Of a stretch of 64,000 nt of DNA, positions 1 through 64,000 are shown piece by piece. The stretch spans positions 87,964 through 151,963 of the forward strand of contig CAMVMM010000003.1 of NCBI GenBank assembly GCA_947168565.1, in the 5' to 3' direction. Position numbers and translations under genes: made by a program. Source of the DNA: an uncultured Clostridia bacterium (GTDB lineage: Bacteria > Bacillota > Clostridia > Christensenellales > CAG-138). Each line of letters begins with the position of its first letter. Position 1 is the first letter of the stretch. Under the pieces are notes generated by a model, which ran no database searches, was not told the origin of the DNA, and saw only the letters and a program-made list of their open reading frames with translations.

Positions 1-846
1 CGCCCGCTGCGCGACGGCGTTATTTCCAATTTCGACATCACCGAAAGGCTGCTGAGGCACTTCCTAAAAAAGGTAGTGGGCACAAAGCTTTTCTTCAAGC
101 CCCGCGTGGTGGTGTGCGTGCCTTCGGGCGTAACGGAGGTCGAGCAGCGCTCGGTGATCGAGGCCACCGAGGAGGCGGGCTCAAGGCACACCTGGCTCAT
201 CGAGGAGCCCATCGCGGCGGCGATCGGCGCGGGTATAGACGTTACCCAGCCCCAGGGCAATATGGTGGTGGATATCGGCGGCGGCACCACGGACGTGGCC
301 GTGGTTTCCCTCGGCGGCGCGGTGCTCAGCGAATCCATCAAGATAGCGGGCGATAAGTTCGATGAGGCGATAGTGCGCTATATGCGCAAAAAGCATAATC
401 TGCTCATCGGCGAGCAGACCGCCGAGATGATGAAAATGCGCATCGGCACGGCGTACCCCCGCAAGGAGCAGGTCTATTTCGACGTGAAGGGCAGAAACCT
501 TATCTCCGGCCTTCCGCAGCAGCTCACCGTGGGCTCAAACGAAATGATAGACGCGCTGGAGGAGCCGCTTCAGTACATACTCGAATCGGTTCGCAATATG
601 TTTGAAAAAACTCCGCCGGAGCTTGCGAGCGATATTGCGGAAAACGGCATCTGCCTCACCGGCGGCGGCGCGCTTCTGTACGGCATAGACCGCCTGATCG
701 CGGAGCATACCCGCGTGCCCTGCTACGTTGCGGAGGACCCGATCTCCTGCGTGGCTATCGGCACCGGCAAGGTGCTGGACAGCCCGGACAAGGCGTATTC
801 AAACGCGCTCTACGATTACCGCAGGGGCGATTACTTCGAGGCGTAA
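1..846 (+). CDS. mreB: MreB actin-like rod-shape protein, 3' part
   Basis: The first 281 codons visible run in frame from base 1 to a TAA at 844-846, so the 5' end (about 55-60 residues against the usual 335-345) is outside the window. MreB is a cytoplasmic, membrane-associated actin homologue that polymerises with ATP and guides lateral wall synthesis by the elongasome. The actin/HSP70-fold signatures are clear: PLRDGVISNF near the start, the phosphate-2 loop VVDIGGGTTDVAVVS, the adenosine motif LTGGGALLYGID, and CVAIGTGKVL at the C terminus. Loss of the start is only the window edge. An Mbl or MreBH paralogue cannot be excluded because usual neighbours (mreC, mreD) are not downstream; a terminator follows instead. 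Confidence 0.93.
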   Translation, partial: RPLRDGVISNFDITERLLRHFLKKVVGTKLFFKPRVVVCVPSGVTEVEQRSVIEATEEAGSRHTWLIEEPIAAAIGAGIDVTQPQGNMVVDIGGGTTDVAVVSLGGAVLSESIKIAGDKFDEAIVRYMRKKHNLLIGEQTAEMMKMRIGTAYPRKEQVYFDVKGRNLISGLPQQLTVGSNEMIDALEEPLQYILESVRNMFEKTPPELASDIAENGICLTGGGALLYGIDRLIAEHTRVPCYVAEDPISCVAIGTGKVLDSPDKAYSNALYDYRRGDYFEA

Positions 847-854
847 AACGAAAT

Positions 855-884
855 ACAGGCGGCGGGTAACTTGCCGCCTTTTTC
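855..884 (+). terminator. Rho-independent terminator after mreB
   Basis: A GGCGGC/GCCGCC stem with a nine-base loop is followed by five T, about 10 bases after the mreB stop and before the ribosome site of the next gene. Confidence 0.8.
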
Positions 885-908
885 AAAACCTGAACGGAGG
901 AAAAACAC

Positions 909-2474
909 ATGATCGACTATAAAAAACTTCAAAATGGCAGCGATATTCGCGGCGTTCTTATTGATGTTCCGGGCGGAAAACCCGTAAATCTCACCGAGCA
1001 AAGCGTAAGGAATATCGGCGCGGCGTTCGCGCTGTACGCGGCTGAAAAGCTTGAAAAAAGCGTTTCCGCGCTCCGCGTCGGCATAGGGCGCGATTCGCGC
1101 ATAAACGGCGATATCCTCGTTTCGTGGCTGATAAGCGGCATAACCTCCGTTGGCGCAAATGCCTATGACGGCGGCATGGCAAGCACCCCCGCCATGTTCA
1201 TGTGCTGCGTGAATGAGCTGAAATTCGATGCGGGCATCATGGCTACGGCGAGCCATCTTCCCATGGAGCGGAACGGGATGAAATTCTTCCTCGGAAGTCC
1301 GGCTTCGGGCGGCGAGGCGCTCGGCGGGCTTGAAAAGCAGGATATTTCGGCAATTCTTGAAATGGCGGAGAAGGGCGAATTTGAAAAAGCGGCGAAGGCG
1401 GGAGAGAGTGGCAAAACCGATATCATGACCCCGTATATCTGCGGATTGAAAAAGAAAATTCTTGCCGCACTTGGCGAAAATGACGGTGCAAAGCCCTTTT
1501 TGGGAATGCACATAGTTGTGGATGCGGGCAACGGCGCGGGCGGCTTCTTTGCAAAGCGCCTGCTCGAGCCCCTCGGCGCGGATATAAGCGGCAGCCGCTT
1601 CCTTGAGCCGGACGGCAATTTCCCGAACCATCAGCCAAATCCCGAAAACGAGGAGGCCATGAAGAGCATAGTTGAGGCCGTGGAGGAGAGCGGCGCTCAG
1701 CTCGGCATTATTTTCGATACGGACGTTGACCGTGCCGGCGCGGTGCTTCCCGGCGAAAAGGCGGGCGGAAAGGGTGCGCTTGCGCTCGATAGAAACCGCC
1801 TTATCGCGCTTATGACCGCCATTCTTGAAAAGGAATACGGCAGTATCACCGTCGTTACCGATTCCATCACCTCCACCGGGCTTGCGGATTTTATAGAAAA
1901 GCTCGGCTGCCGCCACCATCGCTTCAAAAGAGGCTATCGAAACGTTATAAACGAAGCCAAGCGGCTCACGGCGGCGGGTGAGAACGCCATCTTCGCCATG
2001 GAAACCAGCGGTCACGGCGCGCTTTCGGAGAATTATTTCCTTGATGACGGCGCATACATAATCGTTAAAATACTGATCGAGTTCGTTCGCGCGGCGCGGC
2101 GCGGGGAAACGCTCAATAAGCTTATCGAAAGCCTTGCGGAGCCCGCCGAAAGCTGCGAGGTGCGAATGAACGTGCTTGCCGAGGATTTTGCTTCGTATAC
2201 CGAAAAGGTGCTTGAAAAGGTGGAAAATTTCTTTTCCAATAAGGAAGGCTTCGAGGTGGTGAGCCCCAATTTCGAGGGCGTGCGCATCGGCGCGGATGAA
2301 GCGCATGGAAACGGCTGGTTCCTAATCAGAAGAAGCCTGCACGATCCGCTTATGCCCGCCAATCTTGAAAGCAATTCCGTTGGCGGCGTTAAAAAGCTTG
2401 CTCAAGCGCTCGATGAAGCCCTGTGCGAATTCGATCTGCTCGATACCGAGGGCCTGAAAAAGCTTATCCGATAA
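909..2474 (+). CDS. Phosphoglucomutase/phosphomannomutase family enzyme
   Basis: A 521-residue alpha-D-phosphohexomutase, expected to interconvert hexose 1- and 6-phosphates in the cytosol for wall and polysaccharide precursors. All four active-site elements are present: the phosphoserine loop ATASHLP with Ser115, the Mg2+ loop DTDVDRAG starting at Asp270, the sugar-specificity region GYRNVINE, and the ExSGH loop at Glu365 (METSGHGA). The start ATG has ACGGAGG nine bases upstream. Substrate preference (glucose, mannose or glucosamine phosphate) cannot be read from sequence alone. The 24-base gap to the next gene suggests cotranscription. A long frame on the opposite strand is a coding shadow of this gene. 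Confidence 0.9.
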   Translation: MIDYKKLQNGSDIRGVLIDVPGGKPVNLTEQSVRNIGAAFALYAAEKLEKSVSALRVGIGRDSRINGDILVSWLISGITSVGANAYDGGMASTPAMFMCCVNELKFDAGIMATASHLPMERNGMKFFLGSPASGGEALGGLEKQDISAILEMAEKGEFEKAAKAGESGKTDIMTPYICGLKKKILAALGENDGAKPFLGMHIVVDAGNGAGGFFAKRLLEPLGADISGSRFLEPDGNFPNHQPNPENEEAMKSIVEAVEESGAQLGIIFDTDVDRAGAVLPGEKAGGKGALALDRNRLIALMTAILEKEYGSITVVTDSITSTGLADFIEKLGCRHHRFKRGYRNVINEAKRLTAAGENAIFAMETSGHGALSENYFLDDGAYIIVKILIEFVRAARRGETLNKLIESLAEPAESCEVRMNVLAEDFASYTEKVLEKVENFFSNKEGFEVVSPNFEGVRIGADEAHGNGWFLIRRSLHDPLMPANLESNSVGGVKKLAQALDEALCEFDLLDTEGLKKLIR

Positions 2475-2498
2475 TAAGGAAAAAGGAAAGAAAAGGAA

Positions 2499-2942
2499 AT
2501 GTTAATTGCAATAATAGGTGAAAACTGCGCGGGAAAATCCACGCTCGCCGAAGCAGTAAAAACCGAGCTCGGCGGCGAGGTGATAACCGGCAAGGACTAT
2601 CTGCGCATGGCAAAGAGCGAAGCTGAGGCCGAAAGGCTTTTTCGCGAGAAGCTGCAAAACGCCGCAGCGGGGGCGGGGGGAAGCATTATCTACGTTATCT
2701 CCGAGAAGGAGCATATCGCGCTGCTGCCCGTGGGCGCGGTGCGCGTGCTCGTTTACTGCGACCTCGACACCATAAAGGAGCGCTTCCGTGCGCGTATGCG
2801 CGGGAATCTGCCGCTTCCCGTTGAAAAGATGCTCGAAGCAAAGCACGGCGCTTTCGACGGCGGCGAGTATAACTACCGCTTCGACGGCGGCAGCGGCGGC
2901 GCCGCGGAATTCGCAAAAAATCTCGCAATGGAGCTGAAATAA
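2499..2942 (+). CDS. Small P-loop nucleotide-binding protein, kinase-like
   Basis: A 147-residue protein that opens with a beta strand and a Walker A motif, GENCAGKST (residues 8-16), as in small nucleotide kinases and AAA-type ATPases. A mid-protein stretch (VRVLVYCDLDTIKERFRAR) looks like the second core strand followed by a basic lid-like helix, typical of the adenylate/guanylate kinase fold. No specific substrate motif is recognised, so only P-loop kinase-like is claimed. It has a GGAAAGAAAAGGAA ribosome site and its TAA/ATG junction overlaps the start of tatD by one base, so it is translationally coupled to it. Confidence 0.7.
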   Translation: MLIAIIGENCAGKSTLAEAVKTELGGEVITGKDYLRMAKSEAEAERLFREKLQNAAAGAGGSIIYVISEKEHIALLPVGAVRVLVYCDLDTIKERFRARMRGNLPLPVEKMLEAKHGAFDGGEYNYRFDGGSGGAAEFAKNLAMELK

Positions 2943-3715
2943 TGATAGAGCTTTTCGATACCCATGCCCATCTTTCGGACGAAGCCTTCGACGCCGACCG
3001 CGACGCGCTTGTTTCAAGCCTGAAGGAATACGGCGTAACGCGCGTGATAGACGTTGCCTGCGATCTGCGCTCAACCGAAAAAACGCTTGAGCTGCTTGAA
3101 AAATATCCCTTTATTTATGGCACGGCGGGCATGCACCCGCACGACGTAAAGGCGATGGATAATGCGCTGATGGACAAGCTTGCGGATCTGCTTTCGCATA
3201 AAAAAATGCTGGCGCTCGGCGAGATAGGGCTGGATTACCACTATGATCTTTCCCCGCGCGAAGTGCAGCGCAAATGGTTCGCGGAGCAGCTTGAGCTTGC
3301 GCGGCAGCTCGATATGCCCGTTACGCTGCATATAAGAGAGGCGTTTGGCGACTGCATGGATATTTTAAAGGCGCACCGCAGCGGGCTGCGCGGCGTGATG
3401 CACTGCTACTCGGGCAGCGTTGAAACCGCCTACGAGTGCCTTGATCTGGGGCTTGCGTTCAGCTTCGGCGGCGCGGTCACCTTCAAAAACGCCAAAAAGC
3501 CGATAGAAGTAATAGAAAAACTGCCGCTTGAAAGCATACTGCTTGAAACCGATTGCCCGTATATGACGCCCGTACCGTATCGCGGCAAGCGAAACGATCC
3601 AAGCTTTATAAACCTCGTTGCGGAAAAGATCGCCGAGGTGCGCGGCATGGAGCTTGAGGAGCTTTCCGAGGTGACCTTTAACAATGCGAACCGCGTGTTT
3701 GAGATAGGAGAATGA
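2942..3715 (+). CDS. tatD: TatD family metal-dependent DNase
   Basis: A 257-residue TatD-family hydrolase (usual length 250-265), a TIM-barrel enzyme with two metals acting as a 3'-5' exonuclease or AP endonuclease in DNA repair. The metal ligands are in place: DTHAHL (His8, His10), the Glu of ALGEIGLDYHY, His of VTLHIRE, His of GVMHCYSG, and Asp of LLETDCPYMTP. It overlaps the P-loop gene by one base and is followed after one base by a lipoprotein gene, so three genes form one unit. Its last third (from about base 3380) is duplicated at 6313-6642; the last 17 residues differ from that copy, ending NNANRVFEIGE rather than GKNAERVFEM. Confidence 0.93.
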   Translation: MIELFDTHAHLSDEAFDADRDALVSSLKEYGVTRVIDVACDLRSTEKTLELLEKYPFIYGTAGMHPHDVKAMDNALMDKLADLLSHKKMLALGEIGLDYHYDLSPREVQRKWFAEQLELARQLDMPVTLHIREAFGDCMDILKAHRSGLRGVMHCYSGSVETAYECLDLGLAFSFGGAVTFKNAKKPIEVIEKLPLESILLETDCPYMTPVPYRGKRNDPSFINLVAEKIAEVRGMELEELSEVTFNNANRVFEIGE

Positions 3716-3716
3716 T

Positions 3717-4667
3717 TTGAAAAAGCTTGCAGCGATTATAAAAAAAGCCCTTCCGACAGTCTTGTCGCTCGCGCTTTCACTGTCGCTTTTCGCCTGCAAA
3801 AAAAGTGAAACGCCGACGGAAACGCCCGAGCCGACCGCCATCGTGACCGAGCATCCGACCGCCATCGTGACCGAGCAGCCGTCCGAAGAACCCACCGAAG
3901 CGCCGACAGCCGAACCCACGCTCGATCCGGAGGCGCAAAAGCAAGCGGAGATAGAGGAGCGAGTCGCCAACTATTGCTCTATCATGAAGCTGTCCATTGC
4001 CGAATTGAACTCGCAGCTCGAAGCATCTGGCATGAGCGTGGAGGCGCTTTCGGAGGGCAAGGATCTCGTTTTCAAATACACCATTTTATCTTCGGTTGCG
4101 GATGGTGCGCCTGCGAGCGTGCTCCGCGAATCGCTGGATACGCAGGGCGCAGCACTCGTGCAAACGTACAACGCGCTTGCCGCCTTCGCGGGGGATGACT
4201 CGGTGCGTTTCATAATTCGCTACGTTGACAGCAAAGAAAAAACGCTTCTAAACTACGTGATCGATAAGAATTATGAGCCCATCGATGATTCAGCTCTGTT
4301 CGATCCGAACGGCTACGATTCATTGAGCGAGTTCGTTGAAAGCGGTGTCTTACAGGCGCAGTTTGAAGCAACCGAGAGCATGGGCGAGTTTGCCGTGACC
4401 GCGAACGTTGAGAACGAAACAACGCTCGTTATCAACTATACCGCAACGAGCAGCCTTTCCGAGAGCGAGATCGAGCAAATTCGATCAAGTATCGAGAAAA
4501 ATCTCGAGGTATACGGCAAGGAAGCATCCGATTTGATGCTGGGTATGATCAGGCTGTATGTTCCGAGCGTGGATGCGGATGAGCTGAAGCTCGTTTTCCG
4601 CTACTATACAGAGGACGGCAGCCTTATAACTGAGTTCAGAGCCAATCACCTTCCAAGCGACGTATGA
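3717..4667 (+). CDS. Secreted lipoprotein with Thr/Pro/Glu-rich linker, copy 1
   Basis: A 316-residue predicted lipoprotein starting with TTG one base after the tatD stop, with GATAGGAGA as ribosome site. A basic N terminus, hydrophobic core and lipobox LFAC (Cys near residue 23) predict signal peptidase II processing and anchoring to the outer membrane face. Next comes a PTE-rich linker with a direct repeat (PTAIVTEHPTAIVTEQP), then a globular domain of about 250 residues. The domain resembles the one at 6666-7553 through shared signatures such as LSEGKD and DDSVRVIVR-like stretches, so the two are paralogues. It may belong to the DUF4854-type lipoproteins, but I am not sure. Function unknown. 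Confidence 0.75.
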   Translation: MKKLAAIIKKALPTVLSLALSLSLFACKKSETPTETPEPTAIVTEHPTAIVTEQPSEEPTEAPTAEPTLDPEAQKQAEIEERVANYCSIMKLSIAELNSQLEASGMSVEALSEGKDLVFKYTILSSVADGAPASVLRESLDTQGAALVQTYNALAAFAGDDSVRFIIRYVDSKEKTLLNYVIDKNYEPIDDSALFDPNGYDSLSEFVESGVLQAQFEATESMGEFAVTANVENETTLVINYTATSSLSESEIEQIRSSIEKNLEVYGKEASDLMLGMIRLYVPSVDADELKLVFRYYTEDGSLITEFRANHLPSDV

Positions 4668-4676
4668 TGCATAACG

Positions 4677-4706
4677 AAAAGCCCGCCGATAAAGCGGACT
4701 TTTTTA
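4677..4706 (+). terminator. Terminator after first lipoprotein gene
   Basis: An imperfect stem (AAAGCCCGC against GCGGACTTT, one mismatch, loop CGATAAA) ends in a run of six T just after the lipoprotein stop. The loop and right arm resemble the 29-base elements at 7586 and 9151. Confidence 0.65.
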
Positions 4707-4758
4707 ACAAAATGCAGTTTATTTTACCGGATACAGCTTCATAAAATTATTGACCGTC

Positions 4759-5328
4759 TCAGCAGGCGGCAAACTGCTTTTCCGCCTTGCGCACCTCGGC
4801 GTAAAGAACCGCGCAGAAGATGATGAACAGCAAGAGCATCGCGGCGGCGAGCACCCACGAGGGGAAGATCCAGCCGACCACGAGCGCGGCAGCGGCGATC
4901 AGTACCGAAAAAAGGGAGTAGGCGCTTGAAACGTAGAGCCAGCCGTAGGGCAGCAGATGCGCACCGGTGACGATAGCATAGATCATAAGCATCTTTTCGG
5001 GGCAGGCGTAGAACGCCCAGATCGAGATCGGGATATAGAGCATCTGATTCATCGCAAAGAGTATGCCGGGCTTGTAGAGCGGGTTGCTTTTATCGAAGAA
5101 ATCCACCTTTATCAGCTTTGAAAAGCCCACGGCGATCATAAAGATAGGCGCGCTGCAGCAGATAGTCAAAATGTTTTTCAGCGTCATCGAAAGCGGGCAG
5201 GCGTGGATCGCGAGCACGAGCGCCCATATCACTACCGCCGCAAGGATGAAATGCAGCCCCTTCTTTTGAGAGCGCGCCATATCGCGCCTGAGCGCATTTA
5301 GCATCTCGACTCTCTCGCTATTCTTCAC
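4759..5328 (-). CDS. Polytopic membrane protein, DUF7010-like
   Basis: A 189-residue protein with a charged cytoplasmic N terminus and about six hydrophobic segments (for example LHFILAAVVIWALVLAI and a C-terminal AAAMLLLFIIFCAVLY). The sequence style, with FAMNQMLYIPISIWAFYACPE in the middle, resembles the DUF7010 family of uncharacterised membrane proteins; this is a family guess from memory. It overlaps the upstream DUF3021 gene by 11 bases, so it is the third gene of a LytTR-regulated unit. No catalytic motif is visible. Confidence 0.6.
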   Translation of the reverse strand: MKNSERVEMLNALRRDMARSQKKGLHFILAAVVIWALVLAIHACPLSMTLKNILTICCSAPIFMIAVGFSKLIKVDFFDKSNPLYKPGILFAMNQMLYIPISIWAFYACPEKMLMIYAIVTGAHLLPYGWLYVSSAYSLFSVLIAAAALVVGWIFPSWVLAAAMLLLFIIFCAVLYAEVRKAEKQFAAC

Positions 5329-5782
5329 CGTTTTCCGCCCTCCTTTTGCTTTGATACTTTTTCAGGCTTTCGTTGTATTCTTCGCTCTTTTTTCTGTAAT
5401 AGAATCTGTCTATAAGAAGGCAGGCAAGATAAAACGCAAGCGCGATGCCGATGAAGATAAGCACGCCATAAACCGTCGTGTTTTCCCTTGTGAACAAGCC
5501 CATCGCGTAGAATCCGGCCAATTCAAGAGGAACGAAAAGCGCGAAAAAACCGCTCAGCCGCCCGATGAAGCTCATCTTCTTAAACGGAAACGGCGAAAAC
5601 CAAAGGCTGAATAAGAGAGCGCCGCCGAAAACGAAACCAAGCAGCCGCAGGATCGTGCCGACAGGGATGGCGACAATGCCGTTAACAAGGCAGTACACGG
5701 CGGCAAGCAGCAGCAGCCAGGTCGCGGCGAAGCAGAAGCCGTTGCGAAGCCAAACAAAGAATGTTGATAGGTTCTTTCTCAT
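5318..5782 (-). CDS. DUF3021 family membrane protein
   Basis: A 154-residue protein with four hydrophobic helices and a basic C-terminal tail (YYRKKSEEYNESLKKYQ). Both the four-helix layout and the position directly downstream of a single-domain LytTR regulator match DUF3021 proteins, which pair with LytTR regulators in Bacillota and are thought to hold or inhibit the regulator at the membrane. The gene follows the regulator by 12 bases. The ligand or stress sensed is unknown. Confidence 0.72.
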   Translation of the reverse strand: MRKNLSTFFVWLRNGFCFAATWLLLLAAVYCLVNGIVAIPVGTILRLLGFVFGGALLFSLWFSPFPFKKMSFIGRLSGFFALFVPLELAGFYAMGLFTRENTTVYGVLIFIGIALAFYLACLLIDRFYYRKKSEEYNESLKKYQSKRRAENGEE

Positions 5783-5794
5783 ACCGTTATCCCC

Positions 5795-6226
5795 CTAAAT
5801 CTCCAGAATCGATCGGAGTTTTTTAACGTAGGAACGCGAGATGACGACGCGCTCGCCGTTCTCCATAGTTGCGATGATATTGCGGTTCAGCTCGGGGCGA
5901 AGCGAGCTTATCCTGTTCAGATTGACCACCGCGGATTTTGAAACGCGCAGGAATCCGGCGGGGGAGAGCGCCTCCTCCAGCTCGTAGAGCCGCAGCCGCA
6001 CCTCGAAAACCGCGCGGTCGGTGTAAAGGAAGGTCCGCTCGTCCACGGACTCAAAGTAGAGCGCATCCGAGGCGCGGATATAGTGCGTTTCGCCCTCCCT
6101 GTGCGCGCAAATCTTATGCTCAAAAAGCTCGATATGCTCCCGCAGCTTCAAAACGCGAGCGTTCGCGCTCTCGCAGCGGATATCCACCGCAAGCTCGTTT
6201 TCATTTTCCAGGATACGAATTTTCAT
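5795..6226 (-). CDS. LytTR-domain transcriptional regulator
   Basis: A 143-residue regulator whose C-terminal half is a LytTR DNA-binding domain: ALYFESVDERTFLYTDRAVFEVRLRLYELEE, then FLRVSKSAVVNLNRI and VVISRSYVKKLR are hallmark strands and helix. There is no receiver domain, as expected for the LytTR/DUF3021 class. I chose the ATG at 6226 rather than an upstream in-frame TTG because GGGGGTG lies nine bases before it. It probably autoregulates this three-gene unit by binding direct repeats upstream; I did not identify the repeats. Confidence 0.85.
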   Translation of the reverse strand: MKIRILENENELAVDIRCESANARVLKLREHIELFEHKICAHREGETHYIRASDALYFESVDERTFLYTDRAVFEVRLRLYELEEALSPAGFLRVSKSAVVNLNRISSLRPELNRNIIATMENGERVVISRSYVKKLRSILEI

Positions 6227-6312
6227 CTGTTCTTGCACCCCCAAGAGGGATTATATCGAATAAAACAAGCCCGTTCAACCCTTTTTCGGCAAGCGGGCCG
6301 AGGGAAGGGGTA

Positions 6313-6642
6313 AGCGGGCTGCGCGGCGTGATGCACTGCTACTCGGGCAGCGTTGAAACCGCATACGAATGCCTTGATCTGGGGCTTGCGTTCAGCTTCG
6401 GCGGCGCGGTCACCTTCAAGAACGCCAAAAAACCGATAGAGGTAATAGAAAAAATTCCGCTTGAAAGCATACTGCTTGAAACCGATTGCCCGTATATGAC
6501 GCCCGTGCCGTATCGCGGCAAGCGAAACGATCCAAGCTTTATAAACCTCGTTGCGGAAAAGATCGCCGAGGTGCGCGGCATGGAGCTTGAGGAGCTTGCG
6601 TTCGTTACGGGCAAAAACGCGGAAAGAGTGTTTGAAATGTAA
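6313..6642 (+). pseudogene. Duplicated 3' third of tatD (no start)
   Basis: From base 6313 the sequence repeats bases from about 3381 of the complete tatD, coding about 109 C-terminal residues and including the metal-ligand segments GVMHCYSG and LLETDCPYMTP. Nearly all differences in the first 285 bases are third-position changes, so the copy is either recent or was recently under protein-level selection. The final residues diverge (VTGKNAERVFEM). It lacks the N-terminal metal site DTHAHL and has no ribosome site. An open frame reaches upstream to 5938 only by running antisense through the LytTR gene. Together with the following lipoprotein gene it forms a tandem segmental duplication. Confidence 0.8.
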
Positions 6643-6665
6643 ATCGCTTAAAACCGGGAGGGAAT

Positions 6666-7553
6666 ATGAAAAAATCGCTTGCCATCCTGCTTGCGCTTGC
6701 GCTCATGCTGCCGCTGTGCGCGTGCATAAAAAACGATGCCGCGCCCACGCCCGCGCCTTTGGCCCCGCCTTCGGCGCCGCCCACCCCCACGCCTGCGCCC
6801 ACGCCCGCTCCGGAGCCGACGAGCGACCCCGCCGCCCTGAAGGATGCGGAAACGGAGCGGCTTGTGGCGGAATACTGCGAGCTTATGCGCCCGGATATTT
6901 TGCAGGGGAGGGAGGCATACGCGCAGGCCGGCTTATCTCTGGATGCGCTCAGCGAGGGCAAGGATTTCATCGTGCTTTACCGCTACCTTATCGCCGGGAT
7001 GTCCCCAAGCTCGGTTCGCGCCTCGATCGAGGCTCAGGGTGAGCTGTTCAAGGAGCTGTATTATGAGCTTGCCGATTATGCGGATGACGACTCCGTGCGC
7101 GTGATAGTGCGCTGCATCGCCTCAAACGGCGCAAGCCTTATGGAATTGATCGTGGATAAGGCCTTTGAGCCCGCCGAAAGCGGCGGAGCACTCGATCCGG
7201 AAGGCTACGCTTCGCTTGAGGAACTGATCGAAAGCGATTTCTTTGCCGCGCAGTTTGAATCCGGCACTGGCGAGTACACCGCAAGCGCGGAAACGGAGGG
7301 CGAAAACATCCTTATAATCAAGCATACCATCTCAAGAAAGCTTTCATCCGGCAGGGAAAGGCAGTTTAAGGCGGATTGGGAGGCAAGCTTCATCAAAAAC
7401 GGAAGGACTATCACAAACGCGATGCTTCTTTTTGTGGAAAGCGCCGTTCGCGGCATAGATGCGCAAAAGCTTTGCGTTATCTACCGCCTGTATTCCTTCG
7501 ATGGCAGACTGCTCTGCGAGTATAAGGCCTATGAGCTTCAGAACGAAGCCTGA
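6666..7553 (+). CDS. Secreted lipoprotein with Pro/Thr-rich linker, copy 2
   Basis: A 295-residue paralogue of the lipoprotein at 3717-4667. It has a GGGAGG ribosome site, a signal peptide with lipobox LCAC (Cys near residue 20), a PTPAP-rich linker (to about residue 55) and a globular domain sharing LDALSEGKDF and DDSVRVIVRCI with copy 1. The domain is far more diverged between copies than the tatD tails that precede them. The gene is intact and likely expressed from an unseen promoter. Role at the cell surface unknown. Confidence 0.75.
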   Translation: MKKSLAILLALALMLPLCACIKNDAAPTPAPLAPPSAPPTPTPAPTPAPEPTSDPAALKDAETERLVAEYCELMRPDILQGREAYAQAGLSLDALSEGKDFIVLYRYLIAGMSPSSVRASIEAQGELFKELYYELADYADDDSVRVIVRCIASNGASLMELIVDKAFEPAESGGALDPEGYASLEELIESDFFAAQFESGTGEYTASAETEGENILIIKHTISRKLSSGRERQFKADWEASFIKNGRTITNAMLLFVESAVRGIDAQKLCVIYRLYSFDGRLLCEYKAYELQNEA

Positions 7554-7573
7554 AAAGCCGCAAACCTGCGCCC

Positions 7574-7696
7574 CTAATGCGAAATATCCCGCCCGCAGAT
7601 AAAGCGGACGGGATCAGGCAGCAGGACGGGGCACTTTGCTTTCTCCGCTTTGTATTTCTGCCACTCTTCGTATTCCTTATTTGTGATTTGTTTCAT
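7574..7696 (-). CDS. Possible 40-residue small protein
   Basis: An ATG at 7696 is preceded by AGAGGTAACCACC, a good ribosome site. The frame codes a charged helical N terminus (MKQITNKEYEEWQKYKAEK) and then reads into the 29-base hairpin element at 7586-7614. The C-terminal part may therefore be an accident of the repeat. It lies about 40 bases downstream of the metalloprotease-like gene on the same strand. Confidence 0.4.
   Translation of the reverse strand: MKQITNKEYEEWQKYKAEKAKCPVLLPDPVRFICGRDISH
7586..7614. repeat. 29-base hairpin element, copy A
   Basis: Identical over 29 bases to 9151-9179. It folds as CCCGCCCGC / GCGGACGGG with loop AGATAAA and one G-T pair. A related but shorter form is the terminator at 4677. 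The two identical copies bracket the AT-richer segment with the protease-like gene and the broken methylase. Confidence 0.75.
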
Positions 7697-7736
7697 GGTG
7701 GTTACCTCTAAAAATCGAAAGCCTCTAAAGGAGATT

Positions 7737-8606
7737 TCAGCTTTCTTCCAAAATGGTTTTGATACAAGACAATAGATCCTTTGGATACGTCCCGTTCATG
7801 ACTTTTCCGGTCAACAACCTTACAACAGTTTCCTCAAACCCATTGATTATTCCAGCATCATCTCCCGAAAGATAGTATGAATCATCCAACTGCTTGTTCG
7901 TGGGCCTACGCATTAGTATTACTTCCTTTTGTTGTTCCACTGCAGGATGCACCACGTGATGAAGAAACTCATGAATAATAGATTCCGTTCTAAGAGCTCC
8001 TGAGCTAAAGATGAAACAGGAGTCTACCAAGTGATAGTCAGAAGAATACACGCATTTAATCGGATTAATGCATATTTGAATGCTTTGCACCGGAGATTGC
8101 CATTGATTCACACAACAGTCCAAACATCTTTCGATCAACTCTAATTCCTGTTTATGTATATTATTCTGCTCGGCAATCCATTTTTTCTCCCATTCCATGT
8201 ACTTTGAAAACAATTCGTTTGAGAGAATATCAGAAAGTGCTGTCGGAAGGTTTGATATCCAGTTCCATAAAGCATCATCTCGTTCTTTTTCCGAGATATT
8301 TCCCGCTGACATGATTTTTCTTTGAAATGTTCCAAAGTCACGAAAAGTCATATTGTTATCATTGAGATAAAAAGATGCAGCTTCTATTATATAAGCACGC
8401 GGCCAATACGAATAAACATCACAAGTATTCTGGCTTGCCTCGGAGAAAAAAGCTACTGAGCTGCCTTCTTCAATGAAATCATGCAACAATGCGATATGCT
8501 CATGACTACGCTCGATGGAGAAGTAATTATAACCCGACTGGAATAAGCCATAATAGATGGCAGATATTTTCGGGATCTGAGTCATCAGAAGACTGTTTGA
8601 ATCCAC
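7737..8606 (-). CDS. HExxH-type putative zinc metalloprotease domain protein
   Basis: A 289-residue protein starting at GTG with GGAGG nine bases upstream. ESIIHEFLHHVVHP contains HEFLH (His212, Glu213, His216), the gluzincin/zincin zinc motif, here followed by an extra His. No signal peptide or membrane segment is seen, so it should be cytoplasmic. Codon and base use are much more AT-rich than the genes on either side, which suggests transfer. A -10 (TATAAT on the minus strand, 8644-8649) sits in the upstream gap. The family is not recognised; domain-of-unknown-function proteins with isolated HExxH are common near mobile DNA. Confidence 0.6.
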   Translation of the reverse strand: MDSNSLLMTQIPKISAIYYGLFQSGYNYFSIERSHEHIALLHDFIEEGSSVAFFSEASQNTCDVYSYWPRAYIIEAASFYLNDNNMTFRDFGTFQRKIMSAGNISEKERDDALWNWISNLPTALSDILSNELFSKYMEWEKKWIAEQNNIHKQELELIERCLDCCVNQWQSPVQSIQICINPIKCVYSSDYHLVDSCFIFSSGALRTESIIHEFLHHVVHPAVEQQKEVILMRRPTNKQLDDSYYLSGDDAGIINGFEETVVRLLTGKVMNGTYPKDLLSCIKTILEES

Positions 8607-8735
8607 TATTTCAACCTCCAGAAATACATATTTCTCCTCGTCTATTATACCGACGAAGTATGAACATTTCTACCGATAAAAACAGCCGGGACACCCCGAC
8701 TTCCACAACTTACCCCTCAAACGCCAACTTACCCC

Positions 8736-9097
8736 TCAAGCGGCAAAATCGGCGGAGGAATAATTAAATTGTATCAATCCCGGTGTTTTTATATCAAGGA
8801 ATTTGAGCGAAGCAAGCTTGTCCTGAAATGCTTCAAGCCTTTGGCGGCGCGTTTTTTCAACCTTTATTTCCTTTATGCTCTCAAGCTCCGCTTTAAGCAC
8901 ATTTAAAAACAGCGGGTCGATCACCTTATGGATATTCTCTATGCCGGTGTAGTGCATTCCGCCGCTTCTGCGCGTTTCGGGCGATTGCGGATCGCGGTAC
9001 TGCTTCAAAAGCGCTGCGTTTCCTGCTTTTCATCGCCATGCCCCTTCCAATCCTCATAGAATTGCTTTGCGGCGGCTCTTTTTTCGGCGTCGGTCAT
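8736..9097 (-). pseudogene. Remnant of MmeI-like type IIG DNA methyltransferase
   Basis: The remnant begins at ATG 9097 with a perfect AAGGAGG. It codes an MmeI-family N terminus (KQFYEDWKGHGDEKQETQRF) and stops at 9005. Directly overlapping in another frame is SPETRRSGGMHYTGIENI followed by LASLKFLD, which in MmeI-type enzymes leads into the SAM-binding motif I (DPACGSGNFL). Here the frame leaves the family right after FLD. The intact families have roughly 250-300 residues between these two parts, so there is one internal deletion with frame change plus loss of everything from motif I on, including target recognition. The gene cannot be active. Confidence 0.75.
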
Positions 9098-9150
9098 TTT
9101 TATTCCTCCTTAAACCTTGGGGGCTCTCCGATTTTTCTTATTATACCACG

Positions 9151-9179
9151 ATCCCGCCCGCAGATAAAGCGGACGGGAT
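9151..9179. repeat. 29-base hairpin element, copy B
   Basis: Exact match to 7586-7614. It lies just downstream of the cysteine-rich protein gene on the minus strand, where it could act as a transcript-end hairpin; no T tract follows. Confidence 0.7.
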
Positions 9180-9196
9180 AAATTTTTGCACTGCGG

Positions 9197-9610
9197 TCAA
9201 TCCTTGCTGCCTGCCGGAACGTTCTCGCCCTCGGCGGGGCTGCTCTCACCCTCGGCGGGACTGCTTTCACCCTCGGAGGGGTCGTCCTGCTTCGGCGTAC
9301 GGTTCTTCGCGGCAAGCTCGGAAAGCTCGAAGAATTTGCCGGTAACGTGCGCATAGCCCGCCTCGCTGTGCGGCAGGGTACATTTTGAGCAATCCTTTAT
9401 GCCGCGCTCATTGTAGGTGAAGGCGCCGCCGCATTTATCGCCCAAAGCATACAGAGGGCAATAGCAGAAAAGGCAGTTGTGAAAGCCGTTTTCGGGCAAG
9501 CGATGGCAGGGGAAGAATTCGCATTCCTTATTCTGGAAATAGGCGTAGTGGGGCTGTCCCATATTCGGGAGCTTGGTAAGGTCAAACTTGTGAAGCTTTT
9601 TTTCTGGCAT
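9197..9610 (-). CDS. Cysteine-rich small domain protein
   Basis: A 137-residue protein starting at ATG 9610 (GGAGAAACCC upstream). Residues about 15-75 carry eight or so conserved Cys: NKECEFFPCHRL, NCLFCYCPLYALGDKCGG and GIKDCSKCTLPH. This is the pattern of the Pfam cysteine-rich small domain (PF04071), which is often found alone or attached to cobalamin-biosynthesis proteins and likely binds metal or an Fe-S cluster. No cobalamin gene is nearby. The C terminus is an acidic Ser/Pro tail with an EGESSPA tandem repeat. Exact function unknown. Confidence 0.82.
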   Translation of the reverse strand: MPEKKLHKFDLTKLPNMGQPHYAYFQNKECEFFPCHRLPENGFHNCLFCYCPLYALGDKCGGAFTYNERGIKDCSKCTLPHSEAGYAHVTGKFFELSELAAKNRTPKQDDPSEGESSPAEGESSPAEGENVPAGSKD

Positions 9611-9992
9611 GGGTTTCTCCTTTTCTTTAGTGAATAGTGAATGGCTGAGAACGGCATTAAGTGCGCCGCCCAAAGCACTCCCCTTTGAGGGGAGGGGGGA
9701 CCGCTTGCGGTGGGTGAGGTGGATATCTCATAAACGCCGCGCACAGCGTTTTATCCTATTCAACCAACAAGCAACTCGCAACGGATGCCGCTTGAGAAAA
9801 GCGATTCTGCTTGATCCCCTTTTCTTTTCTAATAGGATTCAAATCCCTCGCGGGATTTGTGCAGGTGTCCACCTCATCCGTCTTCGCGGAGCGATGCTCC
9901 GCCTCAGCCACCTTCCCCTCAAAGGGAAGGCTTGAGCGGCGCGCATCATGCGCTGAAAGCGCACATCATTAGCCGCAGGCAAGCATTATGCG
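9611..9992. repeat. Intergenic region with dispersed GGGGAAGG-type repeat
   Basis: No gene is seen. Two inverted copies of a dispersed repeat lie at 9675-9727 and 9863-9933, marked by CCCTTTGAGGGGAGG and by CACCTCATCCGTCT followed by CCACCTTCCCCTCAA. The same family occurs inside hsdR at 51305-51379. The pair facing each other could form a long hairpin, like a small miniature element. Confidence 0.65.
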
Positions 9993-10919
9993 CTATACCG
10001 CAATAGCGTCCTCTCTATCCAGATATTCGCAGGCCGCAATCGCCGCAACTCCGCCGTCCGCTCCCGCAGTCACAAGCTGGCGCACCGCCTTGGTGCGGCA
10101 GTCGCCCGCCACGAATACGGCGGGATTTTTCGTGCGGCAGCTCTCGTTTGCCGCGATAAAGCCGCTTTCGTCCAGCTCTATGAGGGAGGCAAACGCCGCG
10201 TTGCTCGGCTCCTGACCTATCGCCACGAATACCCCGTCCACCGCAAGAGCGCGCTCCTCGTGCGTGAGCTTGTTTTCCACAATGAACGACGTGAGCGAGC
10301 CTTCGCCCTGCACCGCCTTGGGTACGCTGTTTAACACAAGCTCCACGTTATCGCAGGCGGAAAGCCCCGCCACAACGTGCTTTTCCGCGCGGAATTCATC
10401 CCGCCTGTGAACGAGATAGACCTTTTTAGCAAGCTTGGAGAGGTAGACCGCGTCCTGCACCGCCGTGTTGCCGCCGCCAACGACCGCCACGTCCTTCCCC
10501 TTGAAGAACGCGCCGTCGCAAACCGCGCAGAAGGAGATGCCGCGCCCAATGAATTTTTCTTCGTTTTCTATGCCCATGCGGCGGTGCTTTAGACCCGTGG
10601 CGATTATTATCGCGCGCGCGTCGTGGCTGCCGTATTCGGTTTTGACGGTGAAGGTCTTATCAGCGTTTTCGGTTATGCCCGTAACTTTATCTACCTCCAC
10701 CTCCGCGCCAAGGCTCATCACCTGCTCAACGAGGATATCCGAAAGCTCGGTGCCGCTCATGGGCCGGGCAAAGGGGTAGTTTTCAACGTGCGGCGAAAGC
10801 ACTATCTGCCCGCCGAAGGTCTCCTTTTCGATAAGCAGCACGCTTCTGCCGGCGCGCCTTGCGTACACTGCGGCGGTGAGCCCCGCGGGGCCCGCGCCGA
10901 TTATGATAATATCGTGCAT
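9993..10919 (-). CDS. trxB: Thioredoxin reductase
   Basis: A 308-residue low-molecular-weight FAD/NADPH thioredoxin reductase. The FAD-binding GAGPAG (residues 8-13), the redox pair in FCAVCDGAFF, the NADPH-binding VVGGGNTAVQDAV and the C-terminal FAD motif VFVAGDCRT are all seen. ATG 10919 was chosen because AAAGGAGC precedes it; the upstream extension lacks a site. It lies just downstream of, and on the same strand as, a ribonucleotide reductase carrying its own redoxin domain, so it probably delivers NADPH electrons to that domain as well as to thioredoxin. Confidence 0.93.
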   Translation of the reverse strand: MHDIIIIGAGPAGLTAAVYARRAGRSVLLIEKETFGGQIVLSPHVENYPFARPMSGTELSDILVEQVMSLGAEVEVDKVTGITENADKTFTVKTEYGSHDARAIIIATGLKHRRMGIENEEKFIGRGISFCAVCDGAFFKGKDVAVVGGGNTAVQDAVYLSKLAKKVYLVHRRDEFRAEKHVVAGLSACDNVELVLNSVPKAVQGEGSLTSFIVENKLTHEERALAVDGVFVAIGQEPSNAAFASLIELDESGFIAANESCRTKNPAVFVAGDCRTKAVRQLVTAGADGGVAAIAACEYLDREDAIAV

Positions 10920-11056
10920 TTTTGCTCCTTTCGGCGGCCGCGTGCCGCCATGCTTTGTTTTTTCTATTATACACCGCGCCGCAGCTCCCGTCAAAGGAAA
11001 CTGCGGCGTTTTTCACTGATTATTATTCGCTTCGAGCGGCGGTTTATGCGCCGGTA

Positions 11057-13447
11057 TTATTCGTTCACGGCCCTCTCGCTCTGCTCGCGGATGAAGCGGT
11101 TCACGCCGCCGACGCCGACGAACACCTCGAAGCTGTCGCCGCTCACGGCCACGAGCGTGGGTGCCTGATGGATGCGGAATTTCATGGAAAGCTCGGCGTT
11201 TTCCTCCGCATCGACGGTTTCGTATTCGATGCCGCTTCTCTCAAGCATGCTCTTGGCGGTCTTGCAGTTCGGGCAGGTCTTGGTGGTGAAGAGCATAAGC
11301 TTATCCACCCTGCCGCCGATACGGCTCTCGGGCTGCTCCGCTTTTGCCTCGACGCGCTTTTTATGCTCCGAGAAATCCAGCATGCTGTATTCTTTGCGCT
11401 CCTTGAATTCCTGCACCTTGCCGTCGTTCCAGTTCTGGATGGGGCGGTAGTAGCCGGTGATGCGGCTGTTTACCTCGGTCCTTGAGCCGCAGTGCGGGCA
11501 GGTGTAGACCTCGCCGGCAAGGTAGCCGTGGTTGCGGCAAACGGAATAGGTGGGGCTCATGGTGTAGTAGGGCAGGCGGTAGTTTTCGGAGATCTTGCGA
11601 ACGAGCGCGGCTGCGCTCTCCCAGCTCGGCAGCTTTTCGCCAAGGAAGGTGTGGAACACCGTGCCGGAGGTGTAGAGGGTTTGAAGCTCATCCTGAATAT
11701 CCAGCGCGGCAAAGATGTCCTCCGTGTAGCCCACGGGCAGATGGGAGCTGTTTGTGTAGTACGGGGTGCCGCCCTTTTCCGCCGCGGTGATGATGCCGGG
11801 GAAGTTTTTCGCGTCGTACTTCGCAAGGCGGTAGGTGGTGGACTCCGCCGGGGTCGCTTCAAGGTTGAAAAGCTCGCCCTCGTACTGCTCCTGATAGTCG
11901 GAAAGCCTGTTTCTCATGTGGTTGAGCACCTGCTTGGTGAATTCAAGGGCCTTCTTGTCGGTAAGATCCTTGCCTATCCACTTCGCGTTCAGGCAGCATT
12001 CGTTCATGCCCACGAGCCCGATGGTGGAGAAATGGTTGTCGAACGAGCCGAGATAGCGCTTGGTGTAGGGGTACAGCCCCTCGTCCAGCAGGCGGCTGAT
12101 AACGGTGCGCTTGATGTGCAGACTGCGCGCCGCAACGTCCATAAGGTGATCCAGCTTTTTGTAAAACTCCTCCTCGTTTTCGGAAAGGAACGCAAGGCGG
12201 GGCATATTGAGCGTCACAACGCCAACGCTGCCGGTGCTCTCGCCGCTTCCGAAGAAGCCGCCGCTCTTTTTGCGCAGCTCGCGCAGATCAAGGCGCAGGC
12301 GGCAGCACATGGAGCGGATGTCGCTGGGCTTCATGTCGCTGTTTACGTAGTTTGAAAAGTACGGAGTGCCGTATTTCGCGGTCATCTCGAAAAGCAGGCG
12401 GTTGTTTTCGGTGGGGGACCAGTCGAATTCCTTTGTGATGGAGTAGGTGGGTATGGGATACTGGAAGCCCCTGCCCTGCGCGTCGCCCTCGATCATGGTT
12501 TCGATGAACGCCTTGTTCACCATGTCCATTTCCTTTTTGCAGTCGCCATAGGTGAAATCCATCTCCTTGCCGCCGACTATCGCGGGGCGGTCGCGCAGAT
12601 CGTCCGGCACCGTCCAGTCAAGGGTGATATTGGAGAAGGGCGCCTGCGTGCCCCAGCGGGAGGGGGTGTTTACGCCGTAAACGAAGCTTTCAATGCACTT
12701 TTTGACCTGGTCGTAGTCAAGGTTATCGGTGCGCACGAACGGGGCAAGATAGGTGTCGAACGAGCTGAACGCCTGCGCGCCCGCCCATTCGTTCTGCATG
12801 ATGCCAAGGAAGTTTACCATCTGGTTGCAGAGCGTGGAGAGGTGCTTTGCGGGGGAGGAGGAGATCTTGCCGGAAACGCCGGAAAGGCCCTCCTCTATGA
12901 GCTGGCGCAGCGACCAGCCCGCGCAGTAGCCGGTGAGCATGGAAAGATCGTGCAGATGGAATTCGCAGGTGCGGTGTGCGTTTGCGATCTCGTCGTCGTA
13001 AACCTCGCTCAGCCAGTAGTTCGCGGTGATCGCGCCGCTGTTTGAAAGGATAAGACCGCCGACGGAATAGGTGACGGTGGAGTTTTCCTTAACGCGCCAG
13101 TCGGTAACGTTTACGTATTTATTTACGGTGTCGCGGTAGTCAAGGAAGGTGTTTTTCATGTTGCGCAGCTTTTCGCGCTGGCGGCGGTAGAGGATGTATG
13201 CCTTGGCAACGTCCGCATAGCCCGCCTGGATCAGCACGGACTCAACGCTGTCCTGAATATCCTCAACGGCGATAAGGTCGTCCTTCACCTTGGGGGCGAA
13301 GTCGGCGGTCACCTTGAGCGCGAGCAGATCGAGGATATCCGGATGGCAGGGCTTTTCCTGCGCCTCGAAGGCGCGGCGCATAGCTTCCTTGATCTTGCTG
13401 AGGTCGAAATTAACGACGGTATTATCCCTTTTAACTACATTGTACAT
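11057..13447 (-). CDS. nrdD: Anaerobic ribonucleotide reductase with C-terminal redoxin
   Basis: A 796-residue class III glycyl-radical reductase that makes deoxyribonucleotides without oxygen. Residues 1-90 form the ATP-cone (VVKRDNTVVNFDLSKIKEAM). The catalytic barrel follows. Near 650-690 lie the zinc cysteines (CRNHGY, CPHCG) and the glycyl-radical segment RITGYYRP. Residues 717-796 are an appended glutaredoxin/thioredoxin-like domain (FTTKTCPNCKTAK, cis-Pro in HQAPTLV). Many NrdD use formate as reductant; redoxin-dependent types are known, and this fusion points to that kind. ATG 13447 follows AGGAGG. No nrdG activase is next to it, so activation must come from elsewhere. Confidence 0.93.
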   Translation of the reverse strand: MYNVVKRDNTVVNFDLSKIKEAMRRAFEAQEKPCHPDILDLLALKVTADFAPKVKDDLIAVEDIQDSVESVLIQAGYADVAKAYILYRRQREKLRNMKNTFLDYRDTVNKYVNVTDWRVKENSTVTYSVGGLILSNSGAITANYWLSEVYDDEIANAHRTCEFHLHDLSMLTGYCAGWSLRQLIEEGLSGVSGKISSSPAKHLSTLCNQMVNFLGIMQNEWAGAQAFSSFDTYLAPFVRTDNLDYDQVKKCIESFVYGVNTPSRWGTQAPFSNITLDWTVPDDLRDRPAIVGGKEMDFTYGDCKKEMDMVNKAFIETMIEGDAQGRGFQYPIPTYSITKEFDWSPTENNRLLFEMTAKYGTPYFSNYVNSDMKPSDIRSMCCRLRLDLRELRKKSGGFFGSGESTGSVGVVTLNMPRLAFLSENEEEFYKKLDHLMDVAARSLHIKRTVISRLLDEGLYPYTKRYLGSFDNHFSTIGLVGMNECCLNAKWIGKDLTDKKALEFTKQVLNHMRNRLSDYQEQYEGELFNLEATPAESTTYRLAKYDAKNFPGIITAAEKGGTPYYTNSSHLPVGYTEDIFAALDIQDELQTLYTSGTVFHTFLGEKLPSWESAAALVRKISENYRLPYYTMSPTYSVCRNHGYLAGEVYTCPHCGSRTEVNSRITGYYRPIQNWNDGKVQEFKERKEYSMLDFSEHKKRVEAKAEQPESRIGGRVDKLMLFTTKTCPNCKTAKSMLERSGIEYETVDAEENAELSMKFRIHQAPTLVAVSGDSFEVFVGVGGVNRFIREQSERAVNE

Positions 13448-13526
13448 TCTATTTCCTCCTGAAAATTCTGTATTACGGCGGCAAAAGCGCGGATGATCCC
13501 GCGCTTTGCACATAGCTCTTGATTAT

Positions 13527-13555
13527 ATTGTACCACAAGATATTGTGCTTATCAA
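13527..13555 (-). promoter_or_regulatory. nrdD promoter with NrdR-like box in its spacer
   Basis: On the minus strand TTGATA (13550-13555), a 17-base spacer and TACAAT (13527-13532, extended TGG) form a sigma-A promoter about 80 bases before nrdD. The 16-base near-palindrome GCACAATATCTTGTGG fills the spacer. It matches the NrdR box (ACACWATATAWTGTGT type) at about 13 positions. NrdR repression by occlusion is the natural reading. Confidence 0.7.
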
Positions 13556-13995
13556 GCCCCTTTGCATCAATAAACTGTGATTTTATCACAAACAGAGCAA
13601 TATATTTTCATCCTCTGCCGCGCCATGCCGACATTGCCGCGGTATGCTTTCTTTATGTGATACAATAATGCGTTCCCGCGCCGATAAGGCAAGTACGGCG
13701 CGCTGTGTACGCGAAGGTCTCGAGGGAACAATAGCCGTCAAAACCTGCGGCCGGATCGCTTGCACCGCGTATAAAAAGGGATCGGCGCTCCTTGTGCGGA
13801 ATGCCGATTCATTTGATCTTAAACCAAAACCGCGGGAAAGTACAGCGACTTGTTTTCGATTTTCAATCAACCGCCGGTTGTTTGGGGCGGTTCTTGCCCT
13901 CGGGCAAGAACCGGCGGATGCCTGATTACTGCGCTTTTGAGGGTTGGACAGTTAAAGTTGCAATTTGCAACCTTTTCATCGGCGCTCGAAAACAG
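13556..13995. other. Intergenic stretch with hairpins, no gene seen
   Basis: About 440 bases without a convincing gene; short open frames here lack ribosome sites. TGTGATTTTATCACA at 13576-13590 is a perfect inverted repeat of CRP/FNR style but with a five-base centre. GGTTCTTGCCC / GGGCAAGAACC (13889-13913) is a perfect 11-bp stem, and CCGCCGGTT at 13871-13879 can pair instead with AACCGGCGG at 13909-13917. Confidence 0.5.
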
Positions 13996-14024
13996 TTGTA
14001 TTCGCGGCGGAGCTGTGGTATAAT
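13996..14024 (+). promoter_or_regulatory. Promoter of the ATP synthase operon
   Basis: TTGTAT, 17 bases, TATAAT with an extended TGG directly before the -10. Transcription would start about 40 bases upstream of the atpI start codon. Confidence 0.75.
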
Positions 14025-14072
14025 GTTCGGAGTATATTAGTCTGCCCTCATGGGCGTAGGTGAGGTTTTTTA

Positions 14073-14531
14073 ATGGTCGATCCCGTTGTAAGGCGCGAAA
14101 CGCTGCGAATCACGCTCGGCACACTCGTTTTGAGCGCGGTTATGCAGCTTGTGTTCATCGTTATTGGGCGCTGGGATACGACCGTTTTATTCGGCAATCT
14201 GCTGGGCGCTTTTGCGGCGGTGCTCAATTTCTTTCTGATGGGGCTCACCGTGCAGCGCTGCGTGGGGCTGCCGCAGGATAAGGCGGCGCTGAAGATACGC
14301 GCTTCGCAAACGGGAAGGCTGTTTATGCTGGCGGCTTTTCTTGCGCTTGCCGCGCTTCTTCCGAAGGTTTTCAATATCTTTGCCGCGGCGATACCGCTTG
14401 TGTTTCCAACGCTGAGCATAATGGTCTATAAGCTCTTTTCCGCAAAAAAAGCTATTGCTCAAAAGGAAGCCTCCGGCATAAAGCCGAATTACAATGTGTT
14501 TGATGAGGACGAGAGCGAGGAACAGGATTGA
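14073..14531 (+). CDS. atpI: ATP synthase subunit I-like membrane protein
   Basis: A 152-residue protein with four hydrophobic segments in two pairs (TLGTLVLSAVMQLVFIVIG, then LFMLAAFLALAALL and FAAAIPLVFPTLSIMVYKL), a basic loop and an acidic C-terminal tail. Length, topology and position as the first gene of an atp operon match AtpI, which assists c-ring assembly and may handle Mg2+ or Na+. AtpI sequences are poorly conserved, so the call rests largely on context. Its stop overlaps the atpB TTG start. Confidence 0.75.
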   Translation: MVDPVVRRETLRITLGTLVLSAVMQLVFIVIGRWDTTVLFGNLLGAFAAVLNFFLMGLTVQRCVGLPQDKAALKIRASQTGRLFMLAAFLALAALLPKVFNIFAAAIPLVFPTLSIMVYKLFSAKKAIAQKEASGIKPNYNVFDEDESEEQD

Positions 14532-15430
14532 AAAAAACTTTTAAATTCAAGCTGATAGACGCGCTGCTGATTCTGCTGATGATACTGCCCATCGTTTGCG
14601 GAATGGTGCTTCGCGTGCTCACAAAGCCGCTTTCGGAGGGCATTTCGATCACGGGCGCCATGATATTCAAGGAAATAAGCTTTCCCGTTCAAAGCCTGCT
14701 CATCACCGAGGCGAACGTGAACAGCTGGCTCATCCTTATCTCCATTTCCGCGCTCGCCATGTATATGACGCACGGCATGAAGCGGGGCGTTAAATGCAGG
14801 CGCCATCTTGCGGCGGAGTGGGTGGTTGAAAAAACCGATGCGCTCGTGCGGGGCAATATGGGCGATTATTTCAGGCAGTTTTCGCCGTTTATCTGCGCCA
14901 TCCTCGGCTATTCGGCGTTTTCGAGCCTTTCCTCGCTCGTGGGCCTTTTCCCGCCGACCTCCGATTTTTCAACCGTGTTCGGCTGGGCGCTGCTGGTGTT
15001 CATACTCATCACCTACTATAAGCTCAAGGGCGGCGTTTTCAACTATTTAAAGGGCTATTTCGAGCCCATACCCTTCTTTGCTCCGCTGAACGTGATAGGC
15101 GAGATAGCCACGCCCATCTCCATGAGCTTTCGTCACTATGGAAACATCCTCTCCGGCTCCGTTATCTCCGCGCTTATCGCAAGCGCGCTCGGCGGGCTGA
15201 CGCGCTCGCTGTTTGGCAGTCTGCCCGGCGTGCTGGGGCGGATACCCTTTTTGCAGGTGGGCCTTCCCGCGGTGCTCAGCGTGTATTTCGACGTGTTCAG
15301 CGGCTGCCTTCAGGCGTTCATCTTCGCCATGCTGACCATGCTCAATATCGCGGGCGGCTTCCCGCAGGAGCTTTATGAAAAGCGCAGGGAAAAGAAGGAA
15401 TTGCGCCGTTCGGGCCGAACGGCCGCTTGA
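14528..15430 (+). CDS. atpB: F0F1 ATP synthase subunit a
   Basis: A 300-residue integral membrane stator subunit that carries ions to and from the c ring. The essential arginine is Arg202 in SMSFRHYGNILSG, within the conserved helix that faces the ring. At least five membrane spans are visible, longer than the roughly 240 of many a subunits because of an N-terminal extension. The TTG start overlaps the atpI stop and has GAGGAAC upstream; translational coupling is likely. Confidence 0.93.
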   Translation: MKKTFKFKLIDALLILLMILPIVCGMVLRVLTKPLSEGISITGAMIFKEISFPVQSLLITEANVNSWLILISISALAMYMTHGMKRGVKCRRHLAAEWVVEKTDALVRGNMGDYFRQFSPFICAILGYSAFSSLSSLVGLFPPTSDFSTVFGWALLVFILITYYKLKGGVFNYLKGYFEPIPFFAPLNVIGEIATPISMSFRHYGNILSGSVISALIASALGGLTRSLFGSLPGVLGRIPFLQVGLPAVLSVYFDVFSGCLQAFIFAMLTMLNIAGGFPQELYEKRREKKELRRSGRTAA

Positions 15431-15498
15431 CCGATAAACTTCAAAAAAACAAACCAAAAACCAAAACTGCCGCGATATGCGGCGACAGGAGGAACTAA

Positions 15499-15786
<288 letters not shown>

Positions 15787-15901
15787 TAAGGGGCTTAACA
15801 AGGCTCCCGCCCATCCGCCCTGAAGTGGACGGGCTTTGCCCGAAATGCGCGAAAGCGCAGGAGTAAAATACGAAATCTGATCGGTATTGGAGTAAATCGA
15901 A

Positions 15902-16435
15902 ATGCAAACCTTGGATGTTATTTCCGTAAACATCTGGCAGATAATCATTTCGCTTGCGAATCTGCTCATACTGTTTCTCGTTCTCAAAAAATTCCTGTAT
16001 AAGCCCGTGCGCGAAACGCTCGATAAAAGGCAGCGGGAGGTGGACGAGGTCTATTCGCTTGCCAAGGCCGCACTCGACGATGCGAATACCGAGCGCGAGG
16101 CCTATGAGCAAAAGCTGCTTGGCGCGGACGCGGAATGCTCCGAGCTTATTCAGGCTGCCCAGCAGAGCGCAAGGCAGCGCGGCTCGAGCATAATCGCCGA
16201 GGCGGAGGAGAAGGCGGAGGGCATCATGCGCCGCGCGGAAAACGAGATAGAGCTCGCAAAGGGCGAGGCGGAAGCCTCCATGAAAAAGGAGATCGCCACC
16301 CTTTCCGTTCAGCTTGCGGAAAAGCTGCTTGAGCGCGAGATAAACGCCGAGGATCACAGGGAGCTTATAGATTCGTTCATCAGCGATATTGGCGCGGAAG
16401 GAAGCGGTGAAGGCGATGTCGGCAATAGGCACTGA
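15902..16435 (+). CDS. atpF: F0F1 ATP synthase subunit b
   Basis: A 177-residue peripheral stalk subunit. One N-terminal membrane helix (IWQIIISLANLLILFLVLKKFLY) is followed by a long charged amphipathic helix rich in Ala, Glu and Lys that dimerises and reaches the F1 head. A 115-base gap after atpE holds GC hairpins (around 15801-15865), which may set the higher expression of atpE. The 3' end overlaps atpH by 20 bases. Confidence 0.92.
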   Translation: MQTLDVISVNIWQIIISLANLLILFLVLKKFLYKPVRETLDKRQREVDEVYSLAKAALDDANTEREAYEQKLLGADAECSELIQAAQQSARQRGSSIIAEAEEKAEGIMRRAENEIELAKGEAEASMKKEIATLSVQLAEKLLEREINAEDHRELIDSFISDIGAEGSGEGDVGNRH

Positions 16436-16946
16436 GTATGGAAACGCGCTCTTCCTGCTTGCAAGGGAGCAAAACGATCTCGACGAGGTTGCCGAGGCGC
16501 TCGAGGTCTGCGGCAAAATCTTTGAAAGCCAAAGCATGTATACTGATTTTCTTGCCACGCCCGGCATCCCGATAGAGGAGCGCATAGGCGCGGTCGGCGG
16601 TGCGTTTCACGGCAGAGTGCCGGACTGCGTATCCGATTTTATCTGCCTGCTGGTGGAGCGCGGCTATATCCGCTATTTTGCGGACTGCCGCGAGGAATTT
16701 GAAAAGCAGTACAATTTATTAAATAATATCTCTGTCGCCGAAGCGTTTTCGGCGCGGGAGCTTGATGAGGCCGAGCGCGAAAAGCTTCGCCTCCGCCTTG
16801 AAAGATCGACCGGAAGGCGCATCAAGCTCAAAACGAGGGTGGATGAATCCATCGTCGGCGGAATGATTGTTAAGATAGACGGCAGGCTGTACGACGGCAG
16901 CATCCGCTCGCGCATAACCGAGATCCTGGAGGAAATGAAAAAATGA
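16416..16946 (+). CDS. atpH: F0F1 ATP synthase subunit delta
   Basis: A 176-residue stalk subunit (OSCP family) that ties subunit b to the top of F1. The N-terminal helical bundle begins [12 protein letters not shown]; the C-terminal signature [29 protein letters not shown] is characteristic. ATG 16416 was chosen, as it begins at the conserved N terminus; a longer in-frame start lies inside atpF. Its stop overlaps the atpA ATG. Confidence 0.93.
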
Positions 16947-18448
16947 ACCTTCGCCCCGAAGAGATCAGCTCAATTATAAAAGAACAGATCAAAAGCTACC
17001 GCAGCCGCGTGGAGCTTTATGAAACAGGCACCGTTATCCTGGTGGGCGACGGCATCGCCAAGGCGCACGGGCTTCGCAACTGCGTGGCAAACGAAATGCT
17101 TCAGTTTCCGGACGGCAGCGTGGGTATTGCCCAGAATCTGGAGGACGAGATCGTGTCCATCGCCGTGCTTTCCGACACGGCGGATATCCACGAGGGCACC
17201 GAGGTGCACAGGACCGGCAGGGTCGTTTCCGTTCCGGTCGGCTCCGCTTTGCTCGGAAGGATAGTGAACGCGCTCGGCGCTCCCATAGACGGCAAGGGCC
17301 CCGTGCCCTCAAGCGCCACAAGGCCGATAGAGTCCGAGGCGCCCGGCATTATAAGAAGAAAAAGCGTTTCCGTGCCGCTTCAAACCGGCATCAAGGCGAT
17401 AGACAGCATGATCCCGATAGGCAGGGGTCAGCGCGAGCTCATCATTGGCGACCGCCAGACGGGCAAAACCGCCATCGCCGTGGATACCATCATAAATCAG
17501 CGCGGCAAGGACGTTATCTGCATCTACGTTGCAATAGGTCAAAAGAGCAGCTCCGTGGCGCAGATAGCCGACAGGCTTCAGGCGGCGGGCGCGATGGAAT
17601 ACACCATCATAGTTTCCGCCTCCGCGTCCGAGAGCGCCTGCCTTCAGTATATAGCGCCCTATTCGGGCTGCGCCATGGCGGAGTATTTCCGCGAGCAGGG
17701 CAGGGACGTGCTTATTGTGTACGACGATCTTTCCAAGCACGCCGTTGCCTACCGCGCACTTTCACTGCTTATTCGCCGTCCGCCGGGACGAGAGGCGTAC
17801 CCGGGCGACGTGTTCTACCTGCATTCGCGCCTGCTTGAGCGCGCCGCTTGCGTGGCTCCCGAATACGGCGGCGGCTCCATAACCGCCCTTCCCGTGATAG
17901 AAACGCAGGCGGGCGACGTTTCGGCGTACATTCCCACAAACGTTATTTCCATTACCGACGGTCAGATATTCCTTGAAACTGAGCTTTTCCACGCGGGCAT
18001 AATGCCGGCTATCAACCCGGGCATCTCGGTAAGCCGCATCGGCGGCAGCGCGCAGCTCAAGCCCATGAAAAAGGTTTCGGGCGAGCTGAAGCTGCTTTAT
18101 TCGCAGTACCGCGAGCTTCAGGCGTTCGCTCAGTTCGGCAGCGATCTGGACGCGGACACGCGCGCAAGGCTCGATCTTGGCGACCGCATCGTGGAGGTTT
18201 TAAAGCAAAAGCGCAATTCGCCGCTCTCCGTGGGCTGCCAGACCGCCATCATCTACGCCGTCACCAAGGGCTATCTGAACGGCATACCGGTTTCCGGCGT
18301 TGCCGATTATGAGGCCGCGCTGTACGAATTTTTAAAAACGCATCACAGCGGGCTGCTTGCAAGGCTGGACGAAGGCAAGTTCGACGATGAGGACGTTGAA
18401 GCGCTCAAGGCGGCGCTTTCCGATATGAACGCAGCCTACCGCGCGTAA
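16943..18448 (+). CDS. atpA: F0F1 ATP synthase subunit alpha
   Basis: A 501-residue non-catalytic nucleotide-binding subunit of F1. The N-terminal barrel ([18 protein letters not shown]), the P-loop [11 protein letters not shown] near residue 170 and the family signature [17 protein letters not shown] are intact. Length is normal. It is translationally coupled to atpH by a four-base overlap. Confidence 0.96.
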
Positions 18449-18479
18449 GGCAAAAGGATTTGGAGATGGATTATAAGCT

Positions 18480-19406
18480 ATGAGCGCAAATATCAAGCGG
18501 CTCAAATTAAGAATACGAAGCGTTGAATCAACGCTGCACCTCACCAAGGCGATGCAGCTCGTGGCGTCCGGCAAGATACGCAGGGCAACCGAGATGCTTG
18601 CCGCCTCGCGCAGCTATTCGGACGCCGTGAAAAGCGTTGTTACCGCGCTGGCAAAAAGCCCGGAGTGCGCCGCCTCGCCGTATATCGCGGGGCATAAGGG
18701 GAGCGAAAGCGCCGAAAAAACGCTGCTTATCGTTATCGCGGGCGACCGCGGGCTTGCAGGAGGCTATAATGCAAACGCCTTCCGCCTTGCGGACACGGTG
18801 GGGGCAAGCGAGATCGTGCCGATAGGCAAGCGCAGCGTGGACAGGGCGCTGAGCGGCAGCCACGGCAGGATGAGCCCGCTTTCGGAGGGCTTTCCCACCG
18901 AGCATTTCAAGCCGGAGGACGCAAAGGCGCTCTCCGAGCGGATCTGCGAGAGCTATCTTGGCGGAAATATAGACAGGGTGATGATAGTTTCAACCCGCTA
19001 CGTTTCGGTTTTAACTCAAAACGCCGTGCTTTCGCAGCTTCTTCCCCTCGATGAAAACGCATCAAGAGAGCTGTTTTCAAACAGGGGCAGGAATCAGCTC
19101 AAAAATCAAAAGGAAAACGACACGGCCGAGGCGGAGCATGAAATAGCCTCCGCCGCAAGCATGATCTTCGAGCCCTCGCCCGAGGCGGTGCTGAAGGTGG
19201 CGATACCGGAATACCTTTCAAGCATGATCTACGGCGCGGTGCGCGAAAGCTTTGCAAGCGAGGTTGCCGCAAGAAGGTTCGCCATGGATTCCGCAACCAA
19301 AAACGGCATCGTGATGAAGGATAATCTCAGCCTTGAGTACAACAGAGCGCGCCAGGGCGCCATCACTCAGGAGATAGTGGAGATAGTTGCCGGCGCGGGC
19401 GAATAG
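18480..19406 (+). CDS. atpG: F0F1 ATP synthase subunit gamma
   Basis: A 308-residue central shaft subunit. The N terminus IKRLKLRIRSVESTLHLTKAMQLVASGKIRRA and the C-terminal coiled-coil segment ARRFAMDSATKNG..LEYNRARQGAITQEIVEIVAGA are diagnostic. An insert rich in Asn, Lys and Glu around residues 195-225 makes it about 20 residues longer than common forms. Confidence 0.94.
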   Translation: MSANIKRLKLRIRSVESTLHLTKAMQLVASGKIRRATEMLAASRSYSDAVKSVVTALAKSPECAASPYIAGHKGSESAEKTLLIVIAGDRGLAGGYNANAFRLADTVGASEIVPIGKRSVDRALSGSHGRMSPLSEGFPTEHFKPEDAKALSERICESYLGGNIDRVMIVSTRYVSVLTQNAVLSQLLPLDENASRELFSNRGRNQLKNQKENDTAEAEHEIASAASMIFEPSPEAVLKVAIPEYLSSMIYGAVRESFASEVAARRFAMDSATKNGIVMKDNLSLEYNRARQGAITQEIVEIVAGAGE

Positions 19407-19478
19407 CGGCGCGAAGGAAAACGGGCGCAAAAAGGTATGCGCAGGAAAAAACTAATCTAATCTGTAAATTTCGGATGA

Positions 19479-20915
<1,437 letters not shown>

Positions 20916-20934
20916 CGCCTGACGCGCATCAAAA

Positions 20935-21201
20935 ATGAAGGAATATCATCTCAGGATCTCAACCCCTGCCGGGGATAAATACAATGGCGAAGCGGTGCGG
21001 CTCTCCGTTCGGGGAACGGAGGGCTCCCTCGGCATACTCGCCGGGCATATCCCGTTTGTAACCGTTTTAAAGCCTGCGGACTGTCATTTCATCCTGCCGA
21101 GCGGTGAAACGCGGGAGTTCTCCTGCGGAAGCGGCATTCTGCTTGTGGAAAGCGAAAGCGTTACGGTGCTTTCAAGCCAAATAAGCATGAAGGGGCAGTG
21201 A
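20935..21201 (+). CDS. atpC: F0F1 ATP synthase subunit epsilon, short form
   Basis: An 88-residue protein comprising only the N-terminal beta-sandwich that binds gamma and the c ring (VRGTEGSLGILAGHIPFVTVLKP, then GSGILLVESESVTVLSS). Usual bacterial epsilon subunits are 130-140 residues, with a C-terminal two-helix arm that inhibits ATP hydrolysis. Here the frame stops cleanly at MKGQ and the following bases do not code the arm in another frame. The enzyme should couple normally but lack arm-mediated inhibition. Confidence 0.88.
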   Translation: MKEYHLRISTPAGDKYNGEAVRLSVRGTEGSLGILAGHIPFVTVLKPADCHFILPSGETREFSCGSGILLVESESVTVLSSQISMKGQ

Positions 21202-21236
21202 GCCTGTCCTTCGCGGCGTAAAGCGATTTAAAGGAG

Positions 21237-21485
21237 ATGATTCTTATGATGTACGCAGGCTTTGCGATGATGCTTTTTTCGATAATTCTTCGCCTTTACG
21301 GGGCAGAGGCTCTGCCTCTTATACTTGGGATAATCGGCTTTATAATGGCGGTAGCCGGCGCGCCCTATAAATGGGCAAAGCCCGAGCCCGACCCGTGGGA
21401 GGAGGATGAGAAGAGCGAAAAGGACGATCTTATCGGGGATGCGTGGAAGGTGAACGCCACGCAAACCAACGTCGATACCGAATGA
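21237..21485 (+). CDS. Small two-helix membrane protein of the atp operon
   Basis: An 82-residue protein after AAAGGAG. Two hydrophobic helices (residues 5-20 and 27-42) are followed by an acidic tail rich in Asp, Glu and Trp (KPEPDPWEEDEKSEKDD). It lies 35 bases after atpC and before the operon terminator, so it is cotranscribed with ATP synthase. No family is recognised. A role in F0 assembly is possible but purely inferred from position. Confidence 0.6.
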   Translation: MILMMYAGFAMMLFSIILRLYGAEALPLILGIIGFIMAVAGAPYKWAKPEPDPWEEDEKSEKDDLIGDAWKVNATQTNVDTE

Positions 21486-21489
21486 ACCC

Positions 21490-21517
21490 AAGAGGAGGCG
21501 AAAGCCTCTTTTTTTCT
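21490..21517 (+). terminator. Terminator of the ATP synthase operon
   Basis: AGAGG stem with GCGAAAGC-type loop region, CCTCT and a run of seven T, a few bases after the small membrane protein stop. Confidence 0.8.
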
Positions 21518-21534
21518 ATATTTTGCTTCGCCTA

Positions 21535-21563
21535 TTGCTTTTTCTGCCATTCTGCATTATAAT
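21535..21563 (+). promoter_or_regulatory. Promoter of the thiamine riboswitch transcript
   Basis: TTGCTT, 17 bases, TATAAT; the start point would lie about 15 bases before the TPP aptamer. Confidence 0.65.
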
Positions 21564-21585
21564 AGCGCACGGAAAACAAAATAGC

Positions 21586-21720
21586 TCCGCTGGGCGCGCG
21601 TTTCATTCTGTGAAAACGCTGAGATAGAGCCTTTGAACCTGTTGGGGTAATGCCTGCGTAGGGAAGCGGTACGGAAATACAAGCATTCTATGCCTCCGCA
21701 CCGTTTGCGGGGGTTTTGTT
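21586..21720 (+). promoter_or_regulatory. TPP (THI-box) riboswitch with terminator
   Basis: The conserved core is plain: CTGAGAT (21629-21635 region), GAACCTG, GGTAATGCCTGCGTAGGGAA. P1 closes as CCGCT with AGCGG (about 21587-21591 and 21665-21669). Downstream, CCTCCGCA / TGCGGGGG and TTTTG (21693-21718) form an intrinsic terminator, so thiamine pyrophosphate is expected to stop transcription before the transporter gene. Confidence 0.93.
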
Positions 21721-21734
21721 TTTCGGGAGAAGTT

Positions 21735-22763
21735 ATGTTTAAATCCAAATCATCCCTCTGCTCAAGGCTGCTTGCCCTCGCGCTTGCCGCGCTCGCGCTG
21801 TTCGTGCTCACCGGCCTCGTCCGCAGCTCCGCCGCGCTCGCCGAAACCGCGCAGACCACGGGCGAATCCACCGTGACCACGGGCGAAACCGCGCAGACCA
21901 CGGGCGAATCCGCCGAAACCGCGGGCAAATCCACCGAAACCACGGGCGAATCCGCCGAAACCACGGGCGAATCCACCGAAACCACGGGCGAATCCGCCGA
22001 AACCACGGGCGAATCCGCCGAAACCACCGGCGAAAGCGAAGCAGCCGGGGAGGACGAAAAGGCGAAGGCGGAGGAAGAAGCCGCCACAAAGCGCCGCAGC
22101 ACCATCCTTGCCATAATCGGCGGCGCTATCGCCGCGGCGTTCATCGTGCTGATCGCGTTCACCCATTTCGGCAAAAAGGGCATCGCAAATAAAAAAATCA
22201 CCGCCTCGCAGCTCACCGAAAGCGCGCTCATGGTCGCGGTTGCCACCGTTTGCAGCCTTATCAAAATAGACCTGCCCTTCGGCGGCGGCGTGACAATAGT
22301 CAGCATGCTGCCCCTCGTTATCATCAGCCACCGCTACGGCTGGCGCTGGGGCGTCACCACCGCCTTTGTTTACAGCCTTATCCAGCTCATCTTCGGGCTG
22401 GACAACGTCGGCTATGCCACAAGCACCGCGATGGCGTTCGGCGTTATCTTCCTTGATTACATCGTGGCATACACCGTTATCGGCCTTGCAGGCGCGTTTG
22501 GAAACAGCACCAAGGGCATTGTGAACGGCATACTCGTCACCTTCTTCCTGCGCTTTCTGTGCCATTACGTTACCGGCGTGTGGATCTGGGATGAATGGAT
22601 GCCCGAAAAGTTCTTCGGCCTCACCATGACCTCCCCCTGGATCTATTCCGCCCTCTACAACGGCTGGTATATGCTGGCGGAAACCGTTATCACCGTCGTC
22701 GTGGCGCTGATCGTGAATAAAAACGTAAAGGGCTTCTTCAGCAGAGTGGACGAAGCAATGTAA
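21735..22763 (+). CDS. thiT: ThiT-like ECF thiamine transporter S component, extended
   Basis: A 342-residue protein behind a TPP riboswitch. The C-terminal 190 residues match ThiT, the thiamine-binding S component of ECF transporters: LTESALMVAVATVCSLIKIDLPFGGGVTIVSMLPLVIISHRYGWRWGV, a six-helix core, and C-terminal WIYSALYNGWYMLAE with the Trp/Tyr-rich binding pocket. Ahead of it is an unusual extension: a hydrophobic signal-like helix (residues 10-32), an array of seven-residue ETTGESA repeats (about 35-105), and a second membrane helix. The extension should place a repeat loop outside the cell. The ECF energising module is not in the window. Confidence 0.88.
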   Translation: MFKSKSSLCSRLLALALAALALFVLTGLVRSSAALAETAQTTGESTVTTGETAQTTGESAETAGKSTETTGESAETTGESTETTGESAETTGESAETTGESEAAGEDEKAKAEEEAATKRRSTILAIIGGAIAAAFIVLIAFTHFGKKGIANKKITASQLTESALMVAVATVCSLIKIDLPFGGGVTIVSMLPLVIISHRYGWRWGVTTAFVYSLIQLIFGLDNVGYATSTAMAFGVIFLDYIVAYTVIGLAGAFGNSTKGIVNGILVTFFLRFLCHYVTGVWIWDEWMPEKFFGLTMTSPWIYSALYNGWYMLAETVITVVVALIVNKNVKGFFSRVDEAM

Positions 22764-22794
22764 GCTTCTGCCCGGGCTTTCCAAAAATAATCGA

Positions 22795-22824
22795 ACCGCT
22801 GCCTCAAATCGGGCGGCGGTTTTT
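22795..22824 (+). terminator. Terminator after thiT
   Basis: ACCGCTGCC / GGCGGCGGT stem with a T run, 30 bases after the stop. Confidence 0.75.
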
Positions 22825-22920
22825 GCATATACGCGGGCTTGCATATACGCGGGTTGCATATAAGCGGGTTGCATATAAGCGGGCTTGCATATAAAGCTGT
22901 TTTGCATATAAAGCTGTATT
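22825..22920. repeat. Six-unit 15-17 base tandem repeat
   Basis: Six units start with GCATATA (at 22825, 22841, 22856, 22871, 22887, 22904). The first four read GCATATAMGCGGGYTT-like and the last two GCATATAAAGCTGT. It fills the gap between the thiT terminator and the convergent regulator gene. No open frame uses it. Confidence 0.8.
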
Positions 22921-22938
22921 ACGTCCCGCAGCTTTCGG

Positions 22939-23142
22939 TCATTCATCCTTTATTCGCTCTATCACGTCGCTCACCTCGCAGTCGAGTATCGCGCAAAGCT
23001 CATCCAGCGTTTTGGTGGTTATCGCCGCGCCGTGCTTCATGCGGTGTATCGTGTTTGCCGGTATGCCCTGCTTGTAGATCAATTCATAGGTGGTTATGTT
23101 TTTCTTGAGCAGGGTTTCCCAAAATGGGCGGTAGCTTATCAT
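22939..23142 (-). CDS. Small XRE-family (Cro/CI) regulator
   Basis: A 67-residue protein that is essentially one helix-turn-helix of the Cro/C1 type (ITTYELIYKQGIPANTIHRMKHGAAITTKTLDELCAILDCEVSDVIE). It overlaps the end of the second XRE gene by four bases, so the two are coupled. Proteins of this size act as dimers on palindromic operators, and palindromes are present upstream at 23411-23482. Confidence 0.82.
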   Translation of the reverse strand: MISYRPFWETLLKKNITTYELIYKQGIPANTIHRMKHGAAITTKTLDELCAILDCEVSDVIERIKDE

Positions 23143-23351
23143 TCAAAGCTTCTCCTGTCGGTTCTTCCAAGCAGATAATCGGTAGTTACTTTATAAAAAT
23201 CGGCAAGCTTCAAAAGGTGCTCAAGCGGTATCGTTTGAAAGCCGCGCTCATAGCGTGAATAAACGGTCTGCGCTATGCCGAGATATTCCGCTATATCCGC
23301 CTGCTTTAAGTCGTGATCCTCGCGCATATCGCGCAGCCTTTTAAAATACAT
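23139..23351 (-). CDS. Small XRE-family regulator
   Basis: A 70-residue helix-turn-helix protein (LRDMREDHDLKQADIAEYLGIAQTVYSRYERGFQTIPLEHLLKLADFYKVTTDYLLG), a typical SinR/phage-repressor-like XRE domain. ATG 23351 begins the conserved N terminus; AAGGCGG lies upstream. It is transcribed away from the giant secreted protein gene, with a shared 157-base regulatory gap containing two palindromes. Confidence 0.85.
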   Translation of the reverse strand: MYFKRLRDMREDHDLKQADIAEYLGIAQTVYSRYERGFQTIPLEHLLKLADFYKVTTDYLLGRTDRRSFE

Positions 23352-23410
23352 TATTAACCGCCTTATCTCCCCCCTGAGTATCCATAACAGTATGCGGAAG
23401 AACCTCCGCA

Positions 23411-23482
23411 ATAGTACAAATCGATACTATTGACTTTACCATACTTTCGTGATAAGATTACAATGAAGTACTTATAAGTACT
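23411..23482 (+). promoter_or_regulatory. Promoter with two palindromic operator candidates
   Basis: TTGACT (23430-23435), 17 bases, TAAGAT (23453-23458) precede the giant gene. ATAGTACAAATCGATACTAT (23411-23430) is an interrupted palindrome touching the -35. AGTACTTATAAGTACT (23467-23482) is a perfect 16-bp palindrome at the expected transcript start. Both share AGTA half sites, a fit for one of the adjacent XRE dimers. Confidence 0.7.
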
Positions 23483-23508
23483 ACCAAATCATTTCAGGAG
23501 GTCACACT

Positions 23509-26500
23509 ATGAAGAAAAAACTCGTATCCCTTATCGCCTTCGCCCTCGCTCTTGTGATGGCGATGAGTGCTCTGCCAGCTGGGGCGGTCAGCCTGCGGCA
23601 GAAAGATGGTGGCACACAAGCGGAAGCTGCCGTTTGCGCAGAAGAACGCGAGCAGGACATCGATCCTAATGCAGCGATCGCTTCAGAGAAAATAGATGAG
23701 TTCAATGCGAGCAAAGGCACGGATTGGATGTATTGGGGTCAGGGTGACAGCCCGTGGGGCAGTATCCGTCTTGGCGGCGGCTCCAACACCATGCAATCAT
23801 CCGGCTGCCTTGTAACGCAGATCACAAAGGCGGCGATCCAGTCTGGAAGCAGACCTTCCGACAATTCATTCACGCCGTACACTATGGCAACTGCGCTCAA
23901 TAATGCCGGCGGTTTCGACTCTTACGGAAACCTGCTTAGCTGCGCCACTGCCGCAAACATTGTTGGCAACGGTTTCACCTATCTCGGTCAGGTCGAATTA
24001 GGCAATGTATCCCCTGCAAATGCGAAGAATACGATCATGAACTATGTTCGCAGCGGCGAACAGGTTATTGTTTGCGTTTCCGGCGGTCCTGCAACCGGCC
24101 CGACACACTTTGTGCTTATCGATAACAATCGTGCGCTTTCGACTGGCGACACCTATATTTTCGATACAGTTGACAATCCTTGGCACTCGGAAAACGTGGG
24201 AAAAACTATCGCAGGAAGAGGCTACACCACGGTGAAGCATATCAAGAGATTCAAGGGTAACAGCAATTACCCCGATAAGCCGACGGTCAGCGTTGTAAAC
24301 ATGACTGATTTGTCTAACGCCATAGAGGATTGGTATTCCGTTCATGTATCATGGAATGCGTGCGGTTCAAATGCAAGTTGGTATGATCTGTATATATATC
24401 CGGCTAATTCCAGTACGCCGTCACGGGTAATTTATAGAATTGATCGTTGCTACTATAATCTGCAGTTATCTCCGGGCAGCTATAGGTTTCAGGTTGCATC
24501 CGTCAATTCCATGAATCCGGATGTGTATCATACTCATTCAGATGTCACTGCTACAATCACAATAGAAAACTTTTCTTCAACATTTTTACACCATGTAGCA
24601 TATTATGGGGGGCATACATATGCGTTGCTGCGTATTATAAAAGCGGCCGACTGGCATCAGGCGCAGCAACTCTGCGAGTTGCTTGGAGGACATCTTGTAA
24701 CGATAACAAGTGCTGGCGAAAATAACGCTGTTCTTAATCTCATAAAGAATGCAGGCGGAGATGCTATGAGTCAAACGTTCCTCGGCGCAACGGATGAGGC
24801 GGCAGAAGGAACTTGGAAGTGGATAACGGGTGAAAGCTTCTCATATACCAACTGGAACTCGAATCAGCCCGATAATTATAACGGACAAGAGGATTATCTG
24901 ACCATTTATTCAGGTGACGGAACCTGGAATGATTCCAGTGAAGAATTTGTACACTATATAGTTGTTGAATTCGATCATACATACAACGATATGCCGGCAG
25001 AGATTCTTAAAACTGCGACTTACAACGGGCATATTTACACCATTTACAAGACTACAACTTATAATTGGGATAAGGCAAAAGCTTTTTGCGAAGCACAGGG
25101 AGGAACTCTCGTTTGTATAAACACCGCTGCTGAACAGAGTTTTCTTAATTCTTTCACTCAGGATTTGAAATACGGAGCTGCGTTTATAGGAGCCACGGAT
25201 GCTGAAACCGAAGGAACTTGGATGTGGTTGTCAGGCGAACCCGTGACCTACACCAACTGGAATACGGGCGAACCCGATGCCGGTACGGCAGGTTATTCAT
25301 CATTGATGTTTTTAGATTCAGCAAAAAAAGGCAAGTGGGCAGATATAATCAGTTTTAATTCCTTAAACTATATCATTATGGAGAAAGCCGTCACATACAC
25401 CGTAACCTTCAAGGATTGGAACGGCACGGTTCTCAAGACTCAAACCGTTGAGCATGGCAAGGCAGCGACCGCTCCCGCGAATCCCTCGCGCCCCGGTTAT
25501 ACCTTTACGGGGTGGGATAAGGCGTTCAACAACGTTACCTCCAATTTGACCGTCAACGCCCAGTACAGCATCAACACTTACACCGTAACCTTTAAGGATT
25601 GGAACGGCGCGGTATTGAAAGAACAGACCGTTAATCACGGCTCCTCTGCCACGGCGCCCGCGAACCCCACACGCCCGGGTTACGTTTTCACAGGTTGGGA
25701 TAAGTCATTCTCCAATGTAACGAGCAATCTTACAGTTAACGCTCTTTATGATGTTGCTCCTACACCCACTCCGACGCCCACGCCGACCCCGACCCCCACA
25801 CCCACTCCCACTCCCACTGCCGCTCCTATCACGCCGAATCCGGACGAGCCGCAAATCGTCGTCGATACCAAGACTGTTTTGGCGAACAGCACCGTCACCG
25901 TGGACGTATCCCTTCTGAACAACCCGGGCATCGTTTCGATGGCGTTGACGGTCGATTTCGACGAGCGTCTTGAGCTTGTGAGCGTGACCGACAGCGGCCT
26001 TCTCCCCGGTCAGGTGCATTCGCCCACAATGGGCAATCCCTACACGCTGTTCTGGTCGAACGACACAGCGCTTGAAAACTACGTTGTAGACGGCGTCCTT
26101 GCGACCTTGACCTTTGCGATCCCCGAGGATATGCCGGTCGGCGAGTACCCGATCACGATCAGCTACGACCTTGACAACTACGATATCTACAACTGCGATG
26201 TTGAGACCGTTGAATTCGCGGTGGTGAACGGCAAGGTGAATGTTATCGATGTGCTGATCGGCGACGTGAACACCGATACCAAGGTCAACAACCTCGATAA
26301 GCTCGTTTTCACAAGGTTCCTTGCAAAGTGGGCAGATTATCCCGAATCGGTCATCAATATGATCGCGGCGGATGTGAACCTTGATACCAAGGTCAATAAT
26401 CTTGATAAGCTTATCCTCACAAGGCATCTCGCAAGGTGGGCGGGCTATGAGACTCTGCCGTACACCGCGAAATCCGCGCACGAAGCAAAGCACGCCGAGA

Positions 26501-27291
26501 TCAAGGGCGATGAGCCGACGATCATCGTTGACTCCGTTACCGCGAACCCCGGCGAGACCGTAACGGTCAACGTCAGCCTTGCGAACAACCCCGGCATCGT
26601 TTCGATGTCGCTTACGATGGCGTTCGATCCTATGCTCGAGCTTGTGGCGGTAAACGACACGGGTCTGCTTCCCGGCAAGGTGCATTCGCCCACGCTCGGC
26701 AACCCCTACACCCTGTTCTGGGCAAATGATACCGCGCTTGAAAACTACGTTGTCAACGGCTCGCTCGTGGAGCTTACCTTCAAGCTCTCCGAGGATGCCG
26801 CGCCCGGCACCTACCCAATCACGATCACTTATGATCTTGATAACTACGATATCTATAACTGCGATGTCGAGCTGGTAGAGTTTGCGGTCGTAAACGGCGG
26901 CGTGACCTATCAGCCCGCCGAACCCGCGACCCACATCGTGACCTTCATCGACCAGATCACCGGCGAAGTTATCGCGGAAGCCACGGTAAACCACGGCGAA
27001 GCGGCGGCTGCTCCCGAAGCGCCCGCGCACGAGTGGTACAGCTTCATCGGCTGGGACGCGGATTTCAGCTCCGTAACGGAGGATATGACCGTTACCGCGC
27101 AGTATGCCGAGAAGGGCGACGTGAACGGCGACGGAGCGGTGAATATTGAGGACACGCTCTGCTATATGCGCCTGCTCATATCGGATGCGCCGCCCGAGGG
27201 AGCGAGCGAGGTTGACTTCAACGGCGACGGCCTTGCCGACCTGCTGGACGTGCTGCTGCTTATGAGGCGCGTGCTGGCGGCGGGAAGCTGA
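23509..27291 (+). CDS. Giant secreted C39-like/lectin/cohesin/dockerin protein
   Basis: A 1260-residue modular exoprotein after AGGAGG. Order: signal peptide (1-26); C39-like cysteine peptidase region (about 68-250; candidate Cys in SSGCLVTQ, His in THFVLID); fibronectin-III-like strand set (256-352); two C-type-lectin-like domains (363-488, 500-628; GGHLVTITSAGEN, GTWKWITGE); two InlB/Flg_new repeats (628-748; PGYTFTGWDK); a PT-repeat linker (749-775); cohesin-like domain (about 779-912); dockerin-like pair (918-985; DVNTDTKVNNLDKL); a second near-identical cohesin (1000-1136); a third InlB-type repeat; a C-terminal dockerin (1203-1260; GDVNGDGAVN). No sortase motif. It probably acts on the cell surface or in an extracellular complex. 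The first half is AT-richer than the second, which suggests assembly by module exchange. Confidence 0.85.
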   Translation: MKKKLVSLIAFALALVMAMSALPAGAVSLRQKDGGTQAEAAVCAEEREQDIDPNAAIASEKIDEFNASKGTDWMYWGQGDSPWGSIRLGGGSNTMQSSGCLVTQITKAAIQSGSRPSDNSFTPYTMATALNNAGGFDSYGNLLSCATAANIVGNGFTYLGQVELGNVSPANAKNTIMNYVRSGEQVIVCVSGGPATGPTHFVLIDNNRALSTGDTYIFDTVDNPWHSENVGKTIAGRGYTTVKHIKRFKGNSNYPDKPTVSVVNMTDLSNAIEDWYSVHVSWNACGSNASWYDLYIYPANSSTPSRVIYRIDRCYYNLQLSPGSYRFQVASVNSMNPDVYHTHSDVTATITIENFSSTFLHHVAYYGGHTYALLRIIKAADWHQAQQLCELLGGHLVTITSAGENNAVLNLIKNAGGDAMSQTFLGATDEAAEGTWKWITGESFSYTNWNSNQPDNYNGQEDYLTIYSGDGTWNDSSEEFVHYIVVEFDHTYNDMPAEILKTATYNGHIYTIYKTTTYNWDKAKAFCEAQGGTLVCINTAAEQSFLNSFTQDLKYGAAFIGATDAETEGTWMWLSGEPVTYTNWNTGEPDAGTAGYSSLMFLDSAKKGKWADIISFNSLNYIIMEKAVTYTVTFKDWNGTVLKTQTVEHGKAATAPANPSRPGYTFTGWDKAFNNVTSNLTVNAQYSINTYTVTFKDWNGAVLKEQTVNHGSSATAPANPTRPGYVFTGWDKSFSNVTSNLTVNALYDVAPTPTPTPTPTPTPTPTPTPTAAPITPNPDEPQIVVDTKTVLANSTVTVDVSLLNNPGIVSMALTVDFDERLELVSVTDSGLLPGQVHSPTMGNPYTLFWSNDTALENYVVDGVLATLTFAIPEDMPVGEYPITISYDLDNYDIYNCDVETVEFAVVNGKVNVIDVLIGDVNTDTKVNNLDKLVFTRFLAKWADYPESVINMIAADVNLDTKVNNLDKLILTRHLARWAGYETLPYTAKSAHEAKHAEIKGDEPTIIVDSVTANPGETVTVNVSLANNPGIVSMSLTMAFDPMLELVAVNDTGLLPGKVHSPTLGNPYTLFWANDTALENYVVNGSLVELTFKLSEDAAPGTYPITITYDLDNYDIYNCDVELVEFAVVNGGVTYQPAEPATHIVTFIDQITGEVIAEATVNHGEAAAAPEAPAHEWYSFIGWDADFSSVTEDMTVTAQYAEKGDVNGDGAVNIEDTLCYMRLLISDAPPEGASEVDFNGDGLADLLDVLLLMRRVLAAGS

Positions 27292-27331
27292 GCATTTACC
27301 ATTGATACCGTCTGACTCAAAAGCTTGCCAC

Positions 27332-27363
27332 GGGGCGCCGGACTTCGGTTCGGCGCCCTTTGG
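27332..27363 (+). terminator. Terminator after the giant secreted protein gene
   Basis: GGGGCGCCG and CGGCGCCC form a strong stem over a ten-base loop, followed by TTT. Confidence 0.7.
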
Positions 27364-27365
27364 CA

Positions 27366-27394
27366 TTGAAACGCGGGGAGAGCTGTGGTATAAT
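27366..27394 (+). promoter_or_regulatory. Extended -10 promoter
   Basis: TTGAAA, 17 bases, TATAAT with TGG extension. The -10 neighbourhood (GAGCTGTGGTATAAT) is identical over 15 bases to that of the atp promoter at 14010-14024. Confidence 0.75.
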
Positions 27395-27434
27395 CCGCTT
27401 GAGCGGCGGGGGAAAGCCGCGTGTACGGAACGAA

Positions 27435-27902
27435 ATGAAGCTGATAAGACGGGCATTATACATATTTTTACAATGCACATGGGGGCTGCCGCAGACCCTC
27501 GTGGGCTTTATCGTGTTCCTTTTAAATATCCGCAGGCGGCACTTTTTTTATCACGGCGCGATAGTTACGGTGTGGAGCAGGCTTTCAAGCGTTTCGCTGG
27601 GATTGTTTATCTTCACCGCAGGGGCGCAAAAGCAGGTGAGGCGCGGAGCGGATAAGCTTTTGGACAGGGCGAACTCGGAGGTGGTGGTGCATGAATACGG
27701 GCATACGATCCAGTCGCTCATGCTCGGCCCGCTCTATCTGCCCGTGGTGGGGCTGCCCTCGCTTCTGTGGGCAACGCTGCCCGTTTTTGTGCAAAGGCGG
27801 CGCAAAAACGGAGTGCCGTACTCCGCTTTTTGGACGGAGAAGGGCGCAAACCGCCTTGGAGAGCGCGTTACGGGCGAGCCCTCCTTCGGCGATAAGGCGT
27901 GA
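27435..27902 (+). CDS. Membrane protein with HEYGH zinc motif
   Basis: A 155-residue protein. Two or three membrane segments flank VVVHEYGHTIQSLMLGPLYLP, where HEYGH (His86, Glu87, His90) is a zincin motif next to a hydrophobic span, as in membrane-embedded metalloproteases. ATG 27435 is used as it begins a plausible N terminus; the ribosome site is weak. Similar short proteins with HTIQSL and GLPSLLW are common in Clostridia but uncharacterised. The motif suggests a peptidase; the missing third zinc ligand is not located. Confidence 0.65.
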   Translation: MKLIRRALYIFLQCTWGLPQTLVGFIVFLLNIRRRHFFYHGAIVTVWSRLSSVSLGLFIFTAGAQKQVRRGADKLLDRANSEVVVHEYGHTIQSLMLGPLYLPVVGLPSLLWATLPVFVQRRRKNGVPYSAFWTEKGANRLGERVTGEPSFGDKA

Positions 27903-27998
27903 AGGCTGATATATAATAGGCTTTTGCTATTGCTTTTTTGGGGCAAATGTTGTAAAACAGAATCAGATCATGCCGCAAGGCAAAATGGAGGTATAATA

Positions 27999-28580
27999 AT
28001 GGATTTTATAGTTGAAGTATCCGCACGCCACGTGCATCTGACGCAGGAGCACGTTGAGATCCTTTTCGGCAAGGGCCACGAGCTTACCTTCGACCGCCCC
28101 CTTTCCCAGCCCGGTCAGTTTCTGAGCAAGGAAAAGGTCACCATCAAAAACGGCGAGCGCAAGATCGAGCGCGTTTCCATCCTTGGGCCGGTTCGCAAGG
28201 CTTCGCAGGTGGAGGTCAGCAAGACGGACAGCGTTGCCCTTCGCGCAGAGGGCTTCATCCGCGAGAGCGGCGATCTTGCCGGCACCGCGCCCATCGAGAT
28301 CGAGGGACCCGAGGGCAGCGTGCAGCTTGAGGAGGGCCTTATCATAGCAAAGCGCCATATCCACATGACGCCCGAAGCCGCCGAGGAAGCGGGCCTCAAG
28401 GATAAGGATATCGTGAGCGTTGCCGTGAATACCGAGGATAGAAAAACCATCTTCGGCGACGTTGTGGTGCGCGTCAGCCCCAGCTTTGCGCTTGCCATGC
28501 ATATCGATACGGACGAGGCGAACGGCGCAAACGTGCCGAGGAACGGCTGCCAGGGCCATATCGTTTGCGTTGAGTTCTGA
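27999..28580 (+). CDS. pduL: Phosphate propanoyl/acetyltransferase, PduL type
   Basis: A 193-residue enzyme that moves acyl groups between CoA and phosphate. Both PduL zinc sites are visible: SARHVHL near the N terminus and AKRHIHM in the second half, with LSQPGQFLSKEKVTI, ILGPVRKASQVEVS and the terminal HIDTDEANGA. ATG 27999 follows GGAGGTATAATA. No shell protein or encapsulation tail is seen, so it is likely the housekeeping phosphotransacetylase making acetyl phosphate for ATP, with acetate kinase encoded elsewhere. Confidence 0.93.
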   Translation: MDFIVEVSARHVHLTQEHVEILFGKGHELTFDRPLSQPGQFLSKEKVTIKNGERKIERVSILGPVRKASQVEVSKTDSVALRAEGFIRESGDLAGTAPIEIEGPEGSVQLEEGLIIAKRHIHMTPEAAEEAGLKDKDIVSVAVNTEDRKTIFGDVVVRVSPSFALAMHIDTDEANGANVPRNGCQGHIVCVEF

Positions 28581-28599
28581 TAAATAATACGGCTTAAAT

Positions 28600-28633
28600 A
28601 AGGGCGGACTCCGATGTTCGCCCTTTAGTTTTT
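28600..28633 (+). terminator. Terminator after pduL
   Basis: AAGGGCG / CGCCCTT stem with a 12-base loop, then TAGTTTTT. Confidence 0.75.
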
Positions 28634-28707
28634 AAAGGGGGAGCTTCGCGCCTTGCCTTTTTGGCGAAGGGGAGGGGGAGCGCTGACGCGGCGGTTTGCG
28701 TCAAGTA

Positions 28708-28736
28708 TTGCATTACCGTATGATTTCGTGTATAAT
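28708..28736 (+). promoter_or_regulatory. Promoter giving a probably leaderless mRNA
   Basis: TTGCAT, 17 bases, TATAAT (28731-28736). The ATG of the following gene begins at 28743, exactly where transcription should start, and no ribosome site lies between. Confidence 0.65.
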
Positions 28737-28742
28737 AGCCGC

Positions 28743-29792
28743 ATGAGCAACACCGAAAAAAAGACGGCGGCGCTTTGGCTTGCCCTGAACTCCGCCGCGC
28801 ATCTGCTTGTGGACGCCGTGTGCGCCGCAACCGTTTTCGGCGCGGCAGTACGGGGCAACGCGCAGCTTGCGACCCTCATTTTTGTTTACAACACGCTTGC
28901 CTTCTCCACGCAGTGCCTTGTGGGGCTTGCGGCGGATCGCATAAAAAGGCATCCGCTGTGCGCTTCGATAGCGGAGCTTGCCGTTGTGTGCGGCTTCGCG
29001 CTGCCGCTTACCGCCGTAATGAAGATAATTCTGATCGGCTGCGGAAACAGCGTTTTTCACGTTGCGGGCGGCGCTATGACGCTTGAAGCCAGCGAAAAAA
29101 GGGCGGCGCCGCTCGGCGTATTCGTGGCTCCCGGCGCGGTGGGCTTAACGCTTGGCACCATGTTCCCTTCCATCGGCGGCTATTTCGCCGCAACGCTCGC
29201 CGCTGCCGCCGTGCTGAGCTTTGTGCTCTCCTTAAGGCTCGCGCCGAAAATCGGAAACGGCAAGGCCGGATCGCCCGATCCAAAAGCGCATGATGGGGAC
29301 GGCATAGCTGTTGCGCTGTTGCTGACCTTCGCCGTTGCCGTTCGCGCGATAGGCGGAAATGCCGTGCGCTTCACTTGGCAAACCACGCAGCTGACCGCGC
29401 TGCTGCTTACGGCTTTCGTGTTCGCGGGAAAGGCGCTTGGCGGCTTTGTGTGCGACAGGCTCGGCGCAAGGCGCTCCGCGCTGATCTCCGTGCCGGCCGC
29501 GGCGGTGCTGATAGCGTTCCTTTCGTCGTTTGCCGTGCCTTCGCTCGTGGGGCAGCTTGCGCTGAACCTCACCATGCCCGTCACGCTGTTTCTGATGTAC
29601 CGCGCCATGCCCTCGCAGCCGGGCTTCGCCTTCGGGCTTGCCGCCGCCGCGCTGTGGCCGGGCACCATAGCGGGAAAGCTTTTCATACTCACGGGGCCCG
29701 CGCTCGGCGCGCTCGTGCTTTTAAGCTTTCTTTTTGGACTGTTTGCAATCCTCTACTCCGAAAAGCGCCTGCAAAATGCGCTTGAGGGCTGA
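28743..29792 (+). CDS. MFS-like multi-span transporter
   Basis: A 349-residue protein with about ten to twelve hydrophobic helices. A basic cytoplasmic loop after helix 2 (LVGLAADRIKRHP) and a second such motif in the other half (KALGGFVCDRLGARRSA) match the repeated A-motif of the major facilitator superfamily. Substrate is unknown. It has no Shine-Dalgarno sequence and sits right at the predicted transcript start. Downstream are three small membrane proteins in the same direction, the first after 36 bases. Confidence 0.7.
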   Translation: MSNTEKKTAALWLALNSAAHLLVDAVCAATVFGAAVRGNAQLATLIFVYNTLAFSTQCLVGLAADRIKRHPLCASIAELAVVCGFALPLTAVMKIILIGCGNSVFHVAGGAMTLEASEKRAAPLGVFVAPGAVGLTLGTMFPSIGGYFAATLAAAAVLSFVLSLRLAPKIGNGKAGSPDPKAHDGDGIAVALLLTFAVAVRAIGGNAVRFTWQTTQLTALLLTAFVFAGKALGGFVCDRLGARRSALISVPAAAVLIAFLSSFAVPSLVGQLALNLTMPVTLFLMYRAMPSQPGFAFGLAAAALWPGTIAGKLFILTGPALGALVLLSFLFGLFAILYSEKRLQNALEG

Positions 29793-29828
29793 TTTTTCAC
29801 AACCCATCCCCGAAAGGAGCATACAAAA

Positions 29829-30179
29829 ATGTACCTGCTGATCGCCTGCTTATTAACGGTTTTGATAGAAACCGTTTTCCTGATGCTTGTGGGCCTGAAT
29901 AAAAAGGAGCAGATACCCATAATAATCTGCGTAAACATAGTTTCAAATATCGTGCTGAACCTTGTGCTTATGGTGCTGCCGCTGGATCTTTCGTATCATC
30001 TCAGGCAGTGGATCGCCGCGTTGGCGGTTCTGGAGGCCACCGTGGTATTCTGCGAATATTTCGTTTACAGAGGCGCATTCGGCGATCTGAAAAGGCTGTT
30101 TCTGAAAACCTTCTTTGCGAATATGCTTTCCCTGGCGGTCGGCTGCCTGCTAATGAGTCTGATGCAGAGGGCCTTTTGA
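29829..30179 (+). CDS. Small membrane protein, paralogue A
   Basis: A 116-residue protein with about four membrane helices (YLLIACLLTVLIETVFLML, IPIIICVNIVSNIVLNLVL, an aromatic third span and a Met/Ser-rich fourth). It resembles the protein at 30416-30811 in size, in the E-T-V-F motif of helix 1 and in the V-N-I or T-N-I start of helix 2, so they are paralogues. GAAAGGAG precedes the ATG. No known family. Confidence 0.65.
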   Translation: MYLLIACLLTVLIETVFLMLVGLNKKEQIPIIICVNIVSNIVLNLVLMVLPLDLSYHLRQWIAALAVLEATVVFCEYFVYRGAFGDLKRLFLKTFFANMLSLAVGCLLMSLMQRAF

Positions 30180-30215
30180 GGCGTTTTGTAATAAAAAAGA
30201 AAGGAAACCGATAAT

Positions 30216-30416
30216 ATGAAAAAGACCATCGCTCTTATCTCAGCTTCGCTTTCTACACTGCTTGCGGCAGCGCCCGCGCTTGCGGATGTGGTGGTGGACC
30301 CCTTCTATTCCCTGCATTCAACCAAAAGCTGGGTGCTTTGGGTGTCCATCGGTATTGCCGCCATCGCGCTTGCGGTGCTCATCCTCCTCGTGCTGCGCGA
30401 AAGGAGAAAAAAATAA
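30216..30416 (+). CDS. Small secreted, membrane-tailed protein
   Basis: A 66-residue protein: a signal peptide ending ALA at about residue 23, a short exposed segment (DVVVDPFYSLHSTKS), a membrane helix and a basic RERRKK tail. The order resembles sortase substrates but no LPxTG is present. Its TAA overlaps the ATG of the next gene, so it is coupled to it. It sits between two paralogous membrane proteins and may be their partner. Confidence 0.6.
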   Translation: MKKTIALISASLSTLLAAAPALADVVVDPFYSLHSTKSWVLWVSIGIAAIALAVLILLVLRERRKK

Positions 30417-30811
30417 TGGTATTTTTGCTGACCTGCGCGATCTGCGTTGCCGCCGAAACCGTTTTTATGAACGCCATGGGCTTCAGCCGGCAGCGTGAAA
30501 AGCTGATAGTGATATGCACAAATATCCTCACCTTCGTTGCGGTCAACGTGCTTACCTGGCAGCTTCCCAACCTCCTGGGCTATCACTTATTCGGCAGCAC
30601 CATCATTCTTACCGCGCTGCTCACTATCCCGGCGGTGCTTGCGGAATTCTTTATCTACCGCATGGCGTTCAAGGATGCGCCCAACGGAAGCGTTACGCTC
30701 GGCATAGTGATTTTTTCAAACCTTATTTCGCTCATTCTTTCCATCCTGCTTCGCTACCTCATTATGTTCCTTCTTGAAGCTGCCGGAGTGCCGATCGGGC
30801 TGCTGATGTAA
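30416..30811 (+). CDS. Small membrane protein, paralogue B
   Basis: A 131-residue protein with four membrane helices (LLTCAICVAAETVFMNAMGF, IVICTNILTFVAVNVLTW and two more). It shares helix-1 ETVF and the following loop plan with paralogue A. ATG 30416 overlaps the previous TAA and uses AAAGGAG. Function unknown; the A-small-B order suggests a small membrane complex. Confidence 0.65.
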   Translation: MVFLLTCAICVAAETVFMNAMGFSRQREKLIVICTNILTFVAVNVLTWQLPNLLGYHLFGSTIILTALLTIPAVLAEFFIYRMAFKDAPNGSVTLGIVIFSNLISLILSILLRYLIMFLLEAAGVPIGLLM

Positions 30812-30863
30812 TGAGCGCTATCAAATAAAACCGATCCAACTGTCAGGTATAATAAACCAACTG

Positions 30864-30890
30864 AAAAAGCCCCTTTCGCGGGGCTTTTTT
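30864..30890. terminator. Bidirectional terminator
   Basis: AAAAAGCCCC / GGGGCTTTTTT with loop TTTCGC, between convergent genes; it has A and T tracts on both sides and can serve both. Confidence 0.85.
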
Positions 30891-30901
30891 GCCGCATGGC
30901 C

Positions 30902-31771
30902 TCAATTCGCGCTCTTCTGCACTCCGTTCACGTCGATAAGCGTTTCCCCATCGAGCAGCAGCTCGCTCACGGTCACAAATTCATAGCCCTGCGCACGCGC
31001 CGTTTCGATAAGCGTGGGCAGATACTGCTCTATCTTGTAGCCGTTGTTGTGCGAAAGGATGATGGAGCCGTCCTTCAGCTTGCCTAAAACGGAATCAAGT
31101 ATCGTTTGCGCGGAGCGCTCCGGCTTCCAGTCCACCGTGTCTATATTCCACTGCACCACCTCGTAGCCGTTTTCACGCAGGGTTTTTATCACGTTGTCGT
31201 TGTACTCGCCGTAGGGAACGCGGAAAAGCGTCGTTTTTCGCCCGATAAGGGGGTTTATCAGGCTCTCGAATGCGTCCAGCTCGCCCTTTATCTGCGCGCT
31301 CGAAAGCTTGTTCATGTGCGGATGCGTCATTGAATGATTGCCTATCTCATGCCCCTTTTCGGCAATGGTCTTGACCATATCCGGGTACGCCTCCGCCCAG
31401 AAGCCGCAAAGGAAAAAGGTTGCCTTTATGCCGTAATTATCCAGCGTTTGCAAAATAAACGGCGTTTTATCATCGTCCCACGCGGCGTCTATGGTGAGGG
31501 CGATGCGCTTATCCTGCCTTGAAACGCTGTAAACGGGCAGCTCCTTCATAAGCCCCGCAAGAATGTCCAGCTCGTATTCCTCCACCACGGGCGCGTTCGC
31601 TGCGGAAACGGGCAGCGGCGTGGTGAGCCGCGCGGAGCTCCTGCCGCCCTCCTCCGCGCCGCCCGAGGCCTTTCCCGCGGAGAGCACCGCCACGAGCACC
31701 GCCGCTATCACCGCAAGCACGGCTATGCCGCAATAGATCAGCGTGTTTTTTGAAACCACAAATATCTTCAT
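30902..31771 (-). CDS. Polysaccharide deacetylase, PdaB-like
   Basis: A 289-residue protein with an N-terminal membrane anchor (residues 9-32), a Ser/Ala-rich linker and a NodB-type carbohydrate esterase 4 domain (about 85-275). Motif 1 is ALTIDAAWDDD, in which Asp-Ala-Ala-Trp replaces the usual TFDDG as in PdaB-type sporulation enzymes; motif 2 HSMTHPHM gives the metal His pair, motif 3 RVPYGEYN, motif 4 WNIDTVDW, and motif 5 ILSHNN. It likely deacetylates peptidoglycan or cortex sugar outside the membrane. Neighbouring germination genes support a spore role. Confidence 0.85.
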   Translation of the reverse strand: MKIFVVSKNTLIYCGIAVLAVIAAVLVAVLSAGKASGGAEEGGRSSARLTTPLPVSAANAPVVEEYELDILAGLMKELPVYSVSRQDKRIALTIDAAWDDDKTPFILQTLDNYGIKATFFLCGFWAEAYPDMVKTIAEKGHEIGNHSMTHPHMNKLSSAQIKGELDAFESLINPLIGRKTTLFRVPYGEYNDNVIKTLRENGYEVVQWNIDTVDWKPERSAQTILDSVLGKLKDGSIILSHNNGYKIEQYLPTLIETARAQGYEFVTVSELLLDGETLIDVNGVQKSAN

Positions 31772-32069
31772 AAAGCTGTCCTCCGATTTTGTCGAATCAT
31801 CTTCTTGGCAGATTATATGCGCGTATGCTTCGATGAAATGACCGCGAATGAATCAAAAGAGGCAATTTTGCAAATACTTTCGGTAAAGCGCTTTTTTCGA
31901 TGGACCGGAATGAAGCCGCCGGGAAAAGCGAAAGCGAAAAGCAGGGGCGAAAACCAAAACGAAAAACAAAAAACGAAACGAAAAAAACGAAACGGAAAAC
32001 GAAAACCGAAGCGGAAACGGAATCCGAAACGGAAAACGATAAGCAAGGGCGAAAGGCGGGCCGAAGAGG

Positions 32070-33787
32070 GCATGAAGGGATTTGACAGGCTGCTTGAAAA
32101 ACTGAATTTCGACGCTCCGGACGGGCGCTTTGAGCTGTTTGAAACGGAGGCGGGGGAGCCGTATGAGGCTTTAAGGGAGCGGAAAGAACGCTCGGAAAAA
32201 GCCGGAAACGGAAGTAAAACGGGTAAAGCCGGCATGAAAAACGCAGAAAAAAGCGGTATTTCGCGCTCGGTGGAAAGGAATGAGCGCCGCTTTCGCGCAT
32301 TTTTTAATGCGGATGAAAACAGCGACGTTATCTTCAGGCGCGTGGATACTTGGGCGGGGCGTGACGCGCTTTTGATCTATATGAACGGCATGGCGGACGC
32401 GAAAACGGTTTCGGATTTTGTGATCCGCCCGCTGACGGAGGGAAACGGCGCGGGGCGCATTCGCGGACGCGGAGCGCTCGAAAGCAGCGTGCAGATCGCC
32501 GAGCAGGAGCGGGAGAGCCGCTTTTTTAAGGTTGCGGAGGCGATAATCGAGGGCAGAACGGCGCTGTTTCTGGATGGGGAGAGGACTGCGCTGCTGCTTG
32601 AAACGCGCGGCTTCGATTCGCGCTCCGTTACCACGGCGGAGAATGAGCGCGTGGTGCGCGGCCCGCAGGAGGGCTTTACGGAGAATCTGCGAACGAGCGT
32701 TACGCTTGTGCGCAGAATCGTAAAAACGGCGGATCTGGTGGTTTGCTATCGCTCCGCCGGAGGAAAAAACGGCACCGGGCTTGCGCTTTTATACAGAAAA
32801 GGCGTAGCGAACGAAAAGCTTATTGCGGAAATCGAAAAAAGGCTGGAGGCGGGGAGCGCGAAGGGGGCGCGGATAGTTTCCTCAAGCGGCATGATTGAGC
32901 AGCTTATAGAGGATGCGCCCTTTTCGCCCCTTCCGCAAACGCTTGCCACGGAAAGGCCGGATCGGGTCGCCTCCTTTTTGATGAATGGAGCGGCGGCGAT
33001 AATCGCGGAGGGCAGCCCCTTCGCGCTGATAATGCCCGCCACGGCCGCCGCGCTTTTAAACAGCCCGGAGGACGTGTATATGCGCCGCCCGCTCGGCACG
33101 CTGATGCGAGCGGTGCGCTATATAGGCGTGTTTATTTCGCTGATACTGCCGGGGTATTTCGTGGCGGTGGCGATGTATCATCAGGGGCTTTTATCCACCG
33201 AGGTGCTCAGCACGCTCATAAAATCGCGCGAGATGGTGTTTGAGCCGCTGCCCTTTGAAATGATACTGCTGCTGTTCGTGTTTCAGCTGATAAGGGAGGC
33301 GGGCATGCGCGTTCCGGGCAGCGTTGGGCAGGCGATAGGCGTGATAGGCGGCCTGATACTGGGGCAGGCGGCGGTGAGCGCGAACCTTGCAAGCACGGTG
33401 ATACTGATAATAGTTGCCCTCTCCGGGCTTGGCAACCTGTGCATTCCGGATTATTCAACGCAGATCGCCGCCTCCTATTTCCGCCTCGGCTTCGTTATAG
33501 CGGCGTGGCTCGGCGGTCTGCTTGCGCTCACGGGGGCGCTTGTGTGCTTTGCGGCATATATGGCCGATCTGAAATCCTTCGGAGTGCCGTTTCTTTCCCC
33601 GATCGCGCCCAAAACCTTCTCAAAGCGCCCGATGCTGCTTCGCGGCGGCATAGGAAGGGGCGGCGGGAAGGGCGGGAAGCGCAGCGGCGCGTTCGATGGA
33701 TCGGAATACGCTGAATACGGCGCTGACGACTGGCTGAACACGCCGCATAAGGGCGGCAAGGGGCGCTTTGGGAGGCGAAGGGCATGA
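32070..33787 (+). CDS. gerAA: GerA-type spore germinant receptor subunit A
   Basis: A 572-residue protein from ATG 32070: a cytoplasmic N-terminal domain (FFNADENSDVIFRRVD, VTLVRRIVKTADLV, ELIEDAPFSPLPQTLATERPDRV) and then four or five membrane spans ending with FAAYMADLKSFGVPFLSPIAP, the GerA family plan. It sits in the inner spore membrane with B and C subunits and opens on germinant binding. The frame stays open upstream to 31805, but 31920-32060 is a purine-rich stretch with almost no T, where stops can hardly occur, so the longer Lys/Arg-rich N terminus is not trustworthy. Start uncertain (31911 possible). Confidence 0.85.
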
Positions 33788-34950
33788 AAAACGGCATGAA
33801 AAACGGCATGAAAAACGGCGTAAAAAACGGCGTAAATATGAGGCTTGGCAGAATAGGAGCGGCGGAGGGCGCGAGCGCGGCGCTTGCGGCTATGGCGGTG
33901 AGCGGGATATTTACGTTTGAAACAAAGCTTTTGTATGAGCATGGAAACTCCACCTATATCACGCTGCCGCTCTCGGTGCTGCTTTCGCTCGGCATTTTTG
34001 CGCTTGCAGCCGCCTTGATGCGTAAAAGCGGCTCAAAAAACCTGGGTGAGCTGTATAAAAGGGCGTTCGGGCTTGCTGCTCCCCTTTTCGCTTTCGCACT
34101 CTCGCTCATGGCGGTTTACTCCGCATACGCGCCGCTTTCGCAGTTTGTGCGGGCGATGCACGGGCTTTTCTTCGATGGCGTGAGCTACTCGCGCATAGTG
34201 GTGTTCACGATGCCGGCGGTGGTTTTCCTTGCGCTGCTGGGGTTTGAGGCGATAGGGCGAACGGCAAGGCTTATTACGCCCCTGCTTATAGCGGTGCTTG
34301 CCGCCTCCACCGCCGCCTCCGTTTCGGAATTTGAGGCATACAGGCTCTATCCGCTGCCGGGAAACACTGCGTGGGGGATGGCGGTGCAGGTGCTTGAGGA
34401 AACCTGCACCTTTCTTCCGGCGCTGCTCTGCCTTTTGATAAACGCGGACGGGCTGAACGGCCTTAAAACCGCGGAGCGGGCGGGGCGCAGGGCGGCTGCC
34501 GCGGCGGCGCTTATATGCTTCGTGTCGCAGCTTGCGCTCGCTCTTTGCTACACTTACAGGGAGCTTGGGGAGCTTTTTATGCCAATGTTCCGCATAAACT
34601 ACCTGAATAAATTCGAGGCGCATTTCATGAGGCTGGATAAGCTGGCGCACATGATGTGGCTCGGCGGCGGCATGATCGCGGGCGCATATTATATTTATTC
34701 GGCGGCAAGGCTCTTTGCGCAGAGCTTTGAAATAAGGGATATTCGCCCTCCCGCGCTCGGAGGAGCCGCGCTTGCCGCGCTGATGATAATGATAGAGGTG
34801 GAGGGTAAGGACAGGGAGGCGTTTTTAGCGCTCAAGGAGCTTTTGAACGGCTGCGGCTTTCTGCTGCTCGCCCTTCCCGTGCTGCTTGCGGGGATAGCGG
34901 CGGCGCTGAGGTCAAAAAGGGGGCTGACGAATGCAAAAAACAATGCTTAA
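33784..34950 (+). CDS. gerAB: GerB-type spore germination permease
   Basis: A 388-residue ten-span membrane protein of the APC superfamily (endospore germination permease), likely the germinant-binding subunit. Spans such as YITLPLSVLLSLGIFALAAAL and the mid-protein VYSAYAPLSQFVRAMHGLFF fit the family. The ATG overlaps the gerA TGA by four bases. The N terminus is unusual: a 12-base tandem repeat codes MKNGMKNGMKNGVKNGVN, giving three in-frame ATG codons before the conserved part begins near residue 19. Confidence 0.87.
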   Translation: MKNGMKNGMKNGVKNGVNMRLGRIGAAEGASAALAAMAVSGIFTFETKLLYEHGNSTYITLPLSVLLSLGIFALAAALMRKSGSKNLGELYKRAFGLAAPLFAFALSLMAVYSAYAPLSQFVRAMHGLFFDGVSYSRIVVFTMPAVVFLALLGFEAIGRTARLITPLLIAVLAASTAASVSEFEAYRLYPLPGNTAWGMAVQVLEETCTFLPALLCLLINADGLNGLKTAERAGRRAAAAAALICFVSQLALALCYTYRELGELFMPMFRINYLNKFEAHFMRLDKLAHMMWLGGGMIAGAYYIYSAARLFAQSFEIRDIRPPALGGAALAALMIMIEVEGKDREAFLALKELLNGCGFLLLALPVLLAGIAAALRSKRGLTNAKNNA

Positions 34951-36169
34951 ACCGGTGAGGCTCGGCGTATTGCGCGCGCTCTGCCTTGTTATTGCCGCGC
35001 TTTTTATTGCCGCGGAGTGCGCCTGCCTGCGCCCGATAAGCGTGGATAGCTGCGGCTACGTGGTGGCGGTGGGCATAGATGAGGGCAGGGAGCGGGAGTA
35101 TGAGATAAGCCTTGAGCTTCAGCGCGAGAGCATGGGGGATGCGCAGCCCGAAAACGGCGGCGCGATCATCCTTTCCTGCGAGGCAGGGGATATCTTTGAC
35201 GCGGTGAACGAGCTTGCCTCCCGCATTCCCTACGAGCTGAATTTCACGAGGGTGCATCTTTTTATAATCGGCGAAGGGCTTGCGCGCGCGGGAAAGCTGG
35301 GGGAAATATTCGATTTTTCCTTCGACGTGCTGCGCATAAGAAGATCCGCGCTCATAGTTACCGCGCGAAGCAGGGTCAGGGATTATATCGGCGGGCTTGC
35401 CGCAAACAACACCGCGAATATCGCCAAAATGCAGGACGCGCTGATTGCAAACGTGGAAACCACCGGTGAAACGGCGGCAATAAACGTGTCCCTCTTTCTT
35501 GAGGGAGTGAGGGGCGGCAGGTTCGACGCGGTAACGCCCCTGGGCTATTACGATGAAAGCATTATCACGGACACCAAGCAGCACGAAACCGCCGCGAAGG
35601 GCGAAAACCCCGTGGGGGATGCTGAAGCGGGCGCGGGAACGGGCGGTATGCAGGGCATAACCAGGGGCAGCGCGCTGTTCGACGGGGTGAGGATGTGCGG
35701 AGAGCTTTCGGCGCATGAAACGCAGCTTATGAACCTTGTGCGGGGCGATTTCAGAAGGGGCTCGCTGAGCTGCGAGCTTGAAAACGGCGAAGAAGCGTCC
35801 CTGCTGGTGCTTTTGAATAAACGAAGCATACAGATGGAGCTTGGCGAGGGCGGCCCGAAGGCGAGGGTGGAGCTGAGGCTCAATATCACCGTGGAGCGCG
35901 AAGGGCCTGCCCGCCTGGGCGAGGACTGGGATGCGGGCGCAAGGGAGGGGCTGAAAAGCTATTTTGAAGGCGAGCTCAAGCGGGTTTTTGAAAAATGCAG
36001 GGCCTGCTCCTGCGACGCGATGGGCTTTGGCAGATACGCCTCAATGAAGTTTTATTCCACGGCGGAATGGGAGAAATATTCATGGAAAGAGGAGTACCAA
36101 GGGCTTGAGGCGGAATTTGCGGTGGAGCTGAATCTTGATGATGAGTATATGATCAAAAGCGGGGGATAA
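34931..36169 (+). CDS. gerAC: GerC-type germinant receptor lipoprotein
   Basis: A 412-residue protein overlapping gerB by 20 bases. GerC family features: an N-terminal signal, RPISVDSCGYVVAVGID (cognate to the DLGIVLGIGID region), LNFTRVHLFIIGEGLA, and the C-terminal GERAC domain ending KEEYQGLEAEFAVELNLDDEYMIKSGG. The lipobox is non-standard: Cys occurs in AAECAC rather than LSGC, so lipidation needs testing. It should lie on the outer face of the inner spore membrane. Confidence 0.87.
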   Translation: MQKTMLKPVRLGVLRALCLVIAALFIAAECACLRPISVDSCGYVVAVGIDEGREREYEISLELQRESMGDAQPENGGAIILSCEAGDIFDAVNELASRIPYELNFTRVHLFIIGEGLARAGKLGEIFDFSFDVLRIRRSALIVTARSRVRDYIGGLAANNTANIAKMQDALIANVETTGETAAINVSLFLEGVRGGRFDAVTPLGYYDESIITDTKQHETAAKGENPVGDAEAGAGTGGMQGITRGSALFDGVRMCGELSAHETQLMNLVRGDFRRGSLSCELENGEEASLLVLLNKRSIQMELGEGGPKARVELRLNITVEREGPARLGEDWDAGAREGLKSYFEGELKRVFEKCRACSCDAMGFGRYASMKFYSTAEWEKYSWKEEYQGLEAEFAVELNLDDEYMIKSGG

Positions 36170-36195
36170 GGGCGAATGGAAGGGAGGCTGAAAAA

Positions 36196-36357
36196 ATGGT
36201 GATATGCGCGCTTTCGCTTGTTTGCGTGGTATACAACGCGCTGTATCTTGCGCACTGCGTGAAGCAAAGGCGGTTCAGGCCCGCCTTCGGCTCCGCCGCC
36301 GTGATAGCCATGATAGCGGCGGGGGTGCTGATGCTCGGCTTCAACGCGGCGTGGTAG
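36196..36357 (+). CDS. 53-residue membrane protein at end of ger operon
   Basis: ATG 36196 follows GGGAGG at eight bases. The protein has two predicted helices (MVICALSLVCVVYNALYLAHCV and AAVIAMIAAGVLMLGFNAAW) with a short basic loop between (KQRRFRP), and stops just before the operon terminator. The ger cluster in other genera can carry a small two-helix D subunit, and this protein fits that description, but sequence identity to it cannot be judged here. Confidence 0.6.
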   Translation: MVICALSLVCVVYNALYLAHCVKQRRFRPAFGSAAVIAMIAAGVLMLGFNAAW

Positions 36358-36392
36358 GGGCTTTTTTGTGATCACGGCTAAAAAAGCCCGCA
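36357..36392. terminator. Terminator of the ger operon
   Basis: GGGCTTTTTT and AAAAAAGCCC surround a 12-base loop immediately after the small gene; symmetric, so usable from either side. Confidence 0.75.
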
Positions 36393-36531
36393 CAGCTTCG
36401 CATGAATGAGCATGATTCCGCCAAATAGCGCGATTTGCCCTCACATTTTTCGCCGCGCCTGCGTATTATACAGCAGAAGGCGGGGGAGAGCGCAAGCGCA
36501 TCGCCTGCCGGAAAGAAGGAGGCATAATATT

Positions 36532-36774
36532 ATGTGCAACAACTGCTTTAACAACTCGTACTGGTGGATCCTGATCCTGCTCATCCTTGCGGGCAACGGC
36601 AATTTCGGCGGCTGCGACAACGGCTGCGGCTGCGGGAACAACAATTCCCAGTGGTGGCTTATCATCCTCATCATCCTGTTTGGCAACGGCGGCTTTGGCT
36701 GCGGCTGTGACAACGGCTGGGGCGGCTGCGGCTGCGAAAACAACAATAACAGCTGCGGCTGCGGCTGCAACTGA
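36532..36774 (+). CDS. Cys/Gly/Asn-rich small hydrophobic protein
   Basis: An 80-residue protein with AAGGAGG eleven bases before the ATG. It is an internal duplication: WWILILLILAGNGNFGGCDNGCGCGNNN followed by WWLIILIILFGNGGFGCGCDNG and a final CGCGCN. Each half is a short hydrophobic segment plus a Cys-Gly-Asn cluster (about 13 Cys in total). The style recalls YjcZ/SscA-type small spore proteins and other spore-coat peptides. Its place after the germination operon supports a spore-surface role, which is inference. Confidence 0.7.
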   Translation: MCNNCFNNSYWWILILLILAGNGNFGGCDNGCGCGNNNSQWWLIILIILFGNGGFGCGCDNGWGGCGCENNNNSCGCGCN

Positions 36775-36882
36775 CGCTCGGCTGCCAAAGGGCGAAAAGC
36801 GCAAACGGAAAAGGACGCTCCCTCAAAAGGGGTGCGCCCTTTGCTTTTTTTCGGTGAAGGCATAATGCTTTAAGCCTTAAGC

Positions 36883-37410
36883 TTAATTGAAAATGTAGAC
36901 TATTTCAATGGTGTCGCCGCTGGAGATGGAAACGGTGTCCACGTTGGAGTCGTTCTGCTGACCGTTTATCTTAACTATCCACCTGCTGCCCTCGCCGCAC
37001 GCGCCGTTTTCAAGGCCCTGGATGGACTTTATCGCGCCGTTTTCAACCACGATATCCACGCCCTGCGCCTTGAAAAGCCGGAAGGGAGCGGAAAGGGGCT
37101 GGCTCTGCTGCATGGTAACAAGGCCCTTGTTCAAAAGCATGCCGTTGTTGCCAAGGCTGCTCATAACGCCGGCGGAAACCTTGCCGCTTGCGTAGGCGGC
37201 GGTGGCGTCGATGGTGTAGGTGACTGCGGAAACGCCGGGACGGAGAGTGGCGGCGGGAGTTTTGACGGGAATGTTGGACGCCGGAGCGTTGGACGCCTTG
37301 GAGTCGGGATTGGGATTTTGCTTATTGCCGCCTCCGCTGCATGCCGCGAATGAAAGCAGCATCGCCGCAGCGATAAGGCAGATAAAAAGCGATCTTCCGA
37401 TGGTTTTCAT
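36883..37410 (-). CDS. DUF4430 domain lipoprotein
   Basis: A 175-residue lipoprotein: signal peptide with lipobox SFAAC (Cys near 24), an Asn/Pro/Ser-rich linker, and a C-terminal DUF4430 (transcobalamin-C-like) domain marked by GVDIVVENGAIKSIQGL, GSRWIVKINGQ and ISSGDTIEIVYIFN. Such domains are surface ligand-binding or adhesion modules. It stands alone, converging on the Cys-rich gene. Confidence 0.82.
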   Translation of the reverse strand: MKTIGRSLFICLIAAAMLLSFAACSGGGNKQNPNPDSKASNAPASNIPVKTPAATLRPGVSAVTYTIDATAAYASGKVSAGVMSSLGNNGMLLNKGLVTMQQSQPLSAPFRLFKAQGVDIVVENGAIKSIQGLENGACGEGSRWIVKINGQQNDSNVDTVSISSGDTIEIVYIFN

Positions 37411-37717
37411 AATGAATAAAAACTCCTTGTCTTGTTTATTGGAAACGGCAGAGCCGCCGCCCTTGAGTACGCATGGTATTCTACAATAAAATCAGCCGGT
37501 TGTCAATCAATATATTGAAGTGAGGAGAGCGAAAAAGAGCGCCGCGCCGATTTGCGCGCCCAATTCCCCGCAGGGCTTGCCGGGGGCGCAGCGCAGCTTT
37601 GCGATAATGCGGAAAGCCCTTTGTGCGCAAAGCAAAAAACGGAGCCGGCCGGAGCCGGCCCCGCTGCGAACGGAGCTATGCCCGCCGCCGGATCGTTACG
37701 ATCCGGCGGCAGAAGCC
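37411..37717. other. Intergenic stretch, GC-rich, no gene seen
   Basis: No supported frame. The perfect 12-bp stem GCCGCCGGATCG / CGATCCGGCGGC with loop TTA (37684-37710) lies seven bases past the minus-strand aminopeptidase gene and probably ends its transcript although no T tract follows. GAGCCGGCC occurs twice in tandem near 37640-37660. Confidence 0.5.
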
Positions 37718-39100
37718 TTAAGCATTGATAAGGAATGCGCGGTAAGCCTTCACCGCCTCGAAAAGATCCGCCTTGGAGATTATCTCGTAGGGCGCGTGCA
37801 TGGAGAGCACGGCAACGCCGCTGTCGATAACGTTCATGCCGTATGCGGCGCAGATATAGGCGATGGTGCCGCCGCCGCCCTGATCCACCTTGCCGAGCTC
37901 GGCGGTCTGGAAATTCACGCCCGCGTCGTCCATAAGCTTGCGCAGGCAGCCCATGTATTCGGCGTTCGCGTCGTTGGAGCCGCCCTTGCCGCGCGAGCCG
38001 GTGTATTTATTGAAGCAAACGCCCCTGCCCAGGAACGCGGAGTTCTTGCGCTCGAATGCGCCGGCAAACAGCGGATCGTAGCCCGCGCTCACGTCGCAGG
38101 AGAGCATACGGCTTGCCGCGAGGGTGCGGCGAAGCTTGAGATCGCAGTAATCGCCGGTGCAGTTTATAAGCTCCGCCACGGCGTTTTCAAAATACTTGGC
38201 GCTCATGCCGGTGGCGCCCACGGAGCCGATCTCCTCTTTATCCGCAAGGATGCAGCAGATCGTGTATTCCGGCACATCGGAAATATCGAAGATCGCCTCA
38301 AGCTGCGCGTAGGCGCAAACGCGGTCGTCGTGGCCGTAGCCGAGGATCATGCTGCGGTCAAGCCCGAATTCGCGGGCGGGGCCGGCGGGCACTATCTCGA
38401 TCTCGGCGGAAAGGAAATCCTCCTCCTCGATATCGTATTTTTCCTTGAGCAGGGCAAGGATCGCCGCCTTCACGGGCTCCTTCTCCTCATCCTTGAGGGG
38501 CTTGGAGCCGATGATAACGTCCAGCGCCTCGCCTTCGATAACGGCGGAGCCCTTCTTGCCCATCTGATCCGCCGCAAGATGCGGAAGCAGGTCGGAAATG
38601 CCTACGACGGGATCCTTGGGATCCTCGCCTATCACGATATTCACCACGGTGCCGTCCTTCTTTGCCACCACGCCGTGCATGGCAAGGGGCAGGGTGACCC
38701 ACTGATACTTCTTGATGCCGCCGTAATAATGCGTGTCCAGATACGCAAGGCCGCTGTCCTCATACATGGGGTTCTGCTTGAGGTCGATGCGCGGGGAGTC
38801 GATATGCGCGCCGACGATGTTCATGCCCTTGTCAAGCGGCTGCCTGCCGACCTTGAAAAACATGATGGCCTTGCCCATGCAGTTTGAATAAACGCAGTCG
38901 CCCGCGCTGAGCTTTTCGCCCTTTGCGATGACCTGCGCAAAATCGCGGTAGCCGTGCTTCTCGGCAAGCTTCACCGCCTCGGTAACGCACTCGCGCTCGG
39001 TCTTGCCGCTGTCGAGAAACTTGATGTAGTTCTTGGATATGGTCTCAAGCTTTTTGAGATCCTTATCGGAATAAGTGGTCCATGCAACTTTTCTTTCCAT
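37718..39100 (-). CDS. M18 family aminopeptidase
   Basis: A 460-residue dinuclear zinc aminopeptidase of family M18 (length usual for the bacterial group). Ligand regions are visible: GAHIDSPRIDLK, YGHDDRVCAYAQL, LADKEEIGSVGATG with the catalytic Glu pair, and the C-terminal SMHAPYEIISKADL. The large ring-forming enzymes remove N-terminal residues from peptides in the cytosol. It is a single-gene unit on the minus strand. Confidence 0.92.
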   Translation of the reverse strand: MERKVAWTTYSDKDLKKLETISKNYIKFLDSGKTERECVTEAVKLAEKHGYRDFAQVIAKGEKLSAGDCVYSNCMGKAIMFFKVGRQPLDKGMNIVGAHIDSPRIDLKQNPMYEDSGLAYLDTHYYGGIKKYQWVTLPLAMHGVVAKKDGTVVNIVIGEDPKDPVVGISDLLPHLAADQMGKKGSAVIEGEALDVIIGSKPLKDEEKEPVKAAILALLKEKYDIEEEDFLSAEIEIVPAGPAREFGLDRSMILGYGHDDRVCAYAQLEAIFDISDVPEYTICCILADKEEIGSVGATGMSAKYFENAVAELINCTGDYCDLKLRRTLAASRMLSCDVSAGYDPLFAGAFERKNSAFLGRGVCFNKYTGSRGKGGSNDANAEYMGCLRKLMDDAGVNFQTAELGKVDQGGGGTIAYICAAYGMNVIDSGVAVLSMHAPYEIISKADLFEAVKAYRAFLINA

Positions 39101-39220
39101 GATAAAAAAACCTCTACTGAAAACCCTTTGAATTTCGGCAAAAAGCTGCCGATGAGTATTCCATAGGCAATTATACCATCTATTCCGCGAGGATTCAACC
39201 GTTTTTACCGCAGATTTATA

Positions 39221-39290
39221 CTAACCCGCGCCAAATAACTATCCCGCGCCAAATAACTATCCCGCGCCCGATACTATCCCGCGCCCAAAG
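39221..39290. repeat. Four-unit 17-18 base tandem repeat
   Basis: CTAACCCGCGCCAAATAA is followed by CTATCCCGCGCCAAATAA and two shortened units beginning CTATCCCGCGCCC. It lies in the 496-base gap between the M18 gene and xpaC; apart from the promoter at 39477 nothing else is seen there. Confidence 0.75.
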
Positions 39291-39476
39291 CCTTGATCCA
39301 TGCGGCGCTGTGCAAGGCAGGCATGAGCGCGGCGCATCGTGCGGGGACGCTAAGCCCTGCCGAGAATTTTTGTTAAGATTATGTGTTGCTTGTGACAATT
39401 TGATGAAGGGCGAAAGAATCCACTTATTTATTATATGCAAAGCGGCGAATGGCGGAGCATGGAATGGGAAAAACTG

Positions 39477-39505
39477 TTGAAAACGCCGTGGCTCAATGGT
39501 ATAAT
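39477..39505 (+). promoter_or_regulatory. Extended -10 promoter of the xpaC-telA unit
   Basis: TTGAAA, 17 bases, TATAAT with TGG extension, about 90 bases before the xpaC start. Confidence 0.75.
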
Positions 39506-39596
39506 CAGCATGGGAGCGGTTGCGGCATTTTTCTTACAGATTGACTGCCGCACTGCGGACAACACGGATACTTCGTTTTATCGGAAAGGAGAAAAA

Positions 39597-40247
39597 ATGG
39601 CGGAGCTTAAAAGAACAGTTGAAAAGCGCATCAGGAGCGCAATGCCCCTTTATATCACCGCAGGGCTGATAATCGTTTGCGGACTGATATTCCCGCTCTA
39701 TAAGATATGGGGTATCCTGGTCACGGCCGCCGTTTCGGTGATAGGCTATTTTATTGCAAAGGGCAGGTTTAAGGACAGGGTGATCCAGGTGGAGGTGGCG
39801 CCGGAGTATAAAACGGGCGTGCCGGAGCTGGATAAATCCCTTGCCGAGGCGGACGCGCATATCGTTGCCCTCAGAAAGCTCAATGAGCGCATCCCAAACG
39901 AAAAGGTGACCGCCGCGATAGACCGCATGGTCGCCTCCGGCGAGAGCATTCTTGCGGAGCTTTCCAAAAATCCCACAAAGGCGCGCGGCATGAGAAGGTT
40001 TTTGACCTATTATCTGCCCACCTCGGTAAAGCTTATGGAAAGCTACGCCATGCAGCAGGAGGCGGGCTATAAGGGTGAGAATCTTAACGAAATAAAGAAC
40101 CGCATCGAAACCAATGCCGAAACCATCGCAAAAAGCTTTGAAACCAGCCTGGATTCCCTCTATGCGGGCGAGGCTATCGACATCAGCTCCGATATTGCCG
40201 TGCTCGATTCCATGGTGAACGGCAAATCCATCAGAGATCAGCAGTAA
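39597..40247 (+). CDS. XpaC-like membrane-anchored protein
   Basis: A 216-residue protein of the 5-bromo-4-chloroindolyl phosphate hydrolysis (XpaC) family. Two N-terminal membrane helices (residues 18-55) precede a helical cytoplasmic domain with the family signature MRRFLTYYLPTSVKLMESYAMQQ. XpaC proteins pair with TelA in Bacillota; despite the name, enzyme activity is not established. ATG 39597 follows GGAAAGGAG. The 89-base gap to telA has no terminator. Confidence 0.83.
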   Translation: MAELKRTVEKRIRSAMPLYITAGLIIVCGLIFPLYKIWGILVTAAVSVIGYFIAKGRFKDRVIQVEVAPEYKTGVPELDKSLAEADAHIVALRKLNERIPNEKVTAAIDRMVASGESILAELSKNPTKARGMRRFLTYYLPTSVKLMESYAMQQEAGYKGENLNEIKNRIETNAETIAKSFETSLDSLYAGEAIDISSDIAVLDSMVNGKSIRDQQ

Positions 40248-40336
40248 GGGGCGGGGGAGCGGGCTTTACATGCGCCGCCCCGCCAAAAACACACCATAAT
40301 TTATTTTGAAAAATATTCTGAAAGGAAACAACCAAA

Positions 40337-41491
40337 ATGGAAGAGAAAACCACCAATATCCCCGTTTTAACGCTCGATCCCAACCCCGTGGAGGAGGAGC
40401 AGCCGAAGCAAACCGAGCCGGTAAAAACCGTTGAGGAGCTCATGGTTGCCAATTCCCGGCTTTCTCCGGAGGAAGTCGCCGCGGTGGATGATTTTGCCAA
40501 GAAGATAGACATCACGAATGCCACCCAGATCATGCAGTACGGCTCCGCAAGCCAGCAGAAGCTTTCGCAGTTTTCGGAAAGCGCCCTCAGCGCGGTGCGC
40601 ACCAAGGATCTTGGCGAAACCGGCGTTATGATCGCGGATCTTATCGGCGAGCTCAAGGGCTTCAATACCGAGGAGGACAAGAAGGGGCTTCTGGGCCTGT
40701 TTAAAAAGAAGGCGGCGCAGATAGAGTCGCTCAAGCTTCGCTACGATAAGGCGGAGGTAAACGTGGAGCGCATCGCCGCCAAGCTGGACGAGCATCAGAT
40801 GGTGCTGCTCAAGGATATTGCCATGCTGGACGATATGTATCAGCGCAACCTTGATTATTTCAAGGAGCTTTCCATGTATATCCTTGCCGGCAAGAAAAAG
40901 CTTGAAACCGAAAGGTCCACCACCCTGCCGGAGCTTCTTAAAAAGGCGGAGCAGACAAAGCTGCCCGAGGACGCGCAGAAGGCGCGCGATTTCGCGGATA
41001 TGTGCACCCGCTTTGAAAAGAAGATTTACGATCTGGAGCTTACGAGGAATATCAGCCTTCAGATGGCGCCCCAGATCAGGCTTATTCAGAATAACGACAC
41101 CATGATGGCGGAAAAGATCCAAACCTCCATCGTGAATACCATTCCGCTTTGGAAGAGCCAGATGGTGCTTTCCCTCGGCCTTGCCCATGCTCAGGAGGCT
41201 ATCGCGGCGCAGCATGCCGTGACCGATATGACGAACGAGCTGCTTAAAAAGAACGCCGAGGCGCTGCACGTTGCCACCGTTTCCGCCGCCAAGGAGAGCG
41301 AGCGCGGCATAGTGGATATTGAAACCCTGACCGAAACCAATCAGAAGCTTATAAACACCATGGACGAGGTGCTTCAGATCCAGCAGGAGGGGCATAATAA
41401 GCGCGTTGCGGCGGAAGCGGAGCTTCACCGCATAGAGGATGAGCTTAAAAGAAAGCTTGTGGAGGTCACGGGCATCCGTCCCCAGCAGTGA
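40337..41491 (+). CDS. telA: TelA family toxic-anion resistance protein
   Basis: A 384-residue, highly helical soluble protein with the TelA/KlaA signatures: FAKKIDITNATQIMQYGSASQQKLSQFSE, ELKGFNTEEDKKGLLGLFKKK, and the C-terminal GIVDIETLTETNQKLINTMDEVLQIQQEG. The family is linked to tellurite, nisin and other cell-envelope stress tolerance and usually sits next to xpaC, as here. Mechanism unknown. Confidence 0.9.
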   Translation: MEEKTTNIPVLTLDPNPVEEEQPKQTEPVKTVEELMVANSRLSPEEVAAVDDFAKKIDITNATQIMQYGSASQQKLSQFSESALSAVRTKDLGETGVMIADLIGELKGFNTEEDKKGLLGLFKKKAAQIESLKLRYDKAEVNVERIAAKLDEHQMVLLKDIAMLDDMYQRNLDYFKELSMYILAGKKKLETERSTTLPELLKKAEQTKLPEDAQKARDFADMCTRFEKKIYDLELTRNISLQMAPQIRLIQNNDTMMAEKIQTSIVNTIPLWKSQMVLSLGLAHAQEAIAAQHAVTDMTNELLKKNAEALHVATVSAAKESERGIVDIETLTETNQKLINTMDEVLQIQQEGHNKRVAAEAELHRIEDELKRKLVEVTGIRPQQ

Positions 41492-41634
41492 ACCGAAAAG
41501 GGAGCTTATTCGTTATTTATTTGGAAGAAACGATTGCAGTAAAGAACGGGTATCCCGTATGCGTCCCCGTCCGCGTCCGCGCAGGGCTCGGGCGGGGAAT
41601 GTGAACCGATGATGAGTGGAAACGGAGGGCAAAA

Positions 41635-42195
41635 ATGAAAATATTTTCCGAAAACAGAACGCTTGGCACCATCGTGCTTGTGGTGGTTGCGCTGCTTGCC
41701 ATTCCGATTCTCGGAGGACTTGGGCTGAAAATAGCGGAGCGCGCCGCAGCAAGGGAGTTTGCTTCAATAGCCGCAAAGCCGGATCAGCATGGAAACGAAA
41801 TTTTCACCGATACGGACGATCTGATCGTTGCCGCAAGGGCGGTGCTTTCCGAGGGCAAAAGGCTGAGTCAGGATGGAGCCGGCGAATTTACCGCAAGGGC
41901 GGAGGCGCTTGAAAAGGCGATAAACGCCTGCACGCGCGAAAAGGACGCCATAGGAAGGTATCTTGCAAGCGAAGCGCTTATTTTGAGCGAAAAGCAGTTC
42001 TATAACCTTATACGGACGGGCGCGTCGGATGAGCTGAACGCCTTTCATTCCGAGGTCACGTCCTGCGAATCCCGCATGGACCGCACCTATCGCGCCGAGT
42101 ACAGCGATTATATCAATAAGCGCGCGGAGCTTATCTCCGCATGGCCCGCAAGCTCGCTTGCAAAGCTTTATAATATCGGAGGTGCCGAAAAATGA
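41635..42195 (+). CDS. LemA-like membrane-anchored protein
   Basis: A 186-residue protein with one N-terminal membrane helix (residues 10-32) and a helical external or cytoplasmic domain. The end, YSDYINKRAELISAWPASSLAKLYNIGG, parallels the LemA signature (YN..V..FN..I..FP..L.A.LFGF), and LemA genes are commonly followed by TPM-domain genes, as here. The call is moderate because the middle part is divergent. GGAGGG precedes the ATG. Confidence 0.62.
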   Translation: MKIFSENRTLGTIVLVVVALLAIPILGGLGLKIAERAAAREFASIAAKPDQHGNEIFTDTDDLIVAARAVLSEGKRLSQDGAGEFTARAEALEKAINACTREKDAIGRYLASEALILSEKQFYNLIRTGASDELNAFHSEVTSCESRMDRTYRAEYSDYINKRAELISAWPASSLAKLYNIGGAEK

Positions 42196-42857
42196 GATCC
42201 AAACTCAGGCTCATCGCGCTCGTTGTCGGAATACTGTTCGCGCTTGGGCTTGCGGCGAGGCCGATTTCGGCGGACAATTCGCCAAAAGGCAGCTACACCT
42301 TGGATCAGGCGGGCGTATTGAGCGAAAAAACCAAGGATTATATCACAGAGCGCAATTATAATTTAGAGGATAACTGCGGCGGCGCACGGATCTTCGTGGC
42401 AGCGCTCAGCTCCATCGGCAGCATGAAAATCGAAAGCCGTGCGGAGGAGCTTTTTAAGGAAAACAATCTGGGCGATAACGGAGTGCTTTTGCTTATGGCG
42501 ATCGGCGAGAGGGATTATCACATTCTTCCCGGCAGCGGGCTCTCCTCCGCCCTCACCACAAGGGAGCTTTCAAACATCATCAGAAACTATCTTGAGCCCT
42601 TCTTCAACGACGGCGATTACGACAGCGCCGCAAAGGAGTCCTTCAAAAAGCTGAACGAGGTCGTTTGCCGCGCCTATAACGCCGACCCGAACGGCTACGG
42701 CAAGGCGAACGGAAGCGGCTCAAGCGGCTCCGGAAGGATCAACGCGGGCGGCATAAGCTCCTGCTCAAGCCGCGGCAGAGCGATAAGCTGCAATTCCTGC
42801 GGCGGGCTGCTTTTTCTTGGCTGCGTTGCCTGCGTGGGCTATGAAATATTCGGTTAA
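42192..42857 (+). CDS. TPM domain protein with Cys/Ser-rich tail
   Basis: A 221-residue secreted or membrane protein overlapping the previous gene by four bases. A signal peptide (1-28) precedes a TPM/Psb32-type domain: DQAGVLSEKTKDYITERN, DNGVLLLMAIGERDYHILPGSGL and a paired C-terminal helix. Then comes a Gly/Ser linker and a short tail with Cys-rich and hydrophobic residues (SCNSCGGLLFLGCVACVGY). TPM domains are linked to membrane protein turnover and phosphatase-like folds; function here unknown. Confidence 0.8.
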   Translation: MRSKLRLIALVVGILFALGLAARPISADNSPKGSYTLDQAGVLSEKTKDYITERNYNLEDNCGGARIFVAALSSIGSMKIESRAEELFKENNLGDNGVLLLMAIGERDYHILPGSGLSSALTTRELSNIIRNYLEPFFNDGDYDSAAKESFKKLNEVVCRAYNADPNGYGKANGSGSSGSGRINAGGISSCSSRGRAISCNSCGGLLFLGCVACVGYEIFG

Positions 42858-42872
42858 TAAGGGAGGTGCCAA

Positions 42873-44090
42873 ATGAAATCAAGGGTCAAGCTGACGGCGC
42901 TTATCTGCGCCATACTGATCGCGCTTGCGTTCCCCATCACGAGCGCGCTTGCGGTCGTGTCGCCGGACGGCACCTACTGCATGGACAGGGTGGGCGTTAT
43001 CTCCGCCGAAACCAAGGCGTATATCTATGAGCGCAATAAAAATTTAGAGCAAAACTGCAGCGGCGCGCAGATGTGCGTCGTGGTGCTGGACACGATAAAC
43101 GGCGCAGATATCGAGGAATATGCCTACGATATCTTCACCTCGTGGAAGATAGGCAGATCGGGGCAGGATAACGGCGTGCTCATATTGATGCTCACGGGGG
43201 ATGATAATTACTGGATCATGCCCGGCACGGGGCTTGAGTCCGTGCTCACCGTCAATATGCTTTCAAGCACTATAAACGCCTACTGCGAGCCGAGCTTTGC
43301 CGCAAAGGATTACGACACGGCGGTTAAAAAAACCTTTGAACGCCTCAATGAGGAGATCTGCAATCATTACCGCGCCAACCCGAGCGGCGTTGCGGATCCC
43401 TCCCAGTATGCAAACGAGGGCTTCGTCGGCGGCGGCTCCGGCAGCGGCGCGTCGAATTACAACAACGGCGGCGGCTCCCAGCAGGTGCCGATCTCATCAA
43501 GCTGCCGCTCGAATGATTACTGGGCGTACACCCGCCCCTCCTGCGCCTCGTGCAGCATGCTTCGCGGCTGCGCCTCCTGCGCCCTTGCCTGCGGAAGCTG
43601 CGCGGGCTGTGGAAGCTGCGGCGGCATCGGCGGCATCATACTCGCGTTTTTAGTGATCTATGTAATAATCCAGGTGCTCAGGTATATCGGCAGGGGCAGC
43701 GTCAGCCGCGTGAACCGCGCGGGCGGCTTCGGCACCGGCGGCACATATTATCGCCGTCCGAGCTTTTTCGGCACCCGCTTTGGCTCGGCAAGGCCCCGCT
43801 TCACCTCCTTCCGCTCGCCCTTCGGCGGCGCGGGCAGAGCGGGCGGCAGCTCGTTCTCCGGCGGCTCACGACCCGGCAGCGGCGCGGGCAGGCCCTTCGG
43901 CTCGTCCGGCTTCTCCGGAGGCGGCGGCAGCACCCGCGGCGGCGGCACCGGCCGCAGCTATTCCAACCGATCCGGCTTCACCACGCGGGGAGGCTTCTCC
44001 GGCGGCAGCTTCAAGGGCTTCTCCGGCGGCAGCTCCTTCAAGGGCGGCGGTGGCGGCACCAGGGGCGGCGGCGCAGGAAGAAGAAAATAA
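42873..44090 (+). CDS. TPM domain protein with Gly/Arg/Ser-rich tail
   Basis: A 405-residue paralogue of the preceding gene after GGGAGG. Order: signal peptide (1-27), TPM domain (about 30-165; DRVGVISAETKAYIYERN, DNGVLILMLTGDDNYWIMPGTGL), a Cys-rich patch (about 220-245, CASCSMLRGCASC), one membrane helix (IILAFLVIYVIIQVLRY), and a 120-residue Gly/Ser/Arg/Phe-rich disordered tail with RPSFFGTRFG and GGFSGGSFKGF repeats. The tail would be cytoplasmic if the signal and helix give an N-out topology. Confidence 0.82.
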   Translation: MKSRVKLTALICAILIALAFPITSALAVVSPDGTYCMDRVGVISAETKAYIYERNKNLEQNCSGAQMCVVVLDTINGADIEEYAYDIFTSWKIGRSGQDNGVLILMLTGDDNYWIMPGTGLESVLTVNMLSSTINAYCEPSFAAKDYDTAVKKTFERLNEEICNHYRANPSGVADPSQYANEGFVGGGSGSGASNYNNGGGSQQVPISSSCRSNDYWAYTRPSCASCSMLRGCASCALACGSCAGCGSCGGIGGIILAFLVIYVIIQVLRYIGRGSVSRVNRAGGFGTGGTYYRRPSFFGTRFGSARPRFTSFRSPFGGAGRAGGSSFSGGSRPGSGAGRPFGSSGFSGGGGSTRGGGTGRSYSNRSGFTTRGGFSGGSFKGFSGGSSFKGGGGGTRGGGAGRRK

Positions 44091-44103
44091 TGCTTTTATT
44101 TGC

Positions 44104-44129
44104 GGGAGCGTGTAATGCGCTCCCTTTTT
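44104..44129 (+). terminator. Terminator of the xpaC-telA-TPM operon
   Basis: GGGAGCG / CGCTCCC stem, loop TGTAATG, five T. Confidence 0.85.
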
Positions 44130-44385
44130 GCAATACGATACACCTTTTTGCTGCGAACCGCTCCGCATACGCATACACAGTAGCTTTCCCCTTTTTTAAT
44201 GAAGCACGCCGAATGCGCATGGATCGCTTTCTCTCCGGCGGGCGGGGAATCGGGGAAACCCTGTTGTTTCCGGCTCGGTCCGCCGTGCTTTTTCTCCGGA
44301 GGGGGGAGCGGGGAAAGAAACCATCGAGTGAAACGGAACAAAACACAATATATAAATTTTCCGTCAAAAATACTTCCAAAATGTA
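44130..44385. other. Intergenic stretch before the tRNA operon, nothing seen
   Basis: About 255 bases rich in G and C runs, without supported genes or recognised signals. Confidence 0.4.
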
Positions 44386-44414
44386 TTGACAAACGGCGGC
44401 GTTCACGGTATAAT
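44386..44414 (+). promoter_or_regulatory. Consensus promoter of the tRNA operon
   Basis: TTGACA, 17 bases, TATAAT: a perfect sigma-A match 30 bases before the first tRNA. Confidence 0.9.
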
Positions 44415-44443
44415 AGTTAGCGTCGCAAAAATGCGGCGCTTCA

Positions 44444-44520
44444 CGGGGTGTGGCGCAGTTCGGTAGCGTACGTGCTTTGGGAGCATGGGGCCAAGGGTTC
44501 AAATCCCTTCACCCCGACCA
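44444..44520 (+). tRNA. tRNA-Pro (TGG)
   Basis: A 77-base cloverleaf, acceptor CGGGGTG / CACCCCG, anticodon loop TTTGGGA, encoded CCA. Confidence 0.95.
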
Positions 44521-44525
44521 TTTGT

Positions 44526-44600
44526 GGCCCCTTGGTCAAGCGGTTAAGACACCGCCCTTTCACGGCGGTAACAGGAGTTCGAGTCTCCTAGGGGTCACCA
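44526..44600 (+). tRNA. tRNA-Glu (TTC)
   Basis: A 75-base cloverleaf, acceptor GGCCCCT / AGGGGTC, anticodon loop CTTTCAC, encoded CCA. Confidence 0.95.
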
Positions 44601-44610
44601 ATATTTTTTA

Positions 44611-44687
44611 GGGCCTTTAGCTCAGTTGGTTAGAGCGGTCGGCTCATAACCGATTGGTCCGGGGTTCGAGTCCCTGAAGGCCCACCA
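44611..44687 (+). tRNA. tRNA with CAT anticodon (Met or Ile2)
   Basis: A 77-base cloverleaf, acceptor GGGCCTT / AAGGCCC, anticodon loop CTCATAA, encoded CCA. It is not an initiator by acceptor pairing. Elongator Met and lysidine-modified Ile2 cannot be told apart with certainty here. Confidence 0.9.
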
Positions 44688-44701
44688 CAATTTCATACCG
44701 C

Positions 44702-44778
44702 GGTCCGGTAGTTCAGTTGGTTAGAATGCCAGCCTGTCACGCTGGAGGTCAGGGGTTCGAGCCCCCTTCGGATCGCCA
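44702..44778 (+). tRNA. tRNA-Asp (GTC)
   Basis: A 77-base cloverleaf, acceptor GGTCCGG / TTCGGATC region with discriminator G, anticodon loop CTGTCAC, encoded CCA. Confidence 0.95.
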
Positions 44779-44799
44779 TTTTTTGAAAATTTCATACGC

Positions 44800-44875
44800 G
44801 CTGGTGTAGCTCAATTGGCAGAGCAGCTGATTTGTAATCAGCAGGTTGCGGGTTCGAGTCCCATCACCAGCTCCA
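44800..44875 (+). tRNA. tRNA-Thr (TGT)
   Basis: A 76-base cloverleaf, acceptor GCTGGTG / CACCAGC, anticodon loop TTTGTAAT region reading TGT, encoded CCA. Confidence 0.95.
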
Positions 44876-44891
44876 GCTATGATCTTTATAT

Positions 44892-44976
44892 GGACGGGTT
44901 CCCGAGCGGCCAAAGGGAGCGGACTGTAAATCCGTTGTCACAGACTACGATGGTTCGAATCCATCCCCGTCCACCA
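44892..44976 (+). tRNA. tRNA-Tyr (GTA)
   Basis: An 85-base class II tRNA with a long variable arm, anticodon loop CTGTAAA, acceptor GGACGGG / CCCGTCC, encoded CCA. Confidence 0.95.
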
Positions 44977-44986
44977 TTTTTTATAT

Positions 44987-45073
44987 GCGGATATGGCGGA
45001 ATTGGCAGACGCGTACGGTTCAGGTCCGTATGGGGGCAACTTCGTGGAGGTTCAAGTCCTCTTATCCGCACCA
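44987..45073 (+). tRNA. tRNA-Leu (CAG), attachment-site host
   Basis: An 87-base class II tRNA, anticodon loop TTCAGGT, acceptor GCGGATA / TATCCGC, encoded CCA. Its last 21 bases (45053-45073) recur exactly at 45532-45552 and 47121-47141, marking it as an integration target. Confidence 0.95.
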
Positions 45074-45074
45074 T

Positions 45075-45108
45075 GAAAACAGCAAGTCGTAAGGCTTGCT
45101 GTTTTCAA
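45075..45108 (+). terminator. Terminator of the tRNA operon
   Basis: GAAAACAGCAAG / CTTGCTGTTTTC, a perfect 12-bp stem with an 8-base loop directly after the tRNA-Leu CCA. Confidence 0.85.
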
Positions 45109-45300
45109 TTATGTTTGCCCTGCCGGGCAAATGATGTTGCCTGCGGCAATGATGCCGCTTCGCTAATGATGTGTGCCTCCGGCACAATGGGGCAAACATC
45201 ACATCATTGTGAGCTTTTACTCACAGCATTATTTCGGAGCGAAAGCGGAGATGCATCATTAGGCGCAAAGCGCCGACATCATTTGTGAAGCGCCATGCTT
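45109..45300. repeat. Mosaic of short hairpins separated by ATGATG
   Basis: A string of small stem-loops (TTTGCCCTGCCGGGCAAA, TTGCCTGCGGCAA, GTGCCTCCGGCAC, GTGAGCTTTTACTCAC, GGCGCAAAGCGCC) is joined by ATGATG or its complement CATCAT. The second half runs in inverted order, so the whole block can fold on itself. No gene is seen. Confidence 0.65.
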
Positions 45301-45360
45301 TTCCACGCTCAGGAGTTCAACTCCACCCGTAAAAATCCAAAAAATCTTTTTCGGTAAGAT

Positions 45361-45552
45361 AACACAAAATAACACGGAGCATCGCAGGTGCTCCGTGTTA
45401 TTTTGCATATAATAAATGAGGAGTTGAATGGCGTACCGGAAAACCGTCCCGTGAACGGTTTTCCCGCCCCGGTTTGGAGCGGCGCGCAGTGCGAAGCGAG
45501 GTGAGCGAGCACAAGACGCATCGCGGAAAACCAAGTCCTCTTATCCGCACCA
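45361..45552 (+). repeat. 192-base att-linked direct repeat, copy 1
   Basis: It starts AACACAAAATAACACGG and ends with the tRNA-Leu 3' 21-mer. It holds a 14-bp terminator stem (AATAACACGGAGCA / TGCTCCGTGTTATT) and an AAACCGT / ACGGTTT stem. It is about 95% identical to 46950-47141 and exactly the same length. Confidence 0.85.
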
Positions 45553-45678
45553 TCAAAGAAACCTCTTTTGTCTACCGGGGCAAGAGAGGTTTCTTTGTTG
45601 CTTAGCGGGATCAAATAATGTATAATCATCTCGACAAATTGGGATTTCCCAAAAACGATCATGAAGAAAGGAAGAGAT

Positions 45679-46041
45679 ATGAGACTGAAATACTTCCTGC
45701 TTGTTGTTAAAGATATCGAAAGATCCAGACAGTTCTACCATGATCTGTTCGGGCTTGAAATGATTCTTGATAATGGCGGAAACATGATCTTGACGGACGG
45801 CCTGGTATTGCAGGAGGAGAAATACTGGAAAGGGTTTCTTGGAAAAGAAATCATTCAGGAGAACAATTCCTGTGAGCTGTACTTTGAAGAAGCCGACGTG
45901 GAAGGGTTTATAGAAAAGCTGGAAGGGTATTATCCGGAAGTGAAATATGTCAACAGACTCATGACGCACAGCTGGGGACAGAAGGTCATACGCTTCTACG
46001 ATCCGGACGGGAATTTAATAGAAGTGGGAACTCCGGCGTAA
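45679..46041 (+). CDS. VOC superfamily (glyoxalase-like) protein
   Basis: A 120-residue two-module betaalphabetabetabeta protein. The N-terminal strand LKYFLLVVKDIERSRQFYHDLFGL and the C-terminal strand KVIRFYDPDGNLIEVGTPA with the metal Glu are classic VOC features. ATG 45679 is used because AAAGGAAG precedes it. Family members include glyoxalase I, dioxygenases and antibiotic-resistance proteins; substrate not deducible. It is the first gene of a cassette between two tRNA-Leu-derived repeats. TATAAT lies about 55 bases upstream. Confidence 0.85.
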   Translation: MRLKYFLLVVKDIERSRQFYHDLFGLEMILDNGGNMILTDGLVLQEEKYWKGFLGKEIIQENNSCELYFEEADVEGFIEKLEGYYPEVKYVNRLMTHSWGQKVIRFYDPDGNLIEVGTPA

Positions 46042-46042
46042 G

Positions 46043-46513
46043 ATGGCAAATATCATAACCTGCATCCGAATCGTGCTCAGCGTTGCACTGCTGTTTTGTC
46101 CGGCGCTGTCTCCGGTGTTCTATGGGTTTTATATGGCTGCAGGATCCTCAGATTTGGTCGATGGCGCTGTGGCAAGGAAGACAGGTACCGTCAGCAAACC
46201 GGGTTCAAGACTGGATACGATCGCGGATATTGTGTTCACGGCTGCCTGCCTGATAAAGCTGCTTCCTGTATTGGATGTTCCGACCTGGCTTTACACATGG
46301 ATATCAGTCATAGCGGCAATAAAACTGCTCAGCATCGCCATGGGATACATAAGGCAGAAAGAGCTTGTGACTGTGCATTCTGCAATAAATAAAGTTTTTG
46401 CGTTTGAAATGACGCATGGCGTATGGTATAATCATCTCGAGAAATCGGCGTTTGTCTTGATCATCAAGGAGGAGTTTCTGTGCAAAAATATGAAGCCAAG
46501 AAAAAGTATTTGA
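46043..46513 (+). CDS. CDP-alcohol phosphatidyltransferase, probably truncated
   Basis: A 156-residue membrane enzyme starting two bases after the VOC stop. The catalytic motif is complete: SDLVDGAVARKTGTVSKPGSRLDTIADI matches D-x2-D-G-x2-A-R-x8-G-x3-D-x3-D, so it could join CDP-linked lipids to alcohols. About three membrane helices follow. After HSAINKVFAFEM, where relatives continue with further helices, the frame runs through the promoter and ribosome site of the next gene and ends polar, so the last span is missing. Activity is doubtful. Confidence 0.75.
   Translation: MANIITCIRIVLSVALLFCPALSPVFYGFYMAAGSSDLVDGAVARKTGTVSKPGSRLDTIADIVFTAACLIKLLPVLDVPTWLYTWISVIAAIKLLSIAMGYIRQKELVTVHSAINKVFAFEMTHGVWYNHLEKSAFVLIIKEEFLCKNMKPRKSI
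46404..46432 (+). promoter_or_regulatory. Promoter inside the CDP-alcohol gene
   Basis: TTGAAA, 17 bases, TATAAT with TGG extension, followed by ATCATCTCGA. The same TATAATCATCTCGA occurs before the VOC gene near 45620, so the promoter has been duplicated. Confidence 0.7.
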
Positions 46514-46869
46514 TCATCTATTTGTGTCTGATAGTCATCGGTGCGTTTTGCATGATGTCTCGCTGGCTTAACAGTATTGATCCCAGAATAAAACTACTTC
46601 CCGGTTTCCTTCTTTCGCACATAACGAACTTCGCCTTATGTATGATGGCATTGCTGATTCTCGGCTTTGTTGTTCTTTGTTTCGGAGGAAGACTTAGAAT
46701 CGTCAGTATTGCAGCCTTACTTATTGCAGTTCTTGGTATCATGTATGAGTGTCTTCTTCCATTCCTGAACACCTCCGATATTTGGGACGCCGTATTCGGA
46801 GTTGCCGGAACAGCTTTTGCATATATTTACCTTGTAATGCTTAAAAGGAACGGCTTGGTTGCCAAGTAG
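46480..46869 (+). CDS. Four-helix membrane protein, VanZ-like
   Basis: A 129-residue protein starting at GTG after AAGGAGGAG, overlapping the end of the CDP-alcohol gene by 34 bases in another frame. It has four membrane helices, with YECLLPFLNTSDIWDAVFGVAGTAFAYIYL near the C terminus resembling the N-T-x-D-x-x-D pattern of VanZ-like proteins. VanZ-type proteins give some teicoplanin or lipid-directed resistance; function here not established. Confidence 0.55.
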   Translation: MQKYEAKKKYLIIYLCLIVIGAFCMMSRWLNSIDPRIKLLPGFLLSHITNFALCMMALLILGFVVLCFGGRLRIVSIAALLIAVLGIMYECLLPFLNTSDIWDAVFGVAGTAFAYIYLVMLKRNGLVAK

Positions 46870-46900
46870 ATAACTTCCTGTTTGGCGAGCTGATCTGCAG

Positions 46901-47362
46901 GTGTACTTTTTGCCCATTAACCCTTGAAAAGTGCACTTTTTGCCCATTAAACACAAAATAACACGGAGCATCGCAGGTGCTCCGTGTTATTTTGCATATA
47001 ATCAATGAGGAATTGAAGGGCGGACCAGAAAACCGTCCTGTGAACGGTTTTCCCGCCCCGGCTTGGAGCGGCGCGCAGTGCGAAGCGAGGTGAGCGAGCA
47101 CAAGACGCATCGCGGAAAACCAAGTCCTCTTATCCGCACCACAGTTAATAGAACTTTTGTCTACCAGACGAAAGTTCTTATTTCTTGCCTTTTCGGGCGC
47201 AAATCAGCGAAGAATCAGTCAAAATACGCATAAATCAGGCTCGGGAACCCCACCGGAGCCTTCATCATTTCCTCTCTCAGCCGCGAAACACCTCAAAACA
47301 CCCCGAAAAGCCGGTGTACTTTTTGCCTATAAACACGGAAACATAAATGGGCAAAAAGTATC
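46901..47362. repeat. Repeated CTTTTTGCCCATTAA motifs, possible IS ends
   Basis: GTGTACTTTTTGCCCATTAA (46901-46920) and GTGCACTTTTTGCCCATTAA (46931-46950) are tandem. GTGTACTTTTTGCCTATAAA (47314-47333) faces ATGGGCAAAAAGTATC (47347-47362) in inverted order. These look like terminal inverted repeats left by a lost insertion sequence; no transposase is present. Confidence 0.5.
46950..47141 (+). repeat. 192-base att-linked direct repeat, copy 2
   Basis: Second copy of 45361-45552, again ending in the tRNA-Leu 3' 21-mer. A small terminator-like hairpin with TTTTGTCTACC follows each copy (45559-45597 and about 47150-47185). Confidence 0.85.
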
Positions 47363-47528
47363 AGGGCAAGAGGATTTGGACCGTTCGTTCTTAATAAAGC
47401 CATATTAAAGTAACGACAGAGTTGGTAAGTTGTATAATTAATTGTCCAAATCCAAAAAAGAATAGCTCCATAGCGAGAAGCCTGATACAATGTAAATTGG
47501 CAAAATAACAAGTAAGGAGGCCAAAGCT

Positions 47529-47942
47529 ATGGAGCGAAACAATAATACCACAGAGTTGAGGAAAGGTAAACACCTAACATACGAGGAGATTAATAAAATG
47601 ACAGGTTCAGAATTCGTTGCAAACTACATCATGCACGATAGTTTAATTGATAGCGTAGATGTTCAAGAGGACGGAACGCGAGTTGTGATTATAATCGACT
47701 TTGCATTCTGGATGCAAAATGGCTATAGAGAATCAGATCCTGAAACCGGAGCGATTAGAGTTACGTTCAACGATGTGTCGAATTACGACGTGCCTGAAGA
47801 CGCAGACTGGAATGAGATCAGCATTTTGGAAACAAGTTTGGAGAATGGGCGTATCAAATTCGCACTCATGAACGATATGACTGATGATTATTTAGAAATC
47901 ATTATCGAGTCGAGTTCTGTAGATGTTGAACCGGAAATATGA
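47529..47942 (+). CDS. Hypothetical acidic cytoplasmic protein
   Basis: A 137-residue protein after AAGGAGG. It is acidic, without signal or membrane segments, and alternates strands such as GTRVVIIIDFAFWM and GAIRVTFNDVSNYDV, suggesting an all-beta or mixed fold. AT-rich codon use differs from the core genes. No family is recognised; size and style would suit an immunity-type or cargo protein of a mobile element, but nothing proves it. Confidence 0.55.
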   Translation: MERNNNTTELRKGKHLTYEEINKMTGSEFVANYIMHDSLIDSVDVQEDGTRVVIIIDFAFWMQNGYRESDPETGAIRVTFNDVSNYDVPEDADWNEISILETSLENGRIKFALMNDMTDDYLEIIIESSSVDVEPEI

Positions 47943-47967
47943 GGTAATTGAAAACGATCCCCGGCAG

Positions 47968-48297
47968 TCAGTTCTGTTGGGGATCGGACTTTGATTCTTC
48001 CCATGCAGCCCGCGCGGCTTTTGCGCTGAAATTTGTGCCTTTGCGGCGGGAGCCGGTTTCATCACGCACTACGTTGCTGCGGCGCTCTTGATCCTGCTGC
48101 ACACGGAGGAACATATCATGGGAAATGATCGGATCGTGATCGTTCTCGGCAACGGTAACGGAACGGCACTTCTCACGAGTTTTCTTGGCATACCCAGCTG
48201 TGGTGGTTTTCAGTACGGCTGACTCGCCCAAGTATTTTGTATTTGTCAGCATTACCTCGATGGTATGCTTACACCAGACGGGCCTGCCTCCTGCTGT
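47968..48297 (-). pseudogene. Remnant of a large serine recombinase
   Basis: An open segment of about 110 codons codes GGRPVWCKHTIEVMLTNTKYLGESAVLKT and DHDPIISHDMFLRVQQDQERRSN. This is the recombinase domain core of large serine integrases/resolvases (L.N..Y.G....K, then H..II....F..VQ). It is preceded by an in-frame stop, and the catalytic N-terminal resolvase domain is absent. The best explanation is a dead integrase of the adjacent mobile DNA. Confidence 0.78.
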
Positions 48298-48505
48298 TCA
48301 CAGAATGCAAGCCCTCGAAGCTGCTTGATTTAATTCTTTTGTCTTACTTTTTGGGTTCGTATCAAAGTGGTCTTTTGCTTGCATAGACTCAGATGGGCTG
48401 CGCCGAGGAGCGCAGCCCAATTCAAATAAGAACTATTTCCCTGTTCGGTCTCTCCTACGCCGCAGCATTCGCGTTAACGATCTCGATCGTTTGCTTTATC
48501 CTTGC
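48298..48505. other. Gap with a strong hairpin downstream of hsdR
   Basis: TGGGCTGCGC / GCGCAGCCCA (48394-48419) is a perfect 10-bp stem about 90 bases past the hsdR stop and probably ends the R-M transcript. Nothing else is seen. Confidence 0.5.
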
Positions 48506-51500
48506 TCAGGTGTTCAGGTCGGTAAATATCTCCGCGATGCTTCCCCGATCGGTAAACGGCGGTTCACGGAGGATGGACATATCGCGGATGATTCCGTTTC
48601 GGACGATGTATTCCACTATTTGATTTACGAAATAGATCTGATCGCTGTTCAGGCTTGTATCGCTCAGATATTCCGAAAACGCTTCCTTCGCGGCGTTCAT
48701 ATCCATTCCTATTATCTCGCGAACGAACACGCCCAGCGGCTTCTGCCCGAATTCGGCTTCATACTCGCTTTTGGAGCCGACCTCGCTCCAAAGAATGCCC
48801 TCAAGCACCTTGATATCCGCCTCGGTCATCGGAACGTTCGTTCGCAGCTTCTGTATCACTTCGTTGTCCGAGTGCATACGAACATAATACTCCGCCTTGG
48901 CTTTATAGTTCTTCAAATCATCATTTTCAAGCTCGGATTCGTTCCATTCCAAACCGAGTATCTCATCGCTGAAATTCGTTTCATAAGTCGCTTTGGAAAC
49001 CGGAATGTACTTCATCAGATCGCGCAGGCTCTTTCTGATATGCTCAAAATCGCTTATATCCGCGGTATCGACGTAATCGGTATGAAGTATTCTATCTATA
49101 AGCTCCGCCTGAGCCATTATCTCCGGAATATTCGCAACGCTCGCGATCCCCGAAACGCGCTTCATAAGGTCGCCCCTTGCGCGGGTGAACGGCCTTGCCG
49201 AAAGATACGCAAGCTCGATACCGTAAAGGAGCGCATCAAAACGCAACGCCTTAGGATCGTCGTGCTCCGGGTTGATCAGCGGCGCAAGCTCGTCCGCGAT
49301 CAAAAGCGTGTCCTCATAGGTTATCGTGTCGAAGTTCTTCGGATCGGAATAGAGATCAACATATTTAAGATGCTGCTTCACGGCAAAATTCTCGCGGTTC
49401 AGCTCGCGTACCCTGCTCACCATATCCGAAACCAGCGCTTCACGGAATGCGATCAGCTCCTCGGTTTGGTAGTTTATATCGCGCAGCTTGAGCACTATCT
49501 CCGACTTCAAATGAAACAGCGCGCCCTGTATCGGAAGACTGCTTGAAACGGGTTTGCCGCCGCTCATGCGGAAAAACTCGAAATTGCCGCAGAAATCGAA
49601 TATGTAGAGTTTTTCCTTATCCCGCCCGTCCAAAAGCGCGGGGCAAAGGCGCGTGCCTCGGCCTATCATCTGCCAGAATTTTGCCTTGCTCATCACCTTT
49701 TTGAAGAAAACAAGATTCAAAACTTCGGGAACATCTATTCCCGTATCAAGCATATCGACCGAAATTGCGATCTGCGGCAGCTTCCTTGGATCGGAAAACT
49801 CGTCTATCGCGCTTTGAGCGTAGGTCATATAATTATCGATAACCTTCGCATAGCCCGGCAGATGCGGGTATTCCTTGTTGAAGATCTCGAATATGCGCTC
49901 CGCGTGTTCATGGCTCTTGGCAAAGATGATCGTTTTGCCGATCTTCGCGCCGTAATCTATCTTCAGGCCGTTTGTCATAAGGATATTCAAAACCTGCTTT
50001 ATCGTGTCCTCGTTGAATATCCAATCATTGAGCGCGGATGCGCCTATCGACTCCGGCATCTCGCCGTTTTCATCGGTAAAGGTATTTTCATAGGCAAGCT
50101 TGTCCTCGTCGGAAAGCTCGTCGTAAACTATGCCCTCGCTCAAGAATTTCAGCTTGGTTTCAACCGTTACAAAGTCCACAAGGAAGCCGTCGCGCACGGC
50201 CTGCGCAAGCTCATATCCATAGGTCGGAACGCCGTTTTCAAGCTCGAAAATCTCATAGGTGTTCTTATCGATATCGTCCTTGGGCGTGGCGGTAAGACCA
50301 ACGAGCGGCGCATCGAAATAGGTGAAGATATCGCGGTATTTATTGTAGATCGAGCGGTGCGCCTCATCGCAGATAACAAGGTCGAAATGCCCACAGGTAA
50401 AGAGCTTGCCGTCATCGTCCTTCGCGGTATCGATAACGTTCATCATCGTTTGATATGTGGAAAACACGCAATGCGCGGCAAAATTCTCCTTATCCTCGCA
50501 TAAGTTAGTGACCGAAAGATCGGGCAGCAGGTTCACAAAATTGCGCTTTGCCTGGGTAACGAGCGAGTTTCGGTCGGCTAAAAACAGAATATTCTTCACC
50601 CAGCCATGCGAGAGCAGCACGTCGCACAGCGCTATAACGGTGCGCGTTTTGCCGGAGCCCGTTGCCATAACGAGCAGCGCTTTTCTGCGGTTCTTGCTGT
50701 CGAAGGCATCGCAAACCGCCCTCACCGCGCCCTCCTGGTAGTATCTTCCGGCGATATTCTTATCAACGGCGATATTCGCAAGGCTCGTGCGCATCCGCTT
50801 GAGGTTGAAAAGCTTTTTAAGATCGCGCTTTGACCAAATCGAAGCCACGCGCCTTTCGGGATAGATTCCGTCCTCGATGCGCGTATCAAAGCCGTTCGTT
50901 AAAAAGATAACCGGACGGCGCTTATACTTTTTCTCAAGCAGATCGGCATACAGCTTCGCCTGCTGACGGCCTTTTGCAGCATCCACGCAGGTGCGCTTTG
51001 CCTCGATCACCGCAAGCGCGCGCCCATCGTCGTCATACAGCACATAATCCGCAAAGCCGACCTCGCTTTTATTCGGCATACCGGGCAGCTCCACCTCATT
51101 CAGCCAATCCCTGCCATCGGCCCAGCCCGCATCCTCGAGCATGGCGTCGATATAGAGCTTGCGCGTTTTGTATTCGGAAAGTTCAAGCGGCTTGGGAACA
51201 TAGTTCTGCTGCTGCTCCTCCCTTCTTCTTGTCAGCTCCTCGCGCAGCGCCTTATTCTCCTCCATCAGCGCGGCAAGCTCGGCATCGGGCTTTGCGCTGA
51301 CTTCAATTTGAGGGGAAGGTGGCTGCGAATAGCCTTCCCCTTGAGGGGAAGGTGGCTGCGAAGCAGACGGATGAGGTGATAAAAACCGCTCATCGAACTT
51401 GGGCTCATCATAGTCCTTTGCATAGCAGCACGCCACAAAATCCATGAAAACAAACAGGTTTTTTATGCAAAGCTCCGCCTGCTCGCGGGTAAGCTTTTTG

Positions 51501-51796
51501 CCCGAATGCGCCGCGCTGTTCGCCGTTCGGCGAATAAAGTCCATGCGCTTTATTATGTCCGCACCAACTATCTCGCGGAAGGTTTCATCGCTCATCAGGG
51601 CATTCAAATTGTCCTGATACGGCAATTTCAGCTCCGCATCCACGGAAAACATCCACTTGACCGCAAGCTCCATCGCCCTGCGGCAGTTGATAACGCAGGA
51701 ACCAAGCTCCGTATTAAGCAGTTTTTCCACCGAGCAGGCGATCTCCGAAAAGGCGGAGAAATCGGGCTCGGAGAGAAGGAAGGAGAAGTTGGTCAT
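48506..51796 (-). CDS. hsdR: Type I restriction enzyme, R subunit
   Basis: A 1096-residue ATP-dependent translocase/nuclease. Order: DUF4145-like N terminus (about 1-110), a Ser/Pro linker made by an inserted repeat (about 145-170), a coiled coil, the PD-(D/E)xK nuclease (GFADYVLYDDDGRALAVIEAKR, near 245), the Walker A ATGSGKT, the DEAH box CDEAHRS, motif III GLTATP, motif VI QMIGRGTRL, and an EcoEI-type C-terminal domain. ATG 51796 is used because AGAGG precedes it. Catalytic residues are intact, so the R-M system may be functional. Last gene of the minus-strand locus. Confidence 0.93.
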   Translation of the reverse strand: MTNFSFLLSEPDFSAFSEIACSVEKLLNTELGSCVINCRRAMELAVKWMFSVDAELKLPYQDNLNALMSDETFREIVGADIIKRMDFIRRTANSAAHSGKKLTREQAELCIKNLFVFMDFVACCYAKDYDEPKFDERFLSPHPSASQPPSPQGEGYSQPPSPQIEVSAKPDAELAALMEENKALREELTRRREEQQQNYVPKPLELSEYKTRKLYIDAMLEDAGWADGRDWLNEVELPGMPNKSEVGFADYVLYDDDGRALAVIEAKRTCVDAAKGRQQAKLYADLLEKKYKRRPVIFLTNGFDTRIEDGIYPERRVASIWSKRDLKKLFNLKRMRTSLANIAVDKNIAGRYYQEGAVRAVCDAFDSKNRRKALLVMATGSGKTRTVIALCDVLLSHGWVKNILFLADRNSLVTQAKRNFVNLLPDLSVTNLCEDKENFAAHCVFSTYQTMMNVIDTAKDDDGKLFTCGHFDLVICDEAHRSIYNKYRDIFTYFDAPLVGLTATPKDDIDKNTYEIFELENGVPTYGYELAQAVRDGFLVDFVTVETKLKFLSEGIVYDELSDEDKLAYENTFTDENGEMPESIGASALNDWIFNEDTIKQVLNILMTNGLKIDYGAKIGKTIIFAKSHEHAERIFEIFNKEYPHLPGYAKVIDNYMTYAQSAIDEFSDPRKLPQIAISVDMLDTGIDVPEVLNLVFFKKVMSKAKFWQMIGRGTRLCPALLDGRDKEKLYIFDFCGNFEFFRMSGGKPVSSSLPIQGALFHLKSEIVLKLRDINYQTEELIAFREALVSDMVSRVRELNRENFAVKQHLKYVDLYSDPKNFDTITYEDTLLIADELAPLINPEHDDPKALRFDALLYGIELAYLSARPFTRARGDLMKRVSGIASVANIPEIMAQAELIDRILHTDYVDTADISDFEHIRKSLRDLMKYIPVSKATYETNFSDEILGLEWNESELENDDLKNYKAKAEYYVRMHSDNEVIQKLRTNVPMTEADIKVLEGILWSEVGSKSEYEAEFGQKPLGVFVREIIGMDMNAAKEAFSEYLSDTSLNSDQIYFVNQIVEYIVRNGIIRDMSILREPPFTDRGSIAEIFTDLNT
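51305..51379. repeat. Dispersed repeat inserted in frame in hsdR
   Basis: Two CCTTCCCCTCAA units and CACCTCATCCGTCT on the minus strand match the intergenic elements at 9675-9933. It adds about 25 residues (ASQPPSPQGEGYSQPPSPQ) without breaking the frame. Confidence 0.75.
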
Positions 51797-51811
51797 ATAA
51801 AGCACCTCTTA

Positions 51812-52465
51812 TTATTCCCGCAATTCATTGTATTTTTCATCATAAATGTATTCAGGAACGCGCAAACCGCAAACAAGCTCATTCCACCTATTAAGAAAAA
51901 ATTCCTTTTTTTCCTTAACAACATTTTTTGCAGTTCTGATTGCTCTTTTATTCTTAAAGCTTCCCGTTATATTTAGCGTAAGGATATCGATTTTTATTAC
52001 TTCGCCGCTGTACTCAACATGCACATGTGGTTGCCCCAAATGAACAGATTCGTCCGTGTGAACTATAAACTTCAATCCATCTTTTCTTAATACCTCCGCA
52101 CCTCCCGGCATCGTGTATGTCCAATACAAAACGATATGGTCTTCGTCCGAATACAGTAAATCTAAAAGTCTTTCCAATGGAACATCAAGGTTTTCAAACT
52201 CACGCAAGCAATCTTTATATAGAAGCGAAAAAAAACCGCTTAAGCATACTAAGCTTTGCGGCTTCTCTTTTGCAAAGCCGCTATTAAGACAAATATTTGC
52301 CAACATTTCACGAATAGTAGTATTTGAATCGTATTCAAAAATAACATCGTTTTTAACATACTCGCGCGTTTCTTTGCTAAAGCAACGAAGCAGTGCCGCG
52401 CTCACAGCCTCTTCGGCATACAGACTGTCATCAATCAATTCAAATTTCAATCTTATCTTCTTCAT
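51812..52465 (-). CDS. R-M locus protein with DUF4160-like C terminus
   Basis: A 217-residue protein between hsdS and hsdR. The C-terminal half includes GQPHVHVEYSGEVIKIDILTLNITGSFKNKRAIRTAKNVVKEKKEFFLNRWNEL, which has the PHVHV strand and W-terminal helix style of DUF4160 proteins (often toxin-antitoxin associated). The N-terminal half is helical without known motifs. Start ATG 52465 (GAGG upstream). AT-rich codon use resembles the AlbA-type gene. An accessory defence role is inferred from position only. Confidence 0.6.
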   Translation of the reverse strand: MKKIRLKFELIDDSLYAEEAVSAALLRCFSKETREYVKNDVIFEYDSNTTIREMLANICLNSGFAKEKPQSLVCLSGFFSLLYKDCLREFENLDVPLERLLDLLYSDEDHIVLYWTYTMPGGAEVLRKDGLKFIVHTDESVHLGQPHVHVEYSGEVIKIDILTLNITGSFKNKRAIRTAKNVVKEKKEFFLNRWNELVCGLRVPEYIYDEKYNELRE

Positions 52466-52474
52466 ATACAAACC

Positions 52475-53572
52475 TCAACCAAAGTATTTCTGCATCAAGC
52501 TGTCAAACAAAAGCTGGGCTTCATCAAGCGCCTTTTGGATGGCGGCTTTGGATTTGTCAATCTGGGCAACGAAGGCGGCAAACTGCTTTTGCAGATGGAT
52601 TGGCGGAAAAACTGCAATAATTGCCCCGATTCCATCTTGACTTACAGTATACTGCCCTGCCGAAGTCTTAATGTGGTTTCGCAGTTGGCGTTTTCCATAT
52701 TCACTATTCAGCAAAGCACTTGCGAATGTGCCATCGAGTACTGTTTCATCAAAATGAACTCTAATAATATGGTCATTATGATAAACAGGTTCGCCAATGT
52801 CATAAAACACGGAGCAACGGCCAACATTCTCCGGATTTCCATTTACTCTTGCAAACAAGAAATCATTATCAATGAGCAAATAGCGTTTCTTCTCGGCTTC
52901 CGTCAGTTTGATTCTATTCGGATTTGAATAATCTATATAGCCGTCTTGCAACTCAACAAGTCGCATTACTATATCCCCATCTATATCATTGCCACGCCGC
53001 GCCATACCATTATTGGCCGTTGTAATTGCTGCTGCCAGCGGCTTTTTAACCCAAGCTCTCGGATTGCTAACCGGATCCCCAAACATCTCGACAAATCGGG
53101 CTTTGATAAGCTCGTCAAGCTTTTGGAGCTGCTGATTCCTCGATTCGATTATTCGCTCAACCTTATTCAAAACAGCAATAACTTTGCGCTGTTCACCCAT
53201 CTCGACAAAGCTGAATTCTTCATTCTTATAATCGCGAAAATAGATATGAGGAATCGTTGCGCCGGAATAATACTTTTCAAGGTGCATATTCTGAACGGCA
53301 TACTTCAAGTATTCCGGCAGAATGCTATTCTTGGGCAAAAGATACTGCATCGTGCCGATAACGGAGGACTTTGCCGGAAGCAGCATAGTTCTGCCAATAC
53401 CCGCGCCGTCCTTTACAACGGCAACATAGGGTTTTTCCTGCTGATAAAAATCAACATAGCCTATAAGCCCCGCCGCACCGTAAACAGGATAGCCGCCACT
53501 TTTTCCGTCTATATCCTTCTGCATAAGGTTTGACGAGCCGCGCTCGCAAACATCTTCAAGTCTAACCTTCAT
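52475..53572 (-). CDS. hsdS: Type I restriction enzyme, specificity subunit
   Basis: A 365-residue two-domain specificity subunit. Each target recognition domain is followed by a conserved helix: EMGEQRKVIAVLNKVERIIESRNQQLQKLDELIKARF after the first, and PIHLQKQFAAFVAQIDKSKAAIQKALDEAQLLFDSLMQKYF after the second. It therefore recognises a bipartite site. ATG 53572, with GGGAGAA upstream. The target sequence cannot be read from the protein. Confidence 0.92.
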   Translation of the reverse strand: MKVRLEDVCERGSSNLMQKDIDGKSGGYPVYGAAGLIGYVDFYQQEKPYVAVVKDGAGIGRTMLLPAKSSVIGTMQYLLPKNSILPEYLKYAVQNMHLEKYYSGATIPHIYFRDYKNEEFSFVEMGEQRKVIAVLNKVERIIESRNQQLQKLDELIKARFVEMFGDPVSNPRAWVKKPLAAAITTANNGMARRGNDIDGDIVMRLVELQDGYIDYSNPNRIKLTEAEKKRYLLIDNDFLFARVNGNPENVGRCSVFYDIGEPVYHNDHIIRVHFDETVLDGTFASALLNSEYGKRQLRNHIKTSAGQYTVSQDGIGAIIAVFPPIHLQKQFAAFVAQIDKSKAAIQKALDEAQLLFDSLMQKYFG

Positions 53573-53632
53573 CATTTCTCCCAACAAATCTCAATTTGAT
53601 CATTTTGTTTCTCTTTCAACAAATAATACCGA

Positions 53633-54391
53633 TTAGATAGTATCTTTGGGCAATTCTATGCCAAAATGTCTCCCCCAAAGCTTCTTGACATCATTATAGC
53701 TCGCAAAGCGGTTTTTGGGGGTATTGGTATCGCCTACTCTTGTATAAATCTGAACTCCGACATCCCTGTACTGTTCCTCCAAATAGAATGGCACCTTGTT
53801 TGAAGTTTTAATCAAAAGAACATCAAGCTTACGATACTTATAGAAGATCTTTTTTACTTCTAAATCTGGCAGATGTCCTCCCGCGAATTTTTTGGATTTA
53901 ATAAAATCTATTATCTCATTTGATTTTTTCCAATCATTGACACCTACTACTTCATAATTATCACTTACTCCCACTACAAGATAGGCATCAACAAAATCTA
54001 TATTGTTCGCCAAGCATAGGATATCATGAAGCAAATCACCATTCTTCCGATCATCTTGCCATTGCCGCTTAAAATCGTAATAGCTACCCTCCTTTTTCGA
54101 GTTAATAAGCTTGACTATTGTTTCGTTAGAAGAATCGATTTCTAGTTCTTTGCACTTTAAAGCATCTACGATCTCCTTAAGAGCACTTTGTTCGCCTTCC
54201 TCACACTTGCCATTAACTACTGTATTCTTTTTCGTATTAGTATCATAAACCGTGACAATAGCACCGCTATTGCTAAACTTGAACTGCCAATTCAGTCCAT
54301 AGTTTTCTCTTTCAATAGAATCGCATATAACATACCCTATTTTAGAAAGAGAATCTTTAATATAATCGATGTCAATGCTAATTTTCGCCAT
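53633..54391 (-). CDS. AlbA_2/Schlafen-type ATP-binding protein in R-M locus
   Basis: A 252-residue protein. The C-terminal 160 residues are a Schlafen AlbA_2 domain: KEGSYYDFKRQW, HDILCLANNIDFVDAYLVVGVSDNYEVVGV and IYTRVGDTNTPKNRFA are the family motifs. The first 90 residues form an unassigned alpha/beta domain. Related proteins bind nucleic acid or nucleotide and occur in phage-defence clusters. It is more AT-rich than hsdM. The position between hsdM and hsdS suggests coexpression with the methylase. Confidence 0.78.
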   Translation of the reverse strand: MAKISIDIDYIKDSLSKIGYVICDSIERENYGLNWQFKFSNSGAIVTVYDTNTKKNTVVNGKCEEGEQSALKEIVDALKCKELEIDSSNETIVKLINSKKEGSYYDFKRQWQDDRKNGDLLHDILCLANNIDFVDAYLVVGVSDNYEVVGVNDWKKSNEIIDFIKSKKFAGGHLPDLEVKKIFYKYRKLDVLLIKTSNKVPFYLEEQYRDVGVQIYTRVGDTNTPKNRFASYNDVKKLWGRHFGIELPKDTI

Positions 54392-54410
54392 TCAGCAACC
54401 TCCGCTTGAT

Positions 54411-54593
54411 TTATGAATGCTTTGTCTCTTTATCGGTCGTAACGACCTCATCCGCTCCCGCGACCGTTTCAATAACCCCTGCAACGATCTCGCCGAGCTT
54501 TCGCGCATTATCGGCGGTTATGGCGGGTTTTCCGGTCTGCGCCTCTATATTCCTTCGTGCATCGCCGGAGATCCTTCCGCCCGCTCTCGCCAT
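54411..54593 (-). CDS. Small DinD/BRO-C-like protein or fragment
   Basis: A 60-residue frame, MARAGGRISGDARRNIEAQTGKPAITADNARKLGEIVAG. The ARRNIEAQTGKP..T..NA segment resembles the C-terminal end of DinD/BRO-type antirepressor-like proteins that often accompany R-M genes. The ATG has no clear ribosome site. An ATG overlapping the hsdM stop (54611 area) leads into a run of six A and would join this frame if one A were missing, so a slippery or decayed upstream start is possible. Confidence 0.5.
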   Translation of the reverse strand: MARAGGRISGDARRNIEAQTGKPAITADNARKLGEIVAGVIETVAGADEVVTTDKETKHS

Positions 54594-54611
54594 TTTTTAC
54601 AATTTCTTTAC

Positions 54612-56111
54612 TCATTTAAGCATCCCCTCCAGCTCGTCCATCGCCGTTTTGATCTCAGCTTCAAGCCTTCTCAGCTCCGCCATGATCTCGCTTGTGGGCG
54701 GGTAATCCACGGGCTTATACTCGGTTTTCTTATACTTATTGATCGAAAGATCGTAATCGTTTGCAACTATCTCATCCTTCGGAACAAGGAAGGATTTTTC
54801 GGTGCGCTCGCGATCCTGCTCGGCGCTTATGTTCTTGAACCTGGCGATTATATCGGGAATATCGTTTTCCTGCACAGGGCTGCGCTTATCGTCCAGGGAG
54901 AAGCCGTCCGCCTGCATATCGTAAAACCAAACCTTATCCGTGCCGCCATGCCCTGTTTTGGTGAAGATAACTATGCCCGTTGAAACTCCGGCGTAGGGCT
55001 TGAACACGCCCGACGGCATGGAGATGATCGCTTCAAGGCGGTTTTCCTCGATTAGCGCCTTGCGGATCGCCTTATGCGCCGTGGACGAGCCGAAAAGCAC
55101 GCCGTCCGGAACGATGCAGGCGCAGCGGCCGCCAACGCGCAGCATACGCAGGAAGAGCGCAAGGAACAGCAGCTCGGTTTTCTTGGTTTTGCAGGTTTTA
55201 AGCAGGTCTGCGGAAACTATGTCCGCATCCAAACTGCCCTTGAACGGCGGATTGGCGAGGATAAGCGAATACTTGTCCTTATCGGGGTTCTGATCCGAAA
55301 GGCTGTCGCGGTATTCGATAACCGGGTTGTCTATGCCGTGCGTCATCATGTTCATAGCGCCGATGCGGAGCATGGTTCGGTCCATATCATAGCCGTGGAA
55401 CATACCGTTCATATAGTGATCCTTCTTCTGCCTGTTGAAAAAGATCTCCTCGCGGCGGCGCTCCTTGAGGTATTCGCCCGCCGCAACGAGAAAGCCCGAA
55501 GTGCCGCAGGCGGGATCGCAGATGATCTCATCCGCACCGGGATTCATAAGCTCCACCATCATGCGGATTATGTGGCGGGGCGTGCGGAACTGACCGTTTA
55601 CGCCCGCCGTGGCGATCTTGGAGAGAAGGTATTCGTAAACATCGCCGCGCACGTCGGCCGAGCCGGGCAGCGCCATCTGCTCGTAGATCGCATCGAGCGA
55701 AGTGACCACCTTATCCAGCATCAGCGGCGTGGGCAGCTTGAAGATGGCGTCCGCCATGTACTTGGAATAGGCGCTTTCCTTATCGCCATGCAGATTTTTT
55801 ATGAAAGGGAAAACCAGCTCCTGCACCGTTGCATACATTTTGCTTGCGGGAAAATCGCGGAACACCGACCATTTAAGCTGATTGCCGTCCGCAAGCCTTC
55901 CGCCGACCTCCACCTCGCCCGAAAAGATGCTCGTATACGGCAGATCGAGCATCGCGCTCTCGCGGGCGCGAAGATTGTCGCTGTCGTCCAGATCGCGGAT
56001 GAACATAAGATAGGTTATCTGCTCTATAACATCGAGCGGATTGGTTAAGCCGCCCGTCCAAAATATCTCCCAAAGGCTGTCGATTTTGTTTTTCAGTTCG
56101 CCTGTTATCAT
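54612..56111 (-). CDS. hsdM: Type I restriction-modification methyltransferase
   Basis: A 499-residue N6-adenine methyltransferase subunit. An HsdM N-terminal helical domain ([36 protein letters not shown]) precedes the SAM motif [17 protein letters not shown] and the catalytic NPPF ([11 protein letters not shown]). Both are intact. First gene of the minus-strand locus, with about 250 bases to the CRISPR regulatory region. It modifies host sites and, with HsdS, forms the core of the restriction complex. Confidence 0.94.
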
Positions 56112-56288
56112 GGTTTTTCTCCAATAATGTCAATTTGCCGCGTATTTCGGCAGATTTCTACAACTATAATATACCGCGTTTATGGGACTTTGTCAAATGA
56201 AAAAGGGCGGATGCAGAGAAGAAGTACAAAAAAAGGTATCGCCGCTTTACGGATAACGGTTGCTCCATAATAAAAAATCGTTCTAATC
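56112..56288. other. Divergent gap between hsdM and the CRISPR region
   Basis: AT-rich; no gene. It should hold the hsdM promoter on the minus strand, but no convincing -35/-10 pair was identified. Confidence 0.4.
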
Positions 56289-56317
56289 TTGAAGCAATTA
56301 CAGATGAATGGTATAAT
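56289..56317 (+). promoter_or_regulatory. Predicted cas operon promoter
   Basis: TTGAAG, 17 bases, TATAAT with TGG extension. A transcript from here has a roughly 190-base leader to cas9 and crosses the whole tracrRNA gene in antisense. Confidence 0.65.
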
Positions 56318-56362
56318 ATAATTGCTGCTCGACTTACCTGAATAGTATGTGTTCAAAACAAA

Positions 56363-56479
56363 CAAAAAACGGCAATTAGATTGCCGCATTTGTGCACACA
56401 CTGTGCGGTCGGGAAACCCGACGCTTTGGATAAATCTTTATTTGAACTCGTAGTGTGAATCTATGGGGTAATAGATCAC
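56363..56479 (-). ncRNA. tracrRNA of the type II-A system
   Basis: Read on the minus strand it begins with an anti-repeat. 56451-56471 is identical on the plus strand to 21 consecutive bases of the CRISPR repeat, then a bulge (ACTCG against GAG), then TTTGA for the lower stem (pairing GUUUGA with UCAAAU). Downstream follow hairpins GUCGGG/CCCGAC and GCACA/UGUGC, then the terminator GGCAAT/ATTGCC with six T. Size about 117 bases. Confidence 0.9.
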
Positions 56480-56485
56480 ACCGAA

Positions 56486-56515
56486 AATATAACACAACAA
56501 CAGGGGGATTGTCAA
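56486..56515 (-). promoter_or_regulatory. tracrRNA promoter overlapping the cas9 leader
   Basis: On the minus strand TTGACA (56510-56515), then TTATAT or TATATT at 17-18 bases (56486-56492). The -35 ends two bases before the cas9 ATG and overlaps its ribosome site region. Confidence 0.75.
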
Positions 56516-56516
56516 T

Positions 56517-59500
56517 ATGGAAAATCGAAAAATATTTGTTGGTATTGATGCCGGCACGGATTCTATCGGCTATGCCGTTACCGACGGGGAATACAGACCG
56601 ATAAAATTCAAGGGCGAACCTATGCTTGGCGTTACGGTTTTTGAAGCGGCGAAACCGAGCGCAGAGAGGCGCGGTTACCGTACCGCCAGGCGCAGACTGG
56701 ATAGAGTTCAGCAGAGAGTCGCGCTTACCGAAGAGTTGTTTGCCAAGGAGATTGCAAAGCTCGATCCTCGTTTTTTCATAAAAAGACGTGAGAGCGCGCT
56801 CTTTAGAGCGGATGCTTCGGATATCGGGTTTGCACTTGACGGAACGGACTACAATCGAAAATATCCTACGATTCATCATCTTATCGTCGAGCTGATGCAG
56901 GACGATTCTCCGCACGATGCGAGACTCGTTTTTTGGGCATGTGCTTGGCTTACGGCACACAGAGGCCATTTTTTGAGTGAGGTCAGCCCGGATAATATTG
57001 AAGAATTGTTTGAGTTCAACAGCATTTATGACAGCTTTATCGAATTCATCAATGCCTATTATGATTCTTCACCATGGGTGTGTGATGCCGAAGCCTTTTC
57101 GGAAGTTTTGAAACGTAAAATGGGCGTTACCGCCAAGGAAAAAGCCTTTTTCGAGTTGCTCTTTGGAGGCAAGAAACCCAAGGATGAGGAAAATGCACTT
57201 TACAATAGAGCATCGCTGATCCGGCTGCTGTGCGGCGGAAAGGTAAAGGCTGCGGAGCTTTTTAATAATGAGGCATACTCGGAGATCGCATCGTTTTCAT
57301 TGGACACCGATGAAGATATGCTCGCTGCGGAGGTTTTCTCCATGCTGAACGAGGACGATTCCTGCCTGATACTGAAACTGAAGGCTATGTTCGACTGGGC
57401 GATACTTGTTGATGCGCGCAGGGGCAAAAGGACGATCTCGGAAGGCAAGGTGGATGTGTACGAGCAGCATGCGCGTGATCTTGCGCAGATCAAGCGCTTT
57501 GTGAGAAAGTATCTTCCGGAAAGATACAGGGCGATCTTTCGCGACTACGATCCGAAAATACCGAATTATACTGCGTATGTAAAGAATCTTAAATCAGCAG
57601 GCTGTATAGAAACCGACAAAGTATCCAAGGTCGGAAAAGACGCTTTTTCAGATTATCTGAAGAGGCAGATCAAGGATGCGAGCTGCGATGAAGCAGATGA
57701 AAGCCTCAAGCAGAGCATTATCGAACAACTTGAAACACGAGCTTTCCTGCCGAAACAGGTTGATTCTGACAACAGGATAATTCCGTACCAGCTCTATTAT
57801 TATGAGCTCAAGCAAATACTGAAAAACGCGTCCGTCTACCTGCCGTTCTTAAATGAAAAGGATGAAAACGGCATCACGGTCAAAGAAAAGCTTGAATCGG
57901 TATTCACCTTCCGCATTCCATATTTCGTTGGACCGCTTACCGGCCCGAAAAATGGGAATAGTCATGCTTGGATAGTTCGCAGATCGGAGGACAGGATCTA
58001 TCCATGGAACATTGAAAAGCTGGTCGATTACGATGCAAGTGAGCAAAAGTTTATAGACCGTATGACGAACCGATGCACGTACCTCGAAAACGCATCCGTT
58101 TTGCCCAAATGGTCTTTGCTGTATAGCAAATTCACCGTACTCAACGAGATAAACAATATCCGCATCAACGGCGAGGCGATAACGGTTGAATGCAAACAGC
58201 GGCTCTATCGAGAGCTGTTTATGAAAAGGAAAAAGGTTTCGGCTAAGCATATCGAGGAAGCCTTGCTTTCCGGCGGCGAAATGCGTCGAGGCGATACGCT
58301 TGAGGGAATTGATGTCACGGTCAAATCATCGTTAAGGGCATACCATGATTTTGCGAGGCTGCTCGCCGGCGGAACGCTTAATGAAGATGATGTGGAGCGT
58401 ATTATAGAGCGCCGCACATATACCGAAGATAACAGGCGCTTCAAAAACTGGGTGGATACGGAATTCCCGGCGCTGCCTGCGGAGGAAAGGCGCTACATCG
58501 CCTCGCTCAAGTATTCCGATTTCGGTCGGCTTTCAAAAGACTTGCTGAATGGCATTGAGGGGTGCCGCATATCGGACGGAACTGGAGAATTGCATACGGT
58601 CATTCACTACCTTTGGGAAACAAATGATAATCTGATGCAGATCCTGTCGGACAGATACACTTTTGCCGAGGCGATAGAGGCAAGCAACGGGGCACACAGT
58701 GGCGGCGGGAAGAGCCTGTCAGCCAGGCTCGACGATATGTATATATCCAATGCCGTAAAACGCCCGATAATCAGATTGATTGAACTGGTGAAAGAAATAC
58801 GCAAGGCCTGCGGAAAAGCTCCGGACAAGATATTCATAGAAATGGCAAGGGGCGCATCGGAGGATCAGAAGAATAAGCGGACCGAATCGAGGGCGGATCA
58901 GATCCGCAGACTGTACGCATCCTGCAAAGAGGACACCGCAGAGCTTTCAAAACAGCTTGAGGCAATGGGTGCTGAATGCGATCAGCGGCTTCGGAGCGAG
59001 AGCCTTTTCCTGTACTATATGCAGCTCGGCAGATGTATGTATACCGGCAAGCGTATAGATATTACGCGGCTTAAGGACGGCACTTACAATGTCGATCATA
59101 TCTATCCGCAGTGCTTTGTTAAGGACGACAGCATTCTGAGCAACAAGGTGCTCGTGCTGTCCGAAGCGAATTCCGATAAGGGCGACGAGTATCCGATCCC
59201 ATCGAAGTTTCGGTTGGATCCGCAGGTGCGCGCACATTGGGAGGCGCTTCATAAAGCAGGGCTTATCACCGACGAAAAGTACCGCAGGCTGACGCGCGCC
59301 AAGGCTTTTACCGATGATGAGAAGCTTGGCTTTATCAACCGTCAGCTTGTTGAAACGCGGCAATCGACCAAAGCTGCCGCGCAGCTGCTCAAAGAACTGT
59401 ACCCCGATACGGAAATAGTATATGTTAAAGCGGGATTGGTTTCCGAATTCAGAAGCGAGTTCGGAATGCTAAAAACCCGCAGCGTGAACGATCTGCATCA

Positions 59501-60590
59501 TGCAAAGGATGCCTATCTGAACATCGTTGTTGGCAACGTCTACCATGAGCGTTTCAATAAGGCATGGTTCAGCGTGCAAGAAAAATACAACGCGCAGCCG
59601 AAGAAGCTGTTTGAAAAGCCCGTGACCGTCAACGGCAGGCTTGTATGGAACGGAGGTGAATCCATCGCGTTCGTCAGAAAGATCCTCGGAAAGAATGCGA
59701 TCCGCTTCACAAGGTATGCTTTTACGAGAAAGGGTGGGCTTTTCGATCAGATGCCGCTTCGCGCAAGGGCGGGGCTCGTGCCGAGAAAAGCAGGACTTGA
59801 TCCCGCAAAATACGGCGGATACAATAAAACTACGGCGGCATTCTTCGTGCTTATTGCGTTTCATAACGGCAAAAAGAAGGACGCTATGTTCATTCCGATT
59901 GAACTTATGTATAAGGAAAGATTCCTCGCGGATCCCGATTTTGCCATTGAATACAGCAGACAAACAGCCTGCTCGATCAGCAGCAAGGCGGTTGGTGAAA
60001 TTTCATTCCCTCTCGGCATGAGACCGATCAAGATCAATACCGTTATCGAGCTCGATGGCTGCAGGGCGTGCATAACCGGAAAATCAACCGGCGGAAAGAA
60101 ATTGGGAATGACGCTTAACACCAACATCAGCATCGATTCGAGGTTGGAAACATACGTTAAAAAGCTCGAAAAGTTTGCCGAGAGAAAAAAGAAAACGCCT
60201 GCGGCCACGGTAGACGAAGCATACGATGAGATCTCGGCGGAGCGCAATCTTGAGCTTTACGATGCTTACTTTGCCAAGCTGATCTGCAAACCGTTCAATA
60301 AGATATTGGACAGCCAGATAAGCGTGCTTGAGAAGGGGCGCCCCGCCTTTGAGAAGCTGTCGCTCGAGGAGCAAACGGAGGTGCTGCTGCAAATCGTTGC
60401 GCTTTTGAAAACAGGCCGAGCGGGAGGCTGCAACCTGAAGCTTATAGGCGGTGTTGAAAAAGCAGGGGTACTCACTCTCAGCTCAACTCTTTCCAACTGG
60501 AAGAAAAAATATGAAAGCGCTGTAATAATCGATCAATCGCCTGCGGGCCTGTTTGAAAAGCGCTCGATGAATCTTCTGGAGCTTATATGA
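56517..60590 (+). CDS. cas9: Cas9 RNA-guided endonuclease (type II-A)
   Basis: A 1357-residue effector, close to the 1368 of Streptococcus pyogenes Cas9. RuvC-I GIDAGTDSIGYAVTD gives Asp11; the Arg-rich bridge helix is RRGYRTARRRLDRVQQRV; RuvC-II IFIEMARG gives Glu775; the HNH motif NVDHIYPQ gives Asp860 and His861; RuvC-III HHAKDAYLN gives His995 and Asp998. Both nuclease sites are therefore complete. A large helical recognition lobe lies between the bridge and RuvC-II. AGGGGG precedes the ATG. It cuts DNA matched by crRNA:tracrRNA next to a PAM; the PAM cannot be deduced here. The gene overlaps cas1 by four bases. Confidence 0.97.
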   Translation: MENRKIFVGIDAGTDSIGYAVTDGEYRPIKFKGEPMLGVTVFEAAKPSAERRGYRTARRRLDRVQQRVALTEELFAKEIAKLDPRFFIKRRESALFRADASDIGFALDGTDYNRKYPTIHHLIVELMQDDSPHDARLVFWACAWLTAHRGHFLSEVSPDNIEELFEFNSIYDSFIEFINAYYDSSPWVCDAEAFSEVLKRKMGVTAKEKAFFELLFGGKKPKDEENALYNRASLIRLLCGGKVKAAELFNNEAYSEIASFSLDTDEDMLAAEVFSMLNEDDSCLILKLKAMFDWAILVDARRGKRTISEGKVDVYEQHARDLAQIKRFVRKYLPERYRAIFRDYDPKIPNYTAYVKNLKSAGCIETDKVSKVGKDAFSDYLKRQIKDASCDEADESLKQSIIEQLETRAFLPKQVDSDNRIIPYQLYYYELKQILKNASVYLPFLNEKDENGITVKEKLESVFTFRIPYFVGPLTGPKNGNSHAWIVRRSEDRIYPWNIEKLVDYDASEQKFIDRMTNRCTYLENASVLPKWSLLYSKFTVLNEINNIRINGEAITVECKQRLYRELFMKRKKVSAKHIEEALLSGGEMRRGDTLEGIDVTVKSSLRAYHDFARLLAGGTLNEDDVERIIERRTYTEDNRRFKNWVDTEFPALPAEERRYIASLKYSDFGRLSKDLLNGIEGCRISDGTGELHTVIHYLWETNDNLMQILSDRYTFAEAIEASNGAHSGGGKSLSARLDDMYISNAVKRPIIRLIELVKEIRKACGKAPDKIFIEMARGASEDQKNKRTESRADQIRRLYASCKEDTAELSKQLEAMGAECDQRLRSESLFLYYMQLGRCMYTGKRIDITRLKDGTYNVDHIYPQCFVKDDSILSNKVLVLSEANSDKGDEYPIPSKFRLDPQVRAHWEALHKAGLITDEKYRRLTRAKAFTDDEKLGFINRQLVETRQSTKAAAQLLKELYPDTEIVYVKAGLVSEFRSEFGMLKTRSVNDLHHAKDAYLNIVVGNVYHERFNKAWFSVQEKYNAQPKKLFEKPVTVNGRLVWNGGESIAFVRKILGKNAIRFTRYAFTRKGGLFDQMPLRARAGLVPRKAGLDPAKYGGYNKTTAAFFVLIAFHNGKKKDAMFIPIELMYKERFLADPDFAIEYSRQTACSISSKAVGEISFPLGMRPIKINTVIELDGCRACITGKSTGGKKLGMTLNTNISIDSRLETYVKKLEKFAERKKKTPAATVDEAYDEISAERNLELYDAYFAKLICKPFNKILDSQISVLEKGRPAFEKLSLEEQTEVLLQIVALLKTGRAGGCNLKLIGGVEKAGVLTLSSTLSNWKKKYESAVIIDQSPAGLFEKRSMNLLELI

Positions 60591-61462
60591 GCTGGAGAAC
60601 GGTCGTTATTTCATCATGCTGCAAGCTGGACTATAATCTCGGCTGTATGGTCGTGCGAGGAGAAACTTCAAAGCGCGTGTTTTTGGACGAGATAGCCGTG
60701 CTTGTAATAGAGAACACGGCTGTCTCTCTCACGGAATACCTGCTGTCGGAGCTGATTGCGAGAAAGGTCAAGGTGATATTCTGCGATGAAAAGCGAAATC
60801 CTTGCGCCGAGCTCGTACCGTATGCGGGCAGCCACGATTCATCGCGCAAGATCAAGATGCAGATGTCGTGGAGTGACGACGTTAAAAACGCGGTTTGGAC
60901 GGAGATCATAGCCGAGAAAATTGGAAAGCAGGCCGATTTACTTGAAAAGCTGAATAAGCAGAGGGAAACCGATCTGCTGCGCCAATACATACGCGAGCTT
61001 AAATTCGGTGATACGAGCAACCGCGAGGGCCATGCTGCGAAGGTCTATTTTAACGCGCTCTTCGGGATGGACTTTACAAGAAGCCTTGAATGCCCGCTAA
61101 ATGCCGCGCTTAATTACGGCTACAGCCTGATCCTTTCCATTTGCAGTCGGGAGATCTCAGCGGGAGGCTATCTAAATCAGCTTGGCATTCATCACGATAA
61201 CGCTTTCAACGCCTTTAATCTGGCTTGCGATCTGATGGAGCCTATTAGGCCTTTTGTAGACGGAGCGGTTTATTACGAAAGACCGGCTTCTTTTGAAACC
61301 GAGCAGAAGCACAGAATGCTTGAGATCCTAAACGATGAAGTGATGATAGACGGAGCGCGTCAAACGCTGCTTAACGGCATAAAACTGTATGTGCGAAGCG
61401 TGTTTTCCGCGCTGAACGACGCCGATGTATCTCTGATAAAGTTTTGTAAATATGAGTTTTAG
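60587..61462 (+). CDS. cas1: Cas1 integrase (type II)
   Basis: A 291-residue spacer integrase. Metal ligands appear in [12 protein letters not shown] (Glu), [10 protein letters not shown] (His) and [12 protein letters not shown] (Asp/Glu), with the type II N terminus [17 protein letters not shown]. It works as (Cas1)4(Cas2)2 and in II-A systems needs Cas9 and Csn2 for prespacer choice. The ATGA overlap with cas9 couples them. Confidence 0.96.
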
Positions 61463-61772
61463 ATTTATGCGAATAGTTGTATTCTTTGATCTTCCCACGG
61501 AGTCTTTGGAGGATAAGCGCAATTATCGGCATTTCCGAAAGCTGCTTATCAACAACGGCTTTATCATGATGCAGGAATCGGTCTATTGCAGAATGGTTCT
61601 CAACAGGGGTGTTGAGGCTTCAGTGGTCGAAACATTGAAGCGGGAACGTCCGCCAAAGGGTATTGTGCAGGTGCTGACTGTCACAGAAAAGCAGTTTGCC
61701 GAAATGAAATATCTTGTTGGCGTTGCCGCCTCCGAAATGGTGGACAGTACGGAACGGTTGGTGATATTATGA
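61452..61772 (+). CDS. cas2: Cas2 (type II)
   Basis: A 106-residue ferredoxin-like protein that bridges Cas1 dimers. The N terminus [41 protein letters not shown] matches II-A Cas2, which begins with an extra MSxRxM, so the start at 61452 overlapping cas1 by 11 bases is preferred over the internal ATG at 61467. Confidence 0.95.
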
Positions 61773-62434
61773 AACTTGTTTCGCCGCTTTTTAATTCCAT
61801 TATCGAAATGTCGGATGGTGCGGTCGCATCACTTGTGATCGAAAACCAAGATCTTTTTCGAGCGCTCCTGACGGACATTGCATTTCAGATCGGCGGCGCG
61901 GACGGGCAGACCGTGCTTTCGCGCGATAATAAACCTATCGCGCTTTCCAAGAATGCGGATTTGATGCGCGAGTTTGCTCCGTTTGAAGTCAACACAAAAA
62001 CAATGCAAACGAGGATCGTTTCGGAGCTTGAAACGCTTGCTTCAAACGAAACAAATTGGTTAAGAACAAGCGAACTCATAGGGCAGTTCGAGCGATTCAT
62101 CACCGAGCTTTCGCTCGAGCTCCCGTGCGATATCGAGTGTTCCAAGCTGACTATCGGGAGCATGCTTAAAGCGGCGGGAGTATCCGTCGGCTGCCGCTCG
62201 GACGAACCGATCGGCGTGGTGCTTGAGTATATGGAACTGATACGCTCGCTTTGCGGCAGACGGCTGTTCATTGCAGTAAATATGCGCAGCTTCTTTTCGG
62301 ATCGAAAGATGGAATTGTTTGCAAAAGATGTGATCGCAAAAAAACTCGACCTGCTGCTGCTCGAGGGCTGCGACCGTCCGCGCCTTGAAAACGAGCGCAG
62401 GTGGACGATCGACAGGGAGCTGTGTGAGTTTTGA
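61769..62434 (+). CDS. csn2: Csn2 adaptation protein
   Basis: A 221-residue protein that overlaps cas2 by four bases and is the last cas gene. Csn2 forms a ring around DNA ends during spacer capture and defines subtype II-A. The sequence is consistent with the short Csn2 type: N-terminal [31 protein letters not shown], central helices, and C-terminal [34 protein letters not shown] before the final strand. No functional P-loop is seen, as expected. Confidence 0.9.
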
Positions 62435-62551
62435 TTGATTTTTCTCTTTGTTTGCGGTATAATTCAACTGAATGATTGCCCCATATCGGTCTCAGACTCA
62501 AGCGGTTCGTAGTGCCGTCTTCGAATCCTGATTCGGAATTTGAGGTTTGAG
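62435..62551 (+). promoter_or_regulatory. CRISPR leader with promoter and ATTTGAG anchor
   Basis: TTGATT (62435-62440), 17 bases, TATAAT (62458-62463) drive the array. ATTTGAG at 62538-62544 equals the leader-anchoring sequence known from II-A loci. It is followed by one extra GTTTGAG (62545-62551) before the first repeat, giving three heptamers in a row. Confidence 0.82.
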
Positions 62552-63972
62552 GTTTGAGAGTAGTGTGAATCTATGGGGTAACAAAACTTGCGGCGACGCC
62601 GTGACCGGCGAAACGCTGTTTGAGAGTAGTGTGAATCTATGGGGTAACAAAACGGATATACACCATGAAGGTGATTCAGATGTGTTTGAGAGTAGTGTGA
62701 ATCTATGGGGTAACAAAACCTTCGGGCGTAAATTCAGATACCGGATGCGTTTGAGAGTAGTGTGAATCTATGGGGTAACAAAACCTTGGCGATACCCGAA
62801 GCGCGAATGTTTATGTTTGAGAGTAGTGTGAATCTATGGGGTAACAAAACGTAAAGCTCAGGAGATTCCGCATAGGCCGCGTTTGAGAGTAGTGTGAATC
62901 TATGGGGTAACAAAACCCTTTCATTTTTTATATCCCACAAGCTGAGTGTTTGAGAGTAGTGTGAATCTATGGGGTAACAAAACCGCCCGCGTTAAAGTGG
63001 GGCTTAACGTGCCGTTTGAGAGTAGTGTGAATCTATGGGGTAACAAAACCCGCAGGATAGCTCAAACTGTTGCCCTTCAGTTTGAGAGTAGTGTGAATCT
63101 ATGGGGTAACAAAACCCCCCCGCGAAGCTCGGTTGGGTGTGGCTCGTTTGAGAGTAGTGTGAATCTATGGGGTAACAAAACCAGCCCCGTGAACTGTCCC
63201 ACGGTTTCAGGGTTTGAGAGTAGTGTGAATCTATGGGGTAACAAAACCGGATGACGCAACGCCGTATCGAGGAATGGGTTTGAGAGTAGTGTGAATCTAT
63301 GGGGTAACAAAACTGTACCTCCTGCACAAATACCAGTTTGGGCGTTTGAGAGTAGTGTGAATCTATGGGGTAACAAAACCACATTCGCAAGCGTTACAGG
63401 CTGCAAGCCGTTTGAGAGTAGTGTGAATCTATGGGGTAACAAAACCGCAACGCACGGACGGCGGTGACATACGCCGTTTGAGAGTAGTGTGAATCTATGG
63501 GGTAACAAAACGTACCCCTGCTCCATCGCCAGCACCTCGTCGTTTGAGAGTAGTGTGAATCTATGGGGTAACAAAACTACTACAGTAGCAGGTGAAAGCG
63601 GAGATTCGTTTGAGAGTAGTGTGAATCTATGGGGTAACAAAACGTTCGCACTTCGAGTATCGCCGAGGCGAGGGTTTGAGAGTAGTGTGAATCTATGGGG
63701 TAACAAAACGCATTGAATACAGAAGTACTCTGTGAATGTGTTTGAGAGTAGTGTGAATCTATGGGGTAACAAAACGGCGGTATGCACGAGCCGCGAAACG
63801 ACCGCGTTTGAGAGTAGTGTGAATCTATGGGGTAACAAAACCGATTCTCGCAAGGTCTCATTGGGTGAGAGTTTGAGAGTAGTGTGAATCTATGGGGTAA
63901 CAAAACCTTGAGTATGCTGCTGGATGCCGCGAAGCAGTTTGAGAGTAGTGTGAATCTATGGGGTAACAAAAC
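62552..63972 (+). CRISPR. Type II-A CRISPR array, at least 22 repeats
   Basis: Twenty-two copies of a 36-base repeat (start GTTTGAGAGTAGTG, end GGGGTAACAAAAC) appear identical by eye. They are separated by 21 spacers of 29-31 bases (mostly 30). A partial 22nd spacer runs to the window end, so the array continues. Spacers all differ by eye. Orientation is the same as the cas genes, with newest spacers expected at the 62588 end. Confidence 0.97.
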
Positions 63973-64000
63973 TATGATTTGGAGGTCAAACCGATGTATC

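Follow-up and report, generated by a model that had tools for sequence, protein, structure and literature searches.

A predicted cas promoter beyond the tracrRNA gene: antisense layout of tracrRNA and cas9 leader in a Clostridia type II-A locus and its relatives

Results

Organisation of the type II-A locus

The stretch of DNA analysed here (64,000 nt, in the following called the window) carries a type II-A CRISPR-Cas locus, in which cas9, cas1, cas2 and csn2 form a single cluster and the models TIGR01865, TIGR03639, TIGR01573 and TIGR01866 were all matched above their own cut-offs (Table 1). A gap of 405 nt separates cas9 from the hsdM gene on its left. Since hsdM is divergent, transcription of cas9 should begin within this gap. 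Type I restriction-modification genes, whose NCBIfam names stayed below the cut-off, span positions 48506-56111 of the minus strand with two extra genes amid them. An RNase III gene is present in the source genome.

Table 1. Features of the cas9 upstream region and neighbouring genes in the window.
Feature	Position	Strand	Remarks
HsdR-like	48506-51805	-	NCBIfam name below cut-off
DUF4160 gene	51812-52471	-	extra gene amid type I restriction-modification genes
HsdS-like	52475-53587	-	NCBIfam name below cut-off
SLFN_AlbA_2 gene	53633-54391	-	extra gene amid type I restriction-modification genes
hsdM, type I DNA methylase	54612-56111	-	left of and divergent from cas9; Pfam N6_Mtase and HsdM_N over cut-off, NCBIfam names below cut-off
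hsdM promoter-like site	56196-56168	-	in the 405-nt gap
Predicted cas operon promoter	56289-56317	+	TTGAAG-17-TATAAT, TG before -10, 10/12 matches
Putative cas mRNA leader, ~193 nt	56324-56516	+	holds the entire tracrRNA complement; start placed from promoter boxes
Predicted tracrRNA, ~117 nt	56363-56479	-	putative ends
tracrRNA intrinsic terminator	56369-56387	-	T-rich tail 7/8 on - side, 4/8 on + side
Repeat-like stretch in cas leader	56450-56471	+	complement of anti-repeat; 22/22 with CRISPR repeat
Hairpin at predicted tracrRNA 5' end	56452-56482	-	pairs with distal anti-repeat
tracrRNA promoter	56486-56515	-	TTGACA-18-TATATT, TG before -10, 11/12 matches
Second plus-strand promoter-like site	56509-56536	+	9/12 matches; -10 within cas9
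cas9 (1357 aa)	56517-60590	+	ATG at 56517
cas1	60587-61462	+	
cas2	61452-61772	+	
csn2	61769-62434	+	type II-A marker
CRISPR array	62552-64000	+	36-nt repeat; window and contig run out within the array or directly after it

Within the gap a tracrRNA gene is predicted on the minus strand. Its anti-repeat is complementary to the array repeat at 22 of 22 positions (56450-56471), and the duplex of the two has an energy of -43.4 kcal/mol. An Rfam search of the tracrRNA returned no match at E ≤ 1; the gene is therefore called from its anti-repeat, its promoter and its terminator. The first-pass annotation had located the tracrRNA promoter on the ribosome-site region of cas9, and this holds: the -35 element (56510-56515) of the 11/12 site lies between the Shine-Dalgarno sequence (AGGGGG, 56502-56507) and the ATG. 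Start sites placed from the promoter boxes fall at about 56324 on the plus and 56479 on the minus strand, the latter 22 nt upstream of the Shine-Dalgarno sequence.

The predicted cas transcript traverses the tracrRNA gene

Promoters were scored with a weight matrix not trained on this lineage, covering sigma-70-type sites with spacers of 16-18 nt; scores were set against 200 dinucleotide shuffles for each locus. The best plus-strand score that the window reached over the 130 nt preceding the tracrRNA terminator was 13.4, which none of its 200 shuffles attained. It belongs to the 10/12 site at which the first-pass annotation had placed the cas promoter, with correct coordinates, and which as seen from cas9 sits past the terminator. 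Between terminator and ATG nothing on this strand was better than chance (best score 4.0, p = 0.795), such that the cas mRNA should traverse the entire tracrRNA gene. The complementarity of the leader to the tracrRNA, including the repeat-like stretch that had been pointed out before, follows from this crossing and is no separate finding.

A scan of positions 55900-57200 gave six promoter-like sites compared to 2.2 (sd 1.7) in shuffles, and one terminator-like site, that of the tracrRNA on the minus strand, compared to 1.6. By themselves such counts are weak proof; the weight of the argument lies in position and in conservation among relatives. Two of the promoter-like sites are on the plus strand, and only that at 56289-56317 is able to serve cas9, since the -10 of the other falls inside cas9 and a full message could not start from it. 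The scanned region holds no terminator-like site on the plus strand and hence none between cas promoter and cas9. The scan thus gave no sign of a separate small RNA of the scaRNA type, one partly complementary to the tracrRNA with a start and a terminator of its own.

In the promoter-region alignment, from which the row of locus L002 was excluded (wrong strand), the relative with a 93% identical Cas9 (L021) keeps the spacing and the -10 of the cas promoter (TTGATA-17-TATAAT) while the -35 differs. An inverted repeat, AGCAATTA/TAATTGCT at 56293-56300 and 56319-56326, flanks the -10 in the window; its counterpart in L021 is ACAATTA/TAATTGT, with a matching change. Arms of at least 8 appeared in 13 of 500 shuffles, and the repeat is a possible operator.

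Positions, orientations, promoter enrichment and recurrence in relatives come from sequence and comparison; we infer that the plus-strand promoter is active and serves as the main promoter of the cas genes. Layout and promoter use together we consider probable.

The antisense layout recurs among related cas9 loci

The survey comprised 76 loci, near-duplicates among them: that of the window, 68 of 69 related loci (L052 was excluded as it has no upstream DNA) and seven from a search of 101 genomes, 18 of which matched. The tracrRNA was antisense just upstream of cas9 in 54 loci and co-directional in 15; seven were unassigned (L089 with a weak plus-strand match of 22, L009, which was on the wrong strand, L010, L011, L048, L061 and L081). 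A repeat-like stretch on the plus strand, at most about 121 nt from the start codon, is found in 52 of the 54 antisense loci, and L072 and L087 were filed by promoter position alone. For L006, L038, L040, L070, L079, L085 and L088 the repeat-like scores are only 26-30, values also reached by chance matches elsewhere, and the filing of these loci therefore rests on position and promoter. The antisense layout recurs among relatives whose Cas9 identity ranges between 93% and the low 30s. Named isolates that have it are Blautia wexlerae MSK.20.46 (L028) and Ruminococcus albus KH2T6 (L035). In the co-directional loci (e.g. L049, L051, L054, L055 and L060) the tracrRNA gene lies upstream of cas9 with, by eye, a promoter-like stretch of its own.

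Every one of the 54 antisense loci carries, close to the start of cas9, a minus-strand promoter with a score of 10.0 or more, and in 29 of them the tracrRNA -35 is at most 1 nt away from the start codon. In the 130 nt beyond the terminator a plus-strand promoter with p ≤ 0.05 occurs in 25 of 54 loci (2.7 expected; score of at least 10 in 24), compared to 4 of 54 between terminator and ATG (L050, L056, L062 and L075; score of at least 10 in three), where for L022, L023 and L070 position -140 or -150 served as boundary. Sequence and relatives thus both support the earlier proposal of a cas promoter beyond the tracrRNA gene with an antisense leader. The other 29 loci have no significant plus-strand promoter in the 130-nt stretch.

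Some loci that lack a nearby plus-strand promoter have a gene oriented like cas9 whose end coincides with the tracrRNA terminator or lies no more than about 20 nt from it. Five such upstream proteins were scanned (L024, L029, L039, L083 and L088) and all five match WYL and WCX domains. A cas9 transcript begun ahead of such a gene would presumably traverse the tracrRNA gene as well. In 13 of 51 loci, the window not among them, the terminator carries a T-rich tail on the cas strand too and could there also halt cas-strand transcripts; that all 51 have such a tail on the tracrRNA side is a result of how the sites were selected. This count omits L023 and L070, for which no terminator was found, and L022, whose match is a different hairpin.

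A quick tree was built from 58 Cas9 proteins (40 antisense, 13 co-directional, 5 unassigned), those of L035, L039 and L047 being too short; the midpoint root served for drawing only. Antisense rows occupy both sides of this root, and the 13 co-directional rows lie within one supported group of 18 together with three antisense and two unassigned rows. Within this set the antisense layout therefore looks like the older one. For the co-directional group four label changes are needed, at least three of them forced by starred branches.

A hairpin at the predicted tracrRNA 5' end

The predicted 5' end of the tracrRNA can fold back onto the distal anti-repeat. Folding was carried out for 46 of the 54 antisense loci (33 non-redundant), leaving out L070, L072, L074, L077, L083, L085, L087 and L088. 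The first paired base was found -3 to +2 nt from the predicted tracrRNA start in 32 of the 33 loci, with the folded piece itself beginning at -3. The mean energy was -7.55 kcal/mol compared to -3.15 for arms swapped among loci and -2.52 for shuffled arms, and in 20 of 33 loci the own arm was within the best tenth of swaps. In a separate fold of L070, L072 and L074 the 5'-terminal hairpin was absent, and L056, L057 and L058 preferred another hairpin in the same fold. Among relatives the hairpin is retained despite sequence divergence.

By eye, 13 of the 15 co-directional loci show the hairpin as well, L047 and L065 not clearly so; it therefore characterises most of these tracrRNAs and not the antisense layout. 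The energy does not decide between the strands (-7.55 for tracrRNA and -7.57 for cas leader, the tracrRNA strand being better in 16 of 33 loci). That the hairpin begins at the predicted tracrRNA start speaks for the tracrRNA. In the window the repeat duplex (-43.4 kcal/mol) far exceeds the hairpin (-7.3 kcal/mol). The hairpin may shield the 5' end, or may keep the anti-repeat until the repeat displaces it.

Discussion

Possible consequences of the layout

When the predicted cas promoter fires, polymerase would pass through the tracrRNA gene and produce an RNA able to pair with the tracrRNA. A burst of cas transcription would then reduce the free tracrRNA by collision or by RNase III cutting, with occlusion of the tracrRNA promoter as a further possibility. 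Translation of cas9 would survive: The predicted duplex stops about 22 nt short of the Shine-Dalgarno sequence, such that the ribosome site would stay free. RNase III cutting could shorten the cas mRNA and still leave it translatable, yet would destroy the paired tracrRNA copy. Any effect would be expected mainly on the tracrRNA, because cutting need not harm cas9 translation. The arrangement would work like the P2cas promoter of Streptococcus agalactiae (see below) with P1cas absent.

Taken alone, the regulatory consequence that cas transcription lowers tracrRNA is a tentative proposal that we regard as doubtful. Collision or RNase III could plausibly give mutual control of cas9 and tracrRNA. 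The same applies to the suggestion of the first-pass annotation that the layout balances cas9 against tracrRNA, which is plausible only, considering the position of the duplex end and a derived group that does without the layout. It had also been suggested that Cas9 binds at its own leader. Cas9 needs the bulge of the repeat:anti-repeat duplex. The leader pairs with the tracrRNA without the bulge that a true repeat leaves, which makes such binding look unlikely. Altogether, the earlier observation is confirmed and its interpretation partly supported.

A farther-reaching reading is that, in a large set of Clostridia, the cas leader serves as an obligate antisense partner of the tracrRNA and couples the output of Cas9 to the supply of tracrRNA. 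The 5' hairpin present in most loci would hold the anti-repeat back, to be opened either by a full repeat or by the cas leader, and together this would provide feedback without a long tracrRNA guide. We think this unlikely, the more so since some antisense loci lack the hairpin.

Alternative explanations

The layout could also be present without any regulation, cas9 being transcribed through the tracrRNA gene for reasons of compactness alone and with no measurable effect of collision or pairing. This is compatible with the layout itself and stands close to an even chance. It would fit the duplex ending short of the ribosome site, and immunity is reported to be functional in S. agalactiae strains relying on P2cas (excerpted text of PMC12216829). 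The derived co-directional group, too, retains cas9 and tracrRNA without the layout. Against it speaks the recurrence of the layout over the whole range of Cas9 identities, although compactness could account for this as well. If the layout is regulatory, it would provide a guide-free coupling of the Cas9 level to tracrRNA in many Clostridia; if not, evolution has long tolerated an essential guide RNA whose gene is overlapped in full by an antisense transcript.

Alternatively, cas9 could have a close promoter of its own, inside the tracrRNA gene or of another sigma class, and the site at 56289 would make a separate antisense RNA. The scan covered sigma-70-type sites only, four relatives carry a plus-strand candidate inside, and S. 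agalactiae is described as having a short RNA antisense to the 3' end of its tracrRNA (excerpted text of PMC4448216). In the window itself the best inside score is at chance level and no plus-strand terminator-like site separates the 56289 promoter from cas9. The srn036 promoter of S. agalactiae is moreover reported to drive the cas genes (PMC12216829, excerpt). We consider a separate close promoter quite improbable.

The least probable reading is that of Streptococcus pyogenes, where a longer tracrRNA with its start within cas9 would serve as natural single guide and recruit Cas9 to the cas promoter: The tracrRNA 5' end does fold onto the anti-repeat in a rather single-guide-like manner, as predicted similarly for Listeria (PMC6199352, excerpt), but the longest guide match in about 420 nt upstream of cas9 is 7 nt in the window (shuffles 7.1), the mean over 46 loci is 7.5 nt (shuffles 7.56; L038 and L053, without a match of at least 6 nt, entered as 0), and the nearest minus-strand promoter-like sites inside cas9 (57019 and 57086, scan to 57200) match at only 9/12 positions. 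Matches of 11 nt occur in L037, where shuffles reach the same length, and in L073 (maximum of 10 in 30 shuffles); the single-guide route, unsupported on average, stays conceivable for these two relatives.

Comparison with known systems

Our preferred reading, a cas promoter beyond an antisense tracrRNA gene, has its closest published counterpart in S. agalactiae, as far as the excerpts of the reports cited here go. In that species two promoters transcribe the cas operon, P1cas and, at the 3' end of the tracrRNA gene, P2cas; P2cas is repressed by CovR and reported to be sufficient for cas transcription in strains without P1cas, which is lost in some lineages (PMC12216829). Both systems place a cas promoter distally, where the tracrRNA gene ends, in the window as judged from the sequence. 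From its stated position the P2cas transcript would cross the S. agalactiae tracrRNA gene as well. P2cas is a second, CovR-repressed promoter, whereas in the window a P1cas would find no room, since tracrRNA -35 and cas9 start overlap, and the layout is found in many Clostridia. Antisense transcription over the tracrRNA was likewise described in S. agalactiae in 2015, as a short RNA, about 100 nt in length, that covers the 3' end and was suggested to modulate the tracrRNA (PMC4448216); in the window the cas mRNA leader would take this place.

S. pyogenes also has a type II-A locus, in which tracr-L mediates autoregulation by a guide matching the cas promoter region over 11 nt (PMC11417352, PMC8616872, excerpts). 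A guide match above chance was found neither in the window nor in the mean of 46 loci. The first-pass annotation had called the antisense layout a different route from the long tracrRNA. This fits the results of the guide search and falls short with respect to P2cas and the 2015 antisense RNA, both already published. The repeat-like hairpin unit predicted for Listeria II-A loci likewise has a self-complementary stretch resembling the repeat, followed by a tracrRNA-like body (PMC6199352, excerpt), but the hairpin in the window begins at the predicted tracrRNA start and leaves no guide on the transcript. CJnc190 and CJnc180 of Campylobacter are a cis-encoded antisense pair, one the antagonist of the other, with involvement of RNase III (PMC8687705, excerpt). 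Both are small RNAs, whereas the antagonist in the window would be a predicted mRNA leader.

The published mechanisms of Cas9 restraint that we found, in excerpted sources, concern streptococci. Among the matches listed in a literature search no title or abstract dealt with the layout in Clostridia, which is weak evidence of absence as the search covered few subscription journals. With P2cas as precedent, as excerpted, the layout is known in kind and not a wholly new route. New is its spread, on the basis of the compared loci, as the apparently sole arrangement in many Clostridia.
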